DNA from: Micromonospora sp. KC723 | Lineage (GTDB): Bacteria; Actinomycetota; Actinomycetes; Mycobacteriales; Micromonosporaceae | Assembly: GCF_004348595.1 (NCBI RefSeq) | Contig: NZ_SMKD01000005.1 | Location: forward strand, 1-64,000 | Reading direction: 5' to 3' | Length of the DNA stretch: 64,000 nt | Shown: piece by piece, positions 1-64,000 of the stretch | Numbering within the stretch: position 1 is the first letter of the stretch | Layout of the letters: each line of letters opens with the position of its first letter | The notes under the pieces: model-generated | Database searches by the model: none | Seen by the model: only the letters and a program-made list of their open reading frames with translations | Told to the model about the DNA's origin: nothing | Translations under genes and position numbers: made by a program

Positions 1-72
1 GGGGTGGTGGGCGACGTCGGGGATGGACGGCAGAATGCAGCACGGAACCCACAGCGAAGGCGGATCAAGATC

Positions 73-2493
<2,421 letters not shown>

Positions 2494-2515
2494 CCGGTCC
2501 ACCCGGCTGCCGGGC

Positions 2516-2705
2516 TCACCCTCGCTGCTGCTGGACGAGCCCACAAACCCACTGGACGCCGACGGCATCGCCTGGCTCGGCACCTGGCTGTCGCGCTTCC
2601 CGGGCGAACCCGTCGTGGGCAGCCCACGACCGGGATTTCCTCGACCGCGCGGTCACCCGGATCGTCGAGCTGGACGTCGGCCCGGTCCTTCGGCGCGCGA
2701 GCTGA
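2516..2705 (+). pseudogene. Remnant of an ABC-F ATPase gene (frameshifted, truncated)
   Basis: In the frame starting at 2513 the sequence reads SLLLDEPTNPLDADGIAWL, the Walker B/H-loop part of an ABC-F ATPase; the usual histidine of TNHLD is replaced by proline. The match then jumps one frame, and from 2625 it reads HDRDFLDRAVTRIVELD up to a stop at 2703-2705. This is the sequence that normally follows the Walker B strand in ABC-F proteins. There is no start codon, no Walker A and no second domain, so about 60 codons of a roughly 550-codon gene survive. It sits between tex and the putative immunity gene and marks a deletion or rearrangement point. The recognition is firm; the exact limits are not. 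Confidence 0.75.
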
Positions 2706-2774
2706 CGGTCACGTTGGGTGGTCGCTACTTTGAGTCGGCCACCCGGCGCAGCTCGCACCGCGCGGCCGGCTGGC

Positions 2775-3065
2775 TCATCGCCAGCCGAAGGTGTATCTCC
2801 TGGCCAGCGCCTCGCGCGCCGGCTTGGTGAGCTCCGGATGGTTGGATTCCAGGGCTTGCTCGATGCGGTCGCCGTAAACGACTAGGTCGTCGTCGGGTGG
2901 GACCTGGTCAAGCTCGGCGAGCAGCGCGGTTATGCGCTGGACGAGCTCTGCGCCGCCGTCGCCGAACAGCCGGGTGACGGCGGCTGGATCGGACGACGGC
3001 CAGGACCGTGGCGGGTCGCCCCAGACGAATGCTGTCACGGCCCGGCTCAGGATGTCGTCGTGCAC
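2775..3065 (-). CDS. Putative immunity protein for the adjacent polymorphic toxin
   Basis: This small acidic 96-residue protein has no signal peptide and no family I recognise. Residues near the start read AVTAFVWGDPPRSW, and the C-terminus ends ALARRYTFGWR. It is proposed as a cytoplasmic immunity protein only from its position: it lies on the same strand 67 bp beyond the 3' end of a large secreted toxin-like gene, where immunity genes usually sit. GTG at 3065 is chosen as the start; a GGAGGGG stretch at 3081-3087 lies about 15 bases upstream, which is longer than ideal. A strong terminator hairpin lies between toxin and this gene, so it may have its own promoter. The frame remains open upstream to 3173 but would overlap the toxin 3' end. 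Confidence 0.6.
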   Translation of the reverse strand: MHDDILSRAVTAFVWGDPPRSWPSSDPAAVTRLFGDGGAELVQRITALLAELDQVPPDDDLVVYGDRIEQALESNHPELTKPAREALARRYTFGWR

Positions 3066-3086
3066 CTTGTGGATGATTCTCCCCTC

Positions 3087-3120
3087 CAACCCACCGGGCA
3101 GTTGCCTGCCCGGTGGGTTG
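3087..3120 (-). terminator. Strong hairpin terminator downstream of the toxin gene
   Basis: A perfect 14-bp inverted repeat (arms 3087-3100 and 3107-3120) encloses a 6-nt loop. It starts 12 bp past the toxin stop codon. There is no long T-run, which is normal for GC-rich actinobacteria. It separates the toxin from the putative immunity gene. Confidence 0.8.
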
Positions 3121-3132
3121 ACCGTACCGCGA

Positions 3133-6100
3133 TCACCTCTCGAAGATGACGGTCTCCTTCCCGGTGCGAGCATCGACCTCGATAATTCTGGTCACGTTCG
3201 GGTTCGCCTTGAGAGCGGGAAGCTCGATCCTCTTCCAGACGCCGTTTGGCGGGACCGTCTCCCCCATCACGGCTCGGACTTCTCCTCGGGCGGCACGGGC
3301 GAAGGCGCGGGACGCCTCCTCCCAGGCAGCAACGGAAGCAGCGTCGCGTTGACCCCAGGTGGGCATGGTGACGCCCCGCGCCTCCAGCAACATCTCCAGG
3401 GTCGTACCACCGCGCGCCGTGGCAAACTGCTGGGCCAGCGTCTGCACGCTGACACCGTCGACGGTGCCTGACCAGAAGAGCGCGGCATCCGTCGCGGTCG
3501 CCAGGGTCTGCGCCTTGGCGGCCCGCCGAAGCGCGATGAGGAGGCTGGCAGCCCTGGCGGTGGCAATGTCCAGGGCGAACTCACCGGCGGCGACGGCGCA
3601 CTTCTCGAGATTGCCGTGATAGCAGTCGACATAGTCCTGGGCCATGCCTCTCGCGACGCTCAGCCAGAACGCTCCGACGAGCTTCGCCGCATTGAAGACG
3701 TGGATCCTGGTGATGTGCGTGTCGAGCGGCACGGTGCCCAGGTAGTCGTCCACGTACTGACCGGGGCAGTGCGTGGTGTCCGGGTCGGGGCAGGTTCGGA
3801 CGTACAGCGCCAACTGGCCGGTCAGGTGGTGCGTGATGGTTGCCGTGCAGTGGATGTTGTCGATCATGTGACAGGGCACCGGCGACGGGAACTCGTCCTT
3901 GACGTCGATCGGCACGACGATGACGTTCTCCATCCCGGTGGGAGCGTCCGGGCCGATGGCGGTCGCTTCCCTCTGCGCGTTCGCGGCGGCTTCGGCCCGC
4001 TGCGCGGCGGCCTGGGCCTCCTGCGCGGCTTCCCGGGCATTCGCCGCAGCCTGCTCGGCGGTGGTGGCGTCCCGGTCCGCCTGGGCCGCGACGTTCCGTG
4101 CGCCGGCCGCCTCCGACTCGGCCCGGCTGGCGGCGCCGCGCGCGGAAGCGGCGTCCTGCTCGGCGGCGGTGGCCGCGTTGCGGGCCGTCGTGGCGTCCGA
4201 CTCGGCGCTGTTGGCCGCCCACCCGGCCTGGAGGGCGTCGCCGAGCGCCTGCTGGGCGTGTGTGGCGGCGCGGGCGTCCGCCTGCTGCGCGGCGGTGGCG
4301 TCCCGGGCGGCCTCGGCCGCGAATTGACGGGCCCGCTCCAGCGACTCGGCGGCGCTGGCCGCGTCGGTCGCCGCCGCCGCTGCGGCTTCGACCGCGACCT
4401 TGGCGTCCGCGTCGGCCCGGGCGGCGGCCTGCCGGGCGGCCTCGGCGGCCCGGGCGGCCTCGGCGGCCTTCGCCTCGGCGGCCGCGGCGTGCTGCGCGGC
4501 CAGGGTCTTCGCGCTCTGACCAACCAGGATCGCCATGCCGGCCGAGGAGTCCTTCTCCCAGAACGGCGTGCCGAGCGTGATCGCCTCGTTCGCCGGATCC
4601 GTCACCGCGCGGGCCGCGTCCCCGGCCGCCGCGGCGGCCGCGGCCGCCGCGTAGGCGTGCCCGGCGGTGCGGGCGGATTCCGCCTGGGCCGCGTCCGCCG
4701 ACCCCCGGGCTGCCGCTGCGTCCGCGCGGGCCTCGGCCGCCGCGTTCGAGGCCAGCTTCGCCTGCTGTTCGGCCCCCTTGGCGTTTCTCGCGGCCTGTTC
4801 GGAGGCGACGATGGCGTCGGCTGCGGCGGCGTGCGCCGTGGCCGCGGCGGACTGGCTGACGGTCGCCTCCGCCCAGGCCCCGTCGGCGGCGGCCCGAGCG
4901 CGCTCGGCGGCGGCGGTGGCCCGGGTCGCGGCCTCCCGCGCTGCCACGGCCGCCGCGGTCGCCTCGGTGGCCGCGGCCCGCGCGGCGGTGGCCGCCCCGG
5001 TGGCCGCGTCCGCAGCGGCCTGTGCTTCGTCGGCGGCGGCCCGGGCCTCACCCGCGCCGCCCTCACCCTCGGCGGCCGCGGCCACGGCCCTCAACGCGGC
5101 GGCCTTCGCGACGAGCGCGTCCCGGTTGCGTTCGGCCCGCACCGCCTCGTCGCGGGCTTGGACTGCCTCGCGTTCGGCGGCCAGCGCGACGTCCTTCTTC
5201 TGGCTCGCGGTGTCCCCGGCCGCCTGGGCGCGGCCACGGGCCTCGGCCGCGGCCTGCTGCTGCGCCTGGGCCCGCGCCTCGGCCTGCTGCGCCGTGGCCC
5301 GTTCCGCTTCGGCGGTGACCCGTTGCGCGGCGGCGATGTCACGTTCGCGCTCGGCCACGACCCGCTTGTCGTGTGCGGCCTGCGCGGCGACCCGGGCGTC
5401 GGCCTCGGCCCGCTCGGCGCTGGCCCGTTCGGCGGCGGCCCGTGCGGCGGCCTGGCCCGCCTCGGTGGCCTGCGCGTCGGCCGCGATGGCCGCTGCGCGG
5501 GCCTGCGCGGCCGCCTGCTGGGCGGCGACCCGCTTGAACTCCGCCCGCAGCGCCAGGGACTGGGTCTGCGCCAGCGACAGCAGCGCGGCGCTGTCGGCGG
5601 CGGTGGCCTCCACCGCGCGCAACGCGGTCTCGGTGGCCTTCTTCGCCGCCGCGGCTGCCGCCGCTGATGCCTTGGTCACCTGGGCGGACTGCTGGGCGTA
5701 CGCCAGACCGCGCCCATACGGCGTGTTGTCCCTGGCGGCGATCTGCGCCGCCTGCGTCCTGGCCGCGTCCGCCTTCCCGGCGGCGCGCTCCGCCGCGGCG
5801 GCCGCCTGCTGCGCCGTGGTGACCAGTTCGGCCACCGTGGTCCTGATCGCGGCCAAATCGGCCGTGGCCTGCGCCTTCAGCGCCGCGGTCGGCACCGGCG
5901 GGCAGGTGGGGCAGTCCTTCCAGCGCTTCTGCACCGCGAGGATCTTCTCCGCCACCCAGGCCTGCCCGATGGCCTCGACCATGGTCTCCGAAGCACGGCG
6001 AACCTGCGCCGCGGCCTCGGCCTCGGCGGCCACGATGTCGTTGCGCGGACCGGCCTGCGCGGCCAGTTCCGCGTCCCACTCGGCGGCCGCGGTGGTCACC

Positions 6101-6945
6101 ACAGCTTTGAGCGGGCTGTTCGGGTCGGCCGAGTAGGGGCGCGGGTTGGCGGCGTCGCAGGAAGCCCAGCGAATCTTGACCGCCTCTGCCTCGTGGCGGA
6201 ACTCCACCGAGCCCGGGGCCGGTGCGGCGGCGAGATAACCGCCGTAGACCAGGAAGCGGCGCGCGTCATCCGCCGTTCCGGTGGCCAGAACCACCTGCCC
6301 CGCGATCTGCAGGGTGAGGTCGTTCGGCCGTTCCGCCATGATCTCCGAGATCCGGTCCAGCGCCTCCTGCCCAGCCTTCGGGTAGTCGGGCTCGCCATGC
6401 AGTGTCTGGTGGGCGATGTCCTGCCGGCCGAACATGAAGTGTGCGATCGAGGCGTCGAACTCCGGCACCGCGTCGTACACCCCGTACGGCTGGAGCTGAT
6501 TCCGCCAGGCCGTCTGCCGGGCCCAGCGGGCGTCCCGGTACGCCTCGATGGTCTCGTTGTCGCTCCAGAAGGCGCGCAGTAGCCGCTCGTACACGGCGCT
6601 GCCCGGCTCTCCGGCGGCGGCCAGGTCGGCGTCCGGGCCCGCGAGGGCCTCGGTCGCCGCGGCCCTCAACGCGGGACCGCCCGCGTGCAACATCCGGGCC
6701 GCCTGGCACCGGCCCAGCCGGGTGGCGGCCCGGGCGTCCTCGTCCGCGGCCCCGGACCGCAGCTGGGCCCCGGCCAGCGACACGGTGGACGGTCGGTCCG
6801 GCTCGGGCCGGTCGACGCCGGCCACCACCAGGCCATTCACCGCCACGGCCAGCGCCACCACCAGCGCGACCCGCCGGGCCTGCGAGCCGGCCGCAGAAAG
6901 GATGACAAGAACGAGTGCGAAGACCCGCGCCCGAAACGCACGCAT
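3133..6945 (-). CDS. Large secreted polymorphic toxin, alanine-rich with C-terminal effector module
   Basis: This 1270-residue protein starts at an ATG preceded by GGGGGAGGGC. An N-terminal hydrophobic segment (about residues 1-45) acts as signal or anchor. Residues about 60-250 contain short helical repeats resembling ALF repeats of actinobacterial polymorphic toxins. About residues 290-960 are an extremely alanine-rich coiled coil built from Ala/Glu/Arg/Gln heptad-like units, probably a stalk. A segment with several cysteines follows, near 970-1060. The last ~112 residues (from 1159, beginning FWSGTVDG) form a compact module with GGTTLEMLLEARG, GEVRAVMG, IELPALKANPNVTRI and a final TVIFER. 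From memory this module recurs at the C-termini of contact-dependent-inhibition-type toxins; I do not assign its activity. A small candidate immunity gene follows. Confidence 0.75.
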   Translation of the reverse strand: MRAFRARVFALVLVILSAAGSQARRVALVVALAVAVNGLVVAGVDRPEPDRPSTVSLAGAQLRSGAADEDARAATRLGRCQAARMLHAGGPALRAAATEALAGPDADLAAAGEPGSAVYERLLRAFWSDNETIEAYRDARWARQTAWRNQLQPYGVYDAVPEFDASIAHFMFGRQDIAHQTLHGEPDYPKAGQEALDRISEIMAERPNDLTLQIAGQVVLATGTADDARRFLVYGGYLAAAPAPGSVEFRHEAEAVKIRWASCDAANPRPYSADPNSPLKAVVTTAAAEWDAELAAQAGPRNDIVAAEAEAAAQVRRASETMVEAIGQAWVAEKILAVQKRWKDCPTCPPVPTAALKAQATADLAAIRTTVAELVTTAQQAAAAAERAAGKADAARTQAAQIAARDNTPYGRGLAYAQQSAQVTKASAAAAAAAKKATETALRAVEATAADSAALLSLAQTQSLALRAEFKRVAAQQAAAQARAAAIAADAQATEAGQAAARAAAERASAERAEADARVAAQAAHDKRVVAERERDIAAAQRVTAEAERATAQQAEARAQAQQQAAAEARGRAQAAGDTASQKKDVALAAEREAVQARDEAVRAERNRDALVAKAAALRAVAAAAEGEGGAGEARAAADEAQAAADAATGAATAARAAATEATAAAVAAREAATRATAAAERARAAADGAWAEATVSQSAAATAHAAAADAIVASEQAARNAKGAEQQAKLASNAAAEARADAAAARGSADAAQAESARTAGHAYAAAAAAAAAGDAARAVTDPANEAITLGTPFWEKDSSAGMAILVGQSAKTLAAQHAAAAEAKAAEAARAAEAARQAAARADADAKVAVEAAAAAATDAASAAESLERARQFAAEAARDATAAQQADARAATHAQQALGDALQAGWAANSAESDATTARNAATAAEQDAASARGAASRAESEAAGARNVAAQADRDATTAEQAAANAREAAQEAQAAAQRAEAAANAQREATAIGPDAPTGMENVIVVPIDVKDEFPSPVPCHMIDNIHCTATITHHLTGQLALYVRTCPDPDTTHCPGQYVDDYLGTVPLDTHITRIHVFNAAKLVGAFWLSVARGMAQDYVDCYHGNLEKCAVAAGEFALDIATARAASLLIALRRAAKAQTLATATDAALFWSGTVDGVSVQTLAQQFATARGGTTLEMLLEARGVTMPTWGQRDAASVAAWEEASRAFARAARGEVRAVMGETVPPNGVWKRIELPALKANPNVTRIIEVDARTGKETVIFER

Positions 6946-7262
6946 GGCGTGCCCTCCCCCGTCGCCCCGTGCGCCCCGTTGGGCTCCCCGTCCGGAGGCG
7001 ATCTACCGCGATCCTTCCCGCTACCCGGATGGCCAGACAAGACCCGAGCACACCAATCCACCGGGGCCGATCGGTTGGTCGGCGGTCGGCCGTTGGCCGC
7101 CCTGCACCTGGCCGTCGCACCCGCGACCGGCGACGCCGCGGCACCATGGTCGCCTCTCGTACGCGGCGCCTGATCGGGGCCCGGTGACAGTGCGATGATC
7201 GTGGTGGTGTCGACTCGGCATCAGCGCAGCCAGGCGTCCTGCGTCACGTACCCACCGCACGG
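6946..7262. other. Intergenic stretch without a recognised gene
   Basis: This region lies between the toxin start and the decayed gene at 7263. It holds the toxin ribosome-binding site at its left edge and must contain the toxin promoter on the minus strand. No convincing -35/-10 pair, hairpin, repeat or coding signal was found. Confidence 0.5.
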
Positions 7263-7430
7263 TCGTACGACGGTCGGGGGCGTTACCGGCCCCGGCTGCG
7301 CGGCTGGTACGTGGACCTGCTGTTCGGGGCGGACCGCAGCCCGGCCCGCCGCCCCTGATCGTCGGGGCCGGCGGGCGCGACGGCGAGTCCCATCCCGTTG
7401 CGGGCCCTGCTCAACCGACGGCTGGGCGAC
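7263..7430 (+). pseudogene. Decayed partial copy of the unknown gene at 8625-9065
   Basis: From 7263 the plus strand reads SYDGRGRYRPRLRGWYVDLL, matching SYNGRSRYRTRLAGWYIDQA in the intact gene at 8625. After a deletion and a frame change it continues as PPLIVGAGGRDGES, then after another shift as PLRALLNRRLGD, matching PPLVVGRGGRDGESLP and the region after it. The start and N-terminal half are missing and a stop (near 7359) breaks the first segment, so this is a broken paralogue. Its 3' end overlaps the last codons of the convergent DUF389 gene, which lies between the two copies. Confidence 0.8.
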
Positions 7431-8352
7431 GCCGCGCCAGGTACCACCACCAGGTCTGCTGCACCGCCAGGGTGAGCAGCCCGGCGAGCACGATCGCGGC
7501 CAGGTTGATCACCAACTGGAGCGCCGAACCGCTCGCCTCGTACCACACTCCGTACGCCGCGGCGACCGCGACGTTCGCGGCGGCCGGAACCGTGGTCACC
7601 GAGATCAGGACGCCGACCAGGCTGCCGGACTTCTTCGAGGTCAGCGAGAGTATGCCGGCCACCCCGGCGAGCAGGCCCACCACCCAGGAGAGCGCGTCGG
7701 GCCGCCAGATGAAGTCGGTCAGTGGCCGCTCACCCTCGAGCATCGCCTTGCTGACCAGGCCCGCGGCGGTCAGTGCCCAGGTGCTGAGCACGGTGACCAG
7801 CATGGCGACCAGGAACCCCACGACCAGGGCCTGCACGGACCGGAGGATCACCCGCCCCCTGCGGCGCAGCAGCGCGACGCAGAGCGCCGCGAGCGGGCCG
7901 AACTCGGGACCGACGACCATCGCGCCGACGATCAGGATCGGCTGGTCGAGCAGGACGCCGATGCCGGCGAGCATGGTGGCGACCGTGATCAGCACGAGGT
8001 AGGTGGCGGAGAGCTCTGTCTGTTCGCCGGTCTTGGCGGCGATCTCGTCCCAGACGACCGCGTCCGCCCCGCTGCCCGGCGCCCGGCGGGCAGCCCGTTC
8101 GGCCGCGGCGGAGATGGTCAACTCGACGTCGGCGGCGGCGATCCCACCGTGCGCCTCCACGCCGAGTTGCTGTAACCGGTGCAACACCCGGTCGGCGCTC
8201 TCCCGCACCACGTCGCAGAGGATCAGGTCACCGCGGGGCTGGCGGGCGGCGCCGTCCAGCACCGCCAGGTGGGCCACGCCCGGTTCGGCGGCCAGCAGGT
8301 CGGCCACCGCGCCGGACCGGTCCGGCGGAGCGATCACCCTCAGGTGCAGCAC
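7411..8352 (-). CDS. DUF389-family integral membrane protein
   Basis: This 313-residue protein matches the DUF389 family of unknown function. An N-terminal soluble part of about 110 residues has an ACT-like look (VLHLRVIAPPDRSGAVADLL). Six or so membrane helices follow from about residue 125, containing the family motif GAMVVGPEFGPLAAL and the loop LTSKKSGSLVGVLISV. GTG at 8352 is preferred over the upstream codon at 8370 because GAGGGGAG lies about 4 nt before it. The 3' end runs into a decayed gene on the other strand. No partner gene hints at a substrate. Confidence 0.85.
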   Translation of the reverse strand: MLHLRVIAPPDRSGAVADLLAAEPGVAHLAVLDGAARQPRGDLILCDVVRESADRVLHRLQQLGVEAHGGIAAADVELTISAAAERAARRAPGSGADAVVWDEIAAKTGEQTELSATYLVLITVATMLAGIGVLLDQPILIVGAMVVGPEFGPLAALCVALLRRRGRVILRSVQALVVGFLVAMLVTVLSTWALTAAGLVSKAMLEGERPLTDFIWRPDALSWVVGLLAGVAGILSLTSKKSGSLVGVLISVTTVPAAANVAVAAAYGVWYEASGSALQLVINLAAIVLAGLLTLAVQQTWWWYLARRRPAVG

Positions 8353-8624
8353 GTCTCTCCCCTCGCCCAAGCGTGTCCCGGACTCTACTTCGGCACCCGG
8401 GGCCGGCGGCGCCTGTGTCCTGCCGTCCCGCTTGACGGTTGTGCCGGCGGGGTCAGTGCTGACTGCGCCTGTTGAGGATGTTTCTCACGTCTGCGCCTGA
8501 CACCCCCTTCGGGGTAGGACGAGCGATCAAACGGACGCCTCCGGTCGGCGCGCTCGTGCTGAGCGTTCCGAACGGGCGTCCACCAGCCTCCGGACGCCGG
8601 TCCCGTGTCCCGGAGGCGCGTACC

Positions 8625-9065
8625 GTGTCGGGCATGGCGGAGGACGGCCTGGAGTGGCGGGAGCGGCAGCGCCACGCGGTGCGGGCGCACGCGGAGGCAG
8701 ACGCGCGGCAACGCGCGGCCGAGCAGGCGGAGGCGACGGAGCTGGTATCCCGGTTCGCCGCTGAGGCGACCCGGCGCGGCCTGCGCACCGACCGGCTCAC
8801 CGCGGCGTCCTACAACGGCCGCAGCCGGTACCGCACCCGCCTCGCCGGCTGGTACATCGATCAGGCCCGCGCCCGCGCGGTGGACACCGACGGGCGTTTC
8901 TACCTGCTGACCGTGCCGGCCAGCCTCCGGTCCCGGCTGCTCGGGGCACGGCCGACACCGTCGGCACCGCCCCTGGTCGTCGGCCGGGGCGGCCGGGACG
9001 GGGAGTCCCTGCCGCTGGCGGCCCTGCTCAGCCTGCGTCTCGAGGCAGGCGACGACTGGCGGTGA
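8625..9065 (+). CDS. Conserved hypothetical protein with intact paralogue of the 7263 remnant
   Basis: This is a 146-residue soluble protein with no function I can name. The first ~45 residues are a highly charged Glu/Arg/Ala helix. The middle holds SYNGRSRYRTRLAGWYIDQA, and a final domain ends PPLVVGRGGRDGESLPLAAL. The middle and last parts are shared with the decayed copy at 7263-7430. GTG at 8625 is chosen because GGAGG at 8612-8616 lies 8 nt upstream; ATG at 8634 is the alternative. It is divergent from the DUF389 gene across a ~270-bp intergenic region and may be functionally linked to it. Confidence 0.75.
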   Translation: MSGMAEDGLEWRERQRHAVRAHAEADARQRAAEQAEATELVSRFAAEATRRGLRTDRLTAASYNGRSRYRTRLAGWYIDQARARAVDTDGRFYLLTVPASLRSRLLGARPTPSAPPLVVGRGGRDGESLPLAALLSLRLEAGDDWR

Positions 9066-9128
9066 CCGCAGGGAGCTCACGATCGGCCCGCCGTCGGGCC
9101 CGGTCCGGCCGCCGGCCCGTGCCCGGCC

Positions 9129-9887
9129 TCAGACGGGCAGCATCGGTATCCCGTCCGGCCCCGTTTCGGTGGCCTGGCGTTGCCCGTCGCGGTGGGCGGC
9201 GGTGCCGAGGAACTCGCAGCCGGTGGCGACCCCGGGCGCGGAGACACCCTCGCGGGAGAGCACCACGCGTACGGTCGCCGCGAGGATTCGCAGGTCCAGC
9301 CCGAAGGAACGGTTGTCGACGTACTCGACGTCGTAGGCGAACTTCTCCTCCCAGGTCAGGCTGTTACGGCCGCGTACCTGGGCCAGCCCGGTGATGCCCG
9401 GGCGGACCTCGTGCCGGCGGGCCTGCTCCGGCGTGTACCGGTCGAGGTAGCGCACCAGCAGCGGCCGGGGCCCGATCAGGCTCATGTCACCACGCAGCAC
9501 GTTCCACAGCTCGGGCAGTTCGTCGAGGCTGCACGCGCGCAGCCACCTGCCGACCCGGGTGAGCCGGTCGGCGTCGGCCACGAGGCCACGGGAGGGGTCG
9601 ACGTGCCGCATGGTGCGGAACTTCACCATCTGGAACAGCTGACCGTCGCGGCCCGGACGGGGGTGCCGGAACATGACCGGCCGGCCCAGCGTCACCAGCA
9701 CGACCACCGCGACGAGCAGCAGCACCGGCGCGGTGACGATCATCAGGAGCAGCGCCCCCACCACGTCCAGCATCCTCTTGTAGGGGTCGTACGGCCGGGC
9801 CGGTGCCCGAACCTCGTGGCGTGGTTCGGGCACGGTCAGCAGGGTGGCGGGACCACCCGTCTCCCGGTGTGAGATGTGGCTTGTCAC
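9129..9887 (-). CDS. Undecaprenyl-phosphate sugar transferase (bacterial sugar transferase family)
   Basis: This 252-residue membrane enzyme should move a sugar-1-phosphate onto undecaprenyl phosphate to start a lipid-linked repeat unit. After a short cytoplasmic N-terminus there is one hydrophobic segment (about residues 42-68), then the family signature: KFRTMRHVD, RLTRVGRWLRACSLDELPEL, MSLIGPRPLL and VRPGITGLAQVRGR. It is the monotopic PglC/WcaJ-C-terminal form, without the N-terminal four-helix domain. GTG at 9887 overlaps the upstream stop as GTGA and has GGAGGAG about 4 nt before it. It is the last gene of the FucNAc operon, so FucNAc or a related UDP sugar may be the primer sugar (inference). 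Confidence 0.92.
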   Translation of the reverse strand: MTSHISHRETGGPATLLTVPEPRHEVRAPARPYDPYKRMLDVVGALLLMIVTAPVLLLVAVVVLVTLGRPVMFRHPRPGRDGQLFQMVKFRTMRHVDPSRGLVADADRLTRVGRWLRACSLDELPELWNVLRGDMSLIGPRPLLVRYLDRYTPEQARRHEVRPGITGLAQVRGRNSLTWEEKFAYDVEYVDNRSFGLDLRILAATVRVVLSREGVSAPGVATGCEFLGTAAHRDGQRQATETGPDGIPMLPV

Positions 9888-11167
9888 GAGTCTCCTCCAG
9901 CAGCGGTCGATGAAGAACGCCGCCGGCTCAGCGCCTTTCCGCTCCGCCGGTCCATCTTCAGCAACATGTCCTCGATGTGGTCGGCGCCGACCCGCAGCGA
10001 CATCCGCTCCCGGTACACCGCGAGCGCCCGCCGGGACATCGCCGCGCGCGCCTCCTCGGACAGCGCGGCGGCGCGACGGAACTGGGCGGCCAGCGCGGCC
10101 ACGTCCTCCGCCGGGCTCGCGAGTCCCGCGCCGCTGGTCGCGACCAGGTCGGCGCAGTCGCCGTTCGCGGAGATGATCACCGGAGCGCCGCTGGCGAGCG
10201 CGGCCTGCAGCTTCGAGGGGACCGTGCCGCGCAAACCCGGCATGTCCCGCAGGGTCACGAGTTGATAGTCGGCGGCGGCGTACAGGCCGGCCATCTCCTC
10301 CGGTGTGCGGCGGCCGAGGAACCGAACGTTGTCGACGCCCAACTCGGCGGCGAGCCGTCGGGCCGCCGCCTCCTCGTTGCCCGAGCCGACGAAGACCAGG
10401 TCCAGCACCGGGCCGGCCGCCGCCGCGGCGCGTACCGCCGTCGAGACCCGTTGCAGCGGGCCGAGGTTGCCCGCGAACATGACGACCGGTCGACCACGGT
10501 GGCCGATCGCCGCCAGGTCCCCCGCGGTGGCACGCGCCGGACGGAACAGCGTCTCGTCGGTCCAGTTCCACACCACCCGCACCTTGGTCGGGTCCGCGCC
10601 CCGGTCGATCACCAGGTCGGCCATCGACGGCGAGATGACCGCGATCTGGGTGGCACTGTGGTAGATCCGCCGCATCACCCCGCTGATCCCGCGACCGAGT
10701 AGCCGCCCGACCACGCCGCCCGGAGCCATCGCCGAACCCGTCACCGACTCCGGCCACATGTCCTGCACGTGCAGCAGGGCGGGCACCCCGCGCAACAGCC
10801 TCAGCAGGGCCGGAGCGGCGTACGCGGTGGGGGGCGGGCTGAACACGTAGACAACGTCGACCCCCGACAGGAAGCGGGGTGCCGCCGCCAGGCTGGTGGC
10901 GGCGAACGAGATCAGGTTCGCGGCCCGCCGGGCCGCCGAGGCGTCGTGACTGGGGTAGATGGGCACCCGCCGGACGGTCGGCCCGCCGCCCCGCTCGACG
11001 TGACGCCACCGCTGGCGGAATCCAGGATAGGTGCGCCCGGTCGGATAGTTGGGGAACGCGGTGAGTACCTTCACCTCGTGCCCCCGCGCCGCCAACTCGT
11101 CGGCGAGGTTGCCGGCGATGAACACCGGTTCTGGCGCGTACCACTGGGTGACCAGACCGATCTTCAC
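9884..11167 (-). CDS. Family 4 glycosyltransferase, WbuB-like
   Basis: This 427-residue GT4-type glycosyltransferase starts VKIGLVTQWYAPEPVFIAGN and carries the GT-B fold. The donor-binding half includes MFAGNLGPLQRVSTAV and the C-terminal motif SGAPVIISANGDCADLV. Its closest recognised relatives by eye are WbuB-type enzymes encoded with the FucNAc genes in E. coli O26-like clusters, so transfer of L-FucNAc to a lipid-linked acceptor is a reasonable proposal. GTG at 11167 overlaps the capF-like stop by 4 nt (GTGA), and its own stop overlaps the next start the same way, indicating tight translational coupling. A long upstream extension of the open frame was not used. Confidence 0.88.
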   Translation of the reverse strand: MKIGLVTQWYAPEPVFIAGNLADELAARGHEVKVLTAFPNYPTGRTYPGFRQRWRHVERGGGPTVRRVPIYPSHDASAARRAANLISFAATSLAAAPRFLSGVDVVYVFSPPPTAYAAPALLRLLRGVPALLHVQDMWPESVTGSAMAPGGVVGRLLGRGISGVMRRIYHSATQIAVISPSMADLVIDRGADPTKVRVVWNWTDETLFRPARATAGDLAAIGHRGRPVVMFAGNLGPLQRVSTAVRAAAAAGPVLDLVFVGSGNEEAAARRLAAELGVDNVRFLGRRTPEEMAGLYAAADYQLVTLRDMPGLRGTVPSKLQAALASGAPVIISANGDCADLVATSGAGLASPAEDVAALAAQFRRAAALSEEARAAMSRRALAVYRERMSLRVGADHIEDMLLKMDRRSGKALSRRRSSSTAAGGDS

Positions 11168-12291
11168 GCCGCCGCCCCGGCCGCCGCGGGCACCGCGCTC
11201 TCCACCCGTTCCGCGACGGTGTCCGGCCGCTCCGGGTCGAAGAGCTCGTTGGCCCAGAAGAGGGTCAGCAGATCCTCCGAGCCCACGTTGAGGATCTTGT
11301 GTACCCACATGGTCGGCATGTCGACGGCCACGGGTTCGTCTCCGTCGACGCGGAACCGGATCACCTCGGTGCGGCCCACCCGGCGCAGACTGATCTCCGC
11401 CCGACCCCGCAGCACCACGAAGCGCTCCACCTTGGCGAGGTGGAAGTGCTCACCCCGGGCCACCCCCGGGCGGGTGGCCGAGCAGAACACCTGGCCGGCT
11501 CCGCCGTGCGATCTGGCTGTCTCCACCAGCTCACCGCGCACGTCGGCGTGCTGCGGCAGCGGGATGGGATGCTGGTCCGGGAAGGTGAACGACCGGTAGG
11601 TGTTGAACAGCCGTACCGCGTCGCGGTCGGTCAGCGCCGGGATCTCCCCCCTGCGGTAGGTCGCGGCGTAGCCGGCGAGGCGACGGGCGAGTTCACGGAC
11701 GCTGATCCGCAGGCCGGGCATCGAGGCGTCCCAGGTGCCACCGGCCGGGGCACCGATCAGCCGGGCCGCGGCGTCCGTCGCGTGTACCAGGGTCAGCTCG
11801 CGATCCTCGTGCAGCTCCGGCTCACGTCCGTCGGCGAGCAGCCGGCAGAAGGTCGCCGTCACGCCGTTGTAGAACGGGCGGCCGTGCTCGCCGTACAGGT
11901 TGGGCAGGGGCTCGTCGACGAGGTCGGGACGGGCAGCCGCCAGCGTCGCCGCGGCCGTCGCCTTCGAGTCGCCGTACGGGGTGCCGTTGCCGGCCTGCAC
12001 CGAGTTGGCGTAGACGACCGTCCCCGGCGGCGTCGCGCAGCGGCGCAGCCCTCGGGCCAGCGCGGCGGCGAGCTGGACGTTGCCGCTGGCGACCTCCGCG
12101 GGCTCGCCCCGGTTGACGCCCGCGAGGTGCACCACGCGATCAACACCGTCGATCCGGGCCGCCACCGTGGCCGGGTCGAGAAGGTCGGTCCGGCTGACCA
12201 CGACGGGCTCGGGCCACCCGAGGGCGCGGGCCAACACCCGGACGTGCCACCCGAGGAAGCCGTTGGCCCCGGTGAGGGCGAGCCGGGTCAC
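11164..12291 (-). CDS. capF: CapF/FnlB-type bifunctional reductase of UDP-L-FucNAc synthesis
   Basis: This 375-residue protein has the two-domain layout of CapF/FnlB. An N-terminal NADPH-binding SDR domain (TGANGFLGWHV at residues ~7-17, active-site YGDSK with Tyr and Lys) is followed by a C-terminal cupin domain (residues ~250-360, EHFHLAKVERFVVLRG and a later HKILNVG) that binds metal in the family. It is expected to reduce the 4-keto intermediate made by the upstream CapE-like enzyme to UDP-2-acetamido-2,6-dideoxy-L-talose. GTG at 12291 overlaps the capE-like stop as GTGA. The pathway assignment rests on this gene together with its two neighbours. Confidence 0.92.
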   Translation of the reverse strand: MTRLALTGANGFLGWHVRVLARALGWPEPVVVSRTDLLDPATVAARIDGVDRVVHLAGVNRGEPAEVASGNVQLAAALARGLRRCATPPGTVVYANSVQAGNGTPYGDSKATAAATLAAARPDLVDEPLPNLYGEHGRPFYNGVTATFCRLLADGREPELHEDRELTLVHATDAAARLIGAPAGGTWDASMPGLRISVRELARRLAGYAATYRRGEIPALTDRDAVRLFNTYRSFTFPDQHPIPLPQHADVRGELVETARSHGGAGQVFCSATRPGVARGEHFHLAKVERFVVLRGRAEISLRRVGRTEVIRFRVDGDEPVAVDMPTMWVHKILNVGSEDLLTLFWANELFDPERPDTVAERVESAVPAAAGAAA

Positions 12292-13325
12292 GACAGCACC
12301 TGATCCCGTAGGGTCAGCTCCGCCCGCACCTCGGGGAGAGTGACCAGCAGCTCCATGATCTGCGGTACGTCCAGGCGGACCGCGTTGGCGGAGTTGAAGT
12401 CCTCCCGCGGGCTCTCGGCCAGCTCACCCTCGGTCACGTAGAGGGCGTAGTTGAGGTCACGGGCGTCCAGCGGGACCCGGAAGAAGTCCCCGAAGTCCTC
12501 GGCACGGACCAGTTCCTCGCGGCTGGCCAGCGTCTCGTCCTGCTTCTCACCGTGCCGCACGCCGATCACGTCGAGCTTGGTCGGCACGTCGAAGAGCTGG
12601 CAGAGCGCCTCGGCCAGATCGGCGATGGTGCAGGCGGCCGCCTTGCGGACGAAGACGTCGCCGGCGCTGGCATGTTGGAACGCGTGCTCGACCAGGCTCA
12701 CGGAGTCGTCCAGGGACATCAGGAACCGGGTCATCGCCGGGTCGGTCACCGTCGGCGCCCGGCCGGCCTTGATCTGCTCGATGAACAGGGGTATCACCGA
12801 GCCGCGGGAGTACATGACGTTGCCGTACCGGACACAGGAGACGGTTGTCGGGCTGTCCGGATGGTTCCGGGCGTGGGCCTGCGCCACCTTCTCCATCAGC
12901 GCCTTGCTCATGCCCATCGCGTTCACCGGGTACACGGCCTTGTCGGTGCTGAGCAGGACCAGCGACCGGACCTCGTTGCGCGCCGCCGCCTCGACGACGT
13001 TGGCGCTGCCCAGGACGTTGGTGCGGACGGCCTCCAGCGGGAAGAACTCGCAGGACGGCACCTGCTTGAGCGCCGCGGCATGGAAGACGTAGTCGACGTC
13101 CCGGCTGGCGTGCAGCACACTGTCGAGGTCGCGGACGTCGCCGACGTGGTACCGCACCCGGTCGTCACCCAGCACCCGACGCATGGCGTCCTGTTTGGCC
13201 TCGTCGCGGCTCAACACGCGGACCTCGCCGACGTCTCGGTCGAGGAGACGGCGCGTCATCGTCTGACCGAAGGACCCGGTTCCACCGGTGATCAAGATCC
13301 GTCGGCCGGCGAAGTTAAGCGTCAC
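12288..13325 (-). CDS. capE: CapE/FnlA-type UDP-GlcNAc 4,6-dehydratase/5-epimerase
   Basis: This 345-residue SDR enzyme begins the UDP-L-FucNAc branch. It has ILITGGTGSFGQ near the N-terminus, the substrate motif HAAALKQVPSCEFFP, and the modified active site MGMSKALMEK, in which methionine replaces the usual tyrosine, as in CapE/FlaA1-class enzymes. In this family it removes water from C4/C6 and inverts C5 of UDP-GlcNAc. GTG at 13325 is chosen because AGGAG lies 5 nt upstream; the GTG at 13331 would overlap that site. It is separated from the capG-like gene by about 100 bp containing a perfect 7-bp inverted repeat (13368-13374/13383-13389). Confidence 0.93.
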   Translation of the reverse strand: MTLNFAGRRILITGGTGSFGQTMTRRLLDRDVGEVRVLSRDEAKQDAMRRVLGDDRVRYHVGDVRDLDSVLHASRDVDYVFHAAALKQVPSCEFFPLEAVRTNVLGSANVVEAAARNEVRSLVLLSTDKAVYPVNAMGMSKALMEKVAQAHARNHPDSPTTVSCVRYGNVMYSRGSVIPLFIEQIKAGRAPTVTDPAMTRFLMSLDDSVSLVEHAFQHASAGDVFVRKAAACTIADLAEALCQLFDVPTKLDVIGVRHGEKQDETLASREELVRAEDFGDFFRVPLDARDLNYALYVTEGELAESPREDFNSANAVRLDVPQIMELLVTLPEVRAELTLRDQVLS

Positions 13326-13424
13326 AGTCACTCCTGACAGCAGGGCAGATGCAGTGTTAGGGACAATCTATTGCTTAGCGCCGCAATAGTGGCAGGAACG
13401 GGACAAACGGACATGATCCGGGCG

Positions 13425-14549
13425 TCAGCGCCGGATACCTGCCCAGTCGTGGTGCCGACGCACCGTGGAGAGAATGAAGTCGATGACGCGTCGCGAGGTG
13501 TCCGGCACCTGGTAGTCGACCGGGCACGGGACGCCGTCGGCACCCACCTGCGCCACGGTCACGTCGATCGCCTCCACGACGCCCGCCGGCTCCAGGCCGG
13601 TCATCATGATTCCGCCGGCGTCGAGCGCCTCGGGTCGCTCGATCGACTCGCGCAGTGTCACCGCCGGGAATCCGAGGATGGCCGCTTCCTCGCTGATCGT
13701 GCCGCTGTCGGAGAGGGTGCAGTACGCCCGCGTCTGAAGGTGGACGTAGTCGAAGAAACCGAAGGGCTCGTGAAAGGCGATGCCGTCGAGCGCACCCGCG
13801 TCCGGCACGGTTGCCTCCAGGCGCTTGCGGGTCCGTGGGTGCGTGGACACCAGCACCGGGAACCCCCACCGGTCACGTACCGCCACGAGACAGTCCAGCA
13901 GGCGGCGAAGCCGGTCGGGGTCGTCGACGTTCTCCTCGCGGTGCGCGCTGACCACGAAGTACCGGCCGGCGACGAGGTCGAGTTGCCGAAGGACCGGCGA
14001 ACTGTCGATGTCGGACCGGTAGTGGGTGAGCACCTCGCGCATCGGTGAGCCGGTGAGCAGGATCCGGCGCGGATGCAGCCCCTCGGAGAGCAGGTTCCGC
14101 CGGGCGTGCTCGGTGTAGACCAGGTTGAAATCGGCGACGTGGTCGACCAGACGGCGGTTGGTCTCCTCCGGCACGTTCAGGTCGAAACACCGGTTGCCCG
14201 CCTCCATGTGGTACACCGGGATCCGCATCCGCCGAGCCATCAGGGCCGCGATGCAGCTGTTCGTGTCGCCCAGGACCAGCAGCGCGTCGGGCCGCAGCTC
14301 GACGAGAGCGGACTCGACCCCGACCAGCACACCGCCCAACACCCGGCCCAGCGACGACGTGTCGACCCGCAGGAAACGGTCCGGATCCCGTAGCCGCAGT
14401 TCCTTGAAGAAGACGTCGGAGAGGCTGCTGTCCCAGTTCTGGCCGGTGTGCACCAACACGTGGTCAACGGTGTCCTCGAGCCGGGCGATCACCCGGGACA
14501 GCCGGATGATCTCGGGCCGGGTACCGACCACCGTCATGATCCGCGTCAT
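13425..14549 (-). CDS. capG: CapG/FnlC-type UDP-HexNAc 2-epimerase
   Basis: This 374-residue protein belongs to the WecB-like UDP-GlcNAc 2-epimerase family. Diagnostic segments are TVVGTRPEIIRLS at the N-terminus, LVLGDTNSCIAAL, YHMEAGNRCFD, VVSAHREENVDDP and LSDSGTISEEAA. Next to capE and capF it should perform the last step, C2 epimerisation to UDP-L-FucNAc. It is the first gene of the minus-strand FucNAc operon. A GAGAGAGGAC ribosome-binding region precedes the ATG. Upstream lies an unusually AT-rich island (about 14641-14680) in this GC-rich DNA, the likely promoter region, though no clean -35/-10 pair was fixed. Confidence 0.93.
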   Translation of the reverse strand: MTRIMTVVGTRPEIIRLSRVIARLEDTVDHVLVHTGQNWDSSLSDVFFKELRLRDPDRFLRVDTSSLGRVLGGVLVGVESALVELRPDALLVLGDTNSCIAALMARRMRIPVYHMEAGNRCFDLNVPEETNRRLVDHVADFNLVYTEHARRNLLSEGLHPRRILLTGSPMREVLTHYRSDIDSSPVLRQLDLVAGRYFVVSAHREENVDDPDRLRRLLDCLVAVRDRWGFPVLVSTHPRTRKRLEATVPDAGALDGIAFHEPFGFFDYVHLQTRAYCTLSDSGTISEEAAILGFPAVTLRESIERPEALDAGGIMMTGLEPAGVVEAIDVTVAQVGADGVPCPVDYQVPDTSRRVIDFILSTVRRHHDWAGIRR

Positions 14550-14731
14550 GCCCGTCCTCTCTCTGGACGCCTCCCGAGGCGACGTCGTCCCGCGGGGTGC
14601 GGCACCCGGGACAACGAAACGCCGGGGGCCGAGATACGCTTTCCGCTACAAACGCATAAAAGGTACGAATTATGAGAGGCGCGGGGCGGATCGCCTCGGC
14701 GACCGGGCTGACGCCCCGGTCGGCGGCCCGC

Positions 14732-15943
14732 TCAGCCGGGCAACGGCGCGAGGCGCACCACGTCCAGGATGCTCTCCCGGGCGACCGTCGCCCGCCACCG
14801 GCGGTAGGCGTCGGCGGCGGCCAGCCGGGCCGCGTGCCGCTGCCCGGGCGTCCGGGCGGCCCACCGGTCGATCTCCGCGGCCCAGGCCGCGGCGGTCAGC
14901 TCCGGCACCACCGCCCCGCCCCCGGCGGTCAGCACCGGGGTCCACGGTGTCCGGTCCGAGCAGAGCACCGGGCAGGATGCCGACAGGCTCTCGGCCACCA
15001 CGTGGCCGAAGTTCTCCCCCAGGGTCGGCAGCACCAGCGCGTCGTGCTCGGCGAGCACCGCCGGCACCTGCGACGGGGTCAGGACACCCCGGTAACGGAC
15101 CCGCTGCCCCGGCGGCAGCGCGGCGATCAACGCCTCGCAGCGCCGCCAGTAGGCCGGGTCCTCGATCGGGCCGTACACGTCCAGCGTCACGGGACGACGC
15201 ACCGCGGCCAACGCCGCCAACGCCAGCGCCAGGTTCTTCATCTCGGCGACCCGCCCGACGAAGACCAGCCGCAGCGGCCCGGGCACGGGTGGCGCGGGCG
15301 GGGCGGGCTCCGGCGGCAGCGGGCTCTGGTTGGCGTTCACCCGGACCGTCGCCCACGGAAACAACCGGCGGATGTCGGCGGCCTCCCGCTCCGTGGACGC
15401 GTGGAACGACGCGTCCAACCGGCGCAGCACCCGCCGCCAGCCGACGACGAAGACGCGCTTGCGCACCGAACGCAGCGCCAGTGCCCCTGGTGAACACTCG
15501 CCCCGAGGCGCCACCATCACCCGGTCGGCGCGCAGCAGGCCGCAGCCGACGGCCAGGACCGGGACCAGCGACATCGTCGCCCACAGGCTGTTGACGTAGA
15601 GCAGGTCGAAGCGGGTTCGCCGGAGCTTTCGCCAGAGCGCGAACCACTGCCGGGGGCTGCGCAGCGACAGGTAGAACACCGGGGTGCGGCCGCGGGCCTG
15701 CCAGCGGCCGGAGAGTCCCGGATAGGGGGCCGGATCGCCGAGGTCGCGGTCACGGGTCACCAGCGTCGCCGCCACCTCGGGCGAGGCCGCGTCCAGGATG
15801 TGCGCGACCGACCTGCCGGGTCCGCCGCCGCGGAACCCCGGCTCGAAGTAGGTACAGGTGACCAGCACGCGGAACGCCGCCGCGTCCCGGCCGGCACCCG
15901 GCGCGCCGCCGGCCGGTGGGGCCGCCAGCTGGTTCTGCTGCAC
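14732..15943 (-). CDS. Family 4 glycosyltransferase
   Basis: This 403-residue GT-B glycosyltransferase carries RVLVTCTYFEPGFRGGGPG near residue 25, a central VFVGRVAEMKNLALAL and the C-terminal motif LPTLGENFGHVVAESLS, typical of GT4 enzymes. The acceptor and donor sugars cannot be read from the sequence. GTG at 15943 is preceded by GGGAGG. It lies upstream of, and in the same direction as, the FucNAc operon with a 182-bp gap, and is divergent from the perosamine operon, so it probably adds a later sugar of the same repeat unit. Confidence 0.88.
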   Translation of the reverse strand: MQQNQLAAPPAGGAPGAGRDAAAFRVLVTCTYFEPGFRGGGPGRSVAHILDAASPEVAATLVTRDRDLGDPAPYPGLSGRWQARGRTPVFYLSLRSPRQWFALWRKLRRTRFDLLYVNSLWATMSLVPVLAVGCGLLRADRVMVAPRGECSPGALALRSVRKRVFVVGWRRVLRRLDASFHASTEREAADIRRLFPWATVRVNANQSPLPPEPAPPAPPVPGPLRLVFVGRVAEMKNLALALAALAAVRRPVTLDVYGPIEDPAYWRRCEALIAALPPGQRVRYRGVLTPSQVPAVLAEHDALVLPTLGENFGHVVAESLSASCPVLCSDRTPWTPVLTAGGGAVVPELTAAAWAAEIDRWAARTPGQRHAARLAAADAYRRWRATVARESILDVVRLAPLPG

Positions 15944-16070
15944 AGGACCTCCCGGACCAGAAGATGCAGGTGGGACGAAACGGCCAACGAGCGGGAGGCT
16001 TCCCGGTTACCCCGCCGGCGGGGCCGGCCGGCACCGCGCCGACAGTCACCACCGGATTCGTGAAAGTGGC

Positions 16071-16098
16071 GTGGACGCCCGGCCGGGCCGGATATAAC
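16071..16098 (+). promoter_or_regulatory. Candidate promoter for a leaderless transcript of the perosamine operon
   Basis: A -10-like TATAAC at 16093-16098 lies 7 nt before the ATG at 16106. A weak -35-like GTGGAC at 16071-16076 sits 16 nt upstream of it. No Shine-Dalgarno sequence is present before that ATG. Together these suggest transcription starting at or next to the start codon, a common actinobacterial arrangement. Confidence 0.45.
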
Positions 16099-16105
16099 CG
16101 GTCCC

Positions 16106-16798
16106 ATGTCGAGCCCCCGCACCGTCCCCCCGCCCGCCCGGCAGCCATCCGTCCACGACGCGTACCCACTGGTCGTCCTCGGCACCTCCGGGCACGCCCG
16201 GGAGATCGCCTGGATCGCCGAGCAGGCCGGCCGGCGGGTGCTGGGGTGCGTCGGCCCGCACCGGCCGGCGGAGACCACCCGGCTGCCGGTGCCCTGGCTG
16301 GGCGAGGACGACCGGATCGCCACCGACGACCCGGCCGTGCGGTACGTCGTCGGGATCGGCGACGGCGCGGTCCGGGCCCGGATCGACCGGGCCGCCGGGC
16401 GCAACGGGCGTCCCGCCGAATCGTTGGTCTCGTCGGCGGCGGTGGTCGGCGCCCGGTGCTCACTGGGCGACGGCAGTGTGCTGTGGCCCGGCGCGGTGCT
16501 CACCACCGACGTGCGGCTCGGCCGGCACGTGCACGTGGGCACCCGGGCCACGGTGAGCCACGACACCGAGATCGGCGACTACGCGACGCTGCTGCCGGGC
16601 TGCACCGTGGCGGGCGGCAGCCGGATCGGCAGCGGCGCCACCGTGTGCGCCGGGGCCACCGTGGTCGACAACATCCGCATCGGACGCAACGCGGTGGTGG
16701 GCGCCGGCGCGGTGGTCGTCCGGGACGTCCCGGACGACGTCGTCGTGGTCGGCGTACCCGCCCGCGTACTGCGCGCCACCCGGCCGCCCGAGCACTGA
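16106..16798 (+). CDS. PglD/PerB/NeuD-family sugar N- or O-acyltransferase
   Basis: This 230-residue protein has an N-terminal Rossmann-like half (YPLVVLGTSGHAREIAWIAE) and a C-terminal left-handed beta-helix of hexapeptide repeats (about residues 105-220, for example VGARCSLGDGSVLWPGAVL). This is the PglD/NeuD architecture. Because gmd and a perosamine-type aminotransferase follow in the same operon, N-acetylation or other N-acylation of GDP-perosamine (PerB-like) is the best guess. The expected catalytic histidine is present in a segment reading VSHDTEIGDY. No Shine-Dalgarno precedes the ATG; a -10-like hexamer is 7 nt upstream. Confidence 0.88.
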   Translation: MSSPRTVPPPARQPSVHDAYPLVVLGTSGHAREIAWIAEQAGRRVLGCVGPHRPAETTRLPVPWLGEDDRIATDDPAVRYVVGIGDGAVRARIDRAAGRNGRPAESLVSSAAVVGARCSLGDGSVLWPGAVLTTDVRLGRHVHVGTRATVSHDTEIGDYATLLPGCTVAGGSRIGSGATVCAGATVVDNIRIGRNAVVGAGAVVVRDVPDDVVVVGVPARVLRATRPPEH

Positions 16799-16834
16799 AC
16801 GCAGCTCCACCCACTTCTTCTGGAAAGGCGCGGC

Positions 16835-17848
16835 ATGAGTCGAGTCGCACTCATCACCGGCATCACCGGGCAGGACGGCAGCTATCTGTCGGAACTCCTC
16901 CTCGACAAGGGCTACACCGTGCACGGCCTCAAGCGCCGGTCGTCGAGCTTCAACACCGAGCGGATCGACCGGATCGACGTCCACCCGCGACACCCGGACG
17001 CGCGCCTGTTCCTGCACTACAGCGACCTGTCGGACGCGGGTTCGCTGGTGGGGCTGCTGCGCGACATCCAGCCACACGAGATCTACAACCTGGGGGCGCA
17101 GAGCCACGTGCGGGTCTCGTTCGACGTGCCGGGCTACACGGCCGACGTCACCGGGATGGGTGCGCTGCGGCTGCTGGAGGCGGCCCGCCTGGCCGGAGTG
17201 GACAGCCGGTTCTACCAGGCCTCGTCGTCGGAGATGTACGGGTCGACCCCGCCACCGCAGCGCGAGGAGACCCCGTTCCATCCGCGCAGCCCGTACGCCT
17301 GCGCCAAGGTGTTCGCCTACTGGGCGGCGGTGAACTACCGCGAGTCCTACGGCATGTACTGCGCCAACGGGATCCTGTTCAACCACGAGAGCCCCCGCCG
17401 GGGCGAGAACTTCGTGACCCGGAAGATCAGCCGCGCGGTGGCTCGGATCGAGGCCGGCATCCAGGACAAGCTCTACCTCGGCAACCTCGACGCGGTCCGG
17501 GACTGGGGATACGCCCCCGAGTACATGGAGGCGGTCTGGCTGACCCTGCAACAGGACCAGCCGGACGACTTCGTGGTCGCCACCGGCGAGGGCCACACCG
17601 TGCGGGAGTTCGTCGAGGCCGCCTTCGCCCACGTGGGGCTGGACTGGGAGCGGTACGTGGTGACCGATCCCGCGTACTTCCGCCCCGCCGAGGTGGACGC
17701 CCTCATCGGCGACTACGGCAAGGCCCGCCGGCAGCTCGGCTGGGCGCCGAAGACCCTCTTCGGCGACCTGGTTCGGGTGATGGTCGACGCCGACCGGCAG
17801 CTGCTCGACGACGAGCGGATGGGCCGACTGGTGCGGGTGGACCGGTGA
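16835..17848 (+). CDS. gmd: GDP-mannose 4,6-dehydratase
   Basis: This 337-residue SDR enzyme converts GDP-D-mannose to GDP-4-keto-6-deoxy-D-mannose. It shows the diagnostic [19 protein letters not shown] at the N-terminus, [12 protein letters not shown], the catalytic SSSEMYGS and [10 protein letters not shown] (Tyr/Lys pair), and [23 protein letters not shown] ribosome-binding site lies just before the ATG. It is followed without a gap by a glycosyltransferase (GTGA overlap) and then by a perosamine-type aminotransferase, so the keto sugar is most likely aminated rather than reduced to rhamnose or fucose. Confidence 0.95.
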
Positions 17849-19044
17849 GGATCGGCTTCGACGCCACCACGGTACGCCCCGCGCACTCCGCCGGGATCGA
17901 GGCCTTCTGCTACGGCCTGCTCGGCGGCCTGGCCGCCGGCCCGCACGACCTCACCGTCCAGGTGATCGCCGGCACCGGCGACGAGTGGCGTCGGCGGGTC
18001 ACCGCGGACGGCATCGCCTGGTCCGAGGTGCACACGCCGCTGCGTACCGACACCCGGGTCGGCCGCCTGCTGCGCCGGCACACCCCCGGCGCGGTGGCGT
18101 CGTCGGTGGCGCTGCGCCGCGGCGTCAACCTGGTACGCCAGTGGGGTCGCCCCCAGTCCTGCGGCGCGGACGTGACGCTGTACCCGTTCGCCGCGGCGCC
18201 GACCCACGCCGACCCGGCCGTCATCGTGCTGCACGACCTGCGTCACCTGCACCCCGAGTTCGGCTCGCCGGGCTTCGCGGAGGTGATCCGCCGCAACGTG
18301 GCCCGGGCCGCCGCCGTGGTGGTGTCCTGGCCCCACCCGTACGCCGAGGCGGTGCGGGCGTTCCCGGAGGCGCGGGACCGCATGACGCTGATCCCGCTGC
18401 CCGCCTTCCACGCCGCGGCCACGACGAGCACCGCCGCGCCGGAGCCGGGACTGCTGCTGTACCCGTCGTCGACCGCCCGGCTGAAGAACCACGCCACCCT
18501 CCTGGAGGCCCTGGCGCTGCTGCCCGAGTGCCGCCTCGTCTGCCCCGGGCCGCTGGTGGAACCCGAGGCGAGCCGGCTGCTCGCCCGCGCCGACCAGCCC
18601 GACCTGCGGGGCCGGGTGTCGTTCCCCGGCTTCGTGAGCACCACCGAGCTGGCGTCGCTGTACGCCCGCGCCAGCGCGGTGGTGGTGCCCTCGCGGTGGG
18701 AGGCGGCCAGCGGGGCGATGCTGGAGGCGTTCAGCTGGGGTCTCCCCGTCGCCTGCGCCGACTCCGAACCGCTGCTCGCCCAACTCGACTTCACCGGGGC
18801 CGACGCCGCGGTCTTCCCGGCCGGCGACCCCGCCGCCCTGGCCACCGCGGTACGCCAGGTCCTGGCCGACCGGGACCGCTACGCGTCCTCCTCCCGGGCC
18901 GCCGGAGTGCTCCTGGCCGGACGGACCTGGGCCGACACCGCCGCCGACTACGCGGCCGTACTGGCGTGGGTGGTGGCCGGCCGGCCCGGCCCGGTGCCCC
19001 GGTCCGCGTTCGCCAGCACCCTGACCTCGCGAGGAGCGCGATGA
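17845..19044 (+). CDS. Family 4 glycosyltransferase
   Basis: This 399-residue GT-B enzyme starts [20 protein letters not shown] and contains [13 protein letters not shown], a donor-site segment [20 protein letters not shown], and [20 protein letters not shown], the usual GT4 C-terminal motif with the E-x7-E pattern. It is sandwiched with 4-nt overlaps between gmd and the aminotransferase. It is therefore a good candidate for transferring the 4-amino-4,6-dideoxy sugar made by its neighbours (inference). The start GTG overlaps the gmd stop. Confidence 0.88.
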
Positions 19045-20168
19045 GCACACCGCAGCGCTACCCGGTCGCCCGACCGTCGCTGTCCGACCTGGAGGAGCGG
19101 TACCTGCTCGATGCCTACCGCAGCGGCTGGATCTCCTCCCAGGGCCCGTACCTGCGCCGGTTCGAGGAGCTGTTCGCCGCCCGCTGCGGGGCCGCCACGG
19201 CCGTCGCCACCGGCAACGGCACGGTGGCGCTGCACCTGGTCCTGGCGGCGGCGGGCATCGGCGCCGGCGACGAGGTGATCGTCCCCGCGCTGACCTACGT
19301 GGCCACCGCCAACGCCGTGACGTACTGCGGGGCCCGGCCGGTCTTCGTCGACGTGTCCCCACGGAACTGGTGCGTCGACCCGGCGCGGGTCGCCGCGGCG
19401 ATCGGGCCCCGGACCAGGGCGGTGGTGGCGGTGGACCTGTACGGGCATCCGGCCGACTACGACGCGCTGCGCCAGCTCTGCCGCCGGCACGGGTTGCTTC
19501 TCGTCGCCGACGCCGCGGAGTCCTTCGGCGCCCTGCTGCACGGGCGCCCCACCGGCGGCCTGGCCGACGCCACCACCTTCTCGTTCTTCGGCAACAAGGT
19601 CATCACCTCCGGCGAGGGCGGGTGCGTCACCACCTCCGACGCGGCGCTGGCCGAACGGATGCGGCTGCTGCGCAACCAGGGCATGGACCCGGACCGCCGC
19701 TACTACTTCCCGGTCGTCGGCTACAACTACCGGCTGACCAACCCGGCCGCAGCCCTGCTCTGCGCACAGCTCGAACGCGCCGACGAGATCATCGCCCGGC
19801 GCGACGCAGTCATCGCCGGCTACGAACGGGAACTGGCCGACCACCCGCTGGTCACCACGCAGCCGGTGCTGCCGGGCGTACGCCGGGCGCCCTGGATGGC
19901 CGCCCTCCTGGTCGGACCGCCCGGCGACGGGAGCACGCGGGACGAGCTGGCCCGGACGCTGGACCGGCACGGTGTGGAGACCCGGCCGTTCTTCGTGCCC
20001 CTGCCGCACCTGCCTCCCTACGCGGCGTCGGATGGCGAGCACCCCGTCACGCTGGACCTGGCCCGACGCGGAATCAACCTGCCGACCTACGCCGACCTGA
20101 CCGACGTGGACGTCAAGACCATCGTGGAGCGGGTCCGCGAGGCGCTGTCGCGGCTCACCGGCCGGTGA
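19041..20168 (+). CDS. per: DegT/DnrJ/EryC1 aminotransferase, probable GDP-perosamine synthase
   Basis: This 375-residue PLP-dependent aminotransferase carries the motifs GTVALHLVLAAAGIGAGDEVIVPALTYVAT in family order (read in parts), VADAAESFGA with Asp157, and SFFGNKVITSGEGG with the PLP lysine at 186. The length and the opening RPSLSDLEERYLLDAYRSGWISSQG resemble RfbE/Per perosamine synthases. With gmd two genes upstream it should aminate GDP-4-keto-6-deoxymannose to GDP-perosamine. The ATG overlaps the preceding stop (ATGA) and has GAGGAG upstream. Its 3' end overlaps the convergent flippase gene by 14 bp. Confidence 0.9.
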   Translation: MSTPQRYPVARPSLSDLEERYLLDAYRSGWISSQGPYLRRFEELFAARCGAATAVATGNGTVALHLVLAAAGIGAGDEVIVPALTYVATANAVTYCGARPVFVDVSPRNWCVDPARVAAAIGPRTRAVVAVDLYGHPADYDALRQLCRRHGLLLVADAAESFGALLHGRPTGGLADATTFSFFGNKVITSGEGGCVTTSDAALAERMRLLRNQGMDPDRRYYFPVVGYNYRLTNPAAALLCAQLERADEIIARRDAVIAGYERELADHPLVTTQPVLPGVRRAPWMAALLVGPPGDGSTRDELARTLDRHGVETRPFFVPLPHLPPYAASDGEHPVTLDLARRGINLPTYADLTDVDVKTIVERVREALSRLTGR

Positions 20169-21474
20169 GCCGCGACCCGGACAGCGCGGGCTGCCCGCCG
20201 TCGGCACGGGCCGGGACCGGCGCCTGGACCGTGCCGGCGCGGCCGAGCAGGTGCAGGTAGCTGCCCCACCAGGCCAGCACGCTCAGCAGCGCCATCACGG
20301 CCAGGGCGACGGCCGCCCCGGTCGCGCCCCGCCACACGGCTCCGGTCGTCACGAGCGGGATCCGCAGCACGCCGAGGCTCGACCCGATCAGCAGCGTCCG
20401 GCGGGCCGCGCCCTGCACCCGGTGGCCGGCGAAGGCCACCATGGCCGCGCCGGCGGCTACCGTCTCCAGCGCCAGCAGCGCCAGCAGCGGCCGCGCGTGG
20501 CGCCAGTTGTCGCCGAGCACGGCCAGGCCGACGGCGTCGGGCAGCAGCAGGACGGCGAGGCTGGCCGGCGCGGTCACGGCCAGCAGGACGACGGCGACCC
20601 GCACCGCGCCCCGTCGTCGGACCGGCGCGCCGGCCTCGCGGAGGCCAGCCAGCCGGGGGATCACCAGTGTCGTGGCGCTGCCCACCAGGAGGGCGGCCGG
20701 CCCGAGCAGGGTCCGCCCGGCGCCGAGCGCACCGACCACCGCCATGCCGACGACCACCGCCACCGCCGTCAGCGCCAGCTGCGCTGACCCGGCGGTCACC
20801 AGGAACTGGGCCCCGTAGCCCAGCGACGCTCGGGTGTCGGCGCGATCCAGCCGCCAGCGGGGACGAGCGGCATGGCCGGACAGCAGCACCGTGACGTGAC
20901 CGAGCAGCGCGCCCGTCCCCGCCCACAACGCGAACACGGTGGTGGGGCCCAGCACACCGGCCAGCCCCAGGCCCGCCGCCAGAGCGCTGGCCCCGGTCCA
21001 GAGGGCCTCGCGCCAGCAGGACGCGCCCGGGCGACCCCGCCCGACCCCGACGATCCGGGCGTGGTCGTGCAGCAGCAGGCCCGGCAGCGCCAGGCCGGTG
21101 AGGACCAGGTAACCGGACCCGCCGACAATCCCTGCGACAAGCACCGGAACGGCACCACCGAGACCCACCACGAGCACCCGTGCCGGGGCCGCGGACGCGT
21201 CCGCCGCCCCGGCCAGCACCCCGTCGGTCACCACGGCCCGGCACAGGCCGGTGGCCAGCACGTACAGCGAGAAGGCCAGCGCGAACCGACCAAGGTCGTC
21301 GATCGGCGCCAGCCGTGCGACGGTCAGGGACAGCAGCAGGTTTCCGGCGCTGGACAGCGCGGTGGCCAGCACCGCCCAACAGGCCCGGCCGGTGAACGGC
21401 GCGCGGACGGCCATCCGTACGCGCCGCGTCAGCCGGCGTTCCCGCGACGCCGTCGAGGCAGAGGGGACGGTCAT
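20155..21474 (-). CDS. Polysaccharide flippase-like membrane protein (Wzx/MATE type)
   Basis: This 439-residue integral membrane protein has about 12 hydrophobic segments and the look of oligosaccharide flippases: FTGRACWAVLATALSSAGNLLLSL opens the transmembrane part (shown here in shortened sense, residues ~27-50), and LGRFALAFSLYVLATGLCRAV follows, as the helix-2 region of Wzx/RfbX proteins does. It should move lipid-linked repeat units across the membrane. The ATG at 21474 overlaps the stop of the upstream polymerase-like gene (ATGA). A longer in-frame extension upstream was rejected because it would run inside that gene. Sequence similarity is weak, as is normal for flippases. Confidence 0.75.
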   Translation of the reverse strand: MTVPSASTASRERRLTRRVRMAVRAPFTGRACWAVLATALSSAGNLLLSLTVARLAPIDDLGRFALAFSLYVLATGLCRAVVTDGVLAGAADASAAPARVLVVGLGGAVPVLVAGIVGGSGYLVLTGLALPGLLLHDHARIVGVGRGRPGASCWREALWTGASALAAGLGLAGVLGPTTVFALWAGTGALLGHVTVLLSGHAARPRWRLDRADTRASLGYGAQFLVTAGSAQLALTAVAVVVGMAVVGALGAGRTLLGPAALLVGSATTLVIPRLAGLREAGAPVRRRGAVRVAVVLLAVTAPASLAVLLLPDAVGLAVLGDNWRHARPLLALLALETVAAGAAMVAFAGHRVQGAARRTLLIGSSLGVLRIPLVTTGAVWRGATGAAVALAVMALLSVLAWWGSYLHLLGRAGTVQAPVPARADGGQPALSGSRLTGR

Positions 21475-22772
21475 CCGCCGGTGAGGCACAGCGGCGCGGG
21501 CGTGCCGGGCTGCTGGCGGGGGCGGGGCTCGGCGGCGTGCCGGCCCCGGACGCGGGTGCGCCGCAACAACAGCAGGACCGGCAGCGCGGCCACGGTGTGC
21601 TGGAGGAAACCGATCATCGAGTCGGGATGGCTGCTCGACCAGAGCAGCGGACCCGCCAGGACGAAGCAGAACAGGGTCAGCCGGAACGGACCGGGCGCAC
21701 CCCGGGCGCGCAGCAGCAGGACCGCCACCGCCGCCCAGCCGGCGTAGTAGAGCGGCACACCCCACCAGCCCTCGAGGAAGTAGAGGTTACCCAGGGCCAG
21801 GAAGCTGTAGGCCGAGGTGGCGGCACCCCCGAGGTACTGGTTGATCAGCGCTCCGGTCGACAGGGCCGGCCGGTCGGGGTCGAGCACCCGGGGCACCAGC
21901 CCGTACCGGGCGAACTCGGTGATGCCTGGCTGCCCCACGTCGACGGGCGCGTCGTGGCGCGCGGCCTCGGCGATCTGGAGGTCGAGTCGGAGCCGGTCGC
22001 CGGCGGTGACGTCGGCGGCGACGCTCACCCCGCCCTCCACCCTCACCTCGTTGCGAAGCGTGAACAGAGTGGGCCAGGCGACGAGCAGCGCGACGCCGAC
22101 CACGACCACCTCCCGTGCCCGGAGCAGGCCGCACACCGCCCCGGCACCGGCCAGGAACGACAGGTAGCCAAACGCGGGCGAGGTGATGCCGGTGACGGCG
22201 ACCGTCACGACCTGGCCGGCGACGAGGAAACCCGCCCAGCACAGCACCCGACGCCGGGGCGCGTGACCGCCGAGGAAGCTCGCCAGCAGCAACGCGAAGG
22301 CCAGGTACGACCAGCCCGCCGCGAGCGAGGTCACCCGGGCCACCGGCGACACCGCCACGTCGGAGGTGAGCTGGGTGAAGATCGTGCCGTGACCCGCCTG
22401 GGCCCGGATGACCGAGGCCACGACGGCGACCACCGCGACGATCCGCGCGACGAGGTAGACGTGGCGGTAGGACCTGTTGACCCCGCCGGCGCCGAGGCGC
22501 CATCCGGGACGACGCAACGCCAGGGCGACCGTCTCGACGGCCACGGTGCCCAGCAGCGCGGCGCCCAGCAGGCGCATGACGAACGCGAGGTCGGGGTTGG
22601 CGTGCAGCACCGCGAGCGGAACGATGAGCAGCGCGTAGGGTGCCAGCACCACGGCAGTGACCGGGTAGTGCCGGACGATCCACAGCACCCGCCGGCCCCG
22701 GTCGTCCGGGTCCGCGCCCGCCCGGTCGACGGCACGGACGGGGGTGGTGGCGGCTGACGGCAGCATGCTCAC
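21471..22772 (-). CDS. Multi-pass membrane protein, probable polysaccharide polymerase (Wzy-like)
   Basis: This 433-residue protein has about ten to eleven hydrophobic helices and one larger extracytoplasmic loop near the two-thirds point (from about ITEFARYGLVPRVLDPDRPA), the typical topology of Wzy O-antigen/capsule polymerases. No conserved catalytic motif can be shown, so the call rests on topology and its place between a flippase and glycosyltransferases. GTG at 22772 is chosen because AGGAG lies 6 nt upstream. Its 3' end overlaps the flippase start by 4 nt. Confidence 0.65.
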   Translation of the reverse strand: MSMLPSAATTPVRAVDRAGADPDDRGRRVLWIVRHYPVTAVVLAPYALLIVPLAVLHANPDLAFVMRLLGAALLGTVAVETVALALRRPGWRLGAGGVNRSYRHVYLVARIVAVVAVVASVIRAQAGHGTIFTQLTSDVAVSPVARVTSLAAGWSYLAFALLLASFLGGHAPRRRVLCWAGFLVAGQVVTVAVTGITSPAFGYLSFLAGAGAVCGLLRAREVVVVGVALLVAWPTLFTLRNEVRVEGGVSVAADVTAGDRLRLDLQIAEAARHDAPVDVGQPGITEFARYGLVPRVLDPDRPALSTGALINQYLGGAATSAYSFLALGNLYFLEGWWGVPLYYAGWAAVAVLLLRARGAPGPFRLTLFCFVLAGPLLWSSSHPDSMIGFLQHTVAALPVLLLLRRTRVRGRHAAEPRPRQQPGTPAPLCLTGG

Positions 22773-22809
22773 GGGAGTCTCCTGGCCTGAGGTCACGCGA
22801 CTCGCCGGT

Positions 22810-24135
22810 TCAGCCGACGAAGAGGGCGTGCTTGCCGGCGGTCGTCCGCGCCGGTTCGGTGATCTGGGTGAAGCTCACGGAGCTCGCGAGAAACTCCGGA
22901 TGGTCGCGGCGCAACTCCCGGGTGAAGTACCGGGTGACGTCCGCCAGGTCGAGCTGGTGGTCGGCCTCCACGTGGATCCGCAGGTCGTCGGGGCGTACCT
23001 GGCGGAACTGGACGCCCACGATCCCCGGGTACGACTTGAGGATGTGCACCGGAAGGATCGCGGACAGGTCGAGCACGCCCCGGGCCGAGGCGACCCGGAC
23101 CACGTCCTGCCGCCGGCCGAGCACCGCGTGGAACGCCAGCGCGTTGCCGTCGACGATGTCGCTGGGCACCACCCGGTCGCCGACGGCGTAGTGCACCAGC
23201 GGGAACAGCCGTGGACCCAGGGTGGTGACGTGCAGTTCCGCGTCGTCGTCGACCAGGGTGGTGAAGCTGTCCCAGAACACCCGGATGTCCCTGGTCCGCG
23301 CGCGGGACATGGCCAGCACCCCGGTCTCGGCGGAGCCGTACTCGATCACGGCGGGCGCCCGGAAGACCCGCTCGACGAGGGCCACGTCGGCGTCGCTCGC
23401 GGTCTCGGCACAGAGCACGACGGCTCGCAGCCGGCGCGGGGCCCCCAGGTCGAGCCGGTTGCTCTCGATGTGGCGGGCGAGCTTGAACACGGCGGAGGTG
23501 TAGCCCTCCAGAGAGACCGGGTCCTGGCGGCGCAGCACGGCGTGGTGCGCCCGCAGGGACGGCTCACTGAGGTCGTACGCGTTGAGCCGGGTGATGTTCA
23601 TGACCGCGTCGGCGGCCCGCCGACGGGCCTGGGCGACCCGGCCGCGCAGCCCGCTGCCGAACAGGTGGGCGTGGCCCCAGAGCAGGAGGCTCGGGTCGGT
23701 GGGGCGGATGCCCGCCCAGTGCCGGCCGAGGTACGCGTCGACCCACCGGTCGCCCGCCTCGCCCGCGCCCCGGGGGTAGCGGGTGGGCTGACCGGTGCTG
23801 CCGCCGGTGGTGTAGGCGTCGACGATCCGCCCGTCCTGGAAGACCTCGTCCTGCCGGGCGATGAGGACCTCCTTGGTCAGCGGCGGGAACGACCACAGCG
23901 CGGACGGCCGGTCGATCCGCTCGGGCAGCCGGTGCTCCCGCCGCCAGGACCGGTAGAAGGGCACCTCGGCGAGGCAGTAGGCCCAGATCTCGTTGAACCG
24001 GCGCACCTGCCGCCGCTCGATCGACGCCCGGTCCGGGCACTCGTCGTACCGGGCGATGGCGCGGGCCAGCCGCCGGTGCCGGTTGGCCAGCAGGACCCGG
24101 CCCGGCAGCGAGCCGTCCACCGGCGTCCGGGTCAC
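22810..24135 (-). CDS. CapK-like adenylate-forming enzyme (phenylacetate-CoA ligase-like)
   Basis: This protein of about 441 residues resembles the CapK/PaaK group of adenylating enzymes found in capsule loci. Visible motifs are FPPLTKEVLIARQDEVF, the Ser/Gly-rich AMP-binding loop YTTGGSTGQPTRYPR, VIEYGSAETGVLA, and VHYAVGDRVV near the C-terminal hinge. Such proteins probably activate a carboxylic acid for attachment to a glycan; the substrate is unknown. GTG at 24135 with GGGAG 7 nt upstream is the preferred start; the frame is open to 24435 but the extra part is low-complexity. It is upstream of the Wzy-like and flippase genes on the same strand and probably in their operon. Confidence 0.8.
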   Translation of the reverse strand: MTRTPVDGSLPGRVLLANRHRRLARAIARYDECPDRASIERRQVRRFNEIWAYCLAEVPFYRSWRREHRLPERIDRPSALWSFPPLTKEVLIARQDEVFQDGRIVDAYTTGGSTGQPTRYPRGAGEAGDRWVDAYLGRHWAGIRPTDPSLLLWGHAHLFGSGLRGRVAQARRRAADAVMNITRLNAYDLSEPSLRAHHAVLRRQDPVSLEGYTSAVFKLARHIESNRLDLGAPRRLRAVVLCAETASDADVALVERVFRAPAVIEYGSAETGVLAMSRARTRDIRVFWDSFTTLVDDDAELHVTTLGPRLFPLVHYAVGDRVVPSDIVDGNALAFHAVLGRRQDVVRVASARGVLDLSAILPVHILKSYPGIVGVQFRQVRPDDLRIHVEADHQLDLADVTRYFTRELRRDHPEFLASSVSFTQITEPARTTAGKHALFVG

Positions 24136-24356
24136 CGGCCGGCTCCCGGTCGACGCCCGGGCCACCACGGCGGACAGCGGGTCGCCAGCAACTGCTGCTC
24201 GCGGCGGACGCCGTCGCGCACCGCCGTCCCGTCGGTCACCTCTGCCACGTTCACCTGCTGTCGAACGATCTCCAGCGGGAGGAGGACACGACCGGTGCCG
24301 GAATTCCCCCGATCGGGTGGCCGGCCGGGAAAACCGCCACAACGAGTCGTCATCCA

Positions 24357-24386
24357 TTGACATTGATACAGCACCGACAGCAGTCT
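24357..24386 (+). promoter_or_regulatory. Candidate promoter of the M14 carboxypeptidase gene
   Basis: A consensus -35 TTGACA at 24357-24362 is followed 18 nt later by a -10-like CAGTCT at 24381-24386. This leaves a ~30-nt leader containing AGGAGG before the ATG at 24423. The -35 is exact; the -10 is weak. Confidence 0.5.
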
Positions 24387-24422
24387 CTCCGTCACAGGCC
24401 CATCCCCATGACAGGAGGCGCG

Positions 24423-27400
24423 ATGAGGCGCACACCGCTGGCGATCGCCGGCGTGTTCACATTGGTCGGCGCACTCACGCTGACCGCACCGGCGACCGCC
24501 CGGCCCTCGTCCGACCCGGGCGGCCGTGACAGCCTGGAGGTCTACGTCGGCACGCTCGACGCGGGACAGTTGGCGAAGCTGCGGGCGTCCGGCGTGGACC
24601 TCGGCCACGACCACCAGGGCACGGACGCCTCCGGCGCCGCCCGGGTGGAGACGGTGCTGAGCCGGCGGGAGGCCGCCCGGCTCGCCGGGCAGGGCGTCCG
24701 GCTGGAGGTGAAGAAGGTCCGCGGCAAGCCGGCCTCCCAGGCGCTGCGTGAGCAGGCGGCGGCGGGCTGGTCGGCGTTCCGGTCGTACAGCGAGCCGGGC
24801 GGCCTGCGCGACGAGATCACCGCCACCGTGGCCCGGTACCCGAAGCTGGCCAAGCTGGAGACGATCGGCCGCAGCGTGCAGGGCAAGCCGATCCTGGCGG
24901 TGAAGGTCACCAAGAACGCGCGGACGCTGCCGGACGGCAAGCGGCCGGCGGTGCTCTACGGCAGCGCCCAGCACGCCCGGGAGTGGATCACCCCGGAGAT
25001 GACCCGACGGCTGCTGCACCACGTGCTGGACAGCTACGGCACGGATCCGGAGATCACGCGGCTGGTGGACCGCACCGAGCTGTGGTTCCTGCCGGTGGCC
25101 AACCCGGACGGCTACGACCACACCTTCACCCCGGGCAACCGGCTGTGGCGCAAGAACCTGCGCGACAACGACGGGGACGGGCAGATCACCACCGCCGACG
25201 GCGTCGACCTCAACCGCAACTTCGCCTACAAGTGGGGGTACGACGACGAGGGCTCCTCACCGGAGCCGAACAGCGACACCTACCGGGGCGCCGGACCGAA
25301 CTCGGAGCCGGAGACGAAGGCACTGGACCGGCTCTTCAAGCGGGTCGGCTTCGAGTTCTTCGTCAACTACCACTCGGCGGCGCAACTGCTGCTCTACGGG
25401 GTCGGCTGGCAGGCCAGCACCCCCACCCCCGACGACGTCATCTACGAGACGATGGCCGGCGACGACGCCCACCCGGCGGTGCCCGGCTACGACCCGGACC
25501 TCTCCGCCGAGCTGTACACCACCAACGGCGACACCGACTCGCACGCCACCGTGCGCTACGGCACCCTGGGCTTCACTCCGGAGATGTCCACCTGCCAGGC
25601 GGCGGCCGCGTCCGACCCGGACGACCAGTGGCGGCCGGAGGACTGCGTCAGCGGCTTCATCTTCCCGGACGACGAGAAGCTCATCTCGGCCGAGGTCGCG
25701 AAGAACCTGCCGTTCGCCCTGTCGGTGGCGAAGTCGGCGGCCGACCCGGACGACCCGGTGTCGGTGGTCGGGCGCAGCACCCCGGACTTCGTGGTGGACT
25801 CCTTCGACACCTCGTACGGGCGCAGCCAGCAGGTGGCGTCGATCACCCGGCGGGCACTGAAGAATGTCCGGATGCACTACGCGGTCAACAGCGGCCGACC
25901 GAAGACGGTCTCCGTCCGCGAGTGGCGCGGCGGTGAGCGGTACGGCGACACCCACAACGACTACTACGCCGAGCTGCGCGGCACGGTCACCGGCACCAGG
26001 CCGGGCGATCGGGTAGAGGTCTGGTTCAGCGGCGTCAAGCCGGGCAACGGCCCGGTGACCAGTGCCCGCTTCACCTACCGGGTTCACCACGATATCGGCG
26101 GCGACGTGCTGGTCCTCGCCATGGAGGACGTCACCGGCCTCAGCCCGACGCAGACCGGCGCCACCAGCGCCAAGTACGCCGACGAGATCGCCGCCTCGCT
26201 GGCCAAGGCGAAGCGCAGCAGCGACGTCTACGACTTCGACGTCATGGGCCGGAAGGCGCCGCACCACCTGGGCGTGCTGTCGCACTACCGGACGGTGGTC
26301 TGGGAGACCGGCGACGACGTCATCCCGCGCTCCCCCGGCCAGGTGGCCGGAACCGCCGCCCGGGCCGCCGCGGAGACCGAACTGGCCGTGCGGGACTACC
26401 TCAACGAGGGCGGCAAGCTCCTGGTCAGCGGCAAGTACGCGCTCTTCGCCCAGGCCGCGAACGGTTCGTACGTCTACCAGCCGAACGCGCCCGCGGAGTG
26501 CGCCGACCCCGACGACGCCAGTTGCCTGCCGCTGCTCAACGACTTCCAGCAGTACTACCTGGGGGCGTACACCTACGTCAGCGACGGTGGCACCGACCCG
26601 GCCGGCGAACCGTACCCGCTGCGTGGCGCGGACGGGCCGTTCGCCGGGTTCGCGGGCCGGCTCAACGAGGCCGGCTCGGCGCAGAACCACGACCACACGG
26701 CCTCGTTCCTGAGCACGTCGAGCTTCCTCGCGCCGAAGGACTTCCCGCAGTTCGCCAGCTCGGCGACGGTGGACTGGGCACGGCCGGGCGCGGCGCCGTT
26801 CGACCCGCGCACCGGTGACTGGTACCTCTACAGCGGCCGGTCCAACGAGTCGTACAAGCGGCTCACCCGGACCGTCGACCTGACCGGGAAGACCAGCGGC
26901 GAGCTGCGCTTCTTCACCTCGTACGACATCGAGCAGAACTGGGACTTCCTGTTCGTCGAGGCGCACGAGGTGGGCAGCGACGACTGGACGACGCTGCCCG
27001 ACGCCAACGGGCACACCGGCACGGTCACCGGGGAGAGCTGCGCCTCCGGTTGGGCGCAGACGCTGCACCCGTTCCTGGCCCACTACCAGGGCGCCGACTG
27101 CTCTCCCACGGGCAGCACCGGCACCTGGAACGCGGCCACCGGAGCCTCCGGCGGCTGGCAGGAGTTCGCCGTCGACCTGTCGGCGTACGCCGGGAAGAAG
27201 GTCGAGCTGTCGATCACCTACGCCTCCGACTGGGGCACCCAGGGTCTGGGCGTCTTCCTGGACGACGCGCGGGTCTTCGCCGACGGCGCGCTGGTGTCCG
27301 AGACCTCCTTCGAGACGGCCGACCTGGGTGGCTGGACGCTCGCCGGGCCACCGGCCGGCTCGGCGCCCAGCCCCAACGACTGGAGCCGCAGCCAGCAGGC

Positions 27401-27536
27401 CTTCGAGGAGGGGGCGGCGGTCGTCACCGACGACACCGTCTACCTCGGTTTCGGTCTGGAAGGGCTCGCCCCGGCGGCCCGTGACGACCTGGTGGCCCGC
27501 TCCCTGGCCCACCTGAGCGCACGACCCCGCCGGTAG
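24423..27536 (+). CDS. Secreted zinc carboxypeptidase, peptidase family M14
   Basis: This 1037-residue extracellular enzyme starts at an ATG with AGGAGGCG upstream. A signal peptide covers about residues 1-26 and ends APATARPS. The M14 domain (about 125-440) has the zinc ligands His184 and Glu187 in HAREW, the third ligand His317 in NYHSAAQ, substrate-binding VANPDGYDHTF and LNRNFAYKWG, and the catalytic Glu387 in GFTPEMST. It also has a calcium-like loop, RDNDGDGQITT. The remaining ~600 residues form C-terminal beta-sandwich-like domains. The last contains DWGTQGLGVFLDDARV and resembles the jelly-roll of secreted 'immune-inhibitor'-type proteases. It is probably a scavenging peptidase. It has no obvious link to the polysaccharide genes beside it. 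Confidence 0.93.
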   Translation: MRRTPLAIAGVFTLVGALTLTAPATARPSSDPGGRDSLEVYVGTLDAGQLAKLRASGVDLGHDHQGTDASGAARVETVLSRREAARLAGQGVRLEVKKVRGKPASQALREQAAAGWSAFRSYSEPGGLRDEITATVARYPKLAKLETIGRSVQGKPILAVKVTKNARTLPDGKRPAVLYGSAQHAREWITPEMTRRLLHHVLDSYGTDPEITRLVDRTELWFLPVANPDGYDHTFTPGNRLWRKNLRDNDGDGQITTADGVDLNRNFAYKWGYDDEGSSPEPNSDTYRGAGPNSEPETKALDRLFKRVGFEFFVNYHSAAQLLLYGVGWQASTPTPDDVIYETMAGDDAHPAVPGYDPDLSAELYTTNGDTDSHATVRYGTLGFTPEMSTCQAAAASDPDDQWRPEDCVSGFIFPDDEKLISAEVAKNLPFALSVAKSAADPDDPVSVVGRSTPDFVVDSFDTSYGRSQQVASITRRALKNVRMHYAVNSGRPKTVSVREWRGGERYGDTHNDYYAELRGTVTGTRPGDRVEVWFSGVKPGNGPVTSARFTYRVHHDIGGDVLVLAMEDVTGLSPTQTGATSAKYADEIAASLAKAKRSSDVYDFDVMGRKAPHHLGVLSHYRTVVWETGDDVIPRSPGQVAGTAARAAAETELAVRDYLNEGGKLLVSGKYALFAQAANGSYVYQPNAPAECADPDDASCLPLLNDFQQYYLGAYTYVSDGGTDPAGEPYPLRGADGPFAGFAGRLNEAGSAQNHDHTASFLSTSSFLAPKDFPQFASSATVDWARPGAAPFDPRTGDWYLYSGRSNESYKRLTRTVDLTGKTSGELRFFTSYDIEQNWDFLFVEAHEVGSDDWTTLPDANGHTGTVTGESCASGWAQTLHPFLAHYQGADCSPTGSTGTWNAATGASGGWQEFAVDLSAYAGKKVELSITYASDWGTQGLGVFLDDARVFADGALVSETSFETADLGGWTLAGPPAGSAPSPNDWSRSQQAFEEGAAVVTDDTVYLGFGLEGLAPAARDDLVARSLAHLSARPRR

Positions 27537-27546
27537 CGGCGTAGCC

Positions 27547-27582
27547 GGGCGCGCCGGCGGTGACCACACCGTCGGCGCGCCT
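27547..27582 (+). terminator. Hairpin terminator after the M14 carboxypeptidase gene
   Basis: An imperfect 14-bp stem (27548-27561 with 27568-27581, one G-U pair) and a 6-nt loop start 12 bp after the stop codon. It lies before the NAD kinase gene on the same strand. Confidence 0.7.
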
Positions 27583-27627
27583 GTCGGTCCGCCGGCCGGG
27601 CCGCCTGCGGTGTGGTGAGCTGTAGCC

Positions 27628-28557
27628 GTGGCGGGGTACCTGTTGGGTCTGGTGCTGCATCCCACCCGGGACGTCTCCGAGGTGGTCGGGATCATCGCGC
27701 GGTGGGCCGCCCGGCACGCCACGACCCTCGCCGTCCGCGCCGAGGACCGGCACCGGGTGCCGGCGTCGGTGGAGCCGGTGCCGGCGGAGGAGCTGGCCGA
27801 CCGATCGGACATCCTGATCAGCATCGGCGGGGACGGCACCATGTTGGGCGCGCTGCGCGGTGCGGTGCGCAGCCCGAAGCCGGTGCTCGGGGTGCACCTG
27901 GGCCGGGTCGGTTTCCTGGTGGAGGTGGAACCGCCGGACCTGCCCCGGGCGCTGGAGAGGCTGGTGAACCGCGACTTCACCGTCGAGTCGCACGCCTGCC
28001 TGGCCTGCGACGTCTGCGGGGACGACGTGGTGGCGTTCAACGACGTGGCGCTGGCCCGCCAGCCCGGCTCCGGTTTCGTCACCGCCACGCTCGCCGTCGG
28101 CGGTCAGCGCTACGGCTACTACCGGTGCGACGCGCTGGTGGTGAGCACGCCCGCCGGCTCGACGGCGTACAGCTACGCGGCGGGTGGACCGGTGGTCTCG
28201 CCGGCCACCCGGGCGGTGGTGGTGACACCGTCCGCGCCGATGGCCGGGATCTCCCGCTCGGTGGTGCTCGCCCCGGAGGAGGACGTCCGGTTGGAGCTGC
28301 GGCCGGACTCGGCGCCGGTGGTGGTGGAGGCCGACGGCCTGGTGATCCGGGACGCGGCCACGCGGGGCGCGGTGCACATCCGGTACCAACCCGACGCCGG
28401 CCTGGTGGTCCGCCTCGATCCGCGCCGGCACCGGGAGCGCAACCAGCTCAAGCTGAGCCTGCTGGACCTGCCGCTGCTGCCCGACCAACTGCGTGAGCTG
28501 CTGCCGGACGGGCTGCGGGAACAGTTCCGGCACCGCGACCTGCGCCCACCCCGCTGA
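27628..28557 (+). CDS. nadK: NAD kinase
   Basis: This 309-residue cytoplasmic enzyme should phosphorylate NAD to NADP with ATP or polyphosphate. The signature GGDGT is at residues 67-71 (ILISIGGDGTMLGALRG). It also has NDVALARQPGSGF in place of the usual NE-D motif region, and the glycine-rich TPAGSTAYSYAAGGPVVSP. The length is normal. The start is a GTG without a strong ribosome-binding site. GC-rich actinobacteria often have more than one NAD kinase; whether this is the main one cannot be judged from the window. It is convergent with pgm. Confidence 0.9.
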   Translation: MAGYLLGLVLHPTRDVSEVVGIIARWAARHATTLAVRAEDRHRVPASVEPVPAEELADRSDILISIGGDGTMLGALRGAVRSPKPVLGVHLGRVGFLVEVEPPDLPRALERLVNRDFTVESHACLACDVCGDDVVAFNDVALARQPGSGFVTATLAVGGQRYGYYRCDALVVSTPAGSTAYSYAAGGPVVSPATRAVVVTPSAPMAGISRSVVLAPEEDVRLELRPDSAPVVVEADGLVIRDAATRGAVHIRYQPDAGLVVRLDPRRHRERNQLKLSLLDLPLLPDQLRELLPDGLREQFRHRDLRPPR

Positions 28558-28597
28558 CCGGCGGCGACGGCTCGCCGGCCGCCGCGCCGCGCGGTGC

Positions 28598-30241
<1,644 letters not shown>

Positions 30242-30307
30242 TGCGGGATCCTCCTCGGGTACGGGGTGGGCTCACTGGTTCCCGGCGCGGGCCGGGTCGC
30301 GGGTGGC

Positions 30308-31540
30308 TCAGGGCTCGACGCGTTGCCCCTTGCCGATGACCACGATGCCATTGTCGGACACGGTGTAGCGCTGCCGGTCCTTCTCCAGGTCGACGCCGAT
30401 CTCCGCGCCCTCGGGGACGAAGACGTTCTTGTCGAGGATGGCCCGGCGCACCACCGCGTGCCGGCCGATCTCCACGCCCTCCATCAGCACGGCGCCCTCG
30501 ACGTGCGCCCAGGAGTGCACCTTGACCTTCGGCGAGACGATCGAGTTCTCCACCAGCGAGCCGGAGATGACCGCGCCGGGCGAGACCATCGAGGCGACCG
30601 CCCGGCCGACCCGCTCACCCCACTGGTGGACGAACTTCGCGGGCGGGAACGGCGGCTGCTCGGTGTAGATCGGCCACTCGAAGTTGTAGAGGTTGAACAC
30701 CGGGTGCACGTTGATCAGATCCATGTGGGCGTCGTAGAAGGAGTCCAGCGTCCCCACGTCGCGCCAGTAGCCCCGGTCGCGGTCGGTGCTGCCCGGCACC
30801 TCGTTGTCCCTGAAGTCGTAGACGTTGGCCTCGCCGCGCTCGACCAGCATCGGGATGATGCTGCCGCCCATGTCGTGCTTGCTGGTCTTGTCTGCCGCGT
30901 CGCGTTCCACGGCCTCGCAGAGCGCCTTGGTGCTGAAGACGTAGTTGCCCATCGAGGCGTAGATCTGGTCCGGCGCGTCGGGCAGGCCGACCGCGTCGGT
31001 GGGCTTCTCGCGGAACGCCCGGATCCGCCGGCCGTCCTCGCCGACCTCGATCACCCCGAACTGGTCGGCCATCGACAGCGGCTGCCGGATGCCGGCCACG
31101 GTGACCGCGGCGCCGGAGGCGATGTGGTCGTCCACCATCTGCCGCGGATCCATCCGGTAGATGTGGTCGGCGCCGAAGACGATCACGTGATCCGGCTGCT
31201 CGTCGTTGATCAGGTTGAAGCTCTGGTAGATCGCGTCGGCGGAGCCGGCGAACCACCACGGGCCGCGGCGCTGCTGCGCCGGCACCGGGGTGACGTAGTT
31301 GCCGAGCAGGGTCGACATCCGCCAGGTCTTGGTGATGTGCCGGTCCAGCGAGTGGGACTTGTACTGGGTCAGCACGACGATCTTGAGAAAGCCGGCGTTC
31401 GCCAGGTTGGACAGGACGAAGTCGACCATGCGGTACATCCCGCCGAACGGAACAGCGGGCTTGGCCCGGTCCGTGGTGAGCGGCATCAGGCGCTTGCCCT
31501 CTCCGCCAGCCAGGACGATCGCGAGCACCTTGGCAGCCAT
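30308..31540 (-). CDS. glgC: Glucose-1-phosphate adenylyltransferase (ADP-glucose pyrophosphorylase)
   Basis: This 410-residue enzyme makes ADP-glucose for alpha-glucan synthesis. Features are [18 protein letters not shown] at the N-terminus, [35 protein letters not shown] and a C-terminal beta-helix of hexapeptide repeats ([19 protein letters not shown] region). It is divergent from the ADP-glucose-using transferase at 31635 with a 94-bp intergenic region that must hold both promoters. The start ATG is preceded by a GTCGGGA stretch. This is the committed step for both the classical and GlgE routes in actinobacteria. Confidence 0.96.
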
Positions 31541-31634
31541 GTCCCGACGCTATCCACCCGGCCGCGAGTTCACCACTCCTACGGGCCGACTTCTCCTTCC
31601 GTACCGGGCGTGTTTCTGCACTAAGGTGCCGGGC

Positions 31635-32843
31635 ATGAGCGATCTCGTACCGCTGCGCGTCGACCTGCTCACCCGGGAGTACCCGCCGGAGGTGTACGGC
31701 GGGGCCGGGGTGCACGTCGAGTACCTCGCCCGGGAGTTGCGGCGGCTCGCCGAGGTACGGGTGCACTGCTTCGGCGCGCCGCGCGCGGAGCCGGGCGTCG
31801 TCGCGTACGCCGAGCCGGCCGGCCTGGCCGGCGCGAACGCCGCGCTGCGAACCATGGGCGTGGACCTGGAGATGGCGGCGGGCTGCGCCGGCACGGACGT
31901 GGTGCACAGCCACACCTGGTACGCCAACCTGGCCGGGCACACCGCGAAGCTGCTGCACGGGGTGCCGCACGTGGTGACCGCGCACAGCCTGGAGCCGCTG
32001 CGGCCGTGGAAGGCCGAACAGCTCGGCGGCGGGTATGCGCTCTCCTCCTGGTGCGAGCGGACGGCCTACGAGGCCGCCGACGCGATCATCGCGGTCAGCG
32101 GGGGAATGCGCCGGGACGTGCTGTCGGCGTACCCGCAGGTGGATCCGGACCGGGTCCGGGTGGTCTACAACGGCATCGACACCGCCCAGTACGCGCCGGA
32201 CCCGGGCACCGACGTGGTGGAGCGCCTGGGTGTCGACCCGGCCCGGCCGAGCGTGGTGTACGTCGGACGGATCACCCGGCAGAAGGGTCTGCCCTACCTG
32301 CTGCGCGCCGCCCGGGAGCTGCCCGCCGACACCCAGCTGGTGCTGCTGGCCGGGGCGCCCGACACGCCCGAGATCGCCGCCGAGGTGGAGGAGCTGGTCG
32401 CCGAACTGCGGGCGAACCGTTCGGGCGTGGTGTGGGTGGCCGAGATGCTGCCCAAGCACGAGGTGATCCAGGTGCTCACCCACGCGACGATCTTCGTCTG
32501 CCCCTCGGTGTACGAGCCGATGGGCATCGTGAACCTGGAGGCGATGGCCTGCGAGACGGCGGTGGTGGCGACGGCGACCGGCGGCATCCCGGAGGTGGTG
32601 GCCGACGGCGAGACCGGGCTGCTGGTCCCGATCGAACAGGCCGGTGACGGCTCGGGCCGGCCGCTGGACCCACGGCGGTTCGTGGCCGACCTGGCGGCGG
32701 CCATGAACGCGGTGCTGGCCGACCCGGAACGGACCCGGAAGTTCGGTCTGGCCGGGCGTCGGCGCGCGGTCGAGCACTTCTCCTGGGACGCGGTCGCCGC
32801 GCGGACGATCGAGGTGTACCGGTCGGTGGGAGCGGCGGGTTGA
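31635..32843 (+). CDS. glgM: ADP-glucose-dependent GT4 transferase: GlgM-type maltose-1-phosphate synthase / glycogen synthase
   Basis: This 402-residue GT4 enzyme is the short actinobacterial glycogen-synthase-like type (family annotation glgA). It shows REYPPEVYGGAGVHVEYL, HSHTWYANLAG, VVYVGRITRQKGLPYLL and VCPSVYEPMGIVNLEAMAC. In mycobacteria this orthologue (GlgM) mainly joins ADP-glucose and glucose-1-phosphate to make maltose-1-phosphate. That substrate is used by GlgE, encoded about 840 bp further on. The gene is convergent with vapC. Sequence alone does not separate GlgM from glucan-elongating activity. Confidence 0.9.
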   Translation: MSDLVPLRVDLLTREYPPEVYGGAGVHVEYLARELRRLAEVRVHCFGAPRAEPGVVAYAEPAGLAGANAALRTMGVDLEMAAGCAGTDVVHSHTWYANLAGHTAKLLHGVPHVVTAHSLEPLRPWKAEQLGGGYALSSWCERTAYEAADAIIAVSGGMRRDVLSAYPQVDPDRVRVVYNGIDTAQYAPDPGTDVVERLGVDPARPSVVYVGRITRQKGLPYLLRAARELPADTQLVLLAGAPDTPEIAAEVEELVAELRANRSGVVWVAEMLPKHEVIQVLTHATIFVCPSVYEPMGIVNLEAMACETAVVATATGGIPEVVADGETGLLVPIEQAGDGSGRPLDPRRFVADLAAAMNAVLADPERTRKFGLAGRRRAVEHFSWDAVAARTIEVYRSVGAAG

Positions 32844-32850
32844 CCCGCGG

Positions 32851-33306
32851 CTACGGCTCGGGCGCGATCAGCGTCAGCGTCGGGAAGTAGGTGCGGTAGC
32901 GGCGGCCGTCGCGGGTGAGCAGGCGATAGCGGCACACCGCGGCGTGCGCGCCGATGTAGAAGTCGGCGATCGGCGAGTGTTTGGCGCCTCCCTGCGCCCG
33001 GTACCGCGCGTACGCCTTGCCGGCCAGGAAGCCCGCGGGAGACGGCAGTTCCTCGCGGAGGAAGTCCGTCGCGGGTAGGGCCTCGTCGAGTTCCTCGACG
33101 CGCGCGAACCGTACGGACACCTCGGCGTACACGATCGGGTTGATCACCAGGACGCCGCTGTCCCGGGCGGCGGCCAGCGCCTCGCCCGACCAGTCGGCCC
33201 ACCGTGGATCCTCGGTGAGGATGTCCAGCAGGACGTTGGTGTCGACCAGGGTGGTGACGGTGTCGGTCGCCCGGCGGGCGACGGCCCGGATGCGCTCAGT
33301 CGCCAC
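32851..33306 (-). CDS. vapC: VapC-like PIN-domain toxin
   Basis: This 151-residue PIN-domain protein is a probable metal-dependent ribonuclease toxin. The acidic active-site positions are visible: Asp in LVDTNVLLDIL (near residue 22), Glu in VYAEVSVRF, and Asp in IADFYIGAHA. GTG at 33306 overlaps the antitoxin stop by 11 bp, so the two are translationally coupled. About 20 residues precede the PIN core, somewhat more than usual, and a later start is possible. The pair sits between the glucan genes glgM and glgE and is transcribed against them. Confidence 0.88.
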   Translation of the reverse strand: MATERIRAVARRATDTVTTLVDTNVLLDILTEDPRWADWSGEALAAARDSGVLVINPIVYAEVSVRFARVEELDEALPATDFLREELPSPAGFLAGKAYARYRAQGGAKHSPIADFYIGAHAAVCRYRLLTRDGRRYRTYFPTLTLIAPEP

Positions 33307-33535
33307 GGAGCAGGTCCATCAGCTCGTCGGTCGACATGCTCTCCACCTCTCGGGCGCTGCCCCGTCCGCGCATGTGCCTGACGAGGCGCCGCCCACGGGT
33401 CTCGGCCTCCGCGACCCGCACGATCCGCAGGGTGCCGCCTTCCTCGATCACATCCACCTCGTCGCCCTCGTGCAGGTTGTGCCGGGCACGCAGTTCGGCC
33501 GGGATGGTCACCTGTCCCTTGCTGTTCAACCTCAT
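33296..33535 (-). CDS. vapB: AbrB/MazE-type antitoxin of the VapBC pair
   Basis: This is a 79-residue DNA-binding antitoxin. The N-terminal SpoVT-AbrB swapped-hairpin domain reads MRLNSKGQVTIPAELRARHN and continues LHEGDEVDVIEEGGTLRIV. The C-terminal half is charged and should wrap the toxin. ATG at 33535 is preceded by GGGGGG. A much longer open frame continues upstream but is antisense to glgE. The domain and the toxin overlap make this a standard autoregulated module. Confidence 0.9.
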   Translation of the reverse strand: MRLNSKGQVTIPAELRARHNLHEGDEVDVIEEGGTLRIVRVAEAETRGRRLVRHMRGRGSAREVESMSTDELMDLLRGD

Positions 33536-33546
33536 CGCAACCCCCC

Positions 33547-33570
33547 TGATACGTAATACACATGATACGT
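33547..33570 (-). promoter_or_regulatory. vapBC operator/promoter with direct repeat
   Basis: The octamer TGATACGT occurs twice on the plus strand (33547-33554 and 33563-33570), 16 bp apart, starting 12 bp upstream of the vapB start. The stretch is AT-rich for this genome and on the minus strand contains a -10-like TATCAT. It is the expected place for VapB/VapBC autorepression. Confidence 0.55.
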
Positions 33571-33679
33571 GTCTCTGACCACCGCCGCCGCCGAGCCAGC
33601 GGCAACGACCAGCAACGCCGCCCGGAAAGAAGAGCCCCCGACCCGAGCGCGAAGCGATCTCGCGCAGTAGGTTGAGCGG

Positions 33680-35776
33680 GTGAGCGGACGGTTCCCCATC
33701 GAAGACGTCTCCCCTGCCGTCGCCTGCGGCCGCTACCCGGCCAAGGCGGTCGTCGGCGAGGTGGTGCCGGTGTCGGCCCGCGCCTACCGCGAGGGCCACG
33801 ACGCGCTCGGCTGCAACGTGGTCTGGCGGGGCCCGGACGGCACGGCCCGCCCCTTCACCCGGATGCGTCCGGGTGAACCCGGGCAGGACCGCTGGCACGC
33901 CACCATCCGCCCGGACGCCGTCGGCGAGTGGACCTTCGTCGTGGAGGCATTCCAGGATCCGTACCTGACCTGGCAGAACGCGGTGACGAAGAAGATCGCC
34001 GCCGGGCAGGGCGTCGAGGACCTCGCCAACGACCTGGCCGAGGGCGTACGGGTGCTGGAGGCCGCGCGGCAGCTGGTCCCGGCGGCCGACGGCGAGCGGG
34101 TACGGGCCGCTGCGGCGGCGCTGGGCGACACCGGGCGGGAGTTGCCCCGGCGGGTGGCCCCGGCGCTGGAGCTGGCCGACCTGCTCTGGGAGCACCCGCT
34201 GCGGGAGCTGGTCACCACCGGCGAGGAGCGCCGGCTCTGGGTGGATCGGCCCCGGGCGCTCTTCTCCGCCTGGTACGAGTTCTTCCCCCGCTCCGAGGGG
34301 GCGATCCCGGCGACCGTCGACGCCCCGGCGCGGTCCGGCACCTTCGTCACCGCGATGGACCGGCTGCCCGGGGTCGCGGCGATGGGCTTCGACGTGCTCT
34401 ACCTGCCGCCGATCCACCCGATCGGGCGGGTCAACCGCAAGGGCCGGAACAACTCGCTCACCGCAGGCCCGGACGACGTGGGCTCGCCGTGGGCCATCGG
34501 CGCGGCCGAGGGCGGGCACGACGCCATCCACCCCGACCTGGGTGAGCCGGAGGACTTCCGCGACTTCGTCGCCGCCGCCGCCGACGTCGGCCTGGAGGTG
34601 GCGATGGACCTGGCGTTGCAGTGCGCGCCGGACCATCCCTGGGTGACTTCGCACCCGGAGTGGTTCACCACCCGGGCCGACGGCAGCATCGCGTACGCGG
34701 AGAACCCGCCGAAGAAGTACCAGGACATCTACCCGCTGAACTTCGACAACGACCCCGAGGGCATCCGGGCGGAGATCCTGCGGGTGGTGCTGCACTGGGT
34801 GGGCGAGGGCATCCGGATCTTCCGGGTGGACAACCCGCACACCAAGCCGTTCGACTTCTGGCACTGGCTGATCTGGGAGGTCAAGAAGGTCGACCCGGAC
34901 GTGCTGTTCCTGGCCGAGGCGTTCACCCGGCCGGCCATCATGCACGGGCTCGGCAAGATCGGCTTCACCCAGTCGTACACGTACTTCACCTGGCGGACGA
35001 CGGCGGCCGAGATGCGGGCGTACTGCGAGGAGCTGGTCGCCGCCGCCGACTACATGCGGCCCAACTTCTGGCCCAACACCCCGGACATCCTGCACGAGTC
35101 GTTGCAGCACGGCGGGCCGCCGATGTTCAAGATCCGGGCGGTGCTCGCCGCGCTGCTCTCCCCCTCCTGGGGCATGTACGCCGGCTACGAGCTGTTCGAA
35201 CACGTCGCCCGTCCCGGCGCCGAGGAGTACCTCGACAACGAGAAGTACGAGCTGCGGCCCCGGGACTGGGCCGGCGCGCAGGCCCAGGGTCGTTCCCTGG
35301 CCCCGTTCGTCGCCACCCTCAACCGGGTGCGCCGGGACAACCCGGCCCTGCACCGGCTGCGCAACCTGGTCTTCCACGACATCGACAACCCGGCGCTGCT
35401 GTGCTGGTCCAAGCACGACCCGGACACCGGCAACACGGTCCTGGTGGTCTGCTCGTTCGAGTCCCGCTCCGTGCAGTGGGGCAACACCACGCTGGACATG
35501 CCGGCGCTCGGCCTCGACTGGCACGACCGGTTCACCGTGCGCGACGAGCTGACCGGCGCCAGCTACGAGTGGGGCCAACGCAACGCGGTCCGGCTCGACC
35601 CGTACCTGCAACCCGCGCACGTGTTCGTCGTGCGTCGGCCCACGACGGCGGCCCCACCGGCGTCGGCCGGCCACGTCCCGGCCGCCCTCACCGTCACCGA
35701 CGTGCCGGCCGGCCTGTCCGGTGGCACCGCCCCGACCGCACCCGCCCCGAAGGACGACAACCGATGGACCAGCTGA
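33680..35776 (+). CDS. glgE: Alpha-1,4-glucan:maltose-1-phosphate maltosyltransferase
   Basis: This 698-residue GH13 enzyme (GlgE, subfamily 3) extends alpha-1,4-glucan with maltose from maltose-1-phosphate. An N-terminal beta-domain and helical insert (residues 1-200) precede the barrel. Diagnostic pieces are [31 protein letters not shown], the nucleophile Asp384 in [14 protein letters not shown], and the acid/base Glu shortly after in [10 protein letters not shown]. The GTG at 33680 has only a weak ribosome-binding site. The last 13 bp overlap glgB, so the two are coupled. A Pro/Ala-rich tail of about 45 residues follows the last domain. Confidence 0.95.
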
Positions 35777-37866
35777 TCGCCGGTGCGACGCACGACCCGC
35801 ACGCCCTGCTCGGCGCGCACCCCGCCGGCGGGCGGACGACGATCCGCGCGATGCGCCGGGGGGCCGGCGACGTCGCGGTGATCGTCGACGGGCAACGGCA
35901 CCCGATGAAGCGGGTACACGACGTCGGCGTCTTCGAGGCGGTGCTGCCGGGCGAGGTGCTCGACTACCGGGTGGAGACCGACGGGCGGGTCACCGACGAC
36001 CCCTACCGTTACCCGCCCACCCTCGGCGACCTGGACCTGCACCTGATCGGCGAGGGGCGGCACGAACGGCTCTGGGAGGCGCTCGGCGCCCGGGTCCTCG
36101 ACGGGGGCGTGGCCTTCACGGTGTGGGCGCCCAACGCGCGCGGGGTGCGGGTGGTCGGCGACTTCACCGGGTGGGGCCCGGACGACGGCTGGCCGATGCG
36201 CTCCCTGGGCGCCAGCGGGGTCTGGGAGATCTTCGTGCCGGAGGCGCCGGTCGGGGCCCGGTACAAGTACCGGATCCTCGGCGCGGACGGGCACTGGCGG
36301 GACAAGGCCGACCCGCTCGCGGCGTACGCGGAGGTGCCGCCGGCGACCGCGTCGGTGGTACACCGGTCGACGTACGAGTGGGGCGACGCCGGCTGGCTGG
36401 CGCGGCGGGCGACCCGGCAGCCGCACCAGGAGCCGATGAGCGTCTACGAGGTGCACCTCGGCTCGTGGCGGCCCGGCCTGGGTTACCGGGAGCTGGCCGA
36501 GCAGCTCACCGCGTACGTCACCGAGATGGGCTTCACCCACGTGGAGTTCCTGCCGGTGATGGAACACCCCTTCGGCGGCTCGTGGGGCTACCAGGTCACC
36601 GGCTACTACGCCCCCACCTCCCGGTTCGGCGACCCGGACGACTTCCGCCACCTCGTCGACACCCTGCACCGCGCCGGCGTCGGGGTGATCCTCGACTGGG
36701 TGCCGGCGCACTTCCCCAAGGACGAGTGGGCCCTCGCGCGCTTCGACGGCACGGCGCTCTACGAGCACCCCGACCCACGCCGCGGCGAGCACCCCGACTG
36801 GGGCACGTACGTGTTCGACTTCGGCCGCCGCGAGGTGCGCAACTTCCTCGTCGCCAACGCGCTCTACTGGTGCGAGCAGTTCCACGTCGACGGGCTGCGG
36901 GTGGACGCCGTCGCCTCGATGCTCTACCTGGACTACTCCCGCGGCGAGGGGCAGTGGCTGCCGAACGTGCACGGCGGGCGGGAGAACCTGGAGGCGATCG
37001 CCTTCATGCAGGAGGTCAACGCCACCGTCTACAAGCACCACGCCGGCGTGGTCATGATCGCCGAGGAGTCCACGGCCTGGCCCGGGGTGACCCGATCCAC
37101 CGCCGACGGCGGACTCGGCTTCGGGTTCAAGTGGAACATGGGCTGGATGCACGACACCCTGCTCTACACCTCGAAGGACCCGATCTACCGGCAGCACCAC
37201 CACCACCAGCTGACCTTCTCCCTGGCGTACGCCTTCAGCGAGAACTACGTGCTGCCGATCAGTCACGACGAGGTGGTGCACGGCAAGGGGTCGCTGAGCG
37301 CGAAGATGCCCGGGGACACCTGGCAACGGCTGGCCAACGTACGGGCGCTGCTGGCGTACATGTGGGCGCACCCGGGCAAGCAGCTGCTCTTCATGGGCTG
37401 CGAGCTCGCCGACGACCAGGAGTGGAGCGAGGAACGCGGCCTCGACTGGTACCTGCTGCACGACCCGGCACGCGCCGGTGTGCGGCGGCTCGTCACCGAC
37501 CTGAACGCCGCGTACCGGGCCACTCCCGCGCTCTGGGCGCAGGACACCGAGCCGGCCGGGTTCCGCTGGATCGCCGGCGACGACGTCGCCAACAACTCCG
37601 TCTCGTTCGTCCGGATCGCCCCGGACGGCGCCACCCTGGTGTGCGTGGCCAACTTCTCCGCCCGGCCGCTGGAGGACTACCGGGTCGGGCTGCCGGCGGC
37701 CGGCACCTGGACCGAGGTCATCAACACCGACGCGCACCACTACGGCGGGTCGGGGGTGGGCAACCTCGGCGCGGTGCACGCGCAGGACGTCCCGTGGCAC
37801 GGGATGCCCGCCTCGGTGGCGTTGCGGGTGCCGCCGCTGGGCGTGCTCTGGCTGCGCCGCGACTGA
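35764..37866 (+). CDS. glgB: 1,4-alpha-glucan branching enzyme
   Basis: This 700-residue GH13 (subfamily 9) enzyme adds alpha-1,6 branches to glucan. It has two N-terminal beta modules (residues 1-215, including [11 protein letters not shown] and [20 protein letters not shown]), then the catalytic barrel with [10 protein letters not shown], the nucleophile in [18 protein letters not shown], the acid/base in [13 protein letters not shown] and [13 protein letters not shown]. It is complete and normal in length. ATG at 35764 lies inside the glgE 3' end, with GAAGGACG as ribosome-binding site. It converges on the App1-like gene with a 19-bp gap. Confidence 0.96.
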
Positions 37867-37885
37867 ACCGGGCCCCCGGGGCCGC

Positions 37886-38926
37886 TCAGACCAGACCCGC
37901 GTCCCGCAGCAGCTTCCACAACCCGGCGCCGTCCGGAGCGGAGAGCCACTTCTGCCCCACCGGCCCCGTCGAGGAGTGACCCGCCGGGGCGGGCAGACTG
38001 CCGGCGAGCACCGACTGGGTGGGCGAGAGCCGCCGGATCGCCACCCCGGCCACGTTGTCCGGATGGGCGGCGGCGAACTCCCGGTAGATCTCCTGGTCGT
38101 GCTGCCCGTCGTCGCCGATGAGCAGCCAGCGCACCTCCGGGAACTCCCGGGCCAGGCGCGCCAGCGTCGCCCGCTTGTGCTCCCGGCCGCTGCGGAACCA
38201 CCGGTCGGCGGTCGGGCCCCAGTCGGTGAGCAGCAGCGGGCCGGCCGGGTAGAGGTGCCGGGACAGGAACCGGGTGAGGGTCGGGGCGACGTTCCACGCG
38301 CCGGTGGAGAGATAGAGGACCGGCGCCCCGGGATGGGCGGTGACCAGCCGCTCGTACAACACGGCCATGCCGGGCACCGCGGCCCGCGCGTGCTCGTCGA
38401 GCACGAAGGTGTTCCAGGCCGCCAGCAGGGGGCGGGGCAGCGCGGTCACCATGACCGTGTCGTCGATGTCGGAGAGGATGCCGAACCGCACGTCCGGGTG
38501 GAGGACCCGGATCAGGGCCTCCGCCGGCTCGGCGTCGGCCACGCTGAGGCGTACCGAGGACCAGCCGGGGGTGAAGTCTCCCTCGATGACCGTGTCGACG
38601 AAGCCGCTCCGGTCGGCCTGCGCCTCGTGGACGGCCCCACCCGCCTCGATCCGTACCATGACGTGCTTGGCGGGCAGGGTGGTGAAGCTGCGCCAGCCGC
38701 GCACCTTCTCCAGCCGGCCACGCTGGCGGGTGTCCGGGCGGCCGAGCAGCACCCGACACAGCACCCGCGCCCAGCCGGGCGCGCCGTAGCCGGCGTACGC
38801 CACGATGTTGATCCGCCACCCGGTGCGGCGGAGCCGGCGCTCCACCAGCTGGTGCACGGCATCCTCGATCCGCGCTGCCCGGTGCAGGTTCGGTACGGCC
38901 AGCTGGCCTGCGGGAGTGGGTGGCAC
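37886..38926 (-). CDS. App1-like phosphatase (DUF2183)
   Basis: This 346-residue protein matches the App1/DUF2183 family, whose yeast member is a Mg-dependent phosphatidate phosphatase. The HAD-type motif SDIDDTVMVT (near residue 150) has the expected DxDxT. It is followed by PVLYLSTGAWNV and a later LIGDDGQHDQEIY, the other HAD motifs. An N-terminal beta-rich domain (FVDTVIEGDFTPGW) is also typical. GTG at 38926 is the likely start; extension upstream is possible. The bacterial substrate is not established. Confidence 0.85.
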   Translation of the reverse strand: MPPTPAGQLAVPNLHRAARIEDAVHQLVERRLRRTGWRINIVAYAGYGAPGWARVLCRVLLGRPDTRQRGRLEKVRGWRSFTTLPAKHVMVRIEAGGAVHEAQADRSGFVDTVIEGDFTPGWSSVRLSVADAEPAEALIRVLHPDVRFGILSDIDDTVMVTALPRPLLAAWNTFVLDEHARAAVPGMAVLYERLVTAHPGAPVLYLSTGAWNVAPTLTRFLSRHLYPAGPLLLTDWGPTADRWFRSGREHKRATLARLAREFPEVRWLLIGDDGQHDQEIYREFAAAHPDNVAGVAIRRLSPTQSVLAGSLPAPAGHSSTGPVGQKWLSAPDGAGLWKLLRDAGLV

Positions 38927-39041
38927 AGAGCAACCCTGCCACACCCCGCCCCAACCGGCCACGGGAGGAGTCGGCCGATCCGCCCCGCCCTCCGGCGTTG
39001 CGTGAAACACTCCGGACGGGACGACGACGGGGGCGTTGGTC

Positions 39042-40646
39042 GTGTCGACACCAGGACTGCGGGACCGTGCCCGGCTGGACCGGCCGGCACGGGTCGCGCT
39101 GCTGCTCGGCGTGGTCGCGGTGGGCTACCGCCTGGTGTTGACCCTGCTCACCATCCCCGCCGCGAACAGCGACGAGGCCACCTTCGGGTTGGCCGCGCTG
39201 CACATCGCGGCCGGCCGGGAACGGCCGGTCTTCCTGTACGGGCAGCACTACATGGGTACGGTCGAGGCGTACCTGGCCGCGCCGCTGGTGGCGCTGGTCG
39301 GGCCGAGCTGGCCGGTGCTGCGGCTGCCGCTGGTGGCGCTGTACGCCCTGTTCCTCTGGCTGGCCCACCGGCTGACCCGGCGCCTCTACTCACCCTGGTT
39401 CGCCACGTTCGTGGTGGGGTTGCTCGCGCTCGGCACGGAACGGGTGGTGCGCGACCAGCTCACCATGGTCGGTGGCCGGCCCGAGGTGAAGCCGGCGGTG
39501 CTGGCGATGCTGCTGATCGCACTCGGGCTGGCCGGACACCGGGTCGCCCACCGTCGCGCGGCGATGGGCCTGGCCGGGCTGCTCGCCGGTTCCGCGTTGT
39601 GGTCGGACTGGCTGGTCGTGCCGTACCTGGTGGTCGCCGGGCTGTTGCTGCTCTACGCGACCCGCCGGGAACTGCTCGGCTGGTCCGGCGCGCTGCTGGT
39701 CGCCGGTTTCGTGCTCGGGGCGGCGCCGATGGGGTGGGACAACCTGCGCGCCCCACCGGGGCAGGACTCGCTGTCCGTGCTGCGGCAACTCGGCGCCGGC
39801 GGCCCGACGCCGCCGTGGGCGCAGCGGGTGACCGGTGGGCTGCTGGAAGGGGTGCCGCTGGCCGGCGGCCTCTGTCCGGTGACCGGTTGTGCCCGCTGGC
39901 AGGAGTGGTTCGGCCTGCTCTACCCGCTGTTGCTGGTGGCCGCGGCGCTGCTCGCGCTGCGCGCGTACCGCCGGAGCGCCGGGCGGCCCACCGCCGTCCG
40001 GGTCGGGCCGGTCGCACAACTCGCGCTGGTCGCCGGCGCGGCGTTGACCCTGCTGGCGTACGTGCGCGGTTCGCTGGCCGCGACCGAACCGGTGACCAGC
40101 GCCCGCTACCTGTCGGTGCTGCAGATCTCGCTGCCGGCGGCGCTCTGGCCGCTCTGGGCGGCGGCCGTCACGTGCCGACGGGGCACGGTCGGGGTGGCCG
40201 GACGGCTCGCCGGGGCGAGCGCCACGGCGGCGCTGGCCGCACTGACCGCCACCGCCCTGGTCGCCACCGGGCTCTTCCTCGCCGCGCTCGACACGCCGCG
40301 AACCGAGCAACGCCGCAGCGTCGAGCTGGCCGCGGCGGTGCGCGCCACCGGGCTGCGCGAGGTGTACGGCGACTACTGGACCTGCAACCGGCTCACCTTC
40401 GACACCGCCGAGCGGGTGGTCTGCGCGGTGCTCGACGGCGACCTCACCCCGGGACAGAACCGGTACCGGCCGTACTGGCGGCGGGTGGGTCGGGCCGAGC
40501 GCCCCGGGTACGTGCTGCCGGTGGACTCCCCGGCGGAACGCCGGCTGCGCCGGCTGCTCGGCGACCACGCGGACGCCGCCCGCCTGGTGGAGGTGGCCGG
40601 GTATCGCGTGTACCACCCGCCGGCCGCCGTACGGCCGTGGCGCTGA
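39042..40646 (+). CDS. Multi-pass membrane protein, GT-C glycosyltransferase-like
   Basis: This 534-residue protein has about ten hydrophobic helices and then a ~130-residue C-terminal soluble domain. The first extracytoplasmic loop carries an acidic pair in IPAANSDEATFGLAAL, as in GT-C enzymes (GT39/GT83-like) that use polyprenyl-phosphate sugars outside the membrane. This makes a lipid-sugar-dependent transferase plausible, but acceptor and donor are unknown. GTG at 39042 follows a GGGGGCG stretch at a good distance. It is divergent from the App1-like gene and only 22 bp from yaaA. Confidence 0.65.
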   Translation: MSTPGLRDRARLDRPARVALLLGVVAVGYRLVLTLLTIPAANSDEATFGLAALHIAAGRERPVFLYGQHYMGTVEAYLAAPLVALVGPSWPVLRLPLVALYALFLWLAHRLTRRLYSPWFATFVVGLLALGTERVVRDQLTMVGGRPEVKPAVLAMLLIALGLAGHRVAHRRAAMGLAGLLAGSALWSDWLVVPYLVVAGLLLLYATRRELLGWSGALLVAGFVLGAAPMGWDNLRAPPGQDSLSVLRQLGAGGPTPPWAQRVTGGLLEGVPLAGGLCPVTGCARWQEWFGLLYPLLLVAAALLALRAYRRSAGRPTAVRVGPVAQLALVAGAALTLLAYVRGSLAATEPVTSARYLSVLQISLPAALWPLWAAAVTCRRGTVGVAGRLAGASATAALAALTATALVATGLFLAALDTPRTEQRRSVELAAAVRATGLREVYGDYWTCNRLTFDTAERVVCAVLDGDLTPGQNRYRPYWRRVGRAERPGYVLPVDSPAERRLRRLLGDHADAARLVEVAGYRVYHPPAAVRPWR

Positions 40647-40668
40647 ACCCGGCCCGTACGCTGACGCC

Positions 40669-41463
40669 GTGCTCATCCTGCTGCCGCCCTCCGAGGGCAA
40701 GGCCGACGCCGGCACGGGCCGGCGGCTCGACCTCGCCCGGCTCTCCCTGCCCGAGCTGAACCCGGCCCGGGATGAGGTGCTGGCCGCGCTCGTCGGTCTC
40801 TGCGCCACCGACGGGACGGCGGCACTGGCGGCGCTCGGGCTCAGCCCGGGCCAGCGGGGCGAACTGGCCCGCAACGCGCGGCTGGACCGGGCCGCCACCG
40901 CGCCGGCCGCGCAGGTCTACACCGGGGTGCTCTACGAGGCTCTCGGCCTGGCCACGCTGCCGGCCCCGGCGCTGCGGGCCGCCCGCCGGTCGGTGCTGGT
41001 CAGCTCCGGTCTGTGGGGCGCGGTACGGCTCGCCGACCGGATCCCGCCGTACCGCTGCCCGATCGGGGCGAAGCTGCCGGGGGTGGGGGCGCTGTCGGCG
41101 TACTGGCGGCGGGTGCTGGCTCCGGCGGTGGAGTCGGCCGCCGGGGACGGCCCGGTGCTGGATCTGCGTTCCGGGGCGTACGCGGCCACCTGGACGCCGC
41201 GGGGTGCGCTGGCCGGGCGGACGGTGACCGTGCGGGTGCTGCACGAACGGGAGGCCGACGGCCGGGTGACCCGCACGGTGGTCAGCCACTTCAACAAGGC
41301 CACCAAGGGGCGGCTGGTCCGCGACCTGCTGGTCGCCGGTGCCCGGCCGCGCGGCGCGGCCGGACTGGTCGCCGCGCTACGCGACCTGGGGTACCAGGTC
41401 GAGGAGCAGCCGGTGGCCGCCGGCCGGCCACGTCAGGTCGACGTGGTGGTCACCGAACTCTGA
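40669..41463 (+). CDS. yaaA: YaaA family protein (DUF328), peroxide stress
   Basis: This 264-residue protein belongs to the YaaA/DUF328 family, whose E. coli member limits free iron and oxidative damage. It starts MLILLPPSEGKADAGTG, the conserved N-terminal signature. It also has YTGVLYEALG, VSSGLWGAVRLADRIPPYRC and, near the C-terminus, VVSHFNKATKGRLVRDLL, the other family blocks. The length is normal. GTG start at 40669. It follows the GT-C-like gene closely and may share its transcript. Confidence 0.9.
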   Translation: MLILLPPSEGKADAGTGRRLDLARLSLPELNPARDEVLAALVGLCATDGTAALAALGLSPGQRGELARNARLDRAATAPAAQVYTGVLYEALGLATLPAPALRAARRSVLVSSGLWGAVRLADRIPPYRCPIGAKLPGVGALSAYWRRVLAPAVESAAGDGPVLDLRSGAYAATWTPRGALAGRTVTVRVLHEREADGRVTRTVVSHFNKATKGRLVRDLLVAGARPRGAAGLVAALRDLGYQVEEQPVAAGRPRQVDVVVTEL

Positions 41464-41561
41464 CCGTGCCGCAAGATTTGCTCAAGGCTGGGTCGGATCG
41501 GTGGAACCGGGGCGTGCGGGAGGCGACGGTAAGGGAAACCGACGCCGAGGAGGAGCGGTCC

Positions 41562-42239
41562 ATGGCCCCGCAACCCACCCTGCTCGACCGGCCCCGTCCG
41601 CCGGCGCCCCCGCCGCCGATGGACTGGCTGACCCTCGGCGACGCGTTCGAGGTGGCCTGCCTGCTCCGCTGCACGCCCCCACCGGCGACCGGTCGCCGAG
41701 CGGTCGAACCGTACCGGCCGGCCGCCGAGTTCAACCGGCAGGACGCGGCGCTGCGGATGCGCCAGTTGCTCACCCGGCTCGGTGTGCCGGTGGAGCACGA
41801 GGTGGTCAGCGGTGGGCTGCGCCGCCGGTACGAGCTGCACCGGCTGCACGTGCCCGACCAGCACCGGGCCCGGTACGCCGAGCTGTGCGGGTCGGGGTGG
41901 CGGCGGGGCCGCCGGGAGCTGCTGGGTGGGCCGGTGGCCGGGGCGTCGAGTGCGCGAACGGTCTGGCGGGGCCGGCTCGCCGCGGCGGCCTGGCGGTCCG
42001 CGCTGCTCGCCGGTGGCCGGCACGTGCGCCGGCACATCCTCGGGATCCGGCTCGCCGACCGGGAGCTGGCCGCCGTGCTGGTGCGCGGCGCCGCCCTGCT
42101 GGAGGTGCCCGCCCTGCTGCGCCCCGGGGCGGGCTGCCTCGTGGTGAGCGTGGCCGACGGCCCCGACCGCCTGAAGATCGTCGAACGGGCATCCCTGGCC
42201 CCCACCCGTCCGGCCGGGCCGGGCATGACGGCCGGTTGA
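41562..42239 (+). CDS. Uncharacterised protein resembling the WhiA LAGLIDADG-like domain, without the HTH
   Basis: This 225-residue protein has no firm family assignment. The ATG at 41562 has GAGGAGGAGCGG upstream. After a Pro-rich N-terminus (about 20 residues) it shows two units whose spacing resembles the twin LAGLIDADG-like lobes of WhiA. The first runs from EVACLLRC to VSGGLRRRYELHRLHV. The second starts TVWRGRLAAAAWRSALLAGG and continues to VVSVADGPDRLKIVERA. WhiA has AAWRGAFLAHG and GGLRK at comparable positions. The C-terminal helix-turn-helix of WhiA is absent. The resemblance is by eye only. It is a stand-alone gene between yaaA and the TAXI lipoprotein. Confidence 0.6.
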   Translation: MAPQPTLLDRPRPPAPPPPMDWLTLGDAFEVACLLRCTPPPATGRRAVEPYRPAAEFNRQDAALRMRQLLTRLGVPVEHEVVSGGLRRRYELHRLHVPDQHRARYAELCGSGWRRGRRELLGGPVAGASSARTVWRGRLAAAAWRSALLAGGRHVRRHILGIRLADRELAAVLVRGAALLEVPALLRPGAGCLVVSVADGPDRLKIVERASLAPTRPAGPGMTAG

Positions 42240-42399
42240 GGCTGACCGGGTCCGTCCGGTCGGGCACGACAACGGGGACGGGCCGACCCGCTCGGTGGCC
42301 CGCTCCGGCAGCCTGACCGTCAGCCACGACGACCGGCCGCCGGCGTCGCCGCCGTCGGGAGCTTGCGCCGGTGGCGCCGCACGGCGCAGAGTGCAGCCC

Positions 42400-43362
42400 G
42401 TGAGCCGATGCTGGTCCACCCTCACCCGGCGGCGCGTCGCCGCCCCGTCCGCGCTGCTGATGCTGCTGGTCCTGGTGACGACGGGGCTGACCGCCTGCCG
42501 TGACTCACCGAACGAGTCGACACTGATCCGCATCGCCACCGGCAGCCCGACCGCCGTCTACCACGCCTTCGGGCAGTCGCTGGCGGCCGTGCTCAACCGG
42601 GAGCTGCCCGGCGTCCGGGCCAGCGTGGTGGTCACCGCGGCCTCCGCCGAGAACGTCCGGCTCGTCGGCGCCGGTCAGGCCGAACTCGGCTTCACCCAGG
42701 CCGACGTGCTGCCCGCCGGGCCGGCCTCGCCACCGTCGGTCCGCGCGGTGGCCCGGGTCTACGACGACCTGCTGCACCTGGTCACCACCGCCGGCGGGCC
42801 CGTGCGGACGCTCGCCGACCTGCGTGGCCGGCGGGTGTCGGTGGGTGCGGCCGGGTCGGGCACCGAGATCACCGCGACCCGGCTGCTGGAGGTGGCCCAG
42901 CTCGGCGGTGCCCAGGTCCGCCAGCTGCACCTCGGCCTCGACGACTCGGTCGCCGCGCTGCGGGCCGGAAGGATCGACGCGTTCTTCTTCTCCGGCGGCC
43001 TGCCGGTACGCGGTGTGCGGCAGCTGGCCGGCGCGTCGGCGACGAGGATAATCGACCTCGGCGAATGGACCGAGAAGCTGCGCCGCGGCTACCGCGAGGT
43101 GTACGTGTCGCGGGACATCCCCCGCTCGGTGTACGACCTGGACCCGGTCACCACCGTGGCCAACCCGAACTACCTCGTCGTCCGCGCCGACCTGCCGGAC
43201 TCGCTGGTACGGGAGGTGACCCGACTGCTGATGGAACGCCGCACGGAACTGGCGGCGGCGCACCCGGCCGCCGGGCGGATGAATCCCCGCTCGGCGATCG
43301 CCACCGCGCCGTTGCCGCTGCATCCCGGGGCGGCGGACTGGTACCGCTCGATCAAGCCCTGA
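42400..43362 (+). CDS. TAXI-family solute-binding lipoprotein
   Basis: This protein of about 320 residues is a TAXI-type (TRAP-associated extracytoplasmic immunogenic) substrate-binding protein. The N-terminus has a basic start, a hydrophobic core and the lipobox LTAC, so it should be lipid-anchored outside the membrane. Family motifs include IRIATGSPTAVYHAFGQSLA, LGFTQADVL and GAAGSGTEITATRLLE. TAXI receptors normally serve a TRAP transporter, but no TRAP permease gene is in the window. Instead it converges, with an 11-bp overlap, on a histidine kinase gene. GTG at 42400 is chosen; GTG at 42391 is equally possible. Confidence 0.88.
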   Translation: MSRCWSTLTRRRVAAPSALLMLLVLVTTGLTACRDSPNESTLIRIATGSPTAVYHAFGQSLAAVLNRELPGVRASVVVTAASAENVRLVGAGQAELGFTQADVLPAGPASPPSVRAVARVYDDLLHLVTTAGGPVRTLADLRGRRVSVGAAGSGTEITATRLLEVAQLGGAQVRQLHLGLDDSVAALRAGRIDAFFFSGGLPVRGVRQLAGASATRIIDLGEWTEKLRRGYREVYVSRDIPRSVYDLDPVTTVANPNYLVVRADLPDSLVREVTRLLMERRTELAAAHPAAGRMNPRSAIATAPLPLHPGAADWYRSIKP

Positions 43363-44893
43363 CGTCACCCGGGTCCATCGACCGTGGGGCCGCCACCGCC
43401 ACCGGGTGATCCGCCGTCGCGGCCCCGGCCGGGTCGCCGCCGGCGGCCGGCGCAGCCGGCGTGGGCGTCCCCCGGTCCGGCAGGCCGGCAACGCTGTCCC
43501 CGGCCTGCCCGGTGGCCGCCCCGCCGTCCCAGGGGGCCGGAAACCACACCTCGGCGACCAGGCCGCACCGGTCTCCCGGACGCATGGTGAGCCGGCCGTC
43601 GGAGGCGTCGACCAGCACCGCGACGATGGTCAGGCCCAGCCCCGCGCCCTCGACGTTCTGCGCGTCCGGCGCCCGCCAGAACCGCTCGGTGGCCTGTTCG
43701 AGCTGATCCGGGGTCATTCCCGGGCCGGTGTCGGAGACCTGGAGGAGGATTCCGCCATCGACGTGCCGGACGGTCACGGTCACCACGCCCCGCTCCCCGC
43801 TAAACTTGACCGCGTTGTCGATCAGCGCGTCGAGAGCCTGGTCGACGGCGGTCGGGACGGTCCGGGCGTACGCCGGGCCGTCGGCGGCCAGCCGCAGCGT
43901 CACCGACCGGTGCCGGGCCAGCGGCTCCCACGCCGCGACGCGGAAGGCGGCCAGTTCCGCCGCGTCGACGGTGATCCGCTGGTTCTCCTCCCGCTCCGCG
44001 CGGGCCAGGGTGAGCAGCGCGTCGAGCACCAGGGCCAACCGGTCGGTCTCCTCCAGCGCCAGTCGGTGCTCGGCCAGGCCGTCCGGGTCGGTGAGGCTCG
44101 ACCCCAACTCCTCGACCCGCAGCCGCAGCGCGGTCAGTGGGTTGCGCAACTGGTGACTGGCGTGCGCCACGAAGGCGCGCTGCCGGTCCATCACGTCGGA
44201 GACCACGTCGGCCATGTTGTTGAAGCTGGCCGCGAGACGGCGCAGCTCGGGTGGGCCGAGCCGGTGCTGCACCCGCGCGCCCCGGTCCCCCTCGGCGATC
44301 TCGTGGGTGACCGCGTCCAGCTCGGTCACCGGGCGCAGCACCCAGCCGGCCAGCCCGAAGGCGGTGGAGACGCAGGCCAGCACGGCGAGCAGCCCGATCC
44401 CGGCCAGCAGCAGCCACCAGGCGGTGACGGTACGCCGGACCTCGTCCGCCGGGGTGGCGGTGACCACCGCGCCGAGCACCTCGCCGCCGTCGTTGATCGG
44501 CACCGCCACCACCAGCGGACCGTCGACCCAGGGCCAGACCGCCTCCGGGGCGCTGAACTGCTGGCCGGCCAGGGCGCTGTCCAGCGCCGCCGTTGTCCGC
44601 GGGTCGTCCCGCCAGTCGGGCGACACCACCACGGTCCGGCCGTCCCGGTCGACCACCGCCGCGCCGATGCCGTACAGCTCGTCGTAGGCGACGAGCTCAC
44701 CGCCGAGCGGCCCCGGCACGTTGCCGCGCAACGCCGGCCCCGCCAGCGAGGCGAACCGGGTCGCGTCGGCGAGCCGGTCGGCGCGGACCCGGTCGGTCTC
44801 CCGGGAGGCGAGGGTGGCGGCCAGCGGCGTCTCCAGCGCCACCAGCACCAGCACCATCAGCAGCAGGTAGCTGATGACCAGTCGTCGACGCAC
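43352..44893 (-). CDS. Sensor histidine kinase
   Basis: This is a 513-residue membrane-bound two-component sensor. Two membrane helices (about residues 5-27 and 158-182) frame an extracytoplasmic sensing domain. A HAMP linker follows (LRPVTELDAVTHEIAEGD), then the phosphoacceptor motif FVAHASHQLRNPL with its histidine near residue 247, and the ATPase domain: DNAVKFSGE (N box), SDTGPGM (G1) and EGAGLGLTIV (G2). The final ~70 residues are low-complexity Pro/Ala. It is encoded just downstream of its regulator with a 9-bp gap. The layout resembles TctE-type kinases. Confidence 0.93.
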   Translation of the reverse strand: MRRRLVISYLLLMVLVLVALETPLAATLASRETDRVRADRLADATRFASLAGPALRGNVPGPLGGELVAYDELYGIGAAVVDRDGRTVVVSPDWRDDPRTTAALDSALAGQQFSAPEAVWPWVDGPLVVAVPINDGGEVLGAVVTATPADEVRRTVTAWWLLLAGIGLLAVLACVSTAFGLAGWVLRPVTELDAVTHEIAEGDRGARVQHRLGPPELRRLAASFNNMADVVSDVMDRQRAFVAHASHQLRNPLTALRLRVEELGSSLTDPDGLAEHRLALEETDRLALVLDALLTLARAEREENQRITVDAAELAAFRVAAWEPLARHRSVTLRLAADGPAYARTVPTAVDQALDALIDNAVKFSGERGVVTVTVRHVDGGILLQVSDTGPGMTPDQLEQATERFWRAPDAQNVEGAGLGLTIVAVLVDASDGRLTMRPGDRCGLVAEVWFPAPWDGGAATGQAGDSVAGLPDRGTPTPAAPAAGGDPAGAATADHPVAVAAPRSMDPGDVRA

Positions 44894-44902
44894 CGGCGCC
44901 CC

Positions 44903-45559
44903 TCACTCGCCGCGGAGCCGGTAGCCGACCCCGCGCACCGTCTCCACCAGGCGGGGGTCGCCGAGCTTGCCGCGCAGCGAGCCGACGTGCACCTCCACGG
45001 TGTGCCGGTCGGCCCAGGTCGTCCCCCAGGCGTCCAGCAGGATCCGGTCCCGGGGCACCGCGACGCCCGGCTGGCGGGCCAGGGAGAGCAGGATGTCGAA
45101 CTCCTTACGGGTCAGTGCCACCGCCCGGCCGTCGACGGTGACGGTACGGGCGGCCACGTCGACGCGCAGCGCCCCGACCTCGATCAGGTCCCGCGCCGGC
45201 GCGGCGTGCGCGGCCCGCCGCAGCACCGCCTCGATCCGGGCCTGGAGCTCCACCATCGAGAACGGCTTCACCACGTAGTCGTCGGCGCCGAGCCGCAACC
45301 CGAGCACCCGGTCCCGCTCCTCACCCCGGGCGGTCACCGCGATGATGCCCAGCTGGCTGCTGCGGCGGCGCAGCTCCCGGCAGACGTCGGTGCCGTCGCC
45401 GTCGGGCAGGGTCAGGTCCAGCAGCACCAGGTCGCAGGGGGCGGCGGAGAGGGCGGCGGCGACCGTGGCGGCGTGCTCGACCTGGTATCCGCGCCGGGTC
45501 AGCGCCGAGGACAGGGCGGCGGCCACCCGTCGGTCGTCCTCGACCAGCAGGATGCGCAC
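44903..45559 (-). CDS. OmpR/PhoB-type response regulator
   Basis: This 218-residue regulator has a receiver domain (VRILLVEDDRRVAAAL; phosphorylated Asp48 in LVLLDLTLPDGDG; switch residues in IIAVTARG; Lys in DDYVVKPFSM) and a winged-helix DNA-binding domain ending HVGSLRGKLGDPRLVETVRGVGYRL (read in parts). GTG at 45559 with GGGGGTC upstream fits the family N-terminus; the open frame upstream has no family match. It forms an operon with the histidine kinase. Targets are unknown; the adjacent TAXI lipoprotein is a natural candidate for signal input or regulation. Confidence 0.94.
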   Translation of the reverse strand: MRILLVEDDRRVAAALSSALTRRGYQVEHAATVAAALSAAPCDLVLLDLTLPDGDGTDVCRELRRRSSQLGIIAVTARGEERDRVLGLRLGADDYVVKPFSMVELQARIEAVLRRAAHAAPARDLIEVGALRVDVAARTVTVDGRAVALTRKEFDILLSLARQPGVAVPRDRILLDAWGTTWADRHTVEVHVGSLRGKLGDPRLVETVRGVGYRLRGE

Positions 45560-45755
45560 CGGTGACCCCCATTCGTCGTACGGATGACCTGCGAATGGTG
45601 GCAGAAGCACGCTCGCCGTGGGAGCCCCGGCCCGCAGGCCAGGATCGGGTGGCCCGGCCCGGGCGCCGGGGCGGGCCGTGGGCTGCCGGAACGCGACGAG
45701 CTGGTGCCGCCCGGGGACTGGGCCGGCCGACGGCCGCGAGCGGACTGGTGCGACT

Positions 45756-45788
45756 GGGGCCCGGGACGAACGTGTCGTCCCGGGCCCC
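45756..45788 (-). terminator. Strong hairpin terminator downstream of the first TagF-like gene
   Basis: A perfect 14-bp inverted repeat (45756-45769 with 45775-45788) with a 5-nt loop lies 15 bp beyond the stop of the minus-strand gene ending at 45803. It could also stop read-through toward the response-regulator gene. Confidence 0.8.
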
Positions 45789-45802
45789 GCGCGGCGGTAC
45801 GG

Positions 45803-47566
45803 TCAGCGGCAGAGCCGGGCGATCTCCTCCTGGAACCGCTCCATCGGGTTCGCCTCGGCCGGACCGAGCAGGTACGTCTTCAACTCCCGCCGCGCCTCGG
45901 TCATCGGGTCGTCGCCGGCCCGGGTCAGCGCCAGGATCTTCTCCAGTTCGCCGCAGTCCACCGAGAGCAGGTACGCCGCCCGCGAGGTCGGGAAGGTGCG
46001 GCGGAACTCGTCCTCCGGCAGGCCGCTCGGGTTGGCCACCACATACGGCCGCTGGCTCTGCACGAAGTCGGAGACGACGCTGGAGACGTCGCTGATCAGC
46101 AGGTCGGTCTGGTTGAAGCAGTCGAACAGCGCCGGCACCCGCCCGGTGACCACCCGGTGGCCGGGTCCGTCCAGCGTGGTCGCGTCGGTGTCCCCGCCGG
46201 CCGCCCGGATCAGCGCCACGAGCCGCTCGTGCACGGCCTTGGCCGCCTTGGACCGGGAGCCGGTCAACGGGTGCGGCTTGTAGATCAGCCGGACCGCGGG
46301 CGAGGTGGCCAGCAGGCCCTTGACGATCCGCTCCCCCATCAGCACCAGCGAGGTGTGGTACGGGTCGTCGTCCAGCCACCCCTCCCAGGTGGGGGCGTAG
46401 AGCACGGTGAAGGGCCGCTGCGTCGACTCCGCGCCGAAGGTGGCCACGCCGGCGAGCTGCGGGCGGCCGATCTCGACGATGTCCTCGTCGCGTACGCCGA
46501 CCCCGGCACGCGCGTAGCGCTCGCGGCCCGCCAGGCCGGCGACCCAGACCTCGTCGTACACCTTGCTGTACGGGTTGACACTGGCCTGCTTGTCGCTGTC
46601 GCCGTGGCCGACGAAGACGTGCTTCATACCCGGCTCGCGCAGCATGTGGATGTTCGCCCCGACGTTGGCGGCGTACAGGGCGGCGCGCACGGTGCCCAGT
46701 TCCAGGTTCATGAAGTCCACCCCGGCCGGTACGCAGACCACCGGCAGCCGGGTGTCGGCCAGCTCGAGGAACGCCTCCTTGCTGCGCATCAGCACGATGC
46801 CGCGCTGGTCCAGCGCCTCCGTCGGGGCGAGCCACATGTTGGCCTGGTAGACGTCCTTGGCCGGGCCGGCGAAGTAGAGCGCCACCTCGGGACGGTAGCT
46901 GTCGATCCAGCGCTGGAGCTGGGCGAGCAGTTGGTCCTTGCCGGTGCCGCTGCCCCGGCCCCGCAGCCAGGTCAGCACGATGATCGCGCCGATCACCGCC
47001 GCCGCGACGGCCGCCGCCGCGCCCGCCGCCAGCACGGGGGCGGCGTCGCCCCGCACGGCGGCCATCACGGCGGCCGGGATGAGCACCACGTTCAGCACGG
47101 CCATCCGGACGCCGGCGTTCTCCGACGCCCACCGCGGTGGGCGCGGCGCGGACCGGACCGCGCCCAGCTCGATGTTGCGCACCAGCGCGGAGACCGGGTT
47201 CCGCCGGTCGATCATCGTGTTCAGCGCCCCGGCGAACACGGCGATCACCCAGACCGCGGCCGGCAGGAGCAGCAGCCAGGTCAGCTCGACCCCGGTGAGC
47301 GGCACCGTGGCGGCCACCAGCAGGACGCTGGCCAGGTCCCGGCTGAGCTGCCGGTACCCGAGGTTGAGGCCGACCTTCTCCAGCAGGACGTCCGACGGCG
47401 GCGACCATCGGGTGAGGGCGTACTCACCGACGACGGCGGCCAGTCCGGCCACGGCGAAGACGGGAACCCAGCCGAAGGTGCCCGCGACGAGCATGACCAG
47501 ATAGGACAGCACCAGCAGCGCGCCACGGGCGGCGGTGCCGATGCGTCCAGTCAACGAGCCGAACAA
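45803..47566 (-). CDS. CDP-glycerol/ribitol glycerophosphotransferase family protein (TagF-like) with N-terminal membrane domain
   Basis: This 587-residue protein should polymerise polyol phosphate from a CDP-polyol onto a lipid-linked primer. About four membrane helices (residues 12-205) precede a TagF-like GT-B domain: VALYFAGPAKDVYQANMWL, HVFVGHGDSDKQASVNPYSK with the catalytic His, TVLYAPTWEGW, IYKPHPLTG with a second His, and ISDVSSVVSDFVQSQRPYVV. The proposed start is TTG at 47566 with AGGGAG 8 nt upstream. A second gene of the same architecture lies at 54227. Because CDP-ribitol synthesis is encoded nearby, ribitol phosphate is the likelier substrate (inference). Confidence 0.88.
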   Translation of the reverse strand: MFGSLTGRIGTAARGALLVLSYLVMLVAGTFGWVPVFAVAGLAAVVGEYALTRWSPPSDVLLEKVGLNLGYRQLSRDLASVLLVAATVPLTGVELTWLLLLPAAVWVIAVFAGALNTMIDRRNPVSALVRNIELGAVRSAPRPPRWASENAGVRMAVLNVVLIPAAVMAAVRGDAAPVLAAGAAAAVAAAVIGAIIVLTWLRGRGSGTGKDQLLAQLQRWIDSYRPEVALYFAGPAKDVYQANMWLAPTEALDQRGIVLMRSKEAFLELADTRLPVVCVPAGVDFMNLELGTVRAALYAANVGANIHMLREPGMKHVFVGHGDSDKQASVNPYSKVYDEVWVAGLAGRERYARAGVGVRDEDIVEIGRPQLAGVATFGAESTQRPFTVLYAPTWEGWLDDDPYHTSLVLMGERIVKGLLATSPAVRLIYKPHPLTGSRSKAAKAVHERLVALIRAAGGDTDATTLDGPGHRVVTGRVPALFDCFNQTDLLISDVSSVVSDFVQSQRPYVVANPSGLPEDEFRRTFPTSRAAYLLSVDCGELEKILALTRAGDDPMTEARRELKTYLLGPAEANPMERFQEEIARLCR

Positions 47567-47803
47567 CGAGTACGCTCCCTACGAGATCGATGACGGGCGT
47601 AGCCTGACGATCGCTGACGTCACCGGGCGAGGCGACGCTCACGGTGCGACGACCGGGCCAACCGGTCCGACGGTGACTGCGACCTTAACGCGAGGAGACG
47701 CCCGGTCGTCCTTCGGGTACACGACTCCCACAATGGTCACAGTTCCGGCCGTCCGCAGGAGGTCCCCCGTCACGCCGGCGGCGTCACCACCCCGGCCCGG
47801 TGC

Positions 47804-49888
47804 TCAACCGCTGCGGCCGTAGCAGGTCATGGCCCCCGGGCCCCGGCGCGCGGCGAACTCCTGGAAGCCCAGGTCGACCGCCATGTCCCGGGCGTACTGG
47901 TTGCTGTGGTAGACGCAGATCGTGCCCACACCGACCCGCTGCACGGCGGCTTCGACCTCGGCCTTGGACGGCTGCTGCCGGCCGTCGGCGAACCGGGCCA
48001 GCAGCAGCCGGTCCTTGGCGAAGTCGGAGTTGCGGTCGTACTCGACCAGGTAGAAGTCGCGGGGCAGGACGACCCGGACGCGGCTGGTGACGATCAGCGA
48101 GGTCCGCATGATCACCGAGGGGGCGAGGAGGAGCCCGGCCGGCCGGTCCTGCTCGGAGATCCAGAAGGCGATCCGCTGCCGCTGCTGGGGCAGCTTCCAG
48201 GTCGGCCGGTCGTGGGTCTCGACCCAGCTCACCGGCGACCACATCGGGGTCGCCCAGATCGCGAACGAGGCGACCATCGCCACGGCCACCACCGGACCGA
48301 CCGCGACCCGCAACGCCCGGGTCGCCGACGGCACGTCCACCGTGCAGAGCAGACCGATCAGCGTGGGCAGGGCGAGCAGCCAGGGCACCCGCCAGAGCAC
48401 GACGGAGATCCCGCTGGCCGCGCCGAGTGCCTCCAGCACCCCGGGGATCAGCAGCACGCTCATGGTCAGCGTGGCGCCGGCCGCGAGCAGCGCCGGGGTG
48501 CGGCGGCGGGCCAGCAGCGGGCCGAACCACAGGGCGAGCCCGCTGATCACGCCGACGATGCCGATCATCAGGGTGCGCCGGTAGGTGTACTCGGCGTCGA
48601 AGAAGGCGTCGTCCGCGCCGGTGGCGTTCATCCCGCCCAGCACCAGCCGGGACACCACGATCGCCCCGACCGGGTACGCGACGGCGGCCAGCCCACCGAT
48701 GACGGCGTCCCTGACCCGGCCGACCAGCAGCATGGCCAGACCGGCCGCCCCGACCAGCAGCGGCAGGATGATCGCCGAGGTGGTGGTGAGGCCGGTGGCG
48801 GTGACCGACAGCGCGAACACCATCAGCAGCGAGCGGCGGCTGCGGGTGTCGAACCACTCGGTGAGGTAGAGCCACATCAGCGGGATGACCGCCGAGACGA
48901 ACATGCCCTTGCCCTCGTACAGCCGGGGCAGGTGGAAGGTGCCGAGCGCGGCGTCCGCACCGGCCACGAGGTAGAGGTACGCCACGGCGACGCTGAACGC
49001 CAACACCGGCCGGCGCGGGGCCCAACGATGGGTCAGCCGCCACAGGGCGAGGATGGCGAGCACCGCCATCACCGGCAGCGCGAGGTACCAGGTGGCGGAG
49101 GCGCCGTGGATGCCCAGGACGTGGCCGAGCGCACCGGTGAACACCTCGATCGACGGGGTGGGCGGCTGCGACCCCATCGCCGGGAGGACGTTCTCGCTGA
49201 ACAGGAAGTCGTTGAGCGGCACGATGTCGCGCTCGGCCACCCAGGTCGACTTGCCGACGTAGTAGACGTCGTCCGGGGTGTTCCGGGCGATGAGGAGCGA
49301 GGAGATCGCCACGCCGACGGAGACGAGCAGCGCGTACGCGGACTGCGGGACGGTGGGCGCGGGCGCGGCGGGCGCGGGACCGGCGAGCCAGGCGCGGCGG
49401 GTCATCAGCATGACCCCGACGGCGGCGACCGCGCCGGCGGCGGCCGGGATCCACCAGGAGATCGCGTCGCCGGCCGGGGTGTTGGCCAGGCCGGCGGTGA
49501 CCGCGGCGACCAGGCCGGCCGCCACCACCGCGAGCAGCAGGCGACGCGGGTAGCCGGTGGCGGGGGTGGCGTCCGGGACGGTCGGACCGGCCGCCGGGCG
49601 GGGCGTGGACCACCGCCGCCAGGCGCGCACCGACCACCAGCCGGCGAGCAGGACGCCGCCGGCCACCCAGATCAGGAAGGTGACCGACGGACGCAGGGCG
49701 AACAGGAAGGCCGCGTGGTAGAGCACCGTCCAGAGGGCGAAGCCCAGCACCCCGGCGTCGGTGATGACGGCGGGCGCCGCGGCGGTGAGGGCACGCAGCA
49801 GGCCGCCGGGGGGTGACGGCGGTCGTTCGGTGGCGGTGTCGGCGGCGCCGGGGCGCGGCGCGACGGCAACGTGGTCGGCGTTCGACAC
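47804..49888 (-). CDS. Large multi-pass membrane protein, glycosyltransferase-like (DUF6077 type)
   Basis: This 694-residue protein has about 14 hydrophobic helices and a C-terminal soluble part of about 110 residues. The first large loop contains RNTPDDVYYVGKSTWVAERD, with paired acidic residues as seen in GT-C-like enzymes. The likely family is an actinobacterial DUF6077-type group, recalled rather than checked. GTG at 49888 is used because AGGACG precedes it; the frame is open further up without family features. Its position between TagF-like genes and the exporter suggests a role in building or decorating the wall polymer. No catalytic motif is certain. Confidence 0.65.
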   Translation of the reverse strand: MSNADHVAVAPRPGAADTATERPPSPPGGLLRALTAAAPAVITDAGVLGFALWTVLYHAAFLFALRPSVTFLIWVAGGVLLAGWWSVRAWRRWSTPRPAAGPTVPDATPATGYPRRLLLAVVAAGLVAAVTAGLANTPAGDAISWWIPAAAGAVAAVGVMLMTRRAWLAGPAPAAPAPTVPQSAYALLVSVGVAISSLLIARNTPDDVYYVGKSTWVAERDIVPLNDFLFSENVLPAMGSQPPTPSIEVFTGALGHVLGIHGASATWYLALPVMAVLAILALWRLTHRWAPRRPVLAFSVAVAYLYLVAGADAALGTFHLPRLYEGKGMFVSAVIPLMWLYLTEWFDTRSRRSLLMVFALSVTATGLTTTSAIILPLLVGAAGLAMLLVGRVRDAVIGGLAAVAYPVGAIVVSRLVLGGMNATGADDAFFDAEYTYRRTLMIGIVGVISGLALWFGPLLARRRTPALLAAGATLTMSVLLIPGVLEALGAASGISVVLWRVPWLLALPTLIGLLCTVDVPSATRALRVAVGPVVAVAMVASFAIWATPMWSPVSWVETHDRPTWKLPQQRQRIAFWISEQDRPAGLLLAPSVIMRTSLIVTSRVRVVLPRDFYLVEYDRNSDFAKDRLLLARFADGRQQPSKAEVEAAVQRVGVGTICVYHSNQYARDMAVDLGFQEFAARRGPGAMTCYGRSG

Positions 49889-50041
49889 GGGTCGTCCTGT
49901 CGTCGTACGGGCAAGGTGCGCGAGGAGACGGGCGGCGGGCGGCGGGCGGCCCACTCAGCTCCGGTCTGGCAAGAGACTAGCCGCAATCGCCCGGCGGAGA
50001 TGTCCGGCGGGTGTACCAGGGGTGTCGTGGCGGGGTGGCCG

Positions 50042-50680
50042 TCATCCGGGAACCGACCCGTCGCGCTGCCGGGGCACCGCCGCGTCGGCGGTCAGCGCTG
50101 CGGTGACAGCCTCCACCAGGGTGTCGAGATACGTGTCGGTCAGCGGGGTCCGCGCGATGGCGAGCCGCCAGTACAGCGGGCCGGCGATCAGGTCCACCGC
50201 GGCGTCGAGGTCGGTGTCGGCTGGCAGCTCCCCACGATCCACCGCGCGGGCGATCAGCCGTCCGCCGATCTCCTGCTGCTGGGCGCGGAGCACCTGTTGC
50301 AGGGTCTCGTCGATGGTCGGGTTGCGGGCCGCCTCGGCCAGCAGGTCGGGGATGATCTGCGAGGCGAGCGGGTGGCTCAGCGCGTGCGCCACCACCTGGA
50401 ACAGCAGGGACAGGTCGCCGCGGAGGGTGCCGGTGTCCAGCGCGGGAAGCTTGTTGCCGGCGGCGGCGACCACGGTCTCCAGGACGAGGTCGAGCTTGGA
50501 GCTCCACCGCCGGTAGATCGCGGTCTTGCCGACCCCGGCGCGGCGGGCGACCGCCTCGATGGAGAGCCGGCCGTAGCCGACCGCGGCGAGTTCGTGCATC
50601 AGCGCCCGCCGGATGGCTCTGGTGATGTCGCCGCGGAGCACCGCGGCGCCGGCCGGCACACGTCTCTTCTCGCTGGTCAT
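50042..50680 (-). CDS. TetR-family transcriptional regulator
   Basis: This 212-residue regulator has an N-terminal TetR helix-turn-helix: ALMHELAAVGYGRLSIEAVA, then RRAGVGKTAIYRRWSSKLDL. The C-terminal all-helical ligand domain (residues 75-200) resembles the TetR_C_16-like group. ATG at 50680 has GGAGA upstream. It is divergent from the exporter operon (wzm-like gene at 50858). The 177-bp intergenic region holds overlapping palindromes that cover the -35 of the exporter promoter, so it probably represses the exporter and itself. Confidence 0.92.
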   Translation of the reverse strand: MTSEKRRVPAGAAVLRGDITRAIRRALMHELAAVGYGRLSIEAVARRAGVGKTAIYRRWSSKLDLVLETVVAAAGNKLPALDTGTLRGDLSLLFQVVAHALSHPLASQIIPDLLAEAARNPTIDETLQQVLRAQQQEIGGRLIARAVDRGELPADTDLDAAVDLIAGPLYWRLAIARTPLTDTYLDTLVEAVTAALTADAAVPRQRDGSVPG

Positions 50681-50715
50681 CGGGGAGTCTCCGCAGCTGT
50701 CACGCAGGCCAGGTT

Positions 50716-50739
50716 AGCGCAACGACGCTACGGTTGCGT
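50716..50739. promoter_or_regulatory. Candidate TetR operator, two overlapping palindromes
   Basis: ACGCTACGGTTGCGT at 50725-50739 is a 15-bp palindrome with one mismatched pair. AGCGCAACGACGCT at 50716-50729 is a partly palindromic neighbour sharing five bases with it. The arrangement lies 36 bp from the TetR start codon and overlaps the exporter -35 box. Confidence 0.6.
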
Positions 50740-50762
50740 CCCGACGTGTTTTGCACTACCGT
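50734..50762 (+). promoter_or_regulatory. Candidate promoter of the wzm-wzt exporter operon
   Basis: TTGCGT at 50734-50739 and TACCGT at 50757-50762 are separated by exactly 17 bp. They would start transcription about 90 bp upstream of the wzm-like ATG. The -35 lies inside the putative TetR operator. Confidence 0.6.
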
Positions 50763-50857
50763 CCACCCAGCGACGAGGCGGCCCTCCGCATCGAGCTCCC
50801 ACTAAGATTCCATCGTCGCGCGCATCCCTTTGGCACGAAAGATCGGAGCGCCCTTTC

Positions 50858-51751
50858 ATGGCCGACACCGCGCTGGTCGACCCCGTAACGGGCCTGACCC
50901 AGGCGCAGCTGGCCGCCCGGCACGGACTACGGGTCGCCGGTGAGCGCCCCTCCCTGGCCGAATACAGCCGCCGGCTGTGGGCCTACCGGCACTTCATCGC
51001 CGCGTACGCCAACGCCAAGCTCGTCGCCTCGTACAGCAACGCGAAGCTGGGTCAGATCTGGCAGGTGCTGACCCCGCTGACCAACGCCGCCGTCTACTAC
51101 CTGATCTTCGGCGTGGTGCTGGCGCAGAAGGAGATCCCGAACTTCATCGCGTACCTGACCACCGGGCTGTTCATCTTCAACTTCACCCAGAGCGCGGTAC
51201 TGGCCGGCACCCAGTCGATCAGCAGCAACCTGGGACTGATCCGGGCGCTGCACTTCCCCCGGGCCTGCCTGCCGGTGGCCGCCACACTCACCCAGTTCCA
51301 GCAGTTGCTGGCCTCGATGGTCGTGCTGGTCGGCATCGTGCTGGTGACCGGTGAGCCGATCACCCCGGAGTGGCTGCTGATGGTGCCGGCGCTGCTGTTG
51401 CAGGCGGTGTTCAACGCCGGGGTCGTGATGGTGGTGGCCCGGATGGGGTCCAAGTCCAGCGACCTGAAGCAGCTGATGCCGTTCATCATGCGCACCTGGA
51501 TGTACGGCTCCGGCGTGCTGTACAGCGTCTCGCTGTTCAAGCGGCTGCCGGAGTGGGCGGCCACGCTCATCCAGTACAACCCCATGCTGGTCTACATCGA
51601 GCTGGCCCGGCACGCGCTGCTGGAGCAGGCGCCGCTGCTCAACGAGTCGCTGACCCAGCTCTGGCTGGTCGCAGCGGCATGGGCGGTGGTGGCCGGGATC
51701 GGTGGCTTCGTCTACTTCTGGCGCGGCGAACAGGAGTACGGCCGTGGTTGA
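50858..51751 (+). CDS. wzm: ABC-2 type polysaccharide/teichoic acid exporter, permease subunit
   Basis: This 297-residue membrane protein matches the Wzm/TagG permease family. It has a ~65-residue cytoplasmic N-terminus including YRHFIAAYANAKLVASYSNA, which resembles the amphipathic entry helix and the family start, then six membrane helices (LIFGVVLAQKEIPNFIAYL; MVVLVGIVLVTG; final VAAAWAVVAGIGGFVYFW). With the ATPase encoded next it should export a lipid-linked polymer such as teichoic acid. Its stop overlaps the ATPase start by 8 bp. ATG at 50858 lacks a perfect ribosome-binding site (GATCGGAGCG, 12 nt upstream). Confidence 0.92.
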   Translation: MADTALVDPVTGLTQAQLAARHGLRVAGERPSLAEYSRRLWAYRHFIAAYANAKLVASYSNAKLGQIWQVLTPLTNAAVYYLIFGVVLAQKEIPNFIAYLTTGLFIFNFTQSAVLAGTQSISSNLGLIRALHFPRACLPVAATLTQFQQLLASMVVLVGIVLVTGEPITPEWLLMVPALLLQAVFNAGVVMVVARMGSKSSDLKQLMPFIMRTWMYGSGVLYSVSLFKRLPEWAATLIQYNPMLVYIELARHALLEQAPLLNESLTQLWLVAAAWAVVAGIGGFVYFWRGEQEYGRG

Positions 51752-52562
51752 GCACCTCGAGGCGTCGAACGACGCGACCATCACCCTTCCCCGGGTCGGC
51801 GAGCGCATCCCGACCGTGGTGGTGGACGACGCGCACGTGATCTACCGGGTACACAAGGGCGCCGGCGGCGGCACCACCCCGGTGGCCGCGCTGCGCCGGC
51901 TGGTCAAGCGCACCTCCGCGCCGAACATCCAGGAGGTCCACGCGGTCAAGGGGGTCACCTTCACCGCGTACCGGGGCGAGGCGATCGGGCTGATCGGCAG
52001 CAACGGCTCCGGTAAGTCGACCATCCTGCGGGCCATCGCCGGCCTGCTGCCGGTCAACCGGGGCGCGGTCTACACGCAGGGCCAGCCCTCCCTGCTCGGC
52101 GTGAACGCCGCCCTGCTCAACGACCTGTCCGGGGAGCGGAACGTCGCGCTCGGTTGCCTGGCCATGGGCATGCACCCGGACGACGTGGTCCGGATGACTC
52201 CGGAGATCATCGAGTTCTCCGGGATCAACGAGCGGGGCGACTTCGCCAGCCTGCCGATGCGGACGTACTCCTCCGGCATGGCGGCCCGGCTGCGTTTCTC
52301 CATCGCCGCGGCGAAGAAACACGACGTGCTGCTGATCGACGAGGCGCTCGCCACCGGCGACAAGGGCTTCCGCAAGCGCAGCGAACAGCGGGTCCGCGAG
52401 CTGCGGGAGAGCGCCGGCACGGTGTTCCTGGTCAGCCACCAGCTCTCCTCGGTGCGGGACACCTGCGAACGGACGATCTGGCTGGAGTCGGGGCTCATCC
52501 GGATGGACGGACCCACCGACGAGGTCATCCGGGCATACGAGGCGTTCTCCAACAAAAAGTAG
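51744..52562 (+). CDS. wzt: ABC-2 type polysaccharide/teichoic acid exporter, ATP-binding subunit
   Basis: This 272-residue ATPase of the Wzt/TagH group has Walker A GLIGSNGSGKST near residue 88, the signature YSSGMAARLRFSIA and Walker B VLLIDEALATGD. An N-terminal extension of about 60 residues (KRTSAPNIQEVHAVKGVTF) is typical of this exporter type. The C-terminal carbohydrate-binding domain found in O-antigen Wzt proteins is absent, which favours a TagH/teichoic-type or CBM-independent exporter. GTG at 51744 has AGGAG upstream and lies inside the permease gene. A terminator hairpin follows. Confidence 0.93.
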   Translation: MVEHLEASNDATITLPRVGERIPTVVVDDAHVIYRVHKGAGGGTTPVAALRRLVKRTSAPNIQEVHAVKGVTFTAYRGEAIGLIGSNGSGKSTILRAIAGLLPVNRGAVYTQGQPSLLGVNAALLNDLSGERNVALGCLAMGMHPDDVVRMTPEIIEFSGINERGDFASLPMRTYSSGMAARLRFSIAAAKKHDVLLIDEALATGDKGFRKRSEQRVRELRESAGTVFLVSHQLSSVRDTCERTIWLESGLIRMDGPTDEVIRAYEAFSNKK

Positions 52563-52588
52563 AATCTATCCCACGACACCGCACCGGA

Positions 52589-52619
52589 GACCGCGTCGCC
52601 CCGTTGGGGCGGCGCGGTC
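52589..52619 (+). terminator. Hairpin terminator after the exporter operon
   Basis: A 14-bp stem (52589-52602 with 52606-52619, one T-G wobble) closes a 3-nt loop, 27 bp past the ATPase stop. The next gene starts 76 bp further on and so probably has its own promoter. Confidence 0.72.
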
Positions 52620-52694
52620 CGCGCGTTAAGGTTCAACCCGTCGCCACTCGGGCGCCATCTTTCGTTCAGCTCCCCCTGAGAGTGAGGATCGGCA

Positions 52695-54197
52695 ATGACG
52701 CAGGACCACACCACTGGCCCGGACGCCGCACCGGAGACCCCGGCGCCGTGGCGGCCCTCGCGGACGGTGGCGGTGGTGCTGGCCGGCGGCACCGGGACCC
52801 GGCTCGGCCTGGGCATCCCCAAGCAACTGCTGAAGATCGCCGGTAAGCCGATCATCGAACACACCCTGGCCGTCTTCGAGGCCGCGCCGGAGATCGACGA
52901 GATCATCGTGCTGATGGCCACCGGCCACGTCGAGCAGGCCCAGCAGATCGTCGACAAGGCCGGCTTCCGCAAGGTCAGCAAGGTGATCGAGGGCGGCGAC
53001 ACCCGCAACGCCACCACCCGGATCGCGCTGGACGCGGTGGGCGAGGGCGACGTCAACATCCTCTTCCACGACGCCGTCCGGCCACTGGTCAGCGCCCGGA
53101 TCGTCCGCGAGTGCGTCAACGCGCTCTGGACGTACTCCGCGGTCGACGTGGCGATCCCGTCGGCCGACACGATCATCCAGGTCGACGAGAACGACTGCAT
53201 CACCGACATCCCGGTCCGCTCCACCCTGCGTCGCGGCCAGACCCCGCAGGCGTTCCGCTCCGGGACGATCCGCGAGGCGTACCGGCGGGCCGAGGGCGAC
53301 CCGCACTTCGCGGCCACCGACGACTGCGGTGTGGTGCTGCGGTACCTGCCCGGCACGCCGATCAAGGTGATCGACGGCTCGGACGAGAACATCAAGGTCA
53401 CCCACCCGGTCGACGTGCACCTGGCCGACAAGCTCTTCCAGCTCGCCGCCGCCCAGGCCCCCCGGCTGACCGACCACCGCAGCTACACCGAGGAGCTGAC
53501 CGGCCGTACGGTCGTCGTCTTCGGCGGCAGCTACGGCATCGGCCACGACCTGGCCGAACTGGCCCGCCGGTACGGCGCCCAGGTCTTCCCGTTCAGCCGT
53601 TCCAGCACCGGCACCCACGTCGAGCGGGCCGAGGACGTGCAGGCCGCGCTGAAGACCGCGTTCGAGACCACCGGCCGCATCGACCACGTGGTGGTCACCG
53701 CCGGCATCCTGGAGAAGGGCGCCCTGACCGACCTGGACGAGGAGACCATGGACCGGGTGCTCCAGGTCAACTTCGTCGGGCCGGTCATCGTGGCCCGACA
53801 GTCCCTGCCGTACCTGCAGCAGACCAAGGGGCAACTGCTGCTCTACACCTCCAGCTCCTACACCCGCGGGCGGGCCAAGTACGCGCTCTACTCCGCCACC
53901 AAGGCCGCCCTGGTCAACCTGACGCAGGCGCTGTCCGACGAGTGGGCCGAGTTCGGCGTACGGGTCAACTGCATCAACCCGGAGCGCACCGCCACCCCGA
54001 TGCGCACCAAGGCGTTCGGGGAGGAGCCCGAGCACACCCTGCTCGCCGCCGAGGCGGTGGCCCGGTCGTCGCTGGACGTGCTGATCTCCGACCTCACCGG
54101 CCAGGTGATCGACGTACGCCGGGCGCCGGGTGAGCCGGCCGCGGTGCCGGCCCAGCCGACCGCCGCCGACGCCGACCGGCTCGCCAACGCCGGCTGA
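52695..54197 (+). CDS. Fused cytidylyltransferase (TarI/IspD-like) and SDR reductase: probable CDP-ribitol synthase
   Basis: This 500-residue protein has two enzymes in one chain. Residues ~24-245 are an IspD/TarI-type cytidylyltransferase (VVLAGGTGTRLGLGIPKQ, ILFHDAVRPLVS, STLRRGQTPQAFR). Residues ~265-480 are a classical short-chain dehydrogenase (VVVFGGSYGIGHDL, catalytic Tyr399 and Lys403 in YSATK, RVNCINPERTATPM). The same fusion order is known in Bcs1-type proteins of Haemophilus capsule loci, which reduce ribulose-5-phosphate and make CDP-ribitol. Gram-positive TarIJ uses a separate, unrelated reductase. With TagF-like polymerases on both sides, a ribitol-phosphate polymer is strongly suggested. 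Confidence 0.9.
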   Translation: MTQDHTTGPDAAPETPAPWRPSRTVAVVLAGGTGTRLGLGIPKQLLKIAGKPIIEHTLAVFEAAPEIDEIIVLMATGHVEQAQQIVDKAGFRKVSKVIEGGDTRNATTRIALDAVGEGDVNILFHDAVRPLVSARIVRECVNALWTYSAVDVAIPSADTIIQVDENDCITDIPVRSTLRRGQTPQAFRSGTIREAYRRAEGDPHFAATDDCGVVLRYLPGTPIKVIDGSDENIKVTHPVDVHLADKLFQLAAAQAPRLTDHRSYTEELTGRTVVVFGGSYGIGHDLAELARRYGAQVFPFSRSSTGTHVERAEDVQAALKTAFETTGRIDHVVVTAGILEKGALTDLDEETMDRVLQVNFVGPVIVARQSLPYLQQTKGQLLLYTSSSYTRGRAKYALYSATKAALVNLTQALSDEWAEFGVRVNCINPERTATPMRTKAFGEEPEHTLLAAEAVARSSLDVLISDLTGQVIDVRRAPGEPAAVPAQPTAADADRLANAG

Positions 54198-54226
54198 CCC
54201 ACGTACCTCCGAGGCGGGCGATCGAC

Positions 54227-55942
54227 ATGCGTGGTGACCTGGTCAGAAAACTGATCGCGCGGTGCCTGACCACCGGCCTGGCCGTGGTCGCGTTCCTGGT
54301 GGTGGCGCTCACCGGCGCCACCGGGTGGGGTCTGGCGCTGGCGGTGGCCGCGCTGGCCGCCGCCGCGGCGGAACGCCGGGTCCGTTCGAACGCGGACATC
54401 ACCGCCGAGACGGCGCTGCTCGCCGCCGCGATCCTGGGCGGGTACGCGCGCCGGCTCGACGGCGGCTTCGACCCGGTGTTGGCGCTGGCCGGGCTGGTGC
54501 TGCTCGGGCTGGTGCTGCTGGTCGGCCCCCTGCGCGACGCCGGCAACCTGGAGATCCGGGCGGCGAACCTGCCGGTGCGTACCTGGACCCCGCTGGTCGC
54601 CGCCCGGCTCGACGCGACGCTGCTGGCCCTGCTCGTGGTGGTCGCGGTCGCCGCCGCCGGCCCCCTGCCCGCCGTGGTCGCGCTGGCCGCCGCCCTCCTG
54701 GTGGCCGGGGCCTGCGGGGCGGTCGGCCTCGACCTGGCCCGACGGAGGTTCCGGCCGAGAGCCGGGGGCGGGCCGGTGGCCCGGGCGCTGCGGGCGCACC
54801 AGCCGGAGTTCCTGCTCTACTTCTCCGCCCCGCCCGGGTCCGAGTACCAGGTCACCATGTGGCTGCCGTACCTGCAGCGGTTGGGCCGGCCGTTCCTGGT
54901 GCTGCTGCGGGAGCCGGAGTTCCTGCCCACCATCGCCGCGGCCACCTCCGCGCCGGTGGTCTACTGCCCCACCCTGAAGGCCATGGACCAGGCGCTGGTG
55001 CCGAGCCTGCGGGTGGCGTTCTACGTCAACCACGGCGCTAAGAACAGCCACTGCGTCCGGTTCACCCAGCTCACCCACGTGCAGTTGCACCACGGTGACA
55101 GCGACAAGGCCCCCAGCGCCAACCCGGTCTCGGCGATCTTCGACCGGATCTTCGTGGCCGGTCCGGCCGCCATCGAGCGGTACGCCCGGGCCGGCGTGGA
55201 GATCCCCGCGGAGAAGTTCGTCGTGGTCGGTCGCCCCCAGGTCGAGTCGATCGAGGTACGCCCCGAACCGGCCCTCGGCCTGCCCAACCCGACCGTGCTC
55301 TACACGCCGACCTGGACGGGGCACCACGCCGACGCGAACTACTGCTCCCTGCCGGTGGCCGAGACGCTGCTACGCCGGCTGCTCGACCGGGGCGCCACGG
55401 TGATCCTGCGGGCCCACCCCTACACCACGCAGAACCCGGCGTCGGCGCGGCACCTCGCCCGGTTGACGGAGCTGCTCGCCGCCGACCGGGCCCGCACCGC
55501 GCGGGGGCACCTGTGGGGCGCGGCGGCCAGCCGCGAACTGACCCTGACCGACTGCGTCAACCGGGCCGACGCGCTCGTCTCGGACGTGTCCGGGGTGATC
55601 TCCGACTTTCTCTACTCCGGCAAGCCGTACGCGGTGACCGACATGGGTGTCGACGGCGACGACTTCGTCGCCCGGTTCCCCCTGGCGGCATCGGGCTACG
55701 TGCTGCGGCGCGACATGTCCAACGTCGACGACGTGCTGACCCGGTTGTTGGACACCGACCCACTGGCCCCGGCCCGGTGGGAGACGCGCCGCCGCTACCT
55801 CGGCGACTTCCCGGCCGCCTCGTACGCCGACGGGTTCCTGGACGCGGCCCGGCGTGAGCTGGAGCCGGGCGGTAGGCCACCGTCGCCGCGCGCCGCGGCC
55901 CCGGCGAGGCGGGATGCCGCACCCCTGACCCCCACCGCCTGA
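54227..55942 (+). CDS. Second TagF-like polyol-phosphate transferase with N-terminal membrane domain
   Basis: This 571-residue protein has the same plan as the gene at 45803: four to five N-terminal membrane helices (residues ~14-170) and a TagF-like GT-B domain. Matching blocks are FLLYFSAPPGSEYQVTMWL, THVQLHHGDSDKAPSANPVS with the catalytic His, TVLYTPTWTGHHA, ILRAHPYTTQNPA and VSDVSGVISDFLYSGKPYAV. It starts 29 bp after the CDP-ribitol synthase gene, so the two form an operon. Two different polymerases suggest a primase/polymerase division, as with TarK/TarL or TagB/TagF (inference). A Pro/Ala-rich tail ends the protein. Confidence 0.9.
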   Translation: MRGDLVRKLIARCLTTGLAVVAFLVVALTGATGWGLALAVAALAAAAAERRVRSNADITAETALLAAAILGGYARRLDGGFDPVLALAGLVLLGLVLLVGPLRDAGNLEIRAANLPVRTWTPLVAARLDATLLALLVVVAVAAAGPLPAVVALAAALLVAGACGAVGLDLARRRFRPRAGGGPVARALRAHQPEFLLYFSAPPGSEYQVTMWLPYLQRLGRPFLVLLREPEFLPTIAAATSAPVVYCPTLKAMDQALVPSLRVAFYVNHGAKNSHCVRFTQLTHVQLHHGDSDKAPSANPVSAIFDRIFVAGPAAIERYARAGVEIPAEKFVVVGRPQVESIEVRPEPALGLPNPTVLYTPTWTGHHADANYCSLPVAETLLRRLLDRGATVILRAHPYTTQNPASARHLARLTELLAADRARTARGHLWGAAASRELTLTDCVNRADALVSDVSGVISDFLYSGKPYAVTDMGVDGDDFVARFPLAASGYVLRRDMSNVDDVLTRLLDTDPLAPARWETRRRYLGDFPAASYADGFLDAARRELEPGGRPPSPRAAAPARRDAAPLTPTA

Positions 55943-56013
55943 GCGGAGGAGCACGCCGGCCACCGGCCGGCCCGAGCGGGCCCGCTGCCGCACACCTGCT
56001 CCCCGACACCGCG

Positions 56014-56049
56014 ACGGGCGCCGGTCCTCGACCGAGGACCGGCGCCCGT
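56014..56049. terminator. Bidirectional terminator between the TagF-like and C39 peptidase genes
   Basis: A perfect 16-bp inverted repeat (56014-56029 with 56034-56049) closes a 4-nt loop. It lies between convergent genes ending at 55942 and 56063, so it can serve both. It is the strongest hairpin I found in the window. Confidence 0.9.
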
Positions 56050-56062
56050 GGCGCGGGGCGGA

Positions 56063-56911
56063 TCAGGCGGAGTAGCCGCGGGTGGCGATCCAGTTCGCCA
56101 GGTCGGCCGTGGTGATCCAGTACTCCGGCAGGCTCGGGTCGGCCGAGTCGGCGATCCGGACCAGCCGGCCGCTGTCCCGGTACCCGATCACGGCGATGTA
56201 GTGGCCACCCGGGAAGGAGTGCCAGCCACCGGCGGTGTCGGTGGCGTCACCGGCCACGTTGGCGACGACCCCCCGCCGGGCGGTGATCGCCGCGACCACG
56301 TCGGCCCGGAGCTGGGCGACCTGCGCCGCGTTCGGGGTGCCCGGGAACATCCGGGTCCGGTACGGGTTGCCCTTGACGAACTGGTTGAGCACCCGGGTGG
56401 TGTCCAGGGCCGAGTTGGTGCCCATCTCGGTGGTGCCCAGCGCGCCGGCCAGCCCGTCCTGGGTCCGGTCGATGCCGGCCGCGCTGAGCGCGTGGCGCAC
56501 CGCCGCGGGGCCGCAGTAGTAGTAGGTGACCTGGGCCTGGTAGTCGTAGTCCAGGATCTTCGACGCCGGGGGCTTGGGAGCCGCCGTCCGGGTCAGGTCG
56601 GGGTCGGCCGCCCTGCGCTTGGTCGAGGGCGTGGCGGTGGGCGACGGGGTGGGGCTCGCCGAGGGCGACGGGCTGGCGGCCGGGGTGCTGACGGCCACAC
56701 GGGCCTGGTTCCGGCTGGCCACGTCGGCCAGGCGCGGAGCCGCCTCGACGAGGGCGGCCGGAGTCTGCTGACGGGCGGGCGACTCGTCGGCGCCGGCGAC
56801 CAGCACGCCGGTGCCGGTCGCCAGCAGGAGCGCGGCGGCGGAGCCCACGACGACCTGGTACGGACGCTCGGTGGCCAGGCGCCGCAACTGCCGCCTGAGG
56901 TGGTGCTTCAC
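56063..56911 (-). CDS. Secreted/anchored C39-like (papain-fold) peptidase under c-di-AMP riboswitch control
   Basis: This 282-residue protein has an N-terminal membrane segment (about residues 21-40, VVVGSAAALLLATGTGVLVA), a Ser/Thr/Pro linker (about 70-115), and a C-terminal C39-like cysteine peptidase domain. The catalytic Cys133 is in YYYCGPAAVRHAL, His237 in GGHYIAVIGY, and an Asp follows in IADSADPSLPEYW. GTG at 56911 is used because GGAGG lies 5 nt upstream. Upstream is a canonical c-di-AMP riboswitch, an RNA class that in actinobacteria controls wall-lytic and resuscitation proteins. A role in wall remodelling is therefore likely, although the domain could also cleave a secreted peptide. 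Confidence 0.88.
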   Translation of the reverse strand: MKHHLRRQLRRLATERPYQVVVGSAAALLLATGTGVLVAGADESPARQQTPAALVEAAPRLADVASRNQARVAVSTPAASPSPSASPTPSPTATPSTKRRAADPDLTRTAAPKPPASKILDYDYQAQVTYYYCGPAAVRHALSAAGIDRTQDGLAGALGTTEMGTNSALDTTRVLNQFVKGNPYRTRMFPGTPNAAQVAQLRADVVAAITARRGVVANVAGDATDTAGGWHSFPGGHYIAVIGYRDSGRLVRIADSADPSLPEYWITTADLANWIATRGYSA

Positions 56912-57148
56912 GTGTTCCTCCACGGTACGAGGGCCGGAGCGGCACGCCGGATCGGCGCGTGGCGGAAGGCGTCACGCGCGAAACGGAGGGACGGGCCGCT
57001 CGGCGGGGGGAGCGCCCGGGCGGTGGCCGGGCGTCGGGGCGGATGCCGGGGTCAGGACGCGACGGCGCGGCCTACCGGCGGGTGCACCCCGGTACCGAGG
57101 TGGAGCGCAGGTGAGGGATGTGGGGCACGGGGATGGAACTCCTTCCGA

Positions 57149-57272
57149 CACCGCCTACCGGGTTAGCTGACGGATTCGGGCGGGAAGATCGCCCTACCGC
57201 GGGTCCGGGCCCACGGATTCACCCCAGACTTGCTTGGGTCCCCGGTTCGTGTGAGCCACGATTCGGCGGGTC
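57149..57272 (-). ncRNA. c-di-AMP riboswitch (ydaO-yuaA type)
   Basis: On the minus strand the conserved blocks of this riboswitch appear in order: CCGCCGAAT (57261-57269), CGAACCGGGGACCC, GGGGTGAATCCG, GGTAGGGCGATCTTCCCGCC, CGAATCCGTCAGCTAACCC and GGTAGGCGG (57151-57159). The first CCGCC and last GGCGG can pair to close P1. The family binds cyclic di-AMP and generally turns genes off. About 235 nt separate its end from the C39 start codon. A promoter with 17-bp spacing lies just upstream. Confidence 0.93.
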
Positions 57273-57319
57273 GGCGCGGCGTCGCCTTCTGCGATCGGAA
57301 ACCGCGCCGGACCGGGGTG

Positions 57320-57348
57320 ACACTACTGGCAGTGGCACCCCACGCCAA
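57320..57348 (-). promoter_or_regulatory. Candidate promoter of the riboswitch-C39 transcript
   Basis: On the minus strand TTGGCG (57343-57348) and TAGTGT (57320-57325) are separated by exactly 17 bp. This predicts a start near 57312, about 40 nt before the conserved riboswitch core. Confidence 0.65.
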
Positions 57349-57474
57349 GCCTCCTGAGCTGCGTAAACGTCATCTGCCGGGACAGTTTCCGGTGCAGTTC
57401 GGCACTGACGTGACTCAATGGGACGACTGACTTTCCAGGCATGAGGGGACAACAACCGGACACCGGAGGCGACA

Positions 57475-57540
57475 ATGCCGCGCATCGCCGTGGTCGATGT
57501 CACCGCCTGTCACCGGCTGCCCGTTTCCGCGACGACGTGA
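57475..57540 (+). CDS. Possible 21-residue small ORF
   Basis: An ATG at 57475 has a perfect GGAGG at 57465-57469 with a 5-nt spacer, and encodes a 21-residue peptide beginning MPRIAVVDVTACHRL. It is on the strand opposite the neighbouring genes, in the 326-bp gap upstream of the riboswitch promoter, and no gene follows it in the same direction. It could be a small protein, or chance. Apart from this and the promoter I see nothing else in 57273-57598. Confidence 0.25.
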   Translation: MPRIAVVDVTACHRLPVSATT

Positions 57541-57598
57541 CCGGGCTCACCGTGTTCGGATAACGATTCCGGCGCGCCGCCCACCCGATCGACCCGGC

Positions 57599-58354
57599 TC
57601 ACCCGACCCGGGCCGGTCGCCATCGGGTCGCGGCGGCGGTACGGGGTGCGGTCGCGGCCCGGGACCGGGCGGGCACCCGGTCCGGCCGCAGTCGCTGCGC
57701 CGCCGCGTACGCCTCGACAGCGAGGGCGCGGGCCGCCTCGGCTGCCCGTTCGGCGTCCCGCCAGGCCGCGCGTTCCCGGTCGGCCGCCGCCAGGTATGCC
57801 TCCCGCCGGCTGTCGCGCACGGCGCGGGCCAGCCGCACCTCCTGCTCGACGGGGTGCCGCCGGGGATCCCAGCCGTCGCGGTGGGCGAAGACGTCCCGCA
57901 GCCGCTGCACCGGCAACTCGCCGCGCCAGTGCGCCGCCACGACGGCCCGGTGCAGCCAGCGCTCCCGCGCGGCGTACTCGGCCGGCGTGCGGGGGGTACG
58001 CGGGGTCGGCAGCGCCCCGGCGCCGACGAACCGACGGGCGGCCGTCTCCGCCTCGTCGTACGCCGTCCAGGCGCGGTCCACCTCCTCCTGGGCGGCCAGC
58101 CACGCGTCCCGCCACCGCGGGGCGGTCCGGGCGGCGTGGGCGGCGGCCACGGCGACCTCCCCGGCGTACCGGCGCAGGTCCGCCGCTTCGACGGCGGGAT
58201 CGTCGGTCGGGGCGGCGTCCTCGTCGAGCGGGTCCTCCCGCTCGGGTCGGGCCACCAGCACGGTGAGCAGGGTGAGGGCGAGGACCAGCAGGACCGACCA
58301 GATGGCGGCGGCGGTCGGTACCTCGATCAGGAATTGGTAGAGGACGGCGTTCAC
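57599..58354 (-). CDS. Membrane-anchored coiled-coil protein of unknown function
   Basis: This protein of about 251 residues has one N-terminal membrane helix (about 13-37, AAIWSVLLVLALTLLTVLVA). A long, highly charged, Ala/Arg/Glu-rich helical region follows, predicted cytoplasmic, with two or three coiled-coil stretches (for example RERAAWRDAERAAEAARALA). I do not recognise a family. GTG at 58354 follows GGGAGG with an 8-nt spacer. It is followed by the C39 transcription unit on the same strand and preceded by another small secreted or membrane protein gene. Confidence 0.65.
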   Translation of the reverse strand: MNAVLYQFLIEVPTAAAIWSVLLVLALTLLTVLVARPEREDPLDEDAAPTDDPAVEAADLRRYAGEVAVAAAHAARTAPRWRDAWLAAQEEVDRAWTAYDEAETAARRFVGAGALPTPRTPRTPAEYAARERWLHRAVVAAHWRGELPVQRLRDVFAHRDGWDPRRHPVEQEVRLARAVRDSRREAYLAAADRERAAWRDAERAAEAARALAVEAYAAAQRLRPDRVPARSRAATAPRTAAATRWRPARVG

Positions 58355-58498
58355 GGTCGGCACCTCCCGGGAGCGGGACGCGGATCAGGGGAACCGCACC
58401 TCGCCGAGCGCTACTCGCCGGCCGTCGGGCTGGCCGGGGCGCTCGGGCGGACGCGGGGGTGGGATCGAGAGGGCGTGTCGCGGGTGGTCGCGTGGCGG

Positions 58499-58942
58499 TC
58501 AGGCGACGGGCGGCGCGCGCGGACCGGAGGCGGCCGGCGTCGCCCCGGCCCGGCCGGGGAGTTCCCCGGTGCCGGTGGCGGCCGGAGCGTCGGGCATCGC
58601 GACCGCCGGACCGACCGGCAGCGGCGCGGCCGGCGGGATCTCGCTGGCGGCGTGGTGCCGGGCGGCGGCCTCCCCGCCGGGCACCACGGCGGCGGTCGGC
58701 GCGGCGGCGGTCGGCGACCACGCGGGGCCGGGCGGGGCCACCGCCAGGGCGGACCCGACGGGGACCGGTGGACCGGTGAACAGCGGTGGAGCGACGGGCG
58801 CCGGCCCGGGCGGGAACGTCACGCCGTCAGGCACCACGGTGCCGCCAAGGGAGAGCGCGACCGCAACGGCGAAACTGGTCAGCAGCCGGCACGCCCAGCG
58901 CGTCACCCACCACAGAGGATTGGTGAACGCGACCGCAGGCAC
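58499..58942 (-). CDS. Small Pro/Ala-rich membrane or secreted protein, unknown
   Basis: This protein of about 147 residues starts at GTG 58942 with a Trp-rich amphipathic opening (FTNPLWWVTRWACRLLTSF) and one hydrophobic helix to about residue 36. The remaining ~110 residues are low-complexity Pro/Ala/Gly/Val. The N-terminal layout looks like a real anchored protein, but the tail gives no family and the ribosome-binding site is weak. Competing open frames on the plus strand have no recognisable content. It is tentatively a real gene in the same direction as its neighbours. Confidence 0.45.
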   Translation of the reverse strand: MPAVAFTNPLWWVTRWACRLLTSFAVAVALSLGGTVVPDGVTFPPGPAPVAPPLFTGPPVPVGSALAVAPPGPAWSPTAAAPTAAVVPGGEAAARHHAASEIPPAAPLPVGPAVAMPDAPAATGTGELPGRAGATPAASGPRAPPVA

Positions 58943-59099
58943 GGTTCCACGCTACCGCCGAACCACTCAGGACGCAGCGCTGACGGCGTGTCGCACGGTC
59001 ACGTCGGAGTCAGGGCCGCCCGTACGTCGCCGTACCACCGTGCGGCGTCCGCCCGGGGACCGTGGCCCGTCGGTGGGCCGTTCGGGGCACGGTGGACGG

Positions 59100-60353
59100 T
59101 CAGCCGGGGTGGCCGGCGGTGGACCGCGACGACGAGGTGGCGGCCCGACGGGTGACCGGCACGGGGGCGTCGCCCGACGCCGGCCGATCGCCGGCCTCGG
59201 CGGGGGTCGGCGCACCAGTCGCCGCCGACGCACCGCTCGGGTCCGCGCGCACGGGTGGACGGCGGCGGGGGGCCAGGCGGCGCATCATCGGGATCTCCAC
59301 CCAGCGGTGCAGCATGGCGGCGAACAGTAGGTTCACCGCCAGGAAGCCGAGCACCACCAGCGGCCCCGACCAGCCCGGCAGGCCGACCCCGAGCTGACCG
59401 ACGGCCCGCAGCACGGTGACCATCACCAGCACGTGCACCAGGTAGAAGGCGAAGGAGACCTCACCGAGCCAGACCAGTCGGCGGTGGCGCCACGGCGAGC
59501 GGCGTCCGCGCACGTCCGCGTCCGCCGCCGCGGTGATCACCAGGAGGTACGCCACGGACAGGACCGCCGCCCACAGCTCGGCGCGGACCCACAGGCCCGC
59601 CACCACCCAGGTGGCCACGAAGACGAGGCTGGCCAGGGGCAGCCGTGGACCGCGCCACCGGCCCCGGCGCATCAGCTCGGCGGCGACCACGCCCAGCCAG
59701 AACTCGGTCGAGCGGACCAGCGGGAAGATCTGGGTGAACCACCAGGTGCTCTCGTCGGGAACCAGGAGCTGACCCGGCCAGAGCGCCACGATCACCAGTG
59801 GCACCGCCACCACCACCGACCAGAGCAGAGCGGTGCGGGCACGGCGCACCGCCGGTAGCACCAACGGCAGGCAGAGGTAGAAGAACAGCTCGCAGGAGAG
59901 CGACCAGCTCACCGTGTTGATGCTGTAGAAGTAGCCGGGGGTGGGATCCCAGGCCTGGACCAGGAGCAGGTTCTCCAGGGCCGCGCGGGGCACCACCGGG
60001 TCGGCGAACCACCACATCACCGCCAGCGCCGCCGCCCAGGTCAGCACGTGGTTCGGGTAGATCTTGGCCAGCCGCCGCCGCCAGAAGTCGCGCCGCCGCT
60101 CGCCGTCGCGGGCCGACCACACCAGCACGAAGCCGCTGAGGATGAAGAAGAACTGCACCCCGGACAGGCCGAGGGTGAAGATCCCGTCGACGACCGCCTT
60201 GGCGTCCGGGTCGCCGACGATCCGCATGGTGCCGGCGTGGTAGCCGAAGACCAGCATCGCGGCCACCCAGCGCAGCCCGGTCAGCGAGGGCAGTCGGCTC
60301 GCCGAGGGGGTGGTCGGGTCGGACCGCCCTGCCCCGGCACGGATCGACACCAC
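59100..60353 (-). CDS. Acyltransferase family 3 membrane protein
   Basis: This 417-residue protein belongs to the AT3/OafA-type acyltransferases that O-acylate surface glycans or secondary metabolites. It has about ten membrane helices, with LTGLRWVAAMLVFGYHAGTM containing the conserved His, VQFFFILSGFVLVW, the charged loop RRRLAKIYPNHVL, and NTVSWSLSCELFFYLCLPL. GTG at 60353 has GAGGAGGGG upstream. The C-terminal ~60 residues are low-complexity and without SGNH domain, so it is the single-domain form. It is divergent from a family 2 glycosyltransferase, which suggests glycan acetylation or acylation. Confidence 0.9.
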   Translation of the reverse strand: MVSIRAGAGRSDPTTPSASRLPSLTGLRWVAAMLVFGYHAGTMRIVGDPDAKAVVDGIFTLGLSGVQFFFILSGFVLVWSARDGERRRDFWRRRLAKIYPNHVLTWAAALAVMWWFADPVVPRAALENLLLVQAWDPTPGYFYSINTVSWSLSCELFFYLCLPLVLPAVRRARTALLWSVVVAVPLVIVALWPGQLLVPDESTWWFTQIFPLVRSTEFWLGVVAAELMRRGRWRGPRLPLASLVFVATWVVAGLWVRAELWAAVLSVAYLLVITAAADADVRGRRSPWRHRRLVWLGEVSFAFYLVHVLVMVTVLRAVGQLGVGLPGWSGPLVVLGFLAVNLLFAAMLHRWVEIPMMRRLAPRRRPPVRADPSGASAATGAPTPAEAGDRPASGDAPVPVTRRAATSSSRSTAGHPG

Positions 60354-60631
60354 GTACGTCCCCTCCTCGGCCGCGTCGTCGCCACGGCCCGGGGCGACGT
60401 CCCACCACGGCCCCGGTGAGGACCGCCGCCGGGCACCCTACCCGCTCACCGCAGGTCGGACACCTCTCCGGTACGCGGCCAACCACGAGGGGCCGGCGGC
60501 GACACCTCACCTGCGGAGGCACCGGCAGTGGCCACCTGTTAACCCTGTGCTCACAAGCTGTTCAACCACCCCATCTTTGCCGGATACGTCAGGTTCCGTG
60601 CCTGGCCACCCGGATGCCCGAGGGTGGCCGG

Positions 60632-61870
60632 GTGGTCAACCAGTCCGCGCCCACCCCGCTGCTGAGCGTCGTCGTCCCGGTCCACGGGGTGGAGGCGTAC
60701 CTGCACCAGTGCCTCGATTCGATCCGCGAGGACGTCCCCGCCGCCGACGCGGGCGCGGTGGAGATCGTCGCCGTCGACGACGCCTCGCCGGACCGGTGCG
60801 GTGAGCTGCTGCGGGAGTACGCGGCGGCCCACCCGGGCGTCCGCACCGTCCACCTGGACGTCAACGTCGGTCTGGGTCCGGCCCGCAACGCCGGGCTGGA
60901 CGTGGCCACCGGTGACTACGTCTGGTTCGTCGACAGCGACGACTGGCTGCCGCCGGGCACCATCCCGGCGGTACTGGCACGCCTGCGGGCGCACCGCCCG
61001 GACGTCATGATCGTCGACCACCTGCGGGTGCACGAGGACGGCCGGCACGAGACCGACGCCAGCAGCCCGCTGCTGCGCGGTACGCCGGACGTGGTGCGGC
61101 TGGCCGACCGGCCGCAGCTGCTGCGCGTGCAGCACACCGCGTGGAACAAGGTGGTCCGCCGAACCTTCCTGGACGAGTTGGAGTTGCGCTTCCATCCCGG
61201 CTGGTACGAGGACATCCCGTTCAGCCATCCGCTGCTGATCGGCGCGGAGCGGATCTGCGTGCTGGACCGGGTCTGCTACCACTACCGCCAGGGCCGGCAG
61301 GGCGCGATCACCTCCACCCGCAGCGGCCGCCACTTCGACGCCTTCGACCAGTACGACCGGCTGCTGGACTGGGTACGGCGGCGGTACCCGGACGACCGGC
61401 TGCACGCCGAGCTGTTCGGGCTGATGGTGAACCACATGCTCGTGGTGGTCGGCAACGACGACCGGCTGCACCCGCACCTGCGGCGCGCCTTCTTCCGCCG
61501 GGTGGCCGAGCAGTACCGGCGCCACCTTCCGGCGAGCGGCTACCCCCGCCCGGGCGGCGTGGCCGGGATCAAGCACCGGCTGGTCGGCCGGGACAGCTAC
61601 CTCGCGTACGCGGCGTTGCGGCGCGCCCACCGGATGGCGGGCCGGGTGCGGCAGCCCGCCGCCCCGCCCACCACCGCCGAGCTCGCGACCGCGCCGGCCG
61701 GGCCGGGCCGGGCCGCCGCGGTGGACGACCCGGCACCGTCCGGACCGGTACGGGCGGACGGGTCGGCCCAGGCCGGACCGGCAGGGACGCACGGGTCGGC
61801 CCAGGCCGCACCCGCGCGGACGGACGGGTCGGCACAGCCGGACGTGCTGGCGGGGCAGGGCACTCCGTGA
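60632..61870 (+). CDS. Family 2 glycosyltransferase
   Basis: This enzyme of about 412 residues has a GT-A domain: LLSVVVPVHGVEAYLHQCL, IVAVDDASPDRCGELL, NVGLGPARNAGLDVATGDYV and the DxD-like VDSDDWL. The later segment WYEDIPFSHPLLIGAERICV is typical of CpsJ/teichoic-type GT2 transferases. GTG at 60632 with GAGGG upstream is preferred; ATG at 60614 is an alternative. The C-terminus carries three 11-residue repeats. A nonulosonic acid synthase gene follows 147 bp downstream, so the transferred sugar may belong to a nonulosonate-containing glycan. Confidence 0.85.
   Translation: MVNQSAPTPLLSVVVPVHGVEAYLHQCLDSIREDVPAADAGAVEIVAVDDASPDRCGELLREYAAAHPGVRTVHLDVNVGLGPARNAGLDVATGDYVWFVDSDDWLPPGTIPAVLARLRAHRPDVMIVDHLRVHEDGRHETDASSPLLRGTPDVVRLADRPQLLRVQHTAWNKVVRRTFLDELELRFHPGWYEDIPFSHPLLIGAERICVLDRVCYHYRQGRQGAITSTRSGRHFDAFDQYDRLLDWVRRRYPDDRLHAELFGLMVNHMLVVVGNDDRLHPHLRRAFFRRVAEQYRRHLPASGYPRPGGVAGIKHRLVGRDSYLAYAALRRAHRMAGRVRQPAAPPTTAELATAPAGPGRAAAVDDPAPSGPVRADGSAQAGPAGTHGSAQAAPARTDGSAQPDVLAGQGTP
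61745..61837 (+). repeat. 33-bp tandem repeat in the glycosyltransferase C-terminus
   Basis: Two full 33-bp units and one 27-bp partial unit encode 11-residue repeats with the core DGSAQ or HGSAQ. They form a flexible, probably disordered tail. Confidence 0.8.
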
Positions 61871-62017
61871 GGGTCCTGGTCGGTGGTTCCGGTCTCCCGA
61901 GCCGGACCGGCCGCCCGGCACGGCCGGGTCGGGGCGGAAGATGTTCCGGTCGTCCGTGGACGACGACGAGGCAAGGACCGCGCATCGGCGCGGACGCACA
62001 GTGAACAGGGGTCGGGC

Positions 62018-63070
62018 ATGACGGTGACAGTGAAGATCGGACCACACCTGGTGGGGGCCGGTGAACGTCCGTTCGTGGTCGCCGAGATGTCCGGCAACCA
62101 CAACGGGGACCTGGACCGGGCCCTGGCCATCGTGGACGCCGTCGCGGCCAGCGGCGCGCACGCGCTGAAGTTGCAGACCTACCGGCCCGACACGATCACC
62201 ATCGACGTCGACTCCCCCGCCTTCCGGATCTCGGGCGGCCACGAGCTGTGGGGCGGCGAGAACCTGTACCGGCTCTACGAGAAGGCCCACACCCCGTACG
62301 AGTGGCACGCGCCGATCTTCGCCCGGGCCCGGGAGCGGGGGCTGACCGTCTTCTCCTCACCCTTCGACCCGACCGCGGTGGAGCTGCTGGAGGAACTGGA
62401 CGCGCCGGCGTACAAGATCGCCTCGTCGGAGCTGGTCGACCTGCCGCTGATCCGGCTGGTGGCCGGCACCGGCAAGCCAATGGTGATCTCCACCGGGATG
62501 GCCACGGTCGCCGAGATCGACGCCGCGGTGCGTACCGCACGGGAGGCGGGCGCGGGCGGCATCGTCCTGCTGGCCTGCACCGCCTCCTACCCGGCGCCGC
62601 CGGGCGACAGCAACCTGCGTCGCATCCCGGTACTCGCCGACCTGTTCGGGGTGCCGGTGGGCCTGTCCGACCACACCCCCGGCATCGGGGTGCCGGTCGC
62701 CTCGGTGGCGCTGGGTGCCTGCTTCATCGAGAAGCACGTGACGCTGGACCGGTCCGACGGTGGAGTGGACTCCGACTTCTCGCTCAACCCGGCCGAGCTG
62801 GCCGCGCTGGTCGTCGAGTCGGAGCGGGCGTACGCGGCGCTGGGCGGGACGATGGTCGGCCCGACTCCGGCCGAGCGGGAGGGGTTGCGCTTCCGCCGGT
62901 CCCTCTGGGTCGTCGAGGACGTCCGCGCCGGCGACCCGGTGACCGAGCGGAACGTCCGCTCGATCCGGCCGGCCGGCGGGCTGCCCCCGGCGACGATCGG
63001 CACCGTGCTCGGCCGCGCCTTCGCCGTCGACGTTCCCCGGGGCACCCCGCTGAGCTGGGACCTGATCTGA
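62018..63070 (+). CDS. pseI: Nonulosonic acid synthase (PseI/NeuB family)
   Basis: This 350-residue enzyme condenses phosphoenolpyruvate with a 6-carbon amino sugar to a sialic-acid-like 9-carbon acid. It has a TIM-barrel synthase domain (FVVAEMSGNHNGDLDRALAI, LKLQTYRPDTITID, FSSPFDPTAVELLEEL, YKIASSELVDLPLI, FIEKHVTLDRSDGGVDSDFS) and a C-terminal antifreeze-like SAF domain (about 285-350). Wording of the motifs is closer to pseudaminic (PseI) than to N-acetylneuraminate synthases, but the exact product is not decidable here. The remaining pathway genes are not in the window and may lie to the right. A terminator hairpin follows. Confidence 0.92.
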   Translation: MTVTVKIGPHLVGAGERPFVVAEMSGNHNGDLDRALAIVDAVAASGAHALKLQTYRPDTITIDVDSPAFRISGGHELWGGENLYRLYEKAHTPYEWHAPIFARARERGLTVFSSPFDPTAVELLEELDAPAYKIASSELVDLPLIRLVAGTGKPMVISTGMATVAEIDAAVRTAREAGAGGIVLLACTASYPAPPGDSNLRRIPVLADLFGVPVGLSDHTPGIGVPVASVALGACFIEKHVTLDRSDGGVDSDFSLNPAELAALVVESERAYAALGGTMVGPTPAEREGLRFRRSLWVVEDVRAGDPVTERNVRSIRPAGGLPPATIGTVLGRAFAVDVPRGTPLSWDLI

Positions 63071-63074
63071 CGCC

Positions 63075-63104
63075 GCCGCCGTCCCGGATCACCGGGACGG
63101 CGGC
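63075..63104. terminator. Bidirectional hairpin terminator after pseI
   Basis: A perfect 13-bp stem (63075-63087 with 63092-63104) with a 4-nt loop starts a few bases after the pseI stop. It lies between convergent genes. Confidence 0.8.
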
Positions 63105-63156
63105 CCGCCGCTTCGCCGCCCCCGCGACGGCCGTCGTGGGGTGGCAGGCGGGCAGG

Positions 63157-63606
63157 TCAGGGAGCGAAGGCCACCGTGACGACCAGGTCGGCCACGCGCA
63201 GGGTCCGCCACACCGCCGGCGTCTGCGGGGGTACCGCCAGCCCGTGCCGCCGCCACCAGGCGGCCACCGGCACCTCCGCCAGCTTGCACAGGCTCTCCGC
63301 CCGGGTCCAGCGGGCCCAGAAGTCGGTGTGCCCGAACCGTCGGGCCAACGCGGGCGGCACCTCGGCGTCGGCCCGTTCGGCGTCCACCGCCACCCGCCAA
63401 CCCGGTGCCGGCGGGCCGTACCAGCCGACGCAGCGCCCGTCGTCGAGGTGACTGCGGGTCACCGCGTACGCCAGCTCGGCCGGCGTGCCGACCCGCAGGT
63501 GCCGTTCGGCGGCGGCCAGCAGCGCCGGCACCGGACGGGTGCCGGCCGGGCCGGGCGGGGCCGGCCGGCAACCCACCCCGGCCGGCGTCTCAGACGGAGG
63601 CCGCAC
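63157..63606 (-). CDS. Small 4'-phosphopantetheinyl-transferase-like protein
   Basis: This protein of about 149 residues resembles the C-terminal half of Sfp/AcpS-type phosphopantetheinyl transferases. WRVAVDAERAD holds the Asp-x-Glu metal motif, and FWARWTRAESLCKLAEV corresponds to the conserved W-x-x-K-E-S/A-x-x-K block, with the expected Lys replaced by Arg. It is shorter than Sfp and lacks a clear N-terminal pseudo-repeat. GTG at 63606 overlaps the SDR stop by 17 bp, indicating coupling. If active it would charge a carrier protein, which would fit an ACP-dependent step in neighbouring genes beyond the window. Confidence 0.6.
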   Translation of the reverse strand: MRPPSETPAGVGCRPAPPGPAGTRPVPALLAAAERHLRVGTPAELAYAVTRSHLDDGRCVGWYGPPAPGWRVAVDAERADAEVPPALARRFGHTDFWARWTRAESLCKLAEVPVAAWWRRHGLAVPPQTPAVWRTLRVADLVVTVAFAP

Positions 63607-64000
63607 CGTCCACCACGATCACCTGACCGTTGATGTTGGTGTGTTCGCGCAGCAGCATCCGTACCACCGGCACGACCTCGTCCGGCTCGGTGAGGTGCCC
63701 GGTCGGGGTACGGCGGACGATCTGGTCGAGCTGGGTGCTGCCCAGCACGGCGGACATCTCCGAGGCGAAGAAACCCGGCGCGACCGCGTTGACCAACATC
63801 CGGCCGCCCAGCTCCCGGGCCAGCGAGCGGGTCGCCGCGTCCATGCCGCCCTTGGTGGCCGAGTACGCCACCAGGCCGGGGAAGCCGCGCTGCGCGCAGA
63901 TCGAGGTGACGTTGACGATCCGCCCGCGGCGGCCACCGCCGAGCATCCGCCGGACCACCAGGCGGGTGAGGTGCAGCGGCGCGGTCAGGTTCGTCTCGAC
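63590..64000 (-). CDS. Short-chain dehydrogenase/reductase, FabG-like (5' part outside the window)
   Basis: The C-terminal 136 codons of an SDR run off the right edge on the minus strand. The visible part begins in the helix before ETNLTAPLHLTRLVVRRM. It has the catalytic Ser strand IVNVTSICAQRGFPG, Tyr and Lys in YSATKGGMDAATRSLA, and NAVAPGFFASEMSAV. The end, NINGQVIVVDGA, is the usual FabG-type C-terminus. The N-terminal nucleotide-binding glycine motif is outside the window. Overlap with the phosphopantetheinyl-transferase-like gene suggests a keto-acyl or keto-sugar reductase working with a carrier protein (inference). Confidence 0.85.
   Translation of the reverse strand, partial: VETNLTAPLHLTRLVVRRMLGGGRRGRIVNVTSICAQRGFPGLVAYSATKGGMDAATRSLARELGGRMLVNAVAPGFFASEMSAVLGSTQLDQIVRRTPTGHLTEPDEVVPVVRMLLREHTNINGQVIVVDGAASV

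Follow-up and report, generated by a model that had tools for sequence, protein, structure and literature searches.

A c-di-AMP riboswitch upstream of a C39-like peptidase gene in Micromonosporaceae, with a short ORF that may relay its control

The locus described here lies in Micromonospora sp. KC723, within a stretch of 64,000 nucleotides that we refer to as the window. Reading 5' to 3' along the minus strand, a GTTTACGCAG box, TTGGCG, TAGTGT, a riboswitch aptamer, a Shine-Dalgarno (SD) sequence termed SD1, a short open reading frame (ORF), a GC hairpin, GGAGG and a gene for a C39-like peptidase follow one another in that order. The individual features are as follows.

57359-57368, minus strand: GTTTACGCAG box, 10 nt upstream of the -35-like element, a possible regulator site (alignment of 33 leaders)
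57343-57348, minus strand: -35-like element TTGGCG (sequence; TTGGC identical in 33 aligned leaders)
57320-57325, minus strand: -10-like element TAGTGT, after a 17-nt spacer (sequence; nearly conserved in 33 leaders)
57137-57278, minus strand: c-di-AMP (ydaO/yuaA) riboswitch aptamer (RF00379, 91.6 bits, full length)
57139-57144, minus strand: SD1, AAGGAG, 6 nt past the 3' strand of P1 at 57155-57151 (sequence; same position in relatives)
57072-57128, minus strand: short upstream ORF (uORF), from GTG through 18 codons to TAG, VPHIPHLRSTSVPGCTRR (sequence; conserved start codon)
57100-57105, minus strand: first part of the putative anti-SD, CTCCAC, able to pair with GTGGAG at 56923-56918 (counterpart of the conserved CCUCCACGG of relatives)
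57092-57096, minus strand: second part of the putative anti-SD, GGTAC, after a 3-nt bulge, able to pair with GTACC at 56928-56924 (sequence)
57013-57033, minus strand: GC hairpin CGCCCGG-loop-CCGGGCG, without a U tract (homologous hairpin in 33 leaders)
56917-56928, minus strand: SD of the C39 gene (GGAGG, 56921-56917) with its 5' context, the candidate partner of the anti-SD (pairing analysis and sequence)
56063-56911, minus strand: C39-like papain-fold peptidase, 282 aa (Pfam PF13529, invariant residues, structure model and PDB matches)
56014-56049, no strand assigned: perfect inverted repeat with 16-bp arms and a 4-nt loop, just past the C39 stop (sequence)

The inverted repeat is a probable end of transcription, in the form of a bidirectional terminator between convergent genes. 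Profile matches identify the genes that flank the C39 gene as CDP-glycerol glycerophosphotransferase-like (54227-55942, plus strand) and as an acyltransferase (59100-60353, minus strand). The C39 gene may be located next to a surface glycopolymer cluster. A 254-aa ORF located 5' of the riboswitch unit (57599-58363, minus strand) had no Pfam or NCBIfam match.

A reading made from the sequence alone had proposed a ydaO-type riboswitch with its conserved blocks, and a covariance-model search for RF00379 bears this out. The cmscan match extends over the entire model (positions 1-134 of 134) with an E value of 3.3e-20, and its score of 91.6 bits compares with a gathering score of 38, which places the aptamer in the family both by the curated threshold and by its full length. 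It is the sole Rfam match above gathering thresholds in the window. We regard the aptamer on these grounds as a genuine c-di-AMP riboswitch, and presume that it binds its ligand at this locus as well.

The same reading had claimed a well-spaced promoter, and the pair TTGGCG and TAGTGT, separated by 17 nt and located 5' of the aptamer, is indeed promoter-like by sequence. The pair is also found 5' of the aptamer in 33 aligned leaders from the same genus, among which TTGGC is identical and the -10-like element is slightly variable (TAATGT, TACTGT, TAACGT). No promoter was detected in the leader by a mechanical sigma-70 scan, which uses a stricter consensus. A transcription start downstream of the riboswitch had been named as an observation that would tell against the proposal, and this possibility gets no support because the promoter-like pair lies 5' of the aptamer in all 33 leaders. 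Farther upstream, the GTTTACGCAG box looks like a regulator site, with GTTT invariant and CAG nearly so in 33 same-genus leaders. The pattern GTTT-N-N-GCAG, or one near to it, recurs in 33 Micromonospora-like leaders, and the box can be recognised by eye in several other genera.

The C39 coding region ends at 56063 and likely starts at the second of two GTG codons, at 56911 rather than 56923, which yields a protein of 282 aa. The second codon is preferred because GGAGG (56921-56917) sits between the two and because orthologues align at V/M-K-H. In the protein, a short basic N-terminus is followed by one hydrophobic segment, a linker rich in Ser, Pro, Thr and Ala, and a catalytic domain at about residues 115-282. 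Pfam assigns it to Peptidase_C39_2 (PF13529) with 62 bits against a gathering threshold of 24 (E 1.2e-16), the match covering residues 124-261 of the 286-aa reading. Gln127, Cys133, His237 and Asp255 are invariant in 33 aligned sequences, and we take these, as in other members of the clan, to be the papain-like catalytic residues of a PF13529 member; the structural neighbours of the fold are papain-like as well.

An AlphaFold model is confident for the catalytic domain only, with a pLDDT above 90 over most of residues 111-282 and a mean of 77 for the whole protein. The best PDB neighbours returned by Foldseek differ in substrate and include the primitive phytochelatin synthase Alr0975, papain-like toxin domains, the C39 peptidase domains of ComA/PCAT, PeiR (a pseudomurein endoisopeptidase) and a putative C39-like peptidase; cell-wall hydrolysis is thus one candidate activity of the enzyme. 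A PDB search by sequence gave nothing up to an E value of 1. Taken together, these results make the protein a probable active, extracytoplasmic enzyme with a papain fold. Its description as a membrane-anchored C39-like protein is upheld for the Peptidase_C39_2 domain and the catalytic residues, and anchoring is plausible from the one N-terminal hydrophobic stretch, with secretion by signal cleavage as the alternative.

The association of a c-di-AMP riboswitch with a C39-like, probably extracytoplasmic protein, as first noted in this single sequence, is kept in much of the Micromonosporaceae. Given that the riboswitch is present at all 30 same-genus loci fetched by protein (L034-L063, the present locus included), sequence comparison indicates that the linkage is inherited. 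RF00379 was found in all 41 same-genus genomes searched, our own included, and 40 of these carry a C39 orthologue that is at least 60% identical across residues 5-233 or a longer span, the exception (G009) having more distant C39 relatives only. A family sample of 61 genomes gave 34 with a protein match, and the riboswitch accompanies 12 of the 27 further loci from this sample. Among named genomes, the riboswitch signature was recognised by pattern at 74 of the best 80 loci (of 364). When 20 of the 80 were examined by cmscan the riboswitch was present in 18, and the two negatives, L153 and L166, were negative by pattern also. These two are among the six loci without a signature; in the other four, a contig end lies 287-843 nt before the match and may have cut off the leader. 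A class-wide protein search of 59 other genomes produced weak partial matches in two of them, so within that sample this C39 type seems restricted to the family.

The source genome holds four riboswitches, which precede the C39 gene, an Rpf-LysM gene and the genes for two coiled-coil-looking proteins. The latter two (L002:1636-2649 and L003:1636-2694), which are probably secreted, had no Pfam matches and represent a possible further class of c-di-AMP target. One of them is weakly RipC-like in NCBIfam. A separate observation concerns Planosporangium flavigriseum, where a second c-di-AMP riboswitch (L149:3597-3727, minus strand) lies about 2.3 kb from the first on the opposite strand.

As would be expected of a translational riboswitch, an SD and a start codon are located within about 15 nt of the aptamer and open an ORF, although in this case the ORF is short. 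The aptamer-edge SD opens an ORF of at least 224 codons at 25 of 25 non-C39 riboswitch loci that were parsed, a set drawn from the source and same-genus genomes by the best match per genome and representing few gene families (L022 was not parsed). At the seven C39 loci of the same set, this SD opens an ORF of only 18-28 codons. Each of 75 distinct leaders from the Micromonospora clade has a start codon 7-11 nt past SD1 (72 GTG, two TTG and one ATG), compared with 15% of shuffles, and the uORFs are 14-28 codons long. A start codon at this same distance past SD1 is likewise found at 12 of 12 riboswitch-bearing loci from other genera, versus 25% of shuffles; the sequences are related, so these counts are not independent, and the codon was sought in a set window past SD1 of 8-15, 7-12 or 5-12 nt in separate parsings.

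The uORF of the window is frameshifted relative to that of a near relative (L035) and most others. We considered conservation of the peptide as the cause of uORF conservation, and rejected it because frameshifted lineages keep the nucleotide block and no peptide common to the uORFs of different genera was seen by eye. Termination-reinitiation of the uPPE2 type was also rejected, because the uORF stop and the C39 start are too far apart. In the window, 149 nt separate the uORF stop from the C39 SD. The distance from the end of the Rfam model to the start codon at 56911 is about 225 nt, close to the ~235 nt given earlier for the stretch between riboswitch and start codon. The accompanying guess that this stretch may hold the expression platform is supported. 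The short ORF and the anti-SD, both absent from the sequence-only reading, are found there.

The most conserved 9-mer of the uORF among the 75 clade leaders, CCUCCACGG, is complementary to the context of the C39 SD, CCGUGGAGG. This set drops L094, L151 and L159, which are Micromonospora by name and carry a different leader, as well as the fused L120 and L145 and exact duplicates as defined by uORF plus SD context. In register, 96.3% of the CCUCCACGG:CCGUGGAGG cells are paired, compared with 17.6-54.4% when the two are slid by 1-4 positions, and all nine pairs are present in 58 of the 75 leaders. In ten of the 17 leaders that fall short of nine pairs, the alignment places CUCCAC three bases farther upstream, and in several of these the duplex is lengthened at the opposite side of the SD; three of the 17 are altered on the SD side. 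Salinispora mooreana and S. pacifica have lost the anti-SD block. The spacing between anti-SD and SD is 71-201 nt, with a median of 171, in the 72 leaders measured, and is 174 nt in the window. RNAalifold, applied to 33 leaders, picked the pairing between the uORF block and the C39 SD unprompted.

Most clade leaders carry the anti-SD block in frame 0 of the uORF, but six have it in frame 1 and three, one of them the window, in frame 2; these counts exclude two chance matches removed by eye. The block thus survives uORF frameshifts, which argues that what is conserved is the RNA and not the peptide. Within the clade, variation in the core pairs is slight and mostly by wobble, and the signal there is one of conservation more than covariation. 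Pairing of the anti-SD with SD1 instead of the C39 SD was considered and rejected, as inspection by eye gives CUCC:GGAG only, or 4 bp versus 9. Like the aptamer and SD1 with its start codon, this complementarity and its conservation in the Micromonospora clade are legible directly in the sequences.

Duplex energy is a blunt measure in G+C-rich RNA and was replaced as the main test by a count of contiguous pairs covering the SD core. Among 100 distinct leaders (78 from the clade and 22 others, with L094, L151 and L159 kept), the pairing exceeded that of shuffles (p 0.05 or less) in 63 of the 78 from the clade and in five of the 22 from other genera (combined p 0.014 for the latter group). A set of 26 other-genus leaders, which has one duplicate pair (L076 and L169), contains six with nine or more contiguous pairs where 1.3 are expected (p about 0.01), and none of 25 non-cognate rotations reached six. 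These six (L069, L070, L083, L096, L146 and L147) have differing SD contexts with matching uORF segments. The remaining 20 of the 26 have fewer than nine contiguous pairs, and at ten or more the count of one versus 0.5 expected is not significant. By duplex energy, 18 of 33 same-genus leaders reached p 0.05 or less and 12 other-genus leaders gave p values of 0.07-0.9, and in a permutation cognate pairing beat non-cognate pairing (p 0.0016). The pairing in the window, which comprises 6 and 5 bp around a 3-nt bulge, is on its own not significant (p 0.15 by duplex energy and 0.34 by contiguous pairs). The hallmark of an anti-SD attenuator, a conserved leader-ORF complement to a downstream SD, is present in the Micromonospora clade, weaker in the window and patchy in other genera.

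Folding predictions were made for 83 clade leaders, leaving out L120, L145 and L135. Blocking the uORF raised the median probability that the C39 SD is unpaired from 0.01 to 0.21, and the mean values were 0.06 for the free leader, 0.24 with the uORF blocked and 0.07 with the downstream stretch blocked. Opening of the SD went up by more than 0.1 in 59 of the 83 leaders and down in three, and 21 showed little effect, including L047 and L043, which have some of the longest complementarity. On the whole, the predicted folds agree with an anti-SD relay for the clade. The leader in the window is nonetheless a poor case for such a relay, because its uORF is frameshifted, its bulged pairing is not significant and blocking leaves the predicted fold unchanged (0.20 to 0.21).

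Several natural variants rearrange these parts. M. qiuiae (L145) is missing the stretch between anti-SD and SD, so that its uORF runs in frame into C39 and CCUCCACG-GCCCU-CGUGGAGG forms one 8-bp hairpin joining the two elements. M. sonchi (L120) has a similar arrangement, in which the SD is changed and one pair is mismatched, and M. gifhornensis (L118) keeps both pairing halves and lacks the GC hairpin. The three species indicate that loss of the hairpin need not abolish the pairing. In Plantactinospora mayteni (L135), a second C39 gene starts directly at the riboswitch SD. A second C39 type behind a riboswitch was noted both at this locus, with its direct start, and in Micromonospora sp. HM5-17 (L151), with a longer leader.

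We propose, with confidence evenly divided for and against, that a c-di-AMP OFF riboswitch controls the C39-like peptidase through a relay formed by a translated short ORF. Transcription would begin 5' of the aptamer, and SD1 at the 3' edge of the aptamer would open the short ORF, not the peptidase gene. At low c-di-AMP concentrations, ribosomes would load at SD1, traverse the anti-SD and prevent its pairing, which would leave the C39 SD open. With c-di-AMP bound, initiation at SD1 would be blocked, and the naked anti-SD would pair with the C39 SD such that the peptidase would go unmade. We infer the transcription start, ligand binding at this locus, translation of the uORF and release by ribosomes, and the blocking of SD1 by c-di-AMP is postulated by analogy with nlpC of Corynebacterium glutamicum as presented in excerpts of PMC9960051. 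A broader formulation is that the riboswitch determines whether ribosomes load onto a short ORF that has no fixed peptide and carries in its RNA an anti-SD for a distant gene, that Micromonosporaceae use this for C39, and that some species have collapsed the relay by deletion into a direct fusion; we hold this view tentatively, at slightly below even confidence.

Two further points speak against the relay. A transiting ribosome covers the anti-SD only briefly, and the GC hairpin, which is commoner than chance, has no place in the model. The hairpin may instead mark transcription attenuation of the kind reported for rpfA, in which case c-di-AMP would stop RNA polymerase at or near it and the short ORF and the complementarity would be incidental. 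A homologous hairpin of 6-10 bp is present in all 33 leaders (7-8 bp in 26), and 74 of the 75 clade leaders have a hairpin of at least 6 bp no more than 70 nt from the uORF stop, compared with 52% of shuffles, and 70 have a stem of at least 7 bp there, compared with 34%. Premature termination of rpfA with c-di-AMP is reported in the excerpted review PMC10117811, and its OFF sense agrees. However, an intrinsic terminator combines a GC hairpin with a U tract, and in the window the hairpin is there and the U tract is absent; a terminator scan found nothing at this position, and the 8 nt past the hairpin hold 0-2 T residues in 48 of 74 leaders and 4-5 in eight. Furthermore, the intervening region is entirely or largely missing in M. 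gifhornensis, M. qiuiae and M. sonchi, but the anti-SD:SD pairing is still perfect in two of these species and present with a mismatch in the third. Attenuation also leaves SD1 with its start codon and the conserved complement unexplained, and we judge it fairly unlikely.

Conservation of SD1 and the start codon, but not of the peptide, would also fit a polarity effect, in which uORF translation shields the transcript from Rho or decay and c-di-AMP creates an untranslated leader on which Rho stops the polymerase before C39. Other genera have untranslated gaps of 59-391 nt between the uORF stop and the C39 SD that are in keeping with this idea. In the Micromonospora clade, however, 32-189 nt of this interval (more in L094, L151 and L159) would be bare either way, the anti-SD is left unexplained, and the excerpted text of PMC9960051 says that control in Streptomyces coelicolor is reported to be Rho-independent, such that polarity seems improbable. 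We consider it very improbable that the arrangement is a relic, in which C39 arrived downstream of an older riboswitch, the 5' end of the gene formerly controlled by it stayed in place and the riboswitch affects C39 at most weakly. The lack of a peptide recognisable by eye across genera, the frameshifts in several lineages including the window, and the direct arrangement in L135 are what such an origin might leave, but the start codon is kept in 75 of 75 leaders, the anti-SD block is the most conserved 9-mer, and several genera retain the arrangement, their aptamers scoring 72-98 bits.

The relay that we propose shares features with several known systems. The riboswitch resembles other RF00379 representatives (ydaO/yuaA, kimA) in its aptamer fold, its conserved blocks and its envelope target in an actinobacterium, but it differs in having a C39-like target and a 3'-edge SD from which a short ORF, and not the target gene, is opened. 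In translational attenuators of the ermC type, translation of a leader ORF controls a sequestered downstream SD, with drug-stalled ribosomes as the input, whereas here the input would be ribosome loading as set by a riboswitch. The excerpts of PMC9960051 describe the nlpC element of C. glutamicum as a c-di-AMP OFF switch, seemingly translational, ahead of a cell-wall-related peptidase, and its authors suggest that CTCC of the riboswitch masks GGAG of the gene. Both systems would thus pair an OFF switch thought to be translational with a peptidase target; the nlpC mask is proposed to lie inside the riboswitch, with no relay ORF described in those excerpts, whereas the mask here would lie in the short ORF beyond. 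The ppe2 B12 riboswitch of Mycobacterium tuberculosis has a translated leader ORF, uPPE2, that acts mainly by termination-reinitiation at an AUGA overlap, according to excerpts of PMC11260477. It is alike in that a riboswitch controls a translated leader ORF and the following gene relies on this ORF for its expression, and it indicates that actinobacteria can use such an ORF, though by reinitiation; it differs in its B12 ligand and in that the C39 start lies well past the uORF stop with its own SD. The rpfA riboswitch of S. coelicolor is also a c-di-AMP OFF switch acting on an envelope enzyme, but is reported to terminate transcription prematurely (excerpts of the review PMC10117811).

Among the papers searched, none brings together C39, a c-di-AMP riboswitch and actinobacteria. 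The one paper that combines c-di-AMP, riboswitch and C39 concerns S15 regulators according to its listing, and this layout was not found among the papers listed in searches for ydaO with Micromonospora, for c-di-AMP riboswitches with uORFs, or for riboswitch-small ORF coupling in Actinobacteria. The aptamer is a new member of a known family, and neither this type of target nor the relay arrangement turned up in the papers searched.

Reports differ on how c-di-AMP riboswitches act in actinobacteria, with transcription termination described in Streptomyces and translation control in Corynebacterium. The C39 leader represents a third possible layout, for which nature provides variants with a relay, a shortened relay, a fusion and direct control. 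A papain-fold peptidase joins the c-di-AMP envelope regulon, beside Rpf and NlpC/P60 proteins. If the relay operates as proposed, the C39 gene would read both c-di-AMP and the translational capacity of the cell.
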